DNA from: Tubiluchus corallicola
Lineage: Eukaryota > Priapulida > Priapulimorpha > Priapulimorphida > Tubiluchidae
Length of the DNA: 64,000 nt
Direction: 5' to 3'
NCBI GenBank assembly: GCA_030141605.1
Contig: JAQGDQ010000050.1
Coordinates: 321,971 to 385,970 of the forward strand
Part shown: positions 1 to 64,000 of the stretch, piece by piece
Position numbering within the stretch: position 1 is the first letter of the stretch
Layout of the letters: each line of letters starts with the position of its first letter
Notes under the pieces: model-generated
Told to the model about the DNA's origin: nothing
Databases searched by the model: none
What the model saw: the letters and a program-made list of their open reading frames with translations, nothing else
Program-made: the position numbers and the translations under genes

Positions 1-19924
<19,924 letters not shown>

Positions 19925-20128
19925 TGGATGTTGACGAATATGCAGCATGATATTTTAAATGTAATTGAAACGACAGCATTAACAAATGCATTTGTACTGT
20001 AAAACAGCCAAAGTAAAATAATGATCCATATTAACTTGCTTTGCATCTTTGTGACTGTGTCATTTTAATAGAAGATTGCATTTGTGACAAACACAAACTA
20101 ACTGAAAAAAGGGTTCACCATAAGTTAT

Positions 20129-20134
20129 AATAAA
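20129..20134 (+). terminator. Candidate proximal poly(A) signal of the RhoGEF gene
   Basis: AATAAA lies 205 bases after the stop codon at 19924. It is the first canonical hexamer downstream; its use is not shown by sequence alone. Confidence 0.4.
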
Positions 20135-20816
20135 CTGAAAATGTATCTCAGTGTCAGTAGAATGTAATCTGACTGTGAGGTTAAAGTTAATAATTTATTT
20201 TCTGTCTGCAGATTACCTATCTCTTCTAGGTAATCTGGAAGTCTAATGGAACTTCAGTAGGTAGTTATGAGTCCTAATAATTTGAAGTAATAGTCTTTAA
20301 TAAGCAACGGTGAATATGAAAAGTATTAAATGATTTTTACTTGAATTTATTACAGGTTGTTTGTCAAACTTGACATCTTGTAACTATATTTTTATGTCTT
20401 AGCATGTGTCGAGCATTATTTTGGCTTTTGCTCATTCATGGTTGGTAGCTGTTTAGCAAATTAATTCGACTTACAGCTTCCAAATGATATGTATATTAAT
20501 TTATTTATAACTTACAATAGCTGTGCTATTTGATAGTAGTTAATAATGTGAGAACAAAAAGCTAATGTGAAACTTTTAATCTTTAAACGGCTGTTTAGTA
20601 AAGTTATTTTAATATTGTCCTGTACTAGCTACACAGTAATCATCAATTTTAATTTGTAAATAACAATAATTAAAGATGTCAGGCAATGTCTTGTGTACTG
20701 AATTCATGATTATATAAGGCTGTGGTGGTGCTGATAACCTAGTTGTCAACTATTTACACATATAACATTAAATCTCACGAGAAGGCTTTAATACATTTTA
20801 ACAAACGCATTTTTAC

Positions 20817-20828
20817 TTTATTAATAAA
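20817..20828. terminator. Palindromic bidirectional poly(A) signal TTTATTAATAAA
   Basis: The 12-base palindrome gives AATAAA on both strands between two convergent genes, the RhoGEF (plus) and ALIX (minus). It could end both transcripts; 3' UTRs would be about 0.9 kb and 1.75 kb. Confidence 0.45.
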
Positions 20829-20862
20829 AAATACAAATTTCGTGTATTGTGCAAATATTACT

Positions 20863-20898
20863 AAAAAATAGAATTTTATTTGTAAAATTCTATTTTTT
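20863..20898. repeat. Perfect 16-bp inverted repeat with 4-nt loop
   Basis: Arms AAAAAATAGAATTTTA (20863-20878) and its exact complement (20883-20898) flank TTTG. It lies 35 bp from the bidirectional AATAAA. It is AT-rich, so a chance or slippage origin is possible. Confidence 0.85.
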
Positions 20899-22566
20899 TA
20901 TTTGAAAAATAATGCTCAATATTTACTCAGCTGATTAACACAATAATAACAAAAACAAAAACGTTTTTTCTCCATATTAATTTTCATAATTTGCCTGCTA
21001 CCACATTTCTTCACAGTTCATAAACTTTTTCATAAGCAAAAGAATAAGACACCAAATGTAATGCAGATGCATTGCATAAATATATTTTCTTTAAATGTAA
21101 GTACTCGCCTTGAGGCTTATAACATTGTAGCTTATAATAATTTATTAAATTGCGACCGTCTGCATGATGCATATTCAAAATGTTGTAAATTTTACATTCA
21201 ATGCAATATTTGTGATCAAAAACTGGCAAATCCAAAAGCAAAATATGAGCATTAGGGGAGTCAGAATTCAGAAGTGACTACATGTAACTGAATTTGAACT
21301 AAACCAAAATGTTTCTTTTATTTCTCTTTCCAAAGCTCATTATGAATATTTGTACATAGTTAAAGATTCAATTAGATAATTTTACTAAACGTGGGGACTA
21401 CACTGATTAACATTACACTTGACATTATGATTAAAAATCAAAAATTTTAAGCTCATTTACTTAACACCTGCAAAGTAAACTTGAAAACTGTGCTTTCTAG
21501 TAGGTCTAATGGGAATCAAAAATACATAAATTCGGTAAAAATATATCATATCTAATTACTATCATCTTAATTTATGACCAATTTCACTTGGACGTCTATT
21601 TAACTAACTACATGCTGGCGATTTCTATAAATAATATGTATCAGCAAAGTTTACTGTGATTTTTGTACTACAGAACATCTGAAGTAAATTAAAATAATAA
21701 TATAATAATGATGATAGACACTATAACTACCTAAAACAAATATGCTACTGATAGGATAACCAGTGGTGGATTCCAAAACTTCAGTCATAAATCTTACTTA
21801 AACATCACTGTTACCATCAAAAATCAAGATATAAAGAATCTGCAACAAGTAATACTCATAAGTTTATAATTTCTACAAATTGTGATGCTTAGTAAATAAC
21901 AAAGACAATTTCAAGCAACGCTAATCATATGTTGCCTATAAATTGCAAGTTAAAGTTTAAGACACTGCACCAAAATTTCACTCATTAAGTATTTCTAACA
22001 TATAAATAACTAGTCATGTGGTCACCAATGTGATATGTAGTAATTATGTATAAGTTAAACTGTTCATGTTTTGAATAATTAAAAACTTCAACATTTCTCC
22101 AGCAATATGTAATTCCAAAAGGTCATTAAATTAGTGGCAAATAAAGTATAGTGTTTTGAGAAACTAAAACAGTGACAATATGCATTTAACTGAAATTTTC
22201 ACTAGGCACAGTTAAATCTCATTGCCTGGTGCTAGATCACAAACAGTCAACAACCAATATTAAAACCTGGTGATATGAATATACTATAAATTTTCACCAT
22301 CACAAATTATGCAGAAAGAAATTAATGCAATTTTACTTGTTATTATTTTAATATATAGCAACATAAAGTTTGTGTGGTGATGAACTCAAGCAAAATTACG
22401 AGTGATAAAAGCATTAAAGCTTTTGTCGTCTGTAACAGGTTGATGTAAATACTGCAGTTGGTAACTGGAATCTTCGGCTGCTGATACTAGTATAGTTGAA
22501 AAAAATCTCTGTTTCTGAAGGAGTTACAAACCTCAAATCATTTCTAGTAAAAACTAAAGATCGAAT

Positions 22567-24928
22567 TTACTGCTGCCACTGCTGTTGAGGATACGGTGGT
22601 GGTTGCTGACCAGGGTACTGCTGTTGTGGGTAAGGATAACCGGGTTGCTGAGGGTACTGGAATGCTGGCTGCGGATAACCCTGTTGAGGATACGGTTGAG
22701 TAGGATAGGGCACAGCATAAGGATTGTAGCCAGTTGGCATCGGTGGCATAGTGTAACCATATCCCTGTGGAAACTGTGTAGTAGGTGCAGCTCCATACGC
22801 TGGTGGTGAAGCGTACTGCTGGGAAGGTGCTGAAGCTCCTGTACTTGTGATTGAAGTTGAAGAAGCAGATGCTTGTGCAGCTGTAGTAGTAGATGGAGGA
22901 GGAGGTCTTGCTGGTGCTGCCCTACCAGCTTCCTGGTGGTGCCTAGGTGGTTTCGGAGGTGCAGCAGCTGGTTGGTTTGCAATGGACTGTTGCAAATCCT
23001 TCATCAAATCTTCTTTTTCAGTCTTTCGGGCAAAACAGAAATCTCCAACTTTCATCTGAAACTTCAGTAATATTTGTGTCAAATCATTATAAAACTTTGT
23101 TCCCTCCTTAAGGTTCGCTGTCAGCTCCATATAAGCATCATGAGCAGCTGCCAGATCACGCAAGATTTCTTCTCGTTTTGCAGCACTCTGATTTGATGAC
23201 TTTTGTTTAACAAACTCTGTATTAGTCTTTTGTATATTAGCCATAAGAACTTCTTGTTTTTTAATGCTCTCTGTAACTTGTTTCTGTAGTGGACCATACA
23301 AGCGATTCAATTCAGATAGGGATACACCTTCCTCATTTATGGCACCATCATTAGCCAGTGCTTGAAGAAACTTACTACTCATGTCAGACGTAGTATCCTT
23401 TATTTCACTTTCCACTGCATCTCTTTCAGCCTTTATTGTCTCCACTTGTTCAATATAACCTCGCAATTCTTTTACAATGGGACTATTTTGCAAAGCTGCA
23501 CCTGAACTTGCAGCTGGTATGCTTTGTATCAGCTCATTCTCATTTTTACAAAGGAGCTCAATCATGGTTTTATGTGAAGAAAATTTTTCTTTGACAACAC
23601 CATCAGCAGTGATTGCATTACTAATAATTGTCTGGTACTTTGAGCCTTCCGCACGCAGAGGTGCTGTCAGTTTAGCAGATGGAGTTCTTTCCCAACGCTC
23701 TTTAAATTGCTCGCGTAACTGATTATCTGACGCCTCTTCTTCATCTAACTGCCTCATTGTTTCATCTAGAATTTCTTTATTTCTCTTTAAAAGTTCTGGA
23801 AGGTCACTTATTTGCTTTTGAAGAGCTTGTAAGCCACCATGGCTTTTAATCGCATCAGATTTCTCTTTAATTGAAGCAGGTAAAGCATTTGCTGATCCTG
23901 GAGCAAGATCTTCAATTCCTGCAGGTAAATTCAGTGATGCCAAAATGCTATTCATTAACTGTGTACTTTCCCTCAGTTTTCCAATTTCTGTGTTTACTAT
24001 TTCAGACTTGCGTGTGTCATAAACGGCAAGAGCTTGATGCACTGCAATTGGAACCAAGTTTTGAAACAAGTCTGTAAATTTTGAACTCATCTGACCAGTT
24101 ACTGGCAAAGGTTTTGCAAGGTTAGCTTTACCAATTGCTTGTAAGTTTGCAACATCTGGTACAACTTCATGGTAGATAAAGTCATTGTCCTTCTTTGCAG
24201 CATCATGTGCTATTCTTACTCTAGCTATTGCTTTGTCCAATTGGAGAGAACCCTGTGCTCTTGAGGTTGCAGCTTGCAACAGCTGACTTCCATGCTGCAA
24301 TCTAGATATTTCCTCACCAACTTCCTTTTTAGCTTTTGCCACACATGCCTGGTGATACTCAGCCAAGCCATGATACAGAGCCTGTTTGCCTGCAACTATG
24401 TTAATCCAGTCTTTCTCCCACTGGTCACGAATGGTTGATGCCTGCATGAATTTTAGTGCTTCCGCATACAAATCTGAACATTGATTTGCAACTTTTGCTA
24501 CCACAGCATCTTTCATTTTATCAAGTGCTGCCTTTAAATAAAATGCTTCCTGAGCCTGAGCAAGCATTAAACTTGATAAAGCTGTCATTGAATCATAAGA
24601 CATATCCGATGTTGGATCTTGCCCAATCATGTGCAGAGCATTATCCTTCAGATATCCAAATATTCCTGCTGCCAGTTGAAACAGTCGAGCAGATGATTTC
24701 AATCCTTCATCCTCATTGTGGTTTTGCACTTCCGCTACTTGACTTTGCATTGCAGCTACATTAAACAATAAACAGGCTCTCTCAAATGCTGCAGTACACA
24801 CAGTTAGACTGGCTTTTCCTCCAAATAATGATCCCTTGTCGAAAGCATCCTTCCATTTGAAAGGAATTCGCACTTGATTTTCTTCTAGTGGAAATTTGCT
24901 TTCCATAGCCATTATTTGATCATGGTAT
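22567..24928 (-). CDS. PDCD6IP: ALIX coding exon 2 (2362 nt, rest of the protein)
   Basis: One uninterrupted exon encodes residue 69 to the stop TAA (22569-22567). Recognisable in order: [13 protein letters not shown] and [14 protein letters not shown] (Bro1), KKDNDFIYH and RKSEIVN with the Tyr at the position of the human Src site, [20 protein letters not shown] and FKERWERTP (V domain), [19 protein letters not shown] (V-domain pocket), [19 protein letters not shown], then the proline-rich tail. PPAY (about residue 777) and PPPY (about 845) fit the PPxY pattern. Confidence 0.97.
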
Positions 24929-27900
24929 CTAAAAGGAAGTAACATATGATACATTAATCAAGAATTACTATTTGTTTTAAATAGCAACACTGTGTAACTC
25001 AAAAAGACATCATAGTGATGGGCATTGTTACCATAGACTGTGATCCCAAGTGTATAAAATGAAGCAAATTACAAACAGCTATGACAACAGCAGTAGCCAT
25101 GATCAGTGTTGGATATCAGAGTAGCAAATTTTCATATGTAGCAGGCAAAAATAGTGTTATACGTCAGAACAAAAATGAATAATTTTAACTTAAAGAAGGA
25201 ATGCTAAGTATTCGCAGACTTTTTCATAATAATTTCTGTACAGCCACTGGAAGAGTGAAGAAGTAAAAATTAAACCTTTGACAGCAATAAGTGAATTGCT
25301 ACTTTTCATCCAGTGGATTTATCAATAATTATAGTGTGACATGTGGTAGCAAATTCTAGTTAGATAGGAAACCTGTGAATGATTTCTTCTGTGTGGTGGC
25401 AAAAACACAACAGCAAACTTGTAACATTTAACTTATCTGAGGATGAAACACTATACCTCATGCATACTTAAGCAATCAAACTGGAAATTTTTTTTCATTG
25501 GCTGATAGACATCTTGCTTCTAAGGCTGTTTAGAGTTATACAATATACATGTGTATAGTATTTCAGCACCTCTTAACCATTTCTCACCCTCTCTCTTTCA
25601 CCATCTTCTTAGAAATGCAACAAATGCTTTTTCTTACAGTATTTGTATATAAAAGCCCAAAATTTATTCAAGTTTAGTTAGTAGAAAGTACGATATGACC
25701 ACAAGAGACTAGAACATAAAATTATCAAGGATTTAGGAAAATAGTAGAGGAGATCAACTGGTCAGCTGCTACTACTACTACTTAGTTTAGAAACTATAAT
25801 TAAAACTAATGACTGATTTAACTTATTTATTGTATATACATTTTACCATATAAGTACTATAATCTAGATATAAAATTCTGCTATTCTTGTAATATAGATG
25901 GAACAGTGATTGTCCTTTTGCTGGCTTTTGCACAAGATCACCTATATTAAGTTGCTCAAGACAAGCAGAAATGAGGGATCTTGATATCACACTAAATGAC
26001 GATATCAGGTTTCCTTACAAAATATATTCTTAACACATTTGAGTCTCATCAAAGCTGCACTAGTTAGGAATATCTTGCAATTATTAATTCAAACACTATA
26101 GAATGTTCAAGGTTCATTATAACAAATTATCAAAAATCAACAAGCTCTATGTTAAATCATATATATGCGTAAACTAAGTTGTAAAGCACTGGGCAGTTAT
26201 TGCAGCAAAACCTCGGACTAGTGGGCATGAATTTCGCGAGATCACACTGGATAACACTATTAGCAGTTCATTTTCAAGTTCATAGCACTTTCAGTTCAGA
26301 CAAAAGCATTTATAATTCTAGCTTAGCAAGGGTCAAGCTTCAGCAAATATTTGCATAATAGTTTAGTCCAGACTAGAGCCGCATGGGTCTAAATTTTCTA
26401 CTCCAGTCAGCAAAGTGTCACAGCTCAACCATTAGCAAACACAGTTGTTTGGGCTTTCAAAACCAAATTTGGGGCTAGATTACATTTTGCTATTTCTTCC
26501 CTCTTTATTTACCAAAACATATCATTCCATCTAAACAAAACCATAAACAAATGACAAAAAATAACACTAGTCAAAAGTCAATTTTACATAATTCAGAGTT
26601 TCACACTGCACCGTCGCATTAATCAATAAATAGCTGTTATCTAATAGTAAATTTTATAAAGTAATTAGAGTATATACGTACGTTATTAGCCCCAAATCAT
26701 AAGCAATGGCAACAGATAACGATTTCGATTGAACTCTCAATTAGTTTATGTATCGGACGCTGCAACACTCCATCTTTGGTCCGCAAGGTCGCACTTCTCA
26801 CCGAACCATCACTGCTCTTGTGTGTCTCTATAACCCGTGCAAGTAGCCAGCAGTTTCTAGGGCAGATGTCAACAATCAAGACCACATCCACCTTGATATT
26901 CTGTTCTACCTTGTTCCATTTAGAACGACATTGTAAGAGTGGTAGATATTCGAACTGCCATCTCCGCCAGAATACATTCACAAGATGTTGCACCTGACGC
27001 CATTTTCTGCGATAAAGATCAGCAGAAGTAAACTTGCCTGGTGGTAATAGATCGAAGTTAGATCGCATCTGCAAAAAATGGTTAGGCGTGAGAGGATTAC
27101 AATCTTCAGAGTCGTCAGATATAGCAGTGAGGGGCCTGCTATTGATAATATTTTCAGTGATGCAGAAAAATGTATGCAATCCCTCGTCATCAAGAGTCTG
27201 CAGATCAACTACTGAACAAAGCACTTTCTTCACTGACTTCACCATCACCTCCCATATCCCACCCATGTGGGGCGCTTTAGGTGGGTTGAAAACCCACTCA
27301 ATGTTCTGCTGATGCAAGCTTTCTCTAATTGTGTCATTGTTCCATGCTTGTATGGACTTTCCTAGTTCTTTAGATGCACCAATAAAATTTGTGCCACAGT
27401 CAGATTGGATTTTTGAAGGCTTTCCCCTTCTGCTGCTAAATTTCTGCAATGCTTTTATAAAAGAGTTTGTTGTCATGGTTTGCAGGACTTCTAGGTGCAC
27501 ACTCCTAGTTGCTAGGCAGGTAAACAACGCTCCATAGCGTTTCACCATGACACGTCCTCTTCTCACAGAAATTGGGATGAATCAATCCACACCTACAGTG
27601 GAGAAGGCAGATGATGGGCGAACTTTTTCTTCTGGCAAGTCTGCCATTTTCTGCCCCATGGGTTGAGCATGCCAAAGTCTACAAAGCCTGCATTCATAGA
27701 TGGCTCTTCTCATCAGGACCCTCATGCCAATTATCCAGAGTTTCGAGCGTACCAAAGACATGACATGTTCCTTTCCGACGTGTCCATGCTGCACGACTAG
27801 CAACGAAAGTCTGTGCTTTTTAGGCAAAATGACGGGATGCTTGGCTTCTTGATCGAGTAAAGATTTCTTTAGCCTGCCCCAACTCGTAAGATGCCGCTGC

Positions 27901-30900
27901 GGTCTTTGTGCAACAGATGCACCTTCAGTGCTTAATGTTTTATACTCGGCTTCAAAGGTCTCAAGTTGAACTTGTCTGATTATTTCATCTTGAGCGTCAT
28001 TCAGTTCAGCTATAATGAGATGATGAGAAACTGTAAACGGTTGCTTTGCCACTGCTCTTGCATGTAGAATTCTTTTCAACCGCAACAACCAAGCAACAAC
28101 TTTCTTTAATCTATGAAAGGATGAATAATAGTTTGTCAATTGATACACAATGCTGTTTGGCAATTTGTCTGCTTTCACCATATTTAAAGTTGCCGATCTC
28201 TTCACTTCTTTGTCAGTCTCAAGCATGTTTTCAGCATGCTGAACGTCAAAACTTGGCCTGGAAGCTTCACTGATGTGCAAAAATTCTGGTCCATGTTTCC
28301 ACCTCTCCGATGACAGTAAAGCCTTGGCATCTAATCCTCTAGATACATCATCAGCACTGTTGTCTTCAGAGCTAACATGATGCCACTGCGATGGTGCTGA
28401 AACTTCCAAAATGCCCTGGACTCTGTTCTGCACAAAGGTGTGGAATTGTCTCGACGTATTCTTAATATACTGCAGAACTATAATGCTACGAGATCAGAAT
28501 TTGGAACTGTCTATGTGCATAGTTAGCTCCTTTCTTAGAATACCATCAAGTTTAACTGCCAGTAAGGCAGCACAGAGCTCAAGTCGTGGAATCGTAAGAA
28601 CCCTTTATTGGTGCAAGACGCGGTTTTGCCATCAAAAAAGCTACATGAATATCTCCACATCCATTTTCCAAGCATACATAGGATACAGCTCCATAAGCGA
28701 CCTCTGAAGCGTCACAGAAGTGATGAAGTTGTACAGATACAGGCGTTTCAAAGTCTGGTGGTTTGATGCAACGTCTAACTTTGAAATTCTCCAGCAGTAC
28801 ACAGTCGGACATCCATTTAATTCACTTAATTTCAGTACTGTCTTTAAGCTTGCCATCCCAAGGCTTCTGCAGTCTGCACTCCTGAAACAGCAATTTTGCC
28901 TGGAGTACAAAAGCATTTACGAACCCGAGAGGGTCATAGACAGATGCAAGAGAACTTAAAAGACCACGTTTCGTGTGAGCATGTTCTCTCTGCTTTACTT
29001 GTATGCCAAAACTATCACTGTCTACTTTCCACTTGACACCTAAAGCTCGTTCTTCAGGAGGAAAGTCGAGCATGAGATTCTTAACGCATTTGCCAAGATG
29101 CTCTTCTGGGACATTAATCAAAGCCTGTCTTTTGTTGGAGACCCATTTCGTCAAACAGAAACCTCCTTTTATGTAAGATCCTCAACAAGGGCTTTGGCCT
29201 GGTCTGCAGTCTCCACTGATTTTAAACAGTCATCTACGTAGAAGTTGCAGAGCACCGTTTCTGTTACTTCTTTATCGAAATAAATAGCATTATCCGTTGC
29301 AGTCCACTTAAGTGCAAATGATGACACACTTGGAGACCAAATGCCACCGAACAAATGTACTGTCATCCTGAATGTTTGTGGTGGCTTGTCAGTTTGCCCA
29401 TCTGGCCACCAGAGAAATCTAAGCATATCCCTGTGTTTAGGTGAGACGAATACCTGATGAAACATTTCTCGTACGTCTGCCATTACTGCTACTGGATGTT
29501 CCCTGAACTGCAGCAACACGCCAATAAGTTTGTTGGTGAGGTCAGGCCCTTGAAGAACCAGATGATTTAAACACACACCTTCGCACTCAGCAGCGCAGTC
29601 AAACACGATTCTGGTCTTGTCTGGCTTATTAATGTTGAACACAGGGAAGTGGGGTACATACCATTTCACTGAGGACAATTGTTGTTCGCTTTAAATATCA
29701 TCATCCACTTTCTCACAGTAACCTTTGTTGATCAGATCATTCATAGCCTGTGTGTAATTTTCTTGCAAAATAGGCTGTCTGTTAAATCTCTTACGCAAAC
29801 ATTCAAGCCGTTTTACTGCCACTTGGTAACTGTCAGACAAATTTTGATTCTCCTCCTTGAAGGGTATTTCTAGCTGATAATGTCCATTCACCAAAGTAAC
29901 AGAGTTTTCCCAAATACTGAATGCCTTCATATCATCTCTTGACCATTTGCTTTCATCATCGCAAGCATCCATCCTCCAAAACTTCTCCACTTGTTGTTGT
30001 AAAGTATCAGATTGAGACGAAGAAAGTGAATCTGCAAGTGTGTAATTATTGGTGGCTGACTTAAGATTCAAATTACCGCCCCTATAGGGCTGTTAAGTGA
30101 CCATCCAAGCTTTGTCCTTGTCGCATATGGTGCATCTTTTCCATCTGCTCTTACCTCGAGTGGAATTAGAGCTTCTGGGACATCCTGGCCAATTAAAAGT
30201 CCTATCTCTAAGTTCTGCATCTCATTAAAACTAGTCAAGGCTGTTGCTAGATCTCGAAGGTGAGGCCATTGCTCCACATCACGATTAGTGACCAGGCTTT
30301 GTTCATCTAGCATAATCACAAGTCTCACAAATATGCAGGGCAACAACAATTTATTGTTTCCTTTCACATCCGTCACTGTGTTTCATGTTCGTAACTGTTG
30401 TGTCAACTTCACAATGCTTCTCCATAGTAGTCAGTTTCAAAACGTCTCTTAGCCCTTGAGCACCTATGCTGTCAAATAAATGCTGCGAGCAAAAGGTGTT
30501 GGTCGATCCATTGTCCAGAAGAGCCAACATAGTTATTGGAGTTTTCCCTTCGACCTGAACTTTCACAGGAAGTATGGGAAGTACCACCTTTCTCCCGATG
30601 TTATAACTGTGGCTAGCACATGTCGTCACTTCTCTACTATTTTGCATATGATTATTTTCAGGATTTGTTCGAGAAGGTGCCCAACTTTCTAATGCTGTGT
30701 GGAGTAAGTTAGAGTGTTTACACTTACAACCCTCCATAGTACATCCAGATTTATAGCACCTTGCTGCCTGGTGCCGGCCCTTAGCTAAGCAGTTAAAACA
30801 CAAACGTTCGTGTCTTGCATAGTTTAACCTGTCAGCATCATTCATTGCTGCAAATTTCGGACAATTGCCTAACGACGCATGCTCAGTGGAATTGCATAGG

Positions 30901-33900
30901 ATACATGGCCTTTTATTTTTGCTGTTTTGAGGTTTTTGCATCACACTGAGGCTTTGGCTGCATCCTAAACTCCGATTTTAAAAAGGCACCTGCGGCTTGA
31001 GATGCACTAGCGAAGTTCTTAGCTGCCGTGCTGCGCTTGCTCTTAGCCTGGGTACCTGTAGGTTGCAATAAATCTCTGTAAACAGGGTGGTTCAACCTGC
31101 CTGCCACATCTTGGATGAAGCCAACTACATCAAATATGGTTGGATTGATTCCTGAACTCTTGTTTCATTAATTTGCTAACTTTGTCTCTCATTACATCAC
31201 CGACGAATTTTTCTAAATCAATCGATGGCAGCTGCATGGCATTATACATTTGCATATGTTGGCACTGCCCTTCTAGCATGATGCTCATGACTGCATTTAA
31301 GTCAGTTGGATTTGTTGCTGAAGCGGACGTTTTGCCTAAGCGCTTATCAAAACCAGAAGCAGCAAGCTGAAATTCATGAGGCCTAATGTCAGGCATAGCA
31401 TGAAACTGTGTAGGTCTAAATTCTGTCGACGATTTTCGGACGAAGTCATCTATTGCTGCATTCAAGCGGCTGTTCTTTATACGTTTCATAATTAGAACGA
31501 GTCTGTTGAAGCGCTGCACTTTTATTCTCCGTTTGAAACCCTGGCTTTACTTGATTGATGTAAATTCGCCACCAGTGACTAAGCATTTTCGATTCATAAT
31601 CAGTTTCGTAGGTGGCGCCACGTGCCTGCAAATTGGACTAAGTATGTTGTCCCATGGTTTTCGCGAACCTATAAAGTGAACAACTTTAACATGATTACCA
31701 AATTGTTTAACAGCAGGTAAATAACCGTAAGCACCCTTCAAGACAGCATTATATGCAGAAGGCAGATGTTTATGAAAATCTGTACCCCAGGTATTGAAAT
31801 ATAAATTTAACAAGCCCTGGTCCCCCACCATCAAATGAACTAGCATCTGTCTGTGCAAACGATACAAGTTTTTCATAGGTCCTTAGACTAGGCCTAAATA
31901 TAAACACCCCAATATTAAAGTAGTCGGGCCACCCGACATCTGGAGCAGCAGAGAGCTCCTCATAATTGAACAGATCATCAATGTTACTTAATACTAACAT
32001 ATCTGAGTCCATAAAAACACATTTACTGAACTGAGTTAACTGCCGACAGTGTAACTTAGTAAATGTAATATTTAACTCAGGCCTACCCAATAAAAGTAGA
32101 TTTTCAGTATTATGACTATCAATCAAATTTACATACTCAACGTAATCAAATTTATTTTTAAGTTGCTCTACTATAACGTGAGAAACCTCTTTTGTGATCA
32201 TCACCACCAAGCGATGCTTCGTTTTAACCTCCTGTAGACTGCATGCCAGCACCAGCGCTCCTAATGCGTACTTGTCATTTGTGACCGAAGGCTTCTTTTA
32301 AGCAGCTCTGTTCCTCCTTAGGTGTGACTTCATTTGAAACCTCGTTTGCAAGGACGTCGGATGTCTGTAACCAGTCAGCTACCTTCTGTTTACAGCTTTC
32401 ACCAGCAGATGGCGCCACATCCTGCCTGGACTCGACCTCGTCGTGACTGTCGTCATCATTAGCACCACCAACTGAAGCCATCTCTACCTGCAGGTGTTCG
32501 TGTCTCAGCTTCATGGCCTGAAGTTTGAGCTCCTGTTCACGAATTTTCAGCTCCTGACTCTTCAGCTTTTTTGCGCTGTCTTTGCTGCCTTTGGTCGTGG
32601 ACCTGGTAGATGTTCTTAAAACACTTGCAGAAGTTGAAGCTCCAACAGTAGCACGCCCGTCATCAGTGCCAGTTTGCCGTGTTGACGACTCTTTAAAACC
32701 GACTGTCACTATACCACCGGGTTGGCCGTCTGCACCAGCTAATTTACTGAGGCCAAGCTCTCCAAAACTCGCCGCACCAACTCTGCTTTACTACCAGCTA
32801 CCATCAAGCCTTTTTGGCGTAAAATTGTTCGCAACTGTTCAACAGTTTTAATTTTTAACTCTTGCTCTCTTTGTCGATACATTGTCTTGCTTTTCTCAGG
32901 CCTGGAAAGATCTGGCTGTGCGTTAAAGTAAAGACCGCCCTATATGCAAAGTAGGTTCACGCACCAGCCTATAGTATACTAGGCTGTCCACGTAGGCCAA
33001 CTGTACAAAACAAACCATAAACAAATGACAAAAAATAACACTAGCCAAAAGTCAATTTTACATAATTCAGAGTTTCACACTGCACCGTCGCATTAATCAA
33101 TAAATAGTTGTTATCTAATAGTAAATTTAAATTTTATAAAGTAATTAGAGTATATACGTACATTATTAGCCCCAAACCATAAGCAATTGCAACAGATAAT
33201 GACAACATCTTATCAACCCACCATGACACGTCCTCACTTCACAGTAGGCCTCTGACACCGATCAAACTGAACACGTGACCAGGCCAAAAATCACCACAAG
33301 GTGGCTAAAGCCAACAACAAGCGAAGGCCGCAAAGCACGCCAATGCAAGATTTCCAGTACAACAGTGATTTAGGAACTGCTATGTGGAAGAATGCTCTAC
33401 TGATGACAAACTCAAATTCCAAGTGTAAATCAATAATATAGTTGCCAAACAAATCAAATACCTGGAGCATTTCTCAAATAATTGTTAGTTGAAATAGTTA
33501 CATCATCCTACCAATATGCTGAGATCACAAATCGAATGCGAGTCAAGTTTGGAAGTTGTTGAATTACGTTAAGGATCTTTAAGGAAAGCAGTAAACATGG
33601 TATATAGCATAATCAGCAGTACACATATACGAGAATGAACTATAGGCACTCGAGCTGTGTAGCTTTGCATTAAAGGTGCACTAAATGCACATTTTCATAC
33701 CTGACACACAGCCGATTTTTTATGCTGGGATGCCACTGAACCGAAGCTTAACCGAATGATCGGCCGTGCTGCCGAACCGAATTCCGAATAAAATATCAAG
33801 TTAAATTGGAGTACCGAACTGAATTTTTTAAAACTAACCAAATTTTCTTGTTGTTCCAATTGAAAAGAATTATAAACTCTATAATGTTTTATCGTTCTTC

Positions 33901-35292
33901 TTTAGTGGTGATTGGTGAGCTGTATAAAATTGCTCTGATTACTAAATCTGTGTTTGTAGGCCTATTTAACGGTTAAAGCTAGGTAGCCATAACTCTTTCA
34001 TAAGCTGTTCAAACTATTTTGTGTAATCAACAAAAACAGTATTTATGCTAAACTGAAATAACATAATTGTTTGCTACCCGGGTTTCTCATTGATTTATTT
34101 TTCGTGTAAAAGGAAATACAGCACTTCCACGCTGTTGCACATTGACACGACTTCTGTACCGACGTTGCATCGCATTCATCGAATTATCATACAGAAACAG
34201 AGAGCAAAATATCAGCTGTTGTGCAATGTTCACTGTTTACTATCACCTTTTTTCGATAAATTTTTATAAGCATTATAGGCAAATATTCGGTACGTTTAAT
34301 ATAATTTTCACCAGATGTGACAATAATTCAAAAGTAACTACAGTATACCAAAAATTCATTGAACCTTTAGTGATTACAACTGAAGCCTAAACAAATTTTT
34401 GCATTATATGTAACACATATAAAAAATGAATATTAAACACTCTACCCAGTTTGTTTTAGCACTCTATAACAGACTTGCCGACTCTCATATATTAGGCCTG
34501 TGTCACGCACATTTTAAGTCTCTCACATGCTCACGCGCATCAAATTCCAGTTCTTATGCAATTCGCAACTTCACACAACATCACACACAAGTTTGCAAAG
34601 CACTAGGCTTCCTTTGCCATCAGTACCAACCACAACAATATTATTAGTAGAACTACTCTCAGTAGTACATAGGTTCATGTGTTTCGTGATATATATTACA
34701 CTAAATGTATTACAATTATTGAAAATTAAGCATTTTGATGCTATTGTGCTTTTTTCATTAGTACAAAAGAATAATTATAATAATAATAAAGCACAGTGAA
34801 CAGCAACAACAGCATAAGAAAACTCGGTAGTACCAGAAAATTGCCTTTTTTGGTTTAATTTTTTTGATAGTTTGACTTTGATACCAAAAAATGCAAAAAT
34901 TTCACACGTTTCACACCCACTTTTACATCAAATACCTGACAGGTTTGGTAGAGCATACCTAGGTTTCACACTTCGCCTGTAACTCATAGTCTTACATTAT
35001 TCAAAATTCACACCCTATTATAACTTTATAATTACTATGTAGTATTAGTATCACAAAAGTATATTACAGATTTTAGATTCAGATACCTGTATAATTGGTC
35101 AAGAGACGTATCGTGCTTGTCTAAAGCCCTGCAACAAACATTTGTCCTTAATTTTTGCAGTTCAGCTAACTGGGTACTGTAATTTTCTGGGTTATCAGCG
35201 CTACTAAATGTCGAAGCTATAAAATTAGCTAAAGGTCTATGTAAATCAACCTCAACAGCTTTCTTTAACGGCACGGAAAGAAAGGTGGACAT
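22567..35292 (-). CDS. PDCD6IP: ALIX / PDCD6IP: ESCRT adaptor with Bro1, V and proline-rich domains
   Basis: Two coding exons, 35292-35087 and 24928-22567, join as LYR|YHDQ across TATACAG|GTATCT and CTTTTAG|ATACC. They give 2568 nt, 855 residues plus stop, close to human ALIX (868). Bro1 domain about 1-355, V domain about 360-700, proline/tyrosine/glutamine-rich tail about 705-855. Family role: bridges ESCRT-I and ESCRT-III (CHMP4) in multivesicular body formation, cytokinesis and membrane repair, and binds YPxL cargo motifs. The GEEISRLQH helix of the CHMP4 site and the KFQ Phe of the V-domain pocket are kept. The tail has APARPPPP and PPKPPR SH3 ligands but no PSAP/PTAP motif. The 10 kb intron holds a BEL/Pao element in the same orientation. 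Confidence 0.96.
24929..26537 (-). other. ALIX intron 1, part downstream of the BEL/Pao element
   Basis: AT-rich intron with no exon or repeat that I can support; ordinary unique-looking sequence. Confidence 0.6.
26538..26722 (-). repeat. 3' LTR of the BEL/Pao element
   Basis: The second copy of the direct repeat, in the same orientation as 33012-33202. The integrase reading frame ends at 26697, a few codons inside the repeat. Confidence 0.8.
26697..28433 (-). pseudogene. BEL/Pao RNase H end, integrase and C-terminal domain
   Basis: 28433-27582 covers the RNase H end ([10 protein letters not shown]) and the HHCC zinc domain ([12 protein letters not shown]). A TGA after VGVD splits it from 27566-26697, which has [12 protein letters not shown] and [12 protein letters not shown]. 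Together these give the three acidic integrase residues, then a C-terminal domain ending in [17 protein letters not shown]/Pao integrases have this layout. Confidence 0.9.
28579..30376 (-). pseudogene. BEL/Pao reverse transcriptase and RNase H
   Basis: Several frames together cover the protease end, the lead-in helices (30071-29691), RT palm with [21 protein letters not shown] and catalytic [10 protein letters not shown] (29678-29169), thumb with [10 protein letters not shown] (29154-28822) and RNase H start [14 protein letters not shown] (28812-28579). The catalytic Asp residues of RT are present, but stops lie at each frame change. Confidence 0.88.
30351..30944 (-). pseudogene. BEL/Pao zinc knuckles and protease
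   Basis: [15 protein letters not shown] (CX2CX4HX5C) and [15 protein letters not shown] are nucleic-acid-binding knuckles. They are followed by [20 protein letters not shown], which holds the aspartic protease site in the form DNGST instead of DTGST/DSGS. The frame then shifts. Confidence 0.8.
30913..31539 (-). pseudogene. BEL/Pao gag, remaining part (centre deleted)
   Basis: The frame at 31519-31130 carries a gag-like run [20 protein letters not shown] ahead of LEKFVGD, resembling the LPKIELPKFDGDP entry of BEL gag. The roughly 150-residue domain expected after it is missing, and the sequence resumes near 31145 with [20 protein letters not shown], the segment before the zinc knuckles. An internal deletion of the central gag domain is the simplest reading. 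Confidence 0.6.
31540..32295 (-). pseudogene. Glycogenin (GT8) segment embedded in BEL/Pao gag
   Basis: The minus strand from about 32295 encodes most of a glycogenin catalytic domain with no introns: [47 protein letters not shown] with the metal-binding Dx[21 protein letters not shown], then [20 protein letters not shown] with the Tyr aligned to the self-glucosylated Tyr195 of the muscle enzyme, [12 protein letters not shown], and [11 protein letters not shown]. Glycogenin primes glycogen synthesis by adding glucose to its own tyrosine. A single extra G in a G-run near 31832, one shift after RKPW and one at the start break the frame. BEL gag sequence lies on both sides, so it is inside the element and not a separate host gene. 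Confidence 0.85.
32275..32738 (-). pseudogene. BEL/Pao gag N-terminal part with coiled coil
   Basis: The open frame contains a lysine/glutamate-rich helix ([20 protein letters not shown]) likely to form a coiled coil, then an acidic linker and [12 protein letters not shown], resembling the WL segment of BEL gag proteins. It ends KEAFGHK and stop, exactly where glycogenin similarity begins in another frame. Confidence 0.7.
32739..32882 (-). pseudogene. BEL/Pao gag start with SAP-like motif
   Basis: A small frame from ATG at 32882 reads [20 protein letters not shown] and on through [20 protein letters not shown]. The pattern T-x-x-x-LR-x-x-L-x-x-x-GL-x-V-x-G-x-KAEL-x-x-R is that of SAP domains, which bind DNA or chromatin. 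The frame hits TAG at 32739. A shift near GAGAGCTTG would carry it into the next gag frame, so the break is probably a one-base mutation. The SAP call rests on pattern memory. Confidence 0.65.
33012..33202 (-). repeat. 5' LTR of the BEL/Pao element
   Basis: A direct repeat of 26538-26722, about 97% alike by eye, with a 6-bp AAATTT-type duplication near 33126. On the element's strand it begins near TGTTGC and contains a TATAAA-like box (CTTTATAAAATT). About 190 bp is short for a BEL LTR, so the outer ends may be larger than the part I can align. Confidence 0.8.
33203..35086 (-). other. ALIX intron 1, part upstream of the BEL/Pao element
   Basis: AT-rich intron; no exon seen. A stretch near 34490-34540 (CTCTCACATGCTCACGCGC-like) may belong to a dispersed repeat, but nothing diagnostic is present. 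Confidence 0.5.
35087..35292 (-). CDS. PDCD6IP: ALIX coding exon 1
   Basis: It starts at ATG (35292-35290) with [20 protein letters not shown], matching the start of Bro1 proteins (M-x-x-F-x-S-VxLKK). The exon ends TATACAG|GTATCT with two bases carried over. The GTG two codons upstream could extend the frame but is not a normal eukaryotic start. Confidence 0.95.
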
Positions 35293-36498
35293 TTTCACGG
35301 TGATTTACTGAAGATTATATTATATCTTTTTTTCCTAAACCACTCAAAATCTTTCGCGGACACAGTAAATAAAAACAATCATAAGCTCATAGCATGAGCA
35401 TGACTCATGACTAACGCGATCACATCACATCGTCTGAGCGATTTTAAGCTACCTGCACGACTGCTTTCATCCAAGCACAAATGCTGCAAACCAATAACGA
35501 AGCTGAAAGACATAAAATAATGTGTGTTGCTTTCCAAATCTTTTTTATGCAAGTCGTTTTTTCACATAACTATACTTATGCAAAACTAGTTAACAGACAT
35601 TGTTATTGTTATCGATGTTTTGGAGTACTAGAACCGGATTCATGTACTGCACTTCACAACAGTTTCGTTGTCTTAAGTGGTATTTAGGCACGTGGACATA
35701 TTTGGCTCTAATTCATGTAGAGGTCTTATCTCCTTAGTCGCAACTAGCTTTCATGTGACTAAGAAAGTTAAGTCGAATTCAAGTAGGCGACTTAAGACAT
35801 CATTTATTCGCACATAAGTTGTGCGCACTTAGCAATTTAGTATGGGATTCATTAAAGGAAAATCTGATGATTGTGTAAACATTAGTTCAGAATAAAGAAT
35901 GCTCTAAAATATTGAAAACTACAATAGCTTTTTTTAAATCAAAGCTTAGCTTGGATACCCAAATTTAGTTAAACTTTCAAAGCTACACACGGCTCAGTGA
36001 ATCTACTCAGATGGCAGTGGCACCTTTTTGTCACATTCGCATGGTCAACAAATAGAAGGCGGTACCGTGATAACCATGATCATGACTGCAGTGTTAGTTT
36101 CTGACGTCATAAGACATAGAGCTCATTTTCATGACATCACGCATTTAAACAGTAACTCTTGTGCAAGCGTGCTTGATGCGCAACGGAAGATGCTTACCAT
36201 TGTACAAACTGTAGTTAGTTTCTGCCATAAGCAATAGCTGTGCTCGGTTACCGTTAATTTACGTTCAAAGCTAATTATTCAAATATAAGAAACAACTGCT
36301 AACTTTTACAGGCAAGAAAATGTATATTTCGGACAGTAAATTGAAATGACATTGAGTCTAAACAATCGTCCGGTCTTCCTTTAAATAAATTTTGTCCGTG
36401 GTTGAATAGTGTAGTTTTCGCTTCGTCTCAGAATTATATTGGTCAATATTTTGGAATATGGGAGCTAAATAAGTTACTAAATAAAAGTTACTATTGAT
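35293..36498. other. Region upstream of ALIX, presumed promoter and 5' UTR
   Basis: The ALIX 5' UTR and promoter must lie here or in an upstream exon. I cannot place a start site. No other gene was seen. Confidence 0.5.
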
Positions 36499-37000
36499 CT
36501 TCTCTTCTCTTTTTGTTTCTTTTCTTCTCTTCTCTTTTTTCTCTTCCCATCCCTTCCCTTCCTTCTTTTTTTTCTGCCCGCCTATACAGTACTTACTCTT
36601 AATAAAAGTTAACAAACAATTGAGCAGTTTCTTTTTTGAGTCTCGTATTTTTTGTTGTTCTCATCTCTTTTCTTTCATTCTCTTCCTCTCCATCCCTTTC
36701 CTCCTTTTCGCTGCTCTTTTCTTTCATTCTCTTCCTTTCCATCCCTTTCCTCCTTTTTGCTGCTCTTTTCTTTCATACCCTTCGCCTTTGTTGTCTCATC
36801 TCGTCTTATCTCTTTTTCCTCTTCCCTTCCCTTCCCTTCCCTTCCCTTCATTCCTTCTCTTCTCTTTGTCTTTTCATTTCTCTTTTCTTCACTCTGCTTT
36901 TTACTTCTCCTTTCTCTTTTCTTTTTTCTGCCCTTCCTTCTCTTCTCTTGCTTGTCTCTCTTCACTTCAATCTCTTGTTCTCTTCTCTCCTCTCACCCTT
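36499..37000. repeat. Long polypyrimidine tract (CTTT/CCTTCC-rich)
   Basis: Two blocks (about 36499-36580 and 36660-37000) are almost pure C and T on the plus strand, made of shifting TTCTCTTC and CCCTTCC units. The frames full of Ser, Phe and Leu here, and the Arg/Glu/Lys frames on the other strand, are artefacts of composition. Confidence 0.95.
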
Positions 37001-37221
37001 TGTCATTGTTACATTTCACAAAAGGAAGACGACAGTTTTTGTGTCGTCTAAAAGGTTCTGGGTTTAAAGAAAATGTAGATTAATAAACCAGCAACCTTGT
37101 TATGTTTCTGTACTACATGTGATGGTCTTCCCCTTGTGTCACATGAATTTTGTCATGATGACATAAAATCAAAATCAAAATTATAATGTAATAATTGTAT
37201 ACTTTCGTCTTTTTATTAGGC

Positions 37222-37241
37222 TTAAAATATAAAAAGATGCA

Positions 37242-37316
<75 letters not shown>

Positions 37317-38330
37317 GAGGGAGAGGGTCCTCTGGTCCAACAGGTTTGTCTGTTTGTTTGAAATCCACGTGTTTGGGTGACTGTAAGGTTGAATTATTAG
37401 GGCGTTGGTTTGTTTTAGGTGGCAAAGTGGTTGATGTTGCAGGTTTCTCAACTGGTAAGCATCTGTCATTGTAAGCAAGGTCAGTATCAATAGAGATACT
37501 GGGGCGTGGTGGATGAATTGGTTCATATTTCCGAAGAAAACGTCTATTCCGAAGTGTTACTCTGCCCGAGCCATCCACCTTGATGACATATTGGTCATAT
37601 TGACGGACTTCAATGACTATACCAGACTTGTCCCATTTGGTAGGATGTTTCCCAGTCTGATTTTGTAATTGTACCTTGTCACCAACAACTAGTGGGGGTA
37701 AGCGTTTTGTGTGTTCAGTCCACCGTTCCGATGCTTTCATGTGTCTGTTACGCAAGGCTTCTTCTCGGGCTAGTAGTGATTCCTGCCAAGTGTTATGAGG
37801 TTGGTATTATAGGGATGAAGTCTCGTATAGGGCGGCCAAACAGACACTGGGCAGGTGAGAATTTGGTATCTCTGTCTGGGCAGTTTCTGTACTGCAGGAT
37901 TGCTCGTTGAAACAAGTCTGTATTAAGGTCTCCCTGGGGGCCAGTATTATTCATAATCATGCGCTTAACGGTCTTAACACCTAATTCGGCTCTACAATTG
38001 CTGTGAGGAAAGGCAACCGAAGAGAGATGATGATGGACACCCCAGTCTGAAAAAAAATGGCGTGTTTGGAATGAAATAAATTCTGGGCCACCATCTGAGG
38101 CCAGTTCCTCAGCAATGCCGTAAGTGACAAAAACTTGGCGGAGGCAGGCAATGAGACCAGTGGCCCCAATTGGAGAACGTTCGACAATGGGCCAGTTGGA
38201 ATAACGGTCAACAACAATGAGGTAGTAGACGCCCTTGTAATGAAAGAAGTCAGCGCAGATGCACTGAAATGGGTATACCGGCAAAACTGGGGGAACGGGC
38301 GGTGCTGCCGGTTGTTAGGGTGCAATACTG
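37222..38330 (-). pseudogene. Gypsy integrase core and C-terminal part
   Basis: 38284-37793 carries the DDE core: [21 protein letters not shown] and [14 protein letters not shown] stop sits just before it in the linker after CNSIAP. 37755-37222 in another frame has the C-terminal SH3-like barrel (VGDKVQLQNQTGKHPTKWDK, then VIKVDGSGRVTLRNRRFLRK) and runs into the (TC)n repeat. No chromodomain was seen. Confidence 0.88.
37245..37314. repeat. (TC)n dinucleotide microsatellite
   Basis: About 35 uninterrupted TC units. On the minus strand the Gypsy integrase frame runs straight into it as (RE)n. Confidence 0.98.
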
Positions 38331-38412
38331 TTGCATTCTTGGCAACGACTTCGAAGTGCTGATATGGCTGTCGTTATGCCTGGCCAGAATACTGATGATT
38401 CTGCACGAGAAA

Positions 38413-40500
38413 TCATGGATGAGACCCCTTGGTGTGCTGCATGGAGTGATGAAAGCACAGTGTCACGTAGGCATGGCGAATAACGATGCGCTCTTTATTG
38501 AGAATAACACCATCGATGGTGTGGAGGTGTTCCCTGAACTGGTAATACTCACGTATTGGAGCTGGGAACTCCTGACGTGCTTCTGGCACGTTAGTTTCTA
38601 TGATGTCTCTTAATAAGTTCATGGTGGTGTCACTTGTTGTAGCAACTCGGACCATATCCCATATCACTGATTTGAAGTTTGCAAGCTTTGTGGCAGCTGA
38701 ACATATTAAGGATGTCTCAAAGGAATCTGAAGGCGTTTCCTGACAACGAATACCTTCCAAAAAGAAAGTAGGTAGGTTTGGCAAGGTAATATTAGTGTCC
38801 TGTCGAATTGTGGCAATGTCGTCAGGCAAAGGCATATCACCAGCATGGCCAGGGCAAGACGGGTGTCGAGAGATGCCATCTGCAGCTCGATGTTTTGCTC
38901 CAGGGACATGTATGACCTGGAATTTGAAACGGAGCGTCTTTTCCTTCAGATTCCTAAGGCGAGGGTTGGGCATGTCATCAAGGGATCTGTTGCTGAAGAT
39001 CTTGAGCAATGGTTTGTGGTCCACTGCAATAGTCAGGTTTGTACAACCCAGGACAAAGTACCTAGCTTTTTGAAGGGCATCTGCCACTGCTAGGGCTTCA
39101 CCTTCAATTGGGGCATATCGTGATTCTGCTGGTGTGGTGAATCGGCTTCCCACAAGAGTGATTTTCCACCCAGTACGGCAACAAAAAGGAGTTGATTTGG
39201 GGCATTTGCAGTGTTTTTGGAGCAGCCAGAAGCCAATGCCTGACTTTGACCAATCAGTGGCCAAGCATGTCGGCCGTGTTTTATCGAAAATTCGAACACC
39301 GTCTTCTATTTCCTGAACAATGAGTGCCTTGGACTCATTAAATATCTCATCTAGTTGTGCATTCCATGTGAATGGGGTCCCGGGTTTCAGGAGTGCACGG
39401 AATGGAAGCATTCGGTCAGCCATACTGAAAACATAACTAACTTGGTTTATTACGCCGAACCAGGATCGAACATCAGTGATGTTTTTTGGAGTGGGAAATT
39501 TTAGTATAGCTTGGAGATATCGCCGACAAGGGCGGACACTATTGGGTGTAATTTCAAATCCTGCAAATTCAACTGTGTCTTCAGCAAAGATGAACTTGTC
39601 AGGTTTAAGAGTGATGCCATGACGGCCACATATGTCAAGCCATTCTATTGCCTGGAAAAAGCTTTCTTTGATTGTAGGTGACCAGAGGAGTGTGTCATCA
39701 ATACATTTTGTGTGACGGGGTACGTGTGACACAATCTCGTCATAGCGTCTTGAGTAACCATCACCCGAAGCAATGTAGCCCTGAGGGGCTGTTTTGTAGC
39801 GATATCGGCCCCACGGAGTGATAAACGTAGTAAGATGGCGGTCCTCTGCACGGATTGGGACACTGTGGTAGCCATTCCAGGCATCAAGTACCGTTTTCTT
39901 CATGTTTGGGGGTACAGATCTTGCCTGCAGAAATGGTGACTGGGTGTGGTGGGTTTCTCTTGTGACATGAACATTTAGGGCTTGAAAGTCAACAGTTCTG
40001 CGGGGTTGGCCGTTTTTCTTGGGGCATACAATCATTCGATGGCACCAAGTGACAGGTTCGCCAATGGGGACAGGTTCCAAGACTCCTAGGTGGACGTCGC
40101 GATCGATATCTGCTTTGACTTGTTTCTGCCAATGCAAGGCGACTGGGATGGGGTTGTGATGTGCCACGGGGGTGGCATCAGAATTCACCATGAGTTTCAA
40201 AGGGGGCCCTTGCATAAGTGGGAGAGGTTGGTGCTCACATATGTTGAATGTGCTTGCCTTGTAAGTGTTGAGGAGGTACTGTCTCAGTTTTGGCAAATTT
40301 TCTTGCGTTGGTGAAAATGGCAGTTGGGAGGGTGGTGTAGGTGGCAGCTGTCGTCGTGGACAGTGGCACTCAGATGTCAAACCACTACTGTTTTGTTGGG
40401 GTTTGGATATGTCATGTGTCTCAGATGAAGTGCTGTTTGATGATGATATCTCTAGCGTGTTGCACACCTCACCAATCTTTGGAAAGCTTTCTGTGATCAT
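38413..40500 (-). pseudogene. Gypsy reverse transcriptase and RNase H
   Basis: An open frame of 695 codons: RT about residues 105-330, with VTWCHRMIVCPKKNGQPRRT, DAWNGYHSV and CIDDTLLWS; connection; RNase H about 420-560, with ATDWSKSGIGFWL, EGEALAVADAL, VDHKPLLKIF and HRAADGISR, so the acidic active-site residues are intact. It ends in the integrase zinc region (HHSMQHTKGSHP). This is the best-preserved part of the element. Confidence 0.92.
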
Positions 40501-40613
40501 TCCGAGTGCAATACAAGCTTCACGGCTAATGTATAATTTGTTTGAAGTATCGGTGACATATACGATCTGCCTGGTTTCCAGTTGTTTGCCAGCCGTAGAT
40601 GTACCAGTGAATC

Positions 40614-41884
40614 TTAGGATAGCAGCGCCAAGGATGTTAATAGCATGCGCATGGTGACAGGTATGAGATGTTGCTCTGATATGCCTATGCGAGTGAGGAT
40701 TTTAAGGCTGCACAAGCAACTCTGGCATCCGGTGTCTGCTATTGCTGAAATTATACAAGAATTTGGTTGTCTGCCACAGCGAAAACGAAGGGCTGTGTAG
40801 TCACTTGGGTTTATTGACATGCGCAGTGTAACAAATGGTTGAGGCTTTGATGGTTGGCGTAGCCAACTATTACACATCTGGTCATATAGGTGATGACTAA
40901 GGGGAACTGTACGACGGCTATTTTTTTCATGTACGTGTGGTGTAAATGAACACAATGTATCGAACACAGCTCCCTGTTCACCCATTGAGGTGGATTGTTC
41001 ACGACCTCTGTCACGGTCTGGAGCAGCATATTTTGGCTTATTTCTAGATCTACATACCGGAGCGAAATGGTTTCTGCGACTGCAATATGTACAGGTTTTG
41101 CCGAAAGCTGGACATTTGTCCTGTCGTAATTTAAAATCAGAACCACTTCCATGACCGTGCCTTCCACAGTGGCTGCATGGTTCGGATGTTTTATCTTTGG
41201 CTAGATTGTTTGTTGTTCGTCTGTATGAGCTACGCACTGCTTCAGCATTGTGGGTATCGAAGAGTTTTGAAGCAGATCTTTTTCCAGATTCTCTGCTTTC
41301 AATTAGCATTAATAATTCTTCGATTTCCATGACTTGATTTTTGTCGCCGAGAATGTCCAGTTGGATTTCTGGATCTGCGATGCCGCGTGTTATACAGTCA
41401 CGAATTATTTCGTTGGTATAGCTGACACTGGTGTCGCACTCGGGACATTTCACTTCATAATTGCAGATGCCGGCTTGTCCTCGTAGACGGGCGCAGAATG
41501 CACGGATAGGTTCTTCACGGTCTTGTCGCATATCATGCAATACTACACGAGCCACCATGGTGTTTTCAACGCGAACAGCGAGCTTTTTGATAGCATTAAG
41601 AACTACATCTTCTGCTTTGCCACTGAGACTGCCACAGCAGTGAGATCTTTACGTAACGTTTCATCACAACATTCTAATAATTGAATTACTCTGTCTTTAC
41701 CAGTGATACCAGTGGCATCTACGTATTCTTGCCAACGTGTGGTAAAATATGCCCATTCTTCGCTGGTACCGGCGGCAGATACAGTAGGCCTTTTCACTTT
41801 TTCAATTTTCGCAGTTGGAGCAGAATGTGCAGAGTGAAAGACATGGATTACTAGTCTGCCAGAACACCTGTTAGATTTACACAT
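40614..41884 (-). pseudogene. Gypsy gag, zinc knuckles and protease
   Basis: 41884-41603 holds SEEWAYFTTRWQEYVDATGI, a gag capsid-like helix set. After a shift, 41558-40614 continues with RAFCARLRGQAGICNYEVKC, then CSHCGRHGHG and CTYCSRRNHFAPVC knuckles and a protease-like IADTGCQSCLCSL (DTGC instead of DTGA). A further shift near 40620 leads into the pol frame. Confidence 0.82.
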
Positions 41885-42744
41885 TATATTTTAAATTTAT
41901 ATTTATTATAAATATTTTATTATATTTATATTTATATTCACATTATATTTTTAGCTAATTTTAAAATAATTTAAGTGAAAAAACCATTTTAACTGGTGAT
42001 CATCTATAGCAAATTTTATGCGCCAGCCATGTCAGCCCGTAAACAATTTTAGTAATTCGGCGCACTTGAAGATTGAAGTTTATAATCTCCACGATTTTCT
42101 AATTATTGTATATATTATACTCATAGCAGAGATTGTTGGCTGTTTGCTTTGGCGCTACGCTCATTCACTTATTCAGTGAGTTACAACTTAAAAGTATGTC
42201 ACCACATAGGTGAGTATAGAGTCGTTAGGCGTGACCGCACTGATAAAAGCTTTCATGGCGCGTCGCTTTTTTAATCATAACAGAACAGTAAAATGGTACG
42301 CATGTGCAGCAGAATCACTAAAAAATAGTAAACAACGTTGAACAGTGGGTATAACATTGATGTGACACTTGACAGTGAGCAGGAAAGTAGTAGATTTGTT
42401 TAGAGTTAAAAACGCTGTTGGATAATCGCCCACGAGAATATATCAACATTGGTAAGTTCGGGCTTCTATGCGTTCATGTTTGTTGACGTGCTAGTTGCAG
42501 TACTTCTTATTAACTGTACTGTAGCTTTAGATGATTAAACTGAACTGAAGTTTCCTTTTTAAACCCGTTTTCCTGACCGTTTTGGCAGCACAGTATCATC
42601 ATTGTATGTTAAGTCGAACTAACTATAGATAAACACCATGAAGAAAAACAGGAAATAAATTTTGTTTTGTTTTATAATGACATTGTCTGCTTTGTTGCAA
42701 AACTTGCTTGTAGAGGTAGGACTCCATGTGTGAATAATGTGTGA
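41885..42744. other. Region upstream of the Gypsy gag
   Basis: Very AT-rich at 41885-41960 (TTTATATTTATT-like), otherwise unremarkable. It may include a decayed Gypsy 5' leader, but no primer-binding site or LTR was recognised. Confidence 0.4.
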
Positions 42745-43222
42745 TGCGTAACTGTTTCTGCGTGCCCGTGTTAGCTAGGTGTAAACCAATACTGGACTAT
42801 GGTGATGTAGTTTGGTGTTCTTTAAGCAATACATAAGGTAGAATCTATTTAACGGAAAGTCACCAAGTTAGTACCTGTCATTTAAAGATCATATGCAGAG
42901 ATTGAAGTTACCATCCCTACGTTTCAGAAGAAAAAGAGGTGACCAAATCATTCTGTATCGTATATATAATAACCATACAAGAATCGATAACAGAAAATAT
43001 TTTTCAACTAATCCACTTGGAGCAGGATACAAGGTCACAAAGCCCAGATGTACAAACAAGAACAGGTTCATTTTTAGAGTGATGAATGATTGGAATTCCC
43101 TCACTACATCAATATGGACCACCACATCAGCAGATCAATTTAAGAAGAAATTAGACATATACTGGGAAGATCATCAATACTGTTTCATGATCCGGCCTGA
43201 GTGGACTTTAAATGTCATTTAA
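42745..43222 (+). mobile_element. 3' end of a CR1/Jockey-like LINE reverse transcriptase
   Basis: Plus-strand fragments read VLARCKPILDYGDVVW, then (shifted) RKVTKLVPVI, then RLKLPSLRFRRKRGDQIIL with RIYNNH, and FRVMNDWNSL. This is the usual C-terminal signature of CR1/Jockey-type LINEs (PILDYxxxVW, LPSLxxRRxRGD, N-x-FxxRxxxxWNSL). Two or more frame breaks and the lack of upstream domains mark it as a 5'-truncated dead copy. Confidence 0.85.
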
Positions 43223-46200
43223 AAATCCAGTCCTTCCGCAACCACCTTTTTCAAACATTTCACAAACCAGCATTACTGACCCTCACACCAAACCGTCACT
43301 GACCTTGCTTCCTCACCATACCTTGCCAACTGACGCTAGGCGGTACTTCATCATCCACTAGAGAGACAACTTTTGAGAGGCTTGATGATAAAACATTTGA
43401 GATAAAACGTTTAACAGAGGCTTGATGAGAGTGAAAATGCTTCGCCTTGTCGATCTACGGTAATATATGCTTATTAAACTATTAACAGACCTGTCGTCGT
43501 TTGTGAAAACTGGATGTAATAAATTCAATAGAAAGTACAGACTTTTAGTACATAACATTTGCAGGCAAGAGAACAATAAAATGAATTAGTGATGGGACTG
43601 GATCGGGTCTACCAGATTTGGGAGATTCTGATCCATTGTTTTGGGCATGGAGCAGATTTTTGCTTAAACCTTAATTGTTTTAGACTCTCTTAGACTGACT
43701 TAGAGATGGCCACTGTAGCAAAGCAAGTCCATTTTTTGATACCATAATTAAAAATTTTATTTGCATAGCCTAACAGAATGATGACCAGGCTTCCAATTTT
43801 TTGTTTTTCAAAACAGTAATTTAAAGTAAGGAAAATCACAAAACTAATCGGTTAATTTATGAGTTTGTGGTTTATTTTATGTCTGGCTTGAATTATGACA
43901 GTACATTTCTTGAAAATCGTGTCATAGACTGTTCATTCCGTGTTTGAGCCTTTGGGCTTCATTCTGTGAGCAGACATGTGCATACGCACTTTTTGGACCA
44001 GTAATGCGACTAATGTCTGTGCGAGGTTGCACTTATGCAAATAATGCATATAGTGCAGTAACAAAAAATTTGTAATCTGTACTTGAGCTGTTAGTTGTGC
44101 GACTTTTTGTTGATTTTGGAAAAAAATTTCACGATGGCAGCTTACACGACTTAAAATTTTACATTGATACATATTACATAATTGAAGCCTATATTATAAT
44201 TGTGTTGTACAACATCTGCACAAGCTTTCACGTTAAATTAACTTAAGAAACAGTAATGTAGGCCTAAGATTATTTAAAGTCAATAACAGTGCCATTCCCT
44301 ATGAGCTAGGGTAATGCTTTTTCTCTATTTGATAAACGGTATACTGATGAATAATATGCAGAACTTCATCAAGCATTGAGATAATTATTGAAGAATTTAC
44401 TGGGATGAATTCTTGTGTTATCGTATATAAACACATCTTTTAATACGGCCTAAAAGTAGTTATTGCATATGTGTCAGTAAATTGCTTGTGAGACTGTGAG
44501 CATTTGTTTGGCATTGTTGTGGAATGGCTAGATTTTCAGCCTGCACATTAGAAAGAAACTACAAAGCTGCCAGAAAAATCGATGTTCTAGCTTTGAATCT
44601 GGAATTGCAAGATTATAGTTAAGAGATGGGTTGGGTCTGTAAAAATCCATTTGATCTCCACCAAAGAGAACATTGTGGACCTGGACTTGCAGTTTCGTAC
44701 ACCTCTGCCACACTGCTTTTGTATTTAAAAATGTCAGTTCAAAATTCTCAGTTTTGTATTTAACAATGAAGTTCTAATCTAATCTAAGTAATTATAATTG
44801 TTATGGAATAATTCATTTGTTGTCGTTTAAAATGAAAATGCTTGGGTGTATTGTGTTTTCAGACTTTGATGCAATGCTTAGTAGGTTCTGTAGATTCGAA
44901 ATAATAACCTTGCTCTACCGTGTTATTTGTCTAGAAATTTTGCAAATTTGCTTGATTTGTGCAACATTTATCAGGATGGTCTGTCAGTCAGGTTTATGAC
45001 TTGATTTATCTTCAACTGTATCATTGATACCCTTTTAAATGTAGTCTATATAGACAGCTAACATTATCTGTAAACCCTGATATGAAATGCAACATATTCA
45101 TGATTTCATTCAGTAATTTTTAAAATAGGCTACTTTGCGTACTTTGTGTAAACGCGTAAATTTTTTTTGCTTGTATTAAATATTCGGAACTATTTCCCAA
45201 AATGCAAGGAAGCATGTTTGTAGCTATTGTAGGAGAATTTGCTTTGGCAAAGGTTTGGTGCAAGTATAATTCAGTGTCATGCAGTTTTAAGAAAGTTCTC
45301 TATTAGAGAAACGTCTAACAAATGAAGTCACAGGATAAAGAGTGCGATTCATCTGTAAACAAATGTGTTTTAACGGGCTTCTGTTTAGTTTACACTCTGA
45401 TGTATGAACAGGACAGAAATGCATATGTATCATCATTTAAATATGTTAAGTGCTTCCACATTAAAACCTTAGAGAGTGTCATTTTGATCCATAAATTTTG
45501 TCATGAGGCATCTTGAATATTGATGTTGTCGCTTAAGTTTTCTAAGAGATATTCACACTAAGTTTACTTAAATCCATCTAGAATATACACTTTTCGCTTA
45601 TTTCAGTCCTTGGTGACAAGACTCAGGTGCCAACTCTTATTAGATAATTGATGATTATAGAAACAAGAGAGATTGCCTAGCTTACAAAGATACTGCAGCT
45701 CATATTATGGAAACACAATCTGGCTGCATTAGTTGCTCTGTTCTTAGGTACATTGGCACATAAAAAACAAAAGTTGTGGATGAATATTTTGACTTTAAAG
45801 TTTTGATTCCTGCTGCTAAAGAAGCAATAACAGACAATATATAGAGTGTTTCTAGACCACTTTATAAAACCAGAAAAAGAGTGAACTTAATAGCAATAGA
45901 GCACAAGAATTGTTTTATGTAGTATCGCATAGCTTTCCAACAATTTTTTAAGTTTACTATTTAGCTGGCAAACTGAAATGTTTATTGGATAGTTATAATT
46001 CTTTTTACATAATTTTTATTACACTGTTTTCATGGGTCTTGTGCAGCTTGTGTAGAGAAAGAAAGCTATTGCATGTAGAAATAAGAAATACCTCCATTTA
46101 TTCTCTCTTTTATGCTTAGTCAAGGGAATAAAGCTATAGAGGCGACAACACTTCAAATTCCTTCCTTTTATCATTGCGTACAATTAAAAAATACGGTCTA

Positions 46201-49200
46201 ACGAATCACAGACATCAAGCAACCCTTCCCTTTTTTTGTCCATAGTCAAGAAAATGACTTTAAATAGATGTTAAGAAAATGTCGATTTCTCCCTCCTATT
46301 ATCAAGCAAGGCTATAGAGATGAAACAGATTTGGATTCCTTCTTTTTGCCATTTTTGTGTAATATCTTACATACAGTTGACGCCCGTGGGTGGATGCTGA
46401 AACTACTCATTTTTGATTTCTAACTTTCGTGTACGTACGTATTTCAACATTACATTTTCTAGGTTAAGCTTATCAACCTGTCATCAGACAAAGAACAATA
46501 TCCTTACATTTTCCGCAGTCCTCACTTGAACCTTATTGATTCTTTTGATGCTGCTTTGATGCACGAAGTGGAAAATCTCTGAGCTGGTGTGCATGTGTTC
46601 TGGCAGCAGTACGGATCAATAGCCCATTTCATTCATACGGTGGGGAAAACGGGGATGATTGAGCCTGAGCTTAGAAATCTTGTTAATCTCTTGCTGTTAC
46701 ACCTTATTCAGCTAATTCTTGATTCTGTACTATACTGTAGGTGTAGGTGTTTTGTTGTTGATTGTTAACGTACAGATTGCGTAAAAGGGCTTTTGCATTA
46801 TTGTCTGAAATTATTCATTTTTGCCCTTTATCCCATTAGATGAATAAAATATACCTATTATCGTTTCCCTGGTGGTTTGGGCGATAAAAAAACTCGTATG
46901 TCTATTTTGTATTTAGACCCATACACGGTGGTGTGCTTTATAATTACTCTAGATTTTTGCTAAGCTTTGTGTTTGATCTTCAACTCTCATTACTGGCATA
47001 ACATGAAAATAACTAATATTTATTGTTAATAAATCTGCCACTATCACAGCTAAATTTTCCAATTTATCGCTTTGGTGCTGTATTAGCGTGACCTGAGACA
47101 TTTCTGTGATATTGCCTCAGGAAGTAAATTATGTATTTGCCAGTAGGTGTACGCTAACTCGAATTAATTTTAAAATATTTTGCATAAATTTCCTGGGATG
47201 CGCCTGGCGCGTACTATTGTTGACTCTCTACGATTAGAGCGCAGTTCATCAATTTTATGAAGCGTACAAGATTACATGATTATTAGCATTTGTTTTGCTT
47301 GATTTTATTTGCGCGAGTAATGACAAACTCTCATTTGATTTACAATGTACAAATAAAGCTACACTCTTTCTTTTATTGTAGCAGCATATAATTTTGTTTC
47401 TGATCTTTAAAATGATTTTTATGTTGTGCCATGCTCTTTTTTGGATATCACACTAGCATTGAAGGATAATCTAGTTAGGAAAGTGCTGTAACTTTATGAA
47501 TTGATATGTTTAGTTTGGCTTGTAATTTAATGCCGTCACTTGCATTGTTGTTAGAGCTTAAAACAGGCTCCTGCTTTTTATTTTTGTAGTGATATTATTA
47601 TAGTTTCTGCAATTGTAATGGTAGCAGCAGTTAAATAGTTTACTTGGAAATAAATTACTTGAATTTTGACCAAAATTTTTGTGGCTTTTCTTGATCAGGA
47701 ATTTGAATGAAAAATTGTTATTGGTTAATAAGTTTCTTGTGGTTAAGCATATCCCCGTAGGTGTATTGGAAAAACTCCAAGCTTGCTTAGCTGACACAAA
47801 ATGACGCAAAACAGGCTTTTCTGCCTACAAACGAACTGTCTCATAAACAAAATATTATCGCACGAGCAGCAAAAACATCTAAATATCTGAAATCAAATAT
47901 TGTTTGTTTTGTGCTGGATGCTACAAACAGCACAAATCTGGAAAAATTACATTAGCAAACAGTCAAACACGCTATGTGGTTTTTTCGCCGGAAAATATTC
48001 TAACTTCTCATTTTTTGTGTGTGTTGCCTTTCATTGATTGATACAGTTATTAAACTGTTCCAAGATCCCGCAAAATTTGGGCAGACCCAGTGGTAAAAGG
48101 TCGTCGTTGTGCAAAATTTTGATTAAGTTTTGATGCTGACAAATTTTGGTCCATGGTCTACACAGGATCATGCAGAGGTCAACTAAACAGGAATATGGGA
48201 CGCTATTTTCACAAAAAATTTTGGCTTACGCAAGAGTACAAAAAGAGAATCTCTGTAAAAATAATATTAATTGTTTATGAATACAAACGAACTGAATTAT
48301 AAACCTGTCATCTTGGCATAACATTTGAGTGCAGGTCAACGATTTCTTATGTTTTACGGCTAAACAAAGTTCAAGTTCATGAAAACGGTGTAAACAGTTA
48401 TATTCACGGTGTGTGGTATTTACCTGGTAGCACTCACTGGTCTAATTTTGCATTTCCTACCAGCTACACACTAATAAGAAATTTGTCATAGTACCATTGT
48501 TTATCAAACAAGACGTTCTGAAAAGGCCATTTAACTTCTTACTAGTAATACCTATTTATGCTATTATGTTTTCTAGACTAATGAAAGATGTTGACCGCAT
48601 TGAGCAACTGACTGCAAAAAACAAAAGTTAATGAACTGTTTAAAAGATCATTGCATGTTATTTTACGACTTGAGTCACATGCTCACGTATGCGTTTACTT
48701 TTAGTAGCAGTGCAAGTCGACAGACACTTGATCTGATTATGAATGATAAATTATAGTATTAACCCGATGAGTAAATTCATTGCTTGCGCCATATCATCAT
48801 AGAGTTAGAGTAACTCGACGAGTACTACTCATCTCGAGTGGTGGTAGTGGTGTTGGTGGCAACTGCGGCGGTCACAGCAACAGTAAACAGCGGCAGCGGC
48901 AGTGATAGGCATAGTGATATTTATGAAGTTCTACTTCTAATTCAGTTTAGTCAGAAATTCCGTGAATTAAGACACACGGGTTTGGATGAGTTGCTATGTA
49001 TTGGTAGCAGTCATTCTGAACGACAACATGATAAATTGGCTTCAAATTGTGTTATAGTCGTTACTAATGGTTCAATTAATTCTTAAAGGTAAAGCGCTGA
49101 ACATGTACACAATATGATTTTGAGTTATTACTTCCCCTGTGTCAAAGCACAATTTGTAACATTAATAAAGTGCTGGGGGCTGTTATTCCCAATAGTTAGC

Positions 49201-50206
49201 CTAGTTACGAATGGAAAGATTGTTCGTGATACAGTCTACAGACACGAAAGACAACTAAGACAAGTTTATAATTTTCTCAATTCTCAAGACAATTGTTTTA
49301 CTTGATATCATGTAAAAAAATAAACCCATAAGATCCCACCCACACCACATCACAATGACAACCTAGCCACCCCACACCACACCAAACCATACCACACCCA
49401 CCTCGCTACCACACAACATCTATCTTGCCACCATACCATGCCCAGCACACCAACTAACCATAATACACTACACTACAACATATATATATATATATCATCT
49501 CTTTCTTGTCTCCTCTCTCTCTCCCTCACCTTCCCTCTCTCTTTTTTTATCTTGTCTTCATCATCGTGTAATTATGTGCCTTTTTTCTGATGAGCGGAGT
49601 TAGCATTTCCGGACACCACCATGTGGTGTGCTTATGTTTACACTAATGCTCAAGTTACTTGATATCTGCATAGGGCTTCAAGTGGTATCAGTCGGGCTGA
49701 TTCGAATACCACTGCTGTTTTGCCAGCTTTTTATCCCTTTCTTTTTTTCCCTGTAGAAATGTTAGTTACAGTCGCTGCATGCGTCTAGCTTTAATGCTAT
49801 ACAACAATAATACTTTTAAAATCCATACGCCAGTGCGTCGATTTGGCAGGGCAAATCTCCAGTATTCGCAATAAAGCAGTTGATGCCATTGATTATCTAA
49901 CGTCCCAAACTGAATCTTATAGCCTTGTTTTGTTCTGTCTAAATATCTTTGTGTTACAGTAACGCAGTGGTTGTTATTGTAGTTGTTTTAAAGTTAGCTG
50001 GAACATCACATGCTGCAATAGTCTTTTCGCTTTACCAGTTCTATTTTATCTGACTCAGAAAACTGAACACTAAACAATAACTATAATTAAAATTTCCACT
50101 TATTAATCTATCTTCCCATCATTCAGTCACGGAATTCTCGAATATTATTTTCTAATCCTGAATATTGAATTATGTATGTAGTGATTGCATCGTTTTAAGA
50201 AAAATG

Positions 50207-50207
<1 letters not shown>

Positions 50208-50246
<39 letters not shown>
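50208..50246. repeat. (TA)n microsatellite
   Basis: An uninterrupted TA run of about 19 units. Confidence 0.97.
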
Positions 50247-50248
<2 letters not shown>

Positions 50249-51476
50249 GCTGCGTGCGTATGTAGTGTCACCTTTATTGTTGTTTATACGTAGACACGTC
50301 ATTTCGGCATATATGCACTTATGCATGTATGATTTAGTACATGCAATTTTTCCGTAAATCCTGAAGGCAAGCATTAGATCTATCGATGGAGCCTTGCTGC
50401 CTTGGTTAATTATGTGAACACAGTTGGTTTTTATTAGAATAGTAAACTGTAGTTGTTGACTGTGGAGCATCACAACATAATTTAATCACACTACGCCTTC
50501 ATTAAGTGATTGTATAAGTGAGTATTGTAGAACTAAAGGAATTAAGTGCTTTCCTGAAGCTCCCCATTGTATGGAAGAATAGCTGTAATACTCTCATATA
50601 TGTACTTTGATCCATTACAGGCTTCTACGTTCTTTGTACAAGCACCGTGACAAATACTCTCGTTCATCTTACTGAGTGAGATGCTTTTCGCTTTGATTAC
50701 CACTCTGTAAGCATCTTCTCGTTCATTTCGTTTGTCCTACCATAAAAACATAGGGCATACATAGCGTTTGGTATATTATGGGAATTTGGCTCGTCATGAT
50801 GCGTTACATCAGTTTCAGACAATGGTTATCTTGGTCTTGGTGGTAATGAATGCTAATGATGCTTTTAAACAACGAAAAATTTAGTGGACATTTTATAATG
50901 ATAACGTCTAAAATTAGTGACTGCAAGTGCAACTATTCCAACCAACCAGAATCCTTTAGAGCTGTACTCTCAATTAATGACACACAAAGAAAGAGCAAAC
51001 AAGTTAGCTCGTAGGTGCAACCGTGTATGACCTGTCTAGTTTAGTATTTTAGTGACTGAACGACATTTGCTTAAGTGTGTGATATTCAACATTTGAAAAA
51101 TCATAGTTCATGTGGTATAGACCTTTGTTCATTTTATTATCAGCCAGCTAATGGCTAATGGCATACCTATGTATGATTCTTGTTGACACACCTGTCTCAA
51201 CTGTTCACCACCGATTCATTAGGACCTGCTGAGCAGGTTTGCTTGCACTGATAAATTTATGTATTGTAGGCCTTCATTAAACCTCGTATCATTTAGGTCT
51301 GCAGTACTCAGCACGTATGTTCTAGGCCTGCTGCAGTTTTACAAGTGCAACATTGTTGGATGTTGCTAAGTTTCTGCAAAGTTGTACAATTATTAAACAA
51401 AACTCTTGTGTGGAGTTGTTCAGATTATGTACTGCAACGGCTTTGGTGAGAGAAATTCGAGCGCTTTTTGTTTTAT

Positions 51477-51477
<1 letters not shown>

Positions 51478-51549
<72 letters not shown>

Positions 51550-51550
51550 T
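51478..51550. repeat. (ATT)n trinucleotide microsatellite
   Basis: About 24 ATT units; the poly-Leu and poly-Ile frames across it are composition artefacts. Confidence 0.97.
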
Positions 51551-52196
51551 TACTTGATAGACTTATTTCCAATTTTAGATTTTTCTAGATTTTTTCTGCT
51601 GCTTATTATAATCGAAAATCCGATTACTTTTTACAAGGTGTTTTGCATCCTGATACCCTTTTTTTCACAATTTTCTGTGATGAGTGCGTTGATAATAGTG
51701 ATCGATGAACCAAATTCTAGTTATGCATAATTTAAAAACTGGGCATTTGTGCAAGAGTCATCTGAGACATTGCAATTTTTACATGTTGTATCAGTTTTAA
51801 TACACTTAATAATTAACAAATCGTAGCATAGTTTGCTTCTTATAGTTACAAATGGAAATTTTGAGTTGCAAAAACTCGCATTACGTTCTTGTGGTGGTGG
51901 TGGAGGAGGAGATGACTCCAGTGCTGTAGTTATCATAATGGTGGTGGCTTTAATAGCGAAGATGATCGTGGTGGTAGTGACGAATTCACCTTACTGCAAT
52001 ACTGCTCATCTTCTGGCAGTCGTCAGAAACATTTATTTGAGGTTGTTTGACATCAGTGAAAAGTTTATTATATCTTGTGAGTGCAGTTATAAATACTTAT
52101 TTGCTTACTTGTTCATTAGTAGTTTGTGTTAATGGGAAAAGCAGTTTTGAAAATTGAACTTGTGCATTGGTAGCTGTAGTTTGTTATTTTTTTCAG

Positions 52197-52251
52197 GACT
52201 GCTTTTGAACTTATTAAAGGACCGCTTCTGACTGAATTCGTTGTTGTAAAG
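52197..52251 (+). other. Candidate noncoding 5' exon of RhoBTB
   Basis: A 55-base stretch between a long T-tract acceptor (TTTTTTTCAG) and a strong AAAG|GTAAGA donor. It is 1.7 kb upstream of the coding start, and a first or second UTR exon is needed because the start-codon exon begins with an acceptor. Splice-site form is the only evidence. Confidence 0.3.
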
Positions 52252-53914
52252 GTAAGAAGCGATAGACCTATTATATTTGATATGCCGTTTTTCATTAATG
52301 TAGCGTAACTAATATATTGTCACTGGTATATTTTTTTCGCTTAGTAAAGTCATATCCTCATATTTTTGTGACAGATTTATTGCTATATTCAAACGAAGAC
52401 CAATGTTATATATGCGGGATACACATATAATGAATTTGATTCAATTAATATTGATTCATTGATAATGTATACTGCATAAATTAACTTTTAGGTGCCTTTC
52501 TGTGATACGTTTGCAGTCAGTTGTAGGTAGTGAGACCATAAGTGGCCGCGTTTAAATACTAGTAGAGTACTTGTTTTGCTAATGACTCATTCTAAGCAGT
52601 TCAACTGTTCAACCAGCGGGGTGCAATGAAATCATTGAAATGCATTCAGCGCATTACATAATATACACGTAAGCCTTACCTTATAAATCTTTCCATTGGA
52701 CTTACTGTATGTTTTAAGTGGTTTTCTTTCCACAAAGCCATCCTGTCGTGATTTGTGCTTGTTTACTGCTACGATCGCAAAACATTGAAGACTATGAATG
52801 TTAACCTGTAATGTTTATGCTGCACTTTTTGTATAATTATATTATTGGTGGACAAATAATGCATATATGTATATATATATAATATATATATTTATATACA
52901 TGACTGCAAATAAAATTCTGCAGAAAATAATGATTTTTTGTTGTGTTCCTCATTCAGTTCATTTGGAACCTTGGGAAAGGGAGAAGAGAACTTTTTTGTC
53001 ATTAATATGACGTGATTGGTGCCCACACTCTATAACAAGACTGGAGTACTTCCTAGATGGATTTGTGCTCTTACTAACTTTTATTGAATTTGTCCTAACA
53101 TCAGACTAGAAAACCTAACCCTTCTGAAAAACGTTTCTTTCCGGAGAGAAATCGTCAAAGCGCGATGATCTGGTAGTTTAGCATAATTAACACAGAATAG
53201 AAAGCTGCTTTGTCTTATGCTGCTCTACCACAAATTGCAATTGCTTCAGACTCAATCGCAAGTTTACTTGCATTTTAGAAGTGCTTATTTAACGTTGACA
53301 TAGATTATAACATAAAGCACGGCATAAATATACTTGTTTATATTTACTATTGCTGCGTCCTAATGTCGTTAATGCTTTTTGTCAATAACTGTTATCAGCA
53401 GTTTCCCATTAGCAAGCACCTGCTCATTATTGGGCGACATGCAGCTAGTACATGTTCCTTAAATATTAATTATTTCACTTACTGCGCCAGGTGAAAATCT
53501 ATAAGACCCACCTGGATTTTGCGCACCTATGTGCTGCACGCAGTTTCACCGAAGGTTTTTAACTTAAAACAGTTCTAACTTAAGACTTAGCTTATTGCTA
53601 CTTTTTAGGAATTTAATATTAGCTAGAGGGAGAGCAGTCATTAGAGGTGTAGACCCATGCTTTCACGTCAAGTCACATATTTTGACCTTGCGACCCGAAA
53701 ATCAATAGGTTTCCACTTTTTACCAAAACCTATGACTGAGTCTCATTTGATTATTATAAGTTCATACGTTTCATTTTTATTGTGAGTCGTGATGACAGAC
53801 ATAGACAAACAGATAAATGCACAAAACGCCTTACCACCTAACCATACGCTTCCACTAGTGTTGGCAAAGGGAGTGGGTAAATGTGAACATCTCATAGTTT
53901 TTTCCTTGTTTTAG

Positions 53915-53997
53915 GTATGCATCCTGGATCAGGATGGACCACGAACCGTCGCAAGACGAGTTGGTCAAATGCGTCGTGGTGGGAGACACAGCTGTGG
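53915..53997 (+). CDS. RhoBTB exon with start codon and P-loop
   Basis: The acceptor TTGTTTTAG ends at 53914. Nineteen UTR bases precede ATG at 53934. It encodes [20 protein letters not shown] and ends GTGG|GTATGT, splitting the P-loop Gly codon. Confidence 0.92.
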
Positions 53998-56900
53998 GTA
54001 TGTAGCAAAGTGAAAGACGAAGTGAAACTTTAATATCATCTCTCACCATGATCCAATAAAGTGTTTCACCATGATCCATATAAATGTGAGACTGTTATTA
54101 TAGATCTAATAGAGCAAACTGATTTCTCTTGTTTTTAACAGAACAGTAGGTTTGTTTAACATCGAAGTTATGTGAAATAAAAACGGAATTAGTATTCCTT
54201 TCTTATTAGCTAAAGCATCTATATATAATAATTCTTTTATTTTCATAAAAACCAGGTATATTCCAAACAATCATGAATTTCTTTAACCGTAATGTTAATA
54301 ATGTTACAACGCTACTTCTTTTTAAAATGAATTCATCGTCTTGCGCTGTTTACTAATTGTATCATTGCTTATCTTAATTTTTCATACAACAGGTTCACAT
54401 TTGTACATCAGAATTTTTATACAGGTTGACACTTTGCAATCTGGAATCCAAAATTTATAAGCAGGGCCTACTTCATTAATGTGCATGTGCATTATTAATA
54501 ATTTTTGATTGTGACAGGACTTGAATCTGGTTCACTGTCATAGGGGTAGGGTCGATTTTTCCGGGGGGGGGGGGGGGCTGAGCCGCTTTTACCCAAAAAA
54601 TACAACCCCTGAAACCACCTAAAGCAAGTATTGAAAATGGTAACACAGCAACCAATTGCTGACCAGCCTTGGTGTTGCGTAACATTGATCCATTCTACTA
54701 CTCACCTGTGTTTAGACATATTTTATAAAATGCTACAAAATAATTTATTGAATTTGCAGCGTGATTGTCCTGTTCTGGGGTGTGCATTTGACCCGAACAA
54801 GCATTTTATATTGCAAAACTAGCTCGTGAAGCTGTCACTGAAGTGCCATTGACGAAAACTAAATAAACAATGGCATAAGCTAAACAAGTAAAGAGGATAA
54901 ACAAATGAAGTAAATGAATGTAGAACCTGTTGGCAGGCACAGAATATTGTTTTTGAAAGCAACAGTAGTTTCAATAGTGTTCATCATTGCAGACCAATAA
55001 GTATGACAATTATAAACCTGACATTGATTGTTTTAGGCTTTAGATAGAATATTGCCTGATTCAATTTGAAATAATTTTTCTGTATGTTACTGCTTATGGA
55101 ATATGAGATTCTAAAAAACTATATGTGCGATTTCACCTTGTGCTGGCGGTATTAGTATTGCTGTCAACAAAACTAGCTTTTAGGTGACTTAGTTGGAGAT
55201 TTTACTATTTTTATTTATTAATCCAAATCAAATCAAGTTTATTTTTCTCTGAAACATATCTGGAACGAATACATGTATAAGAATGTATACACATCAATAG
55301 AGTAGTAATTGTGTTAATTAAGGTAGAAATAACGTAAACGAGGTAGGGTAAAGATTTGACTAAAACTGGCATAAAGATAGGTAACTTGGGCACTGGTTAA
55401 CATGGCAGATTAAATAATGGTGTAAAGTTGTCTGTAAAAAATTGAACATAATTACCATCTATATTCACAATTATCATCTGTAAGTTTTTATATTTAATTA
55501 TATGAGATCTAGTAACTTGCATCAAAATTAAATATATAAGTAAGGTATATTTTTAAAAAGGAATCAAAGAAAACAAAATGAATGTTGTTTTGAAAAGCCC
55601 CATAGCATAAGACCTGTAGTAGAAACACAACAACATCCAACAACAACAACAATAATAATATTCTATATACATGATTATTAAACAATAATATGTTATAATA
55701 TTACTGTACAACAATATAATGATTATACTATAATAATTATAATAATGGCAAGCTCTTTGCAAATATAGTCAGTTATTGATTAGTTATGTAATTATGAAGA
55801 AGCAGGTAATCTAAAAAAAATTTGTATGATTTGAGAGAGAATTTACTTGAACTGAGAATGGATTTGCATTTTTTAATACTGGGATCTAACGAATTCCAGA
55901 TTTTTACACCTTGAAATTTGACTGTGTTGAGCGACATGTTGACATCTTTAATTGGAGACTTTTCTATTTTTTATTTAGGTAAGACGCGTCTTATCTGCGC
56001 ACGAGCTTGTGATGTGCAGGTGAGCCTCAAACAACTAGTTGTACCTCATGTTCCAACTGTCTGGGCTATTGATCAATATCGAAACCAGAGACAGGTGAGA
56101 CCTTAGGCTAGGCTCCTAGCATAACTGAATACAACCTCATTGACATAATAACTGTTAATATCATGTTAATATCATGTAAGCTATGTTACTCAAATTTAAA
56201 TAAAAATTGTGCACCTCTTGTTTTCCAGATCACCTCAAAAAATGCATCTTTAAAATATTATGGTGAGCTAAAAATACGATTACAATAAAATAAATTAATT
56301 TCCACAAAAAAATATAATTATTCAAAAAGTCTTAGCATTTTAGGTTTACTTTTTACTATAGACTTGTTTCTACCAACTTTTGCAAAATTTGGTAATCGTG
56401 TTGCAAAACTATGGAAATAGTCTGTGAAATAAAGAATTTTGTAGTGTGCCATGGCTTTTCTGATAAAAAGGAAAATAAAATAATCTAGCAAAACACCTGA
56501 TATTGACATGTTTTGTTAAAACACACATGAAAACAAAGATATTTGTTGACCCAAGTACAGACAGGTGATAATTATTTGCTTGTACAGATTGTCTTTGTTG
56601 ATGCCTTAGTGTGTTCTTTCTTGTTAAACCTATTATGCATGCTGTATAAAGCACTTGCAAAATTTAAATGAATAATTTTCCTTTAAGGTGTATGAGCGAT
56701 CATTTCAAACAGTTGATGGATACAAAGTGTCACTGAGGTTATGGGACACATTTGGTGATCATGATAAAGATCGCCGCTTTGCATATGGCAGGTAAGGGTA
56801 ATAACCTGGACTAATTTATGATAGAACTGGCCAGTTTTCTCAGAATGGGTGTCGTGCTAAAATGGGGCACCACAACTAGCACTTGCAAAGCACATTTGTT

Positions 56901-59900
56901 CTCTTTTTATAATAACCGACATGTATGAGTTGTTATCCAGCAAGGGACTCATTGTCTGTTTTGTTTTATTTCAGTTCCGATGTCGTACTGCTGTGTTTCT
57001 CAGTATCAAATCCGGCTTCCCTTCGTCATGTCAAACTCACCTGGTTCAAAGAAATTCGAAGGTTCTGTCCAAACACGCCCATCGTGCTTGTGGGCTGCAA
57101 AGTGGACATGCGCTACCTGTGGAAAGATGAACGTTATCTGGCTCTTTCCACCAAACGAGGCCCTTTAATACGGTATAACATAGCTGATATGTGTTTGCGT
57201 TGCAGCTGCTCACTAGTTGTGCACCAAAATATTGTTCACAAATGTCGCTATTGTGCATGGGCAAGTTCTCTTCCATGTTAGCCATTATGCTGCTAAGATA
57301 CTAATTCACTACAGTGAGCAAAATTGTAAGAGGTTGTGCATCTGTGGGAGTGTGTAGACTGAAAACCATGTTGTGAGCAACTGTGCTAGAATGGAGGAAA
57401 TATGAAAATATTCAATGATTTGGGTTTTGTCAATTTAAAGAGCTTTTTTGACAACTACAATAACATTATCTCCACGTGTAAATATTCTCATATGATTTTA
57501 AGCTTGTATCAATTATTGTCTTTGAAAATATTGTTATCGATTAGATATAATTATCACAGGTGCCCTTTGATTCATCTGCTAGTTGTTTTACAGGGCTTTT
57601 TTCTTTTGTACAATTCATTGTAATGTTTTGTTTACTGTGTTAATAAAAATGTTTACTACTATTAAGGGAAACCTGTAACAAGCCTTAAATTGCACAAAAA
57701 TTGTCAATGGTTGCTAAATTATTCTACACAAATTATTTTTTATGTAAGTGGAATTCAAAATATCTATCTGTTGGTTGTTGGGATCGCCGTCTTTCTTTTT
57801 CCTGCCACTCAGTTACCCTGCATCAAATTTTCATCTATAGTGTAGCAGAGAACAGCATGTGACAGAGACATAACATTATAATTTTATTCACAGTACTTGA
57901 TTTAGTATCTTAACAGCATAATGGCCTACGTGGAAGAGAACTTGCTCATGCGCAATAGCAACAATACACTATGCATGAACAATAATTTTTACTTTTGGCA
58001 AAACGTTTTGAAAAAATATAAGGGTAAATTTTCAAGGAAGCAGTGGTCTTCTGGAAGGACAATTAAAGAAGATATCTTAAAAAATTGATTCCTCGTTGGC
58101 AATGGACAACAGCAATTGACTGCATAAAAATAAACCACTAATGTGCACAACTGGCATATTTGAAACTACTTCACTGCAATTTTGTGGTCTGCAACTAAAA
58201 TAACTTTGCAATTCATTGTTTGAATTGTACTTAGTTTTTCAGTTCATTGTTTGTTAGTACCTATAGCACTTGTAATTATTGTAAAATATTGCTGTATAAA
58301 AGTAGTTTGAAGTAAGTTTTCCTGTCTTAATACTTAGAGGTGACTGTATAGAGAGAGCGAAAGCGAAAGTACTGTTTTACTGATTCATAATATTGCAGTA
58401 ATAAAGCTGTTCAATGGTATGGCCTCTAAATACCTTACTTATGCGCTTATGCCACCTGCATCTTAACAATATAGCCTTAGGTCGAATACGACTTCATGCT
58501 TACTGTTACTAGAACCGTTAAACAATCTTACTAGTAGTAATTCTTAAGTATGAATTTGCATTTGACATAAGATAATTTAGGGATTGAACTCACTGCTTCT
58601 TGTAGTGAGTTCAATCCCTAAATGCTAAAGCGACTTGCCGCTCTTCTTTAGGCTGTTTATTGCATTAGAATTAGAATTCGTTTGTTTTTTTACCTGTTAT
58701 TAAAATAAATTAGTACAATGTCAAAAATTTTGAAACAAAATATAACATAATAATACTAATTTTCATTACTATACGTAGGTGAATGGGTGGCAAATGAACG
58801 TAATTTATTGAGTTAGCCACCCCAGTATTTGCCACTTTGCTGACTATTAACAAGAAGATGGATGAATAAGCAATACACTGATATAATTATAATAGTTTGT
58901 ATTTAAAGACAGTTAAACATACTTAAAGAATTCTACATATACACAGATGATGCTACGCATGCACGTTCACACACGCACATGTGCGCGCAACCACTCATGC
59001 TCACTTACACTTGTGTATATGTGAGTAAATTCAACTTGTACGTTTTAAATACCGTAGTGTTCTATTTTCCACTTTAAAACGTTATAATTAGATTAAAATT
59101 TATGTATTTCTCAATAGAGTAATCTGAGTGCATTCTTACTAGAATTATTTTAAATGAATTCTCCCTATTCTTCACATTCTTTTTATGCAGTTTGTACCAG
59201 TTCATTGTAAAGCACGTGAGAATAAACGATACTTTAGCTGATTCTAAGTTCTGCACTATAAAAGTTAGTTTAACACTAATTAATAATTTCGGTTTAGGAA
59301 GGTGAGGGAACAAGATTTGCTGACACCCGAACAGGGCCGGGCTGTTGCCAAAGATATTGGTGCTTCCTACTATGAGTCAAGTGCATTCACGTTGTTTGGG
59401 GTTGAAACAGTTTTTGAGAACACAATCCGTGCGGCTTTGTGTGGCCGCAGAGAGAATCGCTTCCTCATGTCTCACCTAAAGAAGATTCAGGGCCCCCAAC
59501 TACAGGTATGCAACACATACTTCTTCTGTCATTTTTAACTAGCGTCAACTTTAACTTAGGTTAAAAGTGTCTAGTGTTTTTTAGTTGAAAAAGTCCAGCA
59601 TTTACTGTAACTGGGCCTGTGCAGTTTTGCACAACTTGGGTACTATACGTAAATGACATAAACCACCTAAAAATGTTTACTCTTATTTTTACAATTTTAT
59701 GTGTAATTTATGTTATTTCCTTTCCCAGTGTGTATTTTATTTAATTATCTGTAATCTTAATGTCAAGATTATCATTAATGATGATGATACATACCCAAAA
59801 TTAATTAAATTTGCAACCAAACTCAAAAGACAGGAAATGTGAAAAGTTAGAACAATGCCTGTATGTGAACACGGGACCTTCGGCTAACACCAAGACTAAT

Positions 59901-62900
59901 GGCGTAACCACTAGGCCACCATGTTTCTCGGTGTTTAATTAACTGTGGGATTGCACCATCAATGCCTTTTTTGAAGTTTTTTATTAAAAGCGTTAAATGA
60001 GTACAAAACACTGATCTGTATCACAGAAGTGCATTTAGAAACACTTCTTGTTATCCAAAAATAATGTAGGTATACTTGATGTATACAAATTTCACTTTAT
60101 AAAATGGCTGCCTACTTGATATAAAGACATTAAGAGTTTTTAATAGCTGGGAGTATGGGGCACTGATGTCTTCTTGTCTGTTGGAGTGACCTATTTAAAT
60201 TACTCGAAGCAAAAAAGGTGGTGTTACTAATAATGTTTTACTTTTCAAACTTAAAGATTTTGAAGTAAGGTCATTAAGTTAGATATGCAACCAGCGATTG
60301 CATGATACAATCATGCAAAATCAATTGTGCAATTGCAAATTAACAACATTCAACAGAAAACCTGTGAAAAAACAATCACTACATAACCTAATGGAAAATA
60401 GACTTTTCTGTTAGTGTGATCAAACCACACGTAAGAGTGGTGTCAATGGACAGGAAGTGCAGGTAACTGATCACGATTACAACAGTTGAGCTGCGACGGT
60501 CTAATTGTAATCTCAGTTGAATTTACTACTACAATTCTAGGTTTTATCATTAAGTGAACATAACTGCTGAACAAATTACCCAACACAATTTAGTGACAAA
60601 ATTGATTGTATGGTACCATGTGAACAATGTCAAATGCCTCAAAATATGGTTTGTTTCAAAGTAAGAAAACAAACGTATGAAATATTGCCCTTAAAAAGCA
60701 ACAGTGAAAAAAGGAAGAAACACTATTCTTGTCATTAATAAATCAGTTGTGCTACGTGACTGCTCGTAGACGTTTACGTAAATTGAAATTTTTTATTTAG
60801 TTGCTGGCAGCTTACTAATGGTGATTATTTTGTAGGCACCGTTTTGCCCACCAAAGCCAGATGCACCAAAGATAAATGTGCCCAAGGCTGGGTTCATTGA
60901 AGACCTACGCACTTTATACAACAGCAAATCATTCTGTGATGTCATTTTTATAGCACAAGGAGTGCAAATTCTAGCTCATCGCTTCCTCTTGGCTGCATCA
61001 GTGCAGACTTTTTTCGATTTATTTACTATAGACTTGTCTGACGTGCTGCCAGAAAGTTGCCGGGAAACTTATCCCAATCCTTCTCCCATTCTTTGCAAAA
61101 AGTTTCCATCTGATGATGAAAGGTTAATAGAGAGTGACAGCAGCTCACAAACTGATTCAGAAATTTCATCTTACCGTGCTCCCGGTGATGTTGGCATTAG
61201 AAAGATTGTCAACCATCCAGCATTTGATGAGCTTTTAGTCAGGAGTAACACAGATCTAGGACTAGCGGGAGAGTTACGTCTCGTTGTCGTTCTGTGCCGT
61301 AGTATCAGTGCCGTGTTGTTCCGCAATTGCTTATTGTACGTTTATACCGGTGAAGTAAATTACGCACATGTTGACATAAACGAGATGATGAGGGTTGCAA
61401 AGTTGCTAGAAATGGGCGAGCTGTTTGCGTCGCTGCAGAACATCTACAGAAATGAAGAATTTCTGAACCAGCCCATCAAAGAACAGTTTCAACGCCAGCA
61501 GCGGGAAAATCTGAAACGCCTGTGCTTGCAGGCCAATTTCTTTTCAGGTAAGTGGTTATCTGGCTATATTAAATTAATCTGATCTGTTGATCCTAATTAC
61601 TTTTAAGTTCTGCTGAAACTGGACTTGTGGATTAATACACTACACTATGTATCTGTATAAGTTATATAGGTGAATCTCTGTAATGCAGTTCAGCAGTACT
61701 ATGATGATCTTCAAAAGTCCCCAGTCAATCTTATAATGAAAATCTATTGTCTACTGTACAAAGCTCGCCAGTACAAAATTTCTTACAGCTGTGTTTTTTC
61801 TCGGCAAAAGCTATTCTTCAATGCAAATAAATAAAGAGTAATTAACCTTAGAAATTATTTCTGTTTAATTATTTTTTATGTGTGGTTTAAAGAAGTATTT
61901 TTCTTGTATTGTCATTGTTTATGAGTCACTGTTAAAATAACATATGTGGCGTTTTTGACTAGGCTGAACAACTGGTAAAGCCTTTTACTGTGTGGTACTA
62001 GTTCTTTGTACTTTTGTAAACATGGGCTTTAATATCCATGATTATTTGAACATGTTGCACGTACGACGACAAGCTAAAGTTCTTGTCAAGCAGTATAATC
62101 AAACGTTCAGGTAATACAAAACAATTATGCAAACTGTAATTTTCATGATTTGATGTATGCACACTGTTTTACACTGGGTAATTGTATGTACAGTTAAACC
62201 TCCTTATACCACCACCTGTTATAGTGCCAAACTAGTTTACAGCCTGCAAAACAGCTAGGAATGAAATGGCTATTCACTTGTATTTAAAAATAACCCTTAT
62301 ACCGCTGGTAAATTAATATATTATATGTTCCATGAGGAAATACCATCAGCAGTCTCAATTAGAGTCAGCAGCTTCTCAATATAATGGCAGCTGTACGAGG
62401 CTGCTGTAACCTCCTCTGAGTCGGTGATAGTCACTGACCAGATGCCACGTGTTGTATAAAATAATGCATCTTGTCATGCTTTGATTGTTTGCAAGTTGTA
62501 CCACACGTCATACAATCACAATAATATTATGTAGTGTCAAAACCAGGCAGTTATAATGGCAAGTGACAAGAAAACATGTGGCTCTTCTTTCTGCAAGCAA
62601 GAAGCATGATATTTGCTTGTTTTCTAAGCAAACGATTGATATAATAATTGTCTTTTAATTCTAAATTCTTTGGCTTCTAGAGTGAAAATTGCCAACTTAC
62701 TTTAACCTGTGTACATTTGTGTGACTGTTTTGTGATTTGGCTCTAGCAAAATTTAGCACAGCCTGTTATAATGCCAAACCTGCTATAATGCCACCTTTTT
62801 TCTGATCCCAAAGTGGGCGGTATAAAGATGTTTGCCTGTAGTTATCTTTTAATATAGTACTATGTTATTTTCATTATGTAGTGTAGTTCTCATTAATAAC

Positions 62901-63304
62901 AAAATTTTACGAAAAAGGAACCCAACTATAAAAATATGATTGAGGCTATGAAATTGAAATTGAATTGCGTTCTCGTTAAAAAATTGGGAATTGCCAGTTG
63001 GAGTTAGATTCAAGACAAAAAAATGTACACGCAGTTTCTAAGGCAAAAAATTTGGTGTTGTTTTTCTAATACATATTTATGTCATTGATGTTTTATGATA
63101 TAGTTAATTCGTGCTATGTCAATGTTGACATTTCTAGTGCACATAACATGCCTAGTATGTTTATGTATCTCCTTTGTTTCTGCAGATATAACATTCCAGC
63201 TGGATGACGGCACATGCTGTGGACACAGAGCTTTACTCATGGCAAGATGTGACATGATGGGTGCCATGCTGGGTGGAGCATTTAGGGAGAGTGTTTCCAA
63301 GCTG
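53934..63304 (+). CDS. RhoBTB atypical Rho GTPase with BTB domains, 3' part outside window
   Basis: Seven coding exons in frame: 53934-53997, 55979-56094, 56688-56791, 56975-57172, 59298-59505, 60836-61547, 63186-63304, giving 507 residues with the gene continuing. The Rho-like GTPase domain (about 10-215) has P-loop [29 protein letters not shown] in place of DTAGQ, and GCKVDM in place of NKxD, as known for RhoBTB1/2. A proline stretch follows, then BTB1 (about 255-430) split by a long acidic/serine insert, then the start of BTB2. Family role: substrate adaptor and regulator of Cullin-3 ubiquitin ligase; the G domain is thought not to hydrolyse GTP normally. Whether it is 1:1 with RHOBTB1 or RHOBTB2 cannot be told. 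The start ATG matches the family's short N-terminus (MDxE...VKCVVVGD). Confidence 0.95.
53998..55211 (+). other. RhoBTB intron, upstream half
   Basis: It contains a run of about 15 G near 54563-54577 followed by a short C-rich/A-rich stretch; otherwise AT-rich with no supported feature. Confidence 0.5.
55212..55960 (-). mobile_element. 3' end of a LINE antisense in RhoBTB intron, touching the 3' splice site
   Basis: The minus strand from about 55960 encodes [20 protein letters not shown], then [13 protein letters not shown], the C-terminal end of a LINE reverse transcriptase (FQG-x-KIWNSL pattern). The copy ends near 55215 with AATAAACTTGATTTGATTTG-type sequence, a simple-repeat 3' tail typical of such elements. 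It is 5'-truncated and decayed. Its coding end lies about 20-30 bases from the acceptor of the exon at 55979. Confidence 0.7.
55979..56094 (+). CDS. RhoBTB exon: P-loop Lys to switch I
   Basis: It completes the P-loop (GKTRL) and includes [16 protein letters not shown] and [14 protein letters not shown], the switch I region. Phase 0 at the donor CAG|GTGAGA. Confidence 0.95.
56095..56687 (+). other. RhoBTB intron, nothing further seen
   Basis: AT-rich sequence without recognisable motifs. Confidence 0.5.
56688..56791 (+). CDS. RhoBTB exon: switch II
   Basis: It contains [20 protein letters not shown]. The G3 motif reads DTFGD, lacking the catalytic Gln of ordinary Rho proteins, which is normal for this family. 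Confidence 0.95.
56975..57172 (+). CDS. RhoBTB exon: GTPase core, G4 motif
   Basis: It encodes [20 protein letters not shown] and [14 protein letters not shown]. It ends ATACG|GTATAA with two bases carried into the next exon. Confidence 0.95.
57173..59297 (+). other. RhoBTB intron with a perfect hairpin
   Basis: A 2.1 kb intron. Apart from the inverted repeat at 58576-58622 and a CACACG-rich patch near 58960-58990, I see nothing. Confidence 0.5.
58576..58622. repeat. 19-bp perfect inverted repeat with 9-nt loop
   Basis: Arms TTTAGGGATTGAACTCACT (58576-58594) and its exact complement (58604-58622) surround GCTTCTTGT. It is balanced in base composition, so chance is unlikely. Confidence 0.9.
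59298..59505 (+). CDS. RhoBTB exon: end of GTPase domain
   Basis: It encodes [20 protein letters not shown], the G5 area SSAFTLFGV and the last helix [13 protein letters not shown]. It ends in phase 0 at CAG|GTATGC. Confidence 0.95.
59506..60835 (+). other. RhoBTB intron
   Basis: Contains the tRNA-like fragment listed separately; otherwise no supported feature. Confidence 0.5.
59860..59935 (-). mobile_element. tRNA-like (SINE head) fragment in RhoBTB intron
   Basis: Read on the minus strand it has TGGCCTAGTGGTTACG, a good pol III A box, and about 35 bases later GGTCCCGTGTTC, a decayed B box. The spacing suits a tRNA-derived SINE. The B box is poor and I cannot define the rest of the element, so a tRNA pseudogene is also possible. 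Confidence 0.45.
60836..61547 (+). CDS. RhoBTB exon: proline linker and first BTB domain
   Basis: It starts [17 protein letters not shown], the proline-rich linker. BTB1 begins [20 protein letters not shown], is interrupted by an acidic/serine insert ([18 protein letters not shown]), and resumes with [16 protein letters not shown]. The insert inside BTB1 is a hallmark of RhoBTB proteins. Confidence 0.95.
61548..63185 (+). other. RhoBTB intron carrying the MITE
   Basis: Outside the MITE at 62191-62838 no feature was recognised. Two consecutive in-frame stretches at 62090-62130 are too short to call. Confidence 0.5.
62191..62838. mobile_element. pogo/Tigger-like MITE with TA target duplication
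   Basis: The ends CAGTTAAACCTCCTTATACC and, inverted, CAGGCAAACATCTTTATACC match at about 16 of 20 positions. TA lies on both sides (62189-62190 and 62839-62840). Near both ends, TATAGTGCC or TATAATGCC and CAAAC motifs recur. No transposase frame is present, so it is a 648-bp non-autonomous element. Confidence 0.7.
63186..63304 (+). CDS. RhoBTB exon: start of second BTB domain
   Basis: It reads [20 protein letters not shown] and [13 protein letters not shown], the first strand and helices of BTB2. The donor is CTG|GTATGT; the next exon lies beyond the window. Confidence 0.93.
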
Positions 63305-63444
63305 GTATGTCTGTTTTTTTACTTACTTTGATTTATCAAGATAAGATTTGATGCAGTCAGAATGAGGTATTACACTAGTCATTTAAAGCAAAACAGGGCA
63401 GTTTTTCATATCCTACCATAGCAAAATGTATACATTTTTACACG

Positions 63445-63540
63445 TACAGTAAGTCCTCGTTTAACGACACTAATGCGTTCCAGCAAAACGCAGCGTTAAG
63501 CAAATGAAGCCAAACCTTCCATAGAATGTAAAAGAATTGA
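63445..63540. mobile_element. One end of a second pogo/Tigger-like element
   Basis: TA-CAGTAAGTCCTCGTTTAACG resembles a pogo/Tigger terminal repeat, followed by a partly complementary AACGCAGCGTTAAGC. The matching other end is not seen before the window end, so extent and type are uncertain. Confidence 0.4.
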
Positions 63541-64000
63541 GATAGGCAAAAATCAGTGCTGCTTAAATCATATAAATTAAATGTTTTATGAGTTTTACTC
63601 ACGTTTCTGCTGATTAATTTCTTTCTGCTTGCTTGAAAACACCTATATATCTTACTTACCTAGCTAGCAGTTTCTCTTTCATCAACTTTTAAGTCTAGAC
63701 AGGGTTAAACAATAAGCATTCCAGGAGAGTAAAAGCCAATTCCCGAGGCGATCTTGGGAATTTTATCTAGATACTTAGTCTGGTCACTATAGCAGCAGGT
63801 TGCAGGAAAAATTCCTTCGCATAATGTTATCTCCCAGACTTCGCTTAATACAAATGGCTAGCATTTAGTGGTCAGTCAGGAAGCAGTAACATATAGTTGT
63901 ATAGTAATTGCACTGTTTAGGTTTCTAGTGTGTTTTTAGAATAGAATGATGCAATATGTATTGTTTTAGTGCATGAAATTAGGAAAAAAAGTTGTTGATA

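Follow-up and report, generated by a model that had tools for sequence, protein, structure and literature searches.

A glycogenin domain conserved in the Gag of animal BEL/Pao retroelements may sugar-coat their particles

The window analysed here, a stretch of 64,000 nt from the priapulid Tubiluchus corallicola, contains on its minus strand (31533-32295) the catalytic domain of a glycogenin (GT8), flanked by the SAP-type N-terminal portion and the capsid portion of a decayed BEL/Pao Gag. The copy itself is dead, with three frame breaks and its capsid domain mostly gone. Comparison with the other copies in the genome favours the reading that it belongs to a BEL/Pao lineage in which GT8, derived from an old capture, is a resident Gag domain and probably an active glucosyltransferase that modifies Gag. 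We give this reading a probability of about 0.6.

The identity of the domain is supported by several searches. Pfam finds GT8 in both window pieces (8.3e-11 and 1.9e-7), and two window pieces match the sequences of solved structures of glycogenin-1 (5.6e-53) and glycogenin-2 (2.7e-18). With the host's own glycogenin as the query, two window pieces score 174 and 76.6 bits; the highest score reached by 20 dinucleotide-shuffled versions of the window was 25.8. The first-pass annotation, which placed a glycogenin segment at 31540-32295, had the coordinates right, with its starting residues EAF at 32287-32295 and similarity extending down to ~31533. The roughly three frameshifts that it described correspond to breaks immediately inside the left junction, mid-domain and close to the right end, and of the two sites that it recognised, the DxD motif falls in the first piece and the stretch with the acceptor tyrosine in the second. 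The gag frame continues into EAF, as had been noted, and a sister copy, L026, is in frame across that junction, in line with the suggestion that the fusion may once have been read through from gag.

The remainder of the window element, also on the minus strand, was mapped largely by tblastn with pieces of an intact copy, L019. Remnants of the 5' LTR (33008-33202) and 3' LTR (26533-26722), 195 and 190 bp as aligned, show 6 mismatches over 189 columns, together with two gaps of 1 and 6 bases. The N-terminal part of gag comprises a start at 32757-32864, which is SAP-like by its match to L019 (SAP itself was called by Pfam in L019, L017, L018, L020 and L030), and a spacer at 32365-32661 with an xxKVxxW motif directly before the inserted domain. 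On the other side of GT8 are a first (31187-31303) and a last (31012-31146) capsid remnant, which match columns 87-125 and 272-317 of the 317-residue L019 reference; no other columns are matched, the middle of DUF1759 being absent. Thus, the two gag portions that had been proposed to flank the glycogenin segment do match the gag of an intact copy, the N-part upstream and the capsid (DUF1759) downstream, with the correction that most of the capsid is missing from the window copy. An open frame at 30351-30977 is the putative zinc-knuckle and protease region, assigned from its position and a reading of its motifs; Pfam reported nothing in it at E 0.001. It is followed by reverse transcriptase (RT) in several pieces (28924-30169; 52-65% identity to the L019 RT piece), a Pao peptidase A17/RNase H region (27786-28974; 50-62% identity to an L019 piece with a PF05380 match at 1.8e-44), and integrase with DUF5641 (26724-27833; Pfam DUF5641 1.6e-25 and rve 2.3e-5; 65% by tblastn).

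Other BEL/Pao copies with the gag-GT8 fusion, sought in the same genome as the first-pass annotation had advised, are numerous. All copies were counted from one genome of 343.5 Mb, in which glycogenin-like sequences form 64 clusters plus three that are host-like; 20 of the 64 are full length and stop-free. The window's GT8 piece has 77 matches in the genome and rabbit glycogenin has 94, and a GT8 search gave 82 matches, other GT8 genes included. Several GT8 copies are inside long gag-pol frames of up to 2217 codons. LTR pairs are 99.3-99.8% identical in L017, L018, L019, L020, L028 and L029, and 5-bp target duplications were found in 6 of 8 copies checked, with edge shifts allowed. In L019 the domain order is SAP-GT8-DUF1759-protease-RT-Pao peptidase-integrase-DUF5641, and SAP-GT8-DUF1759 recurs in L017 and L018; the Pfam values for DUF1759 are 8.4e-7 in L019, 2.9e-6 in L017 and 9.9e-8 in L018. 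The pol pieces of L019 match Peptidase_A17 (1.8e-44), Integrase_H2C2 (1.1e-10) and DUF5641 (8.5e-30), with weaker values, all under Pfam's cut-off, for Asp_protease_2 (0.0026), RVT_1 (2.2e-4) and rve (3e-5). The RT contains YVDD. A scan of 10 frames found a zinc knuckle pattern in 7, from 7 of 7 copies, and a simple protease motif in none. Next to L022, L023 and L054, stretches open in all six frames proved to be runs of N, and scans of L022 and L054 for tandem repeats found nothing.

The Pfam matches to Pao peptidase and DUF5641 point to BEL/Pao as the group to which these elements belong. Belpaoviridae have LTRs of 0.2-1.2 kb, a total length of 4.2-10 kb and protease, RT, RNase H and integrase domains, with one gag-pol frame possible (PMC8742986). 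The elements described here are similar in having LTRs of 288-424 bp and a total length of 6.0-7.7 kb (6016-7749 bp in the eight copies measured), the Pao-type pol order with its Pao peptidase, and a Gag with DUF1759 and a zinc knuckle. They depart from the Belpaoviridae profile, in which gag and pol are joined at most by an env-like gene (PMC8742986), in having an enzyme of host origin inside gag.

The GT8 domain stayed open and under purifying selection, like capsid and RT, while the families that carry it drew apart to roughly half identity (49-59% between the GT8 domain of L019 and those of other families). Within families, omega is 0.395 for GT8 (2dlnL 19.4 against an omega of 1), 0.339 for capsid and 0.372 for RT; an IQ-TREE codon model gives 0.299 within family A. 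Between families, the GT8 estimates are 0.006-0.051 (2dlnL 128-193) and, by IQ-TREE, 0.015 for five such domains drawn from separate families; since synonymous change at this distance is saturated, these values are rough support. The dN/dS below 1 that had been suggested as a check on the glycogenin part was found both within and between families. In the C215-type subfamily (family C), within-family omega is 0.685, which is not different from 1 (2dlnL 0.9), so constraint may be relaxed there; an earlier anchored pairwise dN/dS of 0.82 for this family was partly blamed on misaligned gaps, and 0.685 is the value from proper alignments.

The acceptor and metal-binding residues of glycogenin have been retained. 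Among 28 element rows, numbered as in rabbit glycogenin and counted where a row covers the site, the acceptor tyrosine Y195 and K218 are each kept in 23 of 23, and the metal aspartates in 27 of 28 (D102) and 28 of 28 (D104), E replacing D102 in one copy, at C461; D163 is kept in 26 of 27, K86 in 27 of 28 and H212 in 23 of 24. Like GYG1 and GYG2, both GT8 glycogenins, the L019 domain has the acceptor tyrosine and metal site; it is 53% identical to rabbit glycogenin-1 and matches a PDB glycogenin-1 sequence at 2e-84. It is unlike glycogenin in that it has no introns and no start of its own, and forms part of a polyprotein, with SAP on one side and capsid on the other. In glycogenin, Tyr195 is the acceptor and self-glucosylation proceeds to about 7-12 glucoses (PMC7046021).

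A conserved tyrosine is no proof of self-glucosylation, since the mimivirus protein R707, a virus-encoded glycogenin homologue, has both the tyrosine and DxD, binds UDP-glucose with manganese, transfers glucose and makes glucose polymers, yet cannot glucosylate itself (PMC9614988). By analogy, the GT8 of these elements could be active on something other than itself, adding glucose to cell proteins or free sugar acceptors from Gag or from the particle. We consider this unlikely: the tyrosine is invariant in the element rows that cover it, and the identity of the element domains to host glycogenin is about 44-59%, whereas R707 is given as only 26% identical to glycogenin-1. R707 also differs in belonging to a giant DNA virus, and the part of its description that was available does not mention a capsid-polyprotein context (PMC9614988). 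Alternatively, GT8 may have been kept for its fold only, as a dimer-forming or glycogen-binding module that aids assembly or localisation, with glucose transfer unneeded. GT8 directly precedes the capsid domain, a position from which a dimer-forming unit could aid assembly, and conservation of the catalytic site could in part reflect binding of UDP-glucose or metal that stabilises the fold. Nonetheless, retention of the tyrosine, K218 and the metal site across families this diverged makes the fold-only explanation just as improbable as an R707-like activity.

GT8 occupies the same place in gag in all 8 copies for which junctions were compared, in keeping with the shared junctions that the first-pass annotation had proposed to look for, and the xxKVxxW motif is upstream of it in L017, L018, L019, L020, L024, L026, L030 and L038. 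GT8 is just upstream in 50 of 112 capsid matches, including 34 of 39 at 50% capsid identity or more and 0 of 30 below 37%. These 112 come from 128 capsid rows; of the other 16, 14 were second pieces of elements that had already entered the count, and two were the elements C1210 and C1027, both of which have GT8 just upstream. In the nearest relatives that lack GT8, which also have SAP, the distance from the start of the frame to capsid is 227-247 codons, as compared to about 543 in L019. Judged from these relatives, the insertion into gag is clean, and their existence indicates that the domain is dispensable for BEL elements in general. Relatives without the insert, a unique junction and host-gene flanks had been named as signs against a lineage; more distant GT8-less relatives do exist, but the junction is not unique and there are no host-gene flanks.

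The origin of the domain is evident from gene structure. The host glycogenin gene, once located, proved to have four introns (after codons 46, 105, 159 and 201), and the element domains have none, the matches being continuous and stop-free across the whole domain in the 20 full-length clusters. The segment had been described as intronless, and the difference from the host gene indicates a cDNA origin: a spliced glycogenin coding sequence, starting at its first codons and ending with the catalytic domain, sits in frame between the SAP N-part and capsid. The 28 element domains that were compared all fall in a single clade with respect to host and rabbit glycogenin (99/97), in trees that omit L023 and L025 (identical GT8); joining the host to one or the other of two element groups, chosen after the tree was seen, gives p-AU of 0.027 and 0.014. 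By contrast, on capsid plus RT (without L026, which has no RT match) a single clade of GT8-bearing elements is rejected (p-AU 0.0072; 0.002 for capsid alone, 0.040 for RT alone), and a GT8-less pair, C2055/C1786, is placed differently by the capsid and RT trees, as recombination would do. These results could mean that GT8 was acquired more than once, or that BEL lineages exchanged a GT8-bearing gag through recombination. We rate this slightly below the two alternatives concerning function, given the single GT8 clade, the constant insertion point in the copies compared, and GT8 data that do not reject the capsid-plus-RT arrangement (p-AU 0.215). Most likely, GT8 was captured a single time, by the ancestor of several families, and it is now absent from at least one related lineage.

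A single-element capture of glycogenin cDNA that is now a dead passenger, the one-off option of the first-pass annotation, would suit the broken window copy and is refuted by the many same-genome copies, open frames, young LTR pairs and purifying selection. An assembly join of a glycogenin pseudogene to an element, conceivable in an assembly with gaps and with some copies scoring equally on several contigs (C900/C1780/C2321), is excluded because many copies share the arrangement, in the same in-frame order on many contigs and in families of 49-59% GT8 identity to L019. The alternative that had been set beside the one-off capture, a lineage with a Gag-glycogenin fusion, is supported: the fusion is in open frames of many copies, at one place in gag in the 8 copies compared, under purifying selection and with key residues kept. 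As had been suggested, the fusion may also be expressed and may glycosylate particles.

If GT8 is an active resident domain of Gag, the GT8 part of each Gag would, after translation, use UDP-glucose to glucosylate Gag, its own tyrosine first. Glycogenin works as a dimer. By building a short glucose chain, GT8 would leave Gag and the particle bearing self-made oligoglucose beside the capsid, and this chain could shield or solubilise the particle or tether it to glycogen granules. Growth to full glycogen is doubtful, since no solved chain matched the 100 residues after GT8 in L019 at E 1 (a short motif could escape) and no glycogen-synthase-binding tail was found.

The likely route of capture, by analogy with LTR-mediated retroposition in animals, is a template switch of the element RT onto a cell mRNA. 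The known products of LTR-mediated retroposition are single chimaeric retrocopies, not a working element lineage. Capture of host genes by LTR elements is already known, and GT8 in Gag is a further form of it. Host sequence within an LTR element is also seen in maize Bs1 and in other elements that captured pieces of host genes; the Bs1 pieces are described as not full length, and here a whole catalytic domain is resident in the Gag of several diverged families. A literature search, mostly of titles and abstract openings and including few subscription papers, yielded no complete host enzyme domain fixed in Gag under selection across diverged families. Viral contigs scanned with the window GT8 piece, the window gag piece, the GT8 alignment and the capsid alignment contained no relative. 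A scan of genome contigs with the GT8 alignment returned three bacterial GT8s at 31-35% identity, which are uninformative on the element.

Our data suggest that animal elements with glycogenin as a conserved part of Gag may sugar-coat their own particles. A bolder and somewhat unlikely version is that a clade of LTR retroelements coats itself in sugar of its own making, with the Gag glycogenin self-glucosylating in the particle, such that particles would pass as glycogen or ride on it, for example into eggs. Large counts of "glycogenin-like" genes in invertebrate genomes may, we infer, be retroelements, a warning for annotators. For retroelement biology, the finding raises a testable question: does a capsid polyprotein with its own glycosyltransferase modify itself? 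If so, nature would provide an example of a retroelement capsid that displays an enzyme and, if the bolder version is true, the start of glycogen synthesis would be used by a retroelement as part of its particle.

The segment at 31540-32295 of the window, which the first-pass annotation had read as a glycogenin (glycosyltransferase family 8, GT8) domain inside a BEL/Pao gag, does indeed encode glycogenin. Two minus-strand frames match the Pfam GT8 model (8.3e-11 and 1.9e-7), the pieces match solved structures of glycogenin-1 (5.6e-53) and glycogenin-2 (2.7e-18), and the host's own glycogenin, used as a query, scores 174 and 76.6 bits against the two pieces; the top score over 20 dinucleotide shuffles of the window was 25.8 bits. 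The similarity runs from the residues EAF (32287-32295) to about 31533 and opens in the reading frame of the gag part before it, as had been proposed; the second piece carries YGYLP and KPW stretches. The suggested three or so frameshifts were also found: one close to the left junction on its inner side, one around the midpoint and one towards the right end. LTR remnants at 26533-26722 and 33008-33202 (6 mismatches in 189 aligned columns, plus gaps) delimit a minus-strand element of ~6.7 kb. The capsid domain is largely missing, the pol pieces are 50-65% identical to an intact copy, and the element is dead.

Elsewhere in the window, an intron-free open frame of 796 codons (22567-24957, minus strand), ~1.6 kb downstream of the element and on the same strand, encodes most of ALIX/PDCD6IP (Pfam BRO1, 5.2e-101; ALIX V domain, 6.8e-89). 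It lacks BRO1 model positions 1-63, and could be a large last exon or a retrogene. Open frames at 37222-41648 (minus strand) resemble another LTR element, this one of Gypsy type, with candidate integrase, RT and zinc-knuckle gag parts by our own reading of the frames, and with a GA-rich microsatellite within the 3' coding part.

The search of the same genome (343.5 Mb, 2344 contigs) for further copies was productive. The Pfam GT8 model gave 82 matches, some of them to other GT8 genes; searches with the window's first GT8 piece and with rabbit glycogenin-1 yielded 77 and 94, the latter falling into 67 clusters. Three clusters are host-like, one a five-exon gene on contig C2137 and the others fragments on C2318. 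Among the remaining 64, location in an element was established for some but not every one. In 23 of the 64, a single row spans 251 or more of the 262 residues, with no stop in 20 of the 23. Because copies with equal scores (C900, C1780 and C2321; C461 and C485; a partial copy present on five contigs) may represent duplicates in the assembly, the figure of 64 does not count independent insertions. All our conclusions are drawn from the sequence of this one genome, with several rows partial and counts that equal-score copies may inflate. The partial copy, comprising GT8 and capsid (C1796, C2016, C2136, C2140 and C2209), may reflect assembly duplicates or an element within a larger repeat. The two C2318 fragments (609-794, minus; 2400-2567, plus) resemble exons and show 54% and 61% identity to rabbit glycogenin; they lie on opposite strands and may come from another host glycogenin or from a rearranged piece. 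We found no relatives outside this genome in the viral and genome contig collections searched, which are poor in animal sequences judging by their descriptions; distant glycogenin-like GT8 proteins (31-35% identity) occur in two Kaistia genomes and one Hyphomicrobiales MAG (L055-L057).

Twenty copies were fetched. The intact reference copy, L019, is one frame of 2217 codons which, scanned with Pfam in seven pieces, contains in order SAP (6.5e-5, just under the cut-off), GT8 (7.1e-20), the capsid domain DUF1759 (8.4e-7), Asp_protease_2 (0.0026, under the cut-off), RVT_1 (2.2e-4, under the cut-off), Pao peptidase A17 (1.8e-44), integrase H2C2 (1.1e-10), rve (3e-5, under the cut-off) and DUF5641 (8.5e-30). 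The L020 frame spans 2201 codons, and L017 and L018 share the SAP-GT8-DUF1759 order. Zinc knuckles were present in seven of the ten frames scanned, and a simple protease motif of our own in none of the ten. LTR pairs were found in 11 of the 20 stretches, with identities of 99.3-99.8% in six (L017, L018, L019, L020, L028 and L029) and 94.0-98.9% in the others; six of eight copies checked have a 5-bp target duplication, allowing LTR edge shifts of up to 6 bases. The six copies with near-identical LTRs are recent insertions, including L018 and L029, which lack parts of pol. The C215-type family (family C; L018, L034, L035 and L029) keeps SAP, GT8, capsid and RT, but its RNase H region is largely absent and the integrase start is missing; L029 also lacks most of RT. 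Despite these losses, LTR identity is 99.5% in L018 and 99.8% in L029, and such copies may have been mobilised in trans. In the GT8-bearing L023 and L025, RT is broken off and another BEL-like element adjoins in the opposite orientation (25-31% matches), probably by nested insertion.

The gag-glycogenin junction is common to several copies: all eight compared have an xxKVxxW motif whose end lies 11-29 residues upstream of GT8, and the frame continues from GT8 to the conserved capsid start where the printed stretch reaches that far, except for one stop in the L030 spacer. The nearest GT8-less relatives (L047-L049) also have SAP, with 227-247 codons from frame start to capsid versus about 543 in L019; GT8 is therefore an insertion between the N-terminal part and the capsid. 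Of the 128 capsid matches, 112 were used (16 were dropped), and in 50 of these GT8 lies no more than 1.6 kb upstream in the same orientation: 9/10 at capsid identities of at least 80%, 25/29 at 50-79%, 10/23 at 44-49%, 6/20 at 37-43% and 0/30 lower.

The GT8 domain has evolved under constraint. Pairwise codon likelihood over seven within-family pairs gave a pooled omega of 0.395 for GT8 (2dlnL 19.4 versus omega 1), 0.339 for capsid and 0.372 for RT, and an earlier dN/dS count gave consistent values in families A, B and D (0.29-0.31). The pooled pairs thus show the expected dN/dS below 1; family C alone gives 0.685 (2dlnL 0.9, not different from 1). Five between-family GT8 pairs gave 0.006-0.051 (2dlnL 128-193), rough values because synonymous change is saturated. 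For the window copy and its sister, L026, the 163 codons of the first piece alone give an omega of 0.371 (2dlnL 7.3), and the two therefore probably diverged in large part under constraint. Counting in rabbit numbering only the element rows that cover each site, residues are kept as follows: Y195 23/23, K218 23/23, D104 28/28, D102 27/28, K86 27/28, D163 26/27 (the window row deviates because of its frame break) and H212 23/24. Conservation at 12 further sites ranges from 19/25 to complete. Tyr195 is the glycogenin acceptor residue, according to the available text of PMC7046021; its retention is what self-glucosylation requires, without proving it. Indeed, the mimivirus glycogenin relative R707, like the element domains, keeps both DxD and tyrosine, and it polymerises glucose but cannot self-glucosylate (available text of PMC9614988).

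The host gene (C2137) has introns after codons 46, 105, 159 and 201, and GTAAGT directly after the catalytic domain. The element domains, intronless as first described, correspond to the host coding sequence from its first codons onward. The source was therefore a spliced mRNA, and capture would most simply have occurred by template switching during reverse transcription. A tree built from 28 element domains plus the host and rabbit glycogenins places all elements in one clade (99/97); forcing the host with the C461 or C215 group lowered the fit (p-AU 0.027 and 0.014), for groups picked after the tree was known and with some branches long. Host glycogenin is 64% identical to rabbit and 44-59% identical to the elements, so the capture is old. 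This tree has host and rabbit as its two outside sequences, and the donor may have lain in this host's ancestry or elsewhere.

A capsid+RT tree of 20 GT8-bearing and six GT8-less elements requires two changes: the GT8-less C1776/C2080/C417 group falls with the GT8-bearing C461/C25 group (100/99), and the data reject a single clade of GT8 bearers (p-AU 0.0072 for capsid+RT, 0.002 for capsid alone, 0.040 for RT alone). Since the GT8 domains themselves form one clade, this fits a single gain followed by loss. The GT8 data do not reject the capsid+RT arrangement (p-AU 0.215). Capsid and RT trees conflict on the GT8-less C2055/C1786 pair, however, so gag exchange between lineages is possible, which counts against a simple gain-loss history.

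The Belpaoviridae profile lists gag, pol and sometimes env-like genes (PMC8742986). A metazoan BEL/Pao survey used a fixed Pfam list that, in the available text, includes no glycosyltransferase, so GT8 in gag would have escaped it (PMC3118150). The accessible portion of a plant review names Bs1 as an early case of capture and describes captured sequences in plants that are under negative selection (PMC13317346). Among the matches listed (titles and abstract openings, with few subscription papers covered), none reported a glycogenin or other glycosyltransferase inside an LTR element.

An open, constrained glycogenin domain thus adjoins the capsid in BEL/Pao families that include recent insertions. 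No glycogen-synthase-binding tail was found when the 100 residues after GT8 in L019 were compared with solved chains (E 1; a short motif could escape), which may favour short chains over whole glycogen. We propose that Gag would dimerise via the glycogenin domain, which would glucosylate Gag, its own tyrosine first, such that the particle would bear short glucose chains beside the capsid. These chains may serve as a shield, aid solubility, link the particle to glycogen, or provide a route into eggs.
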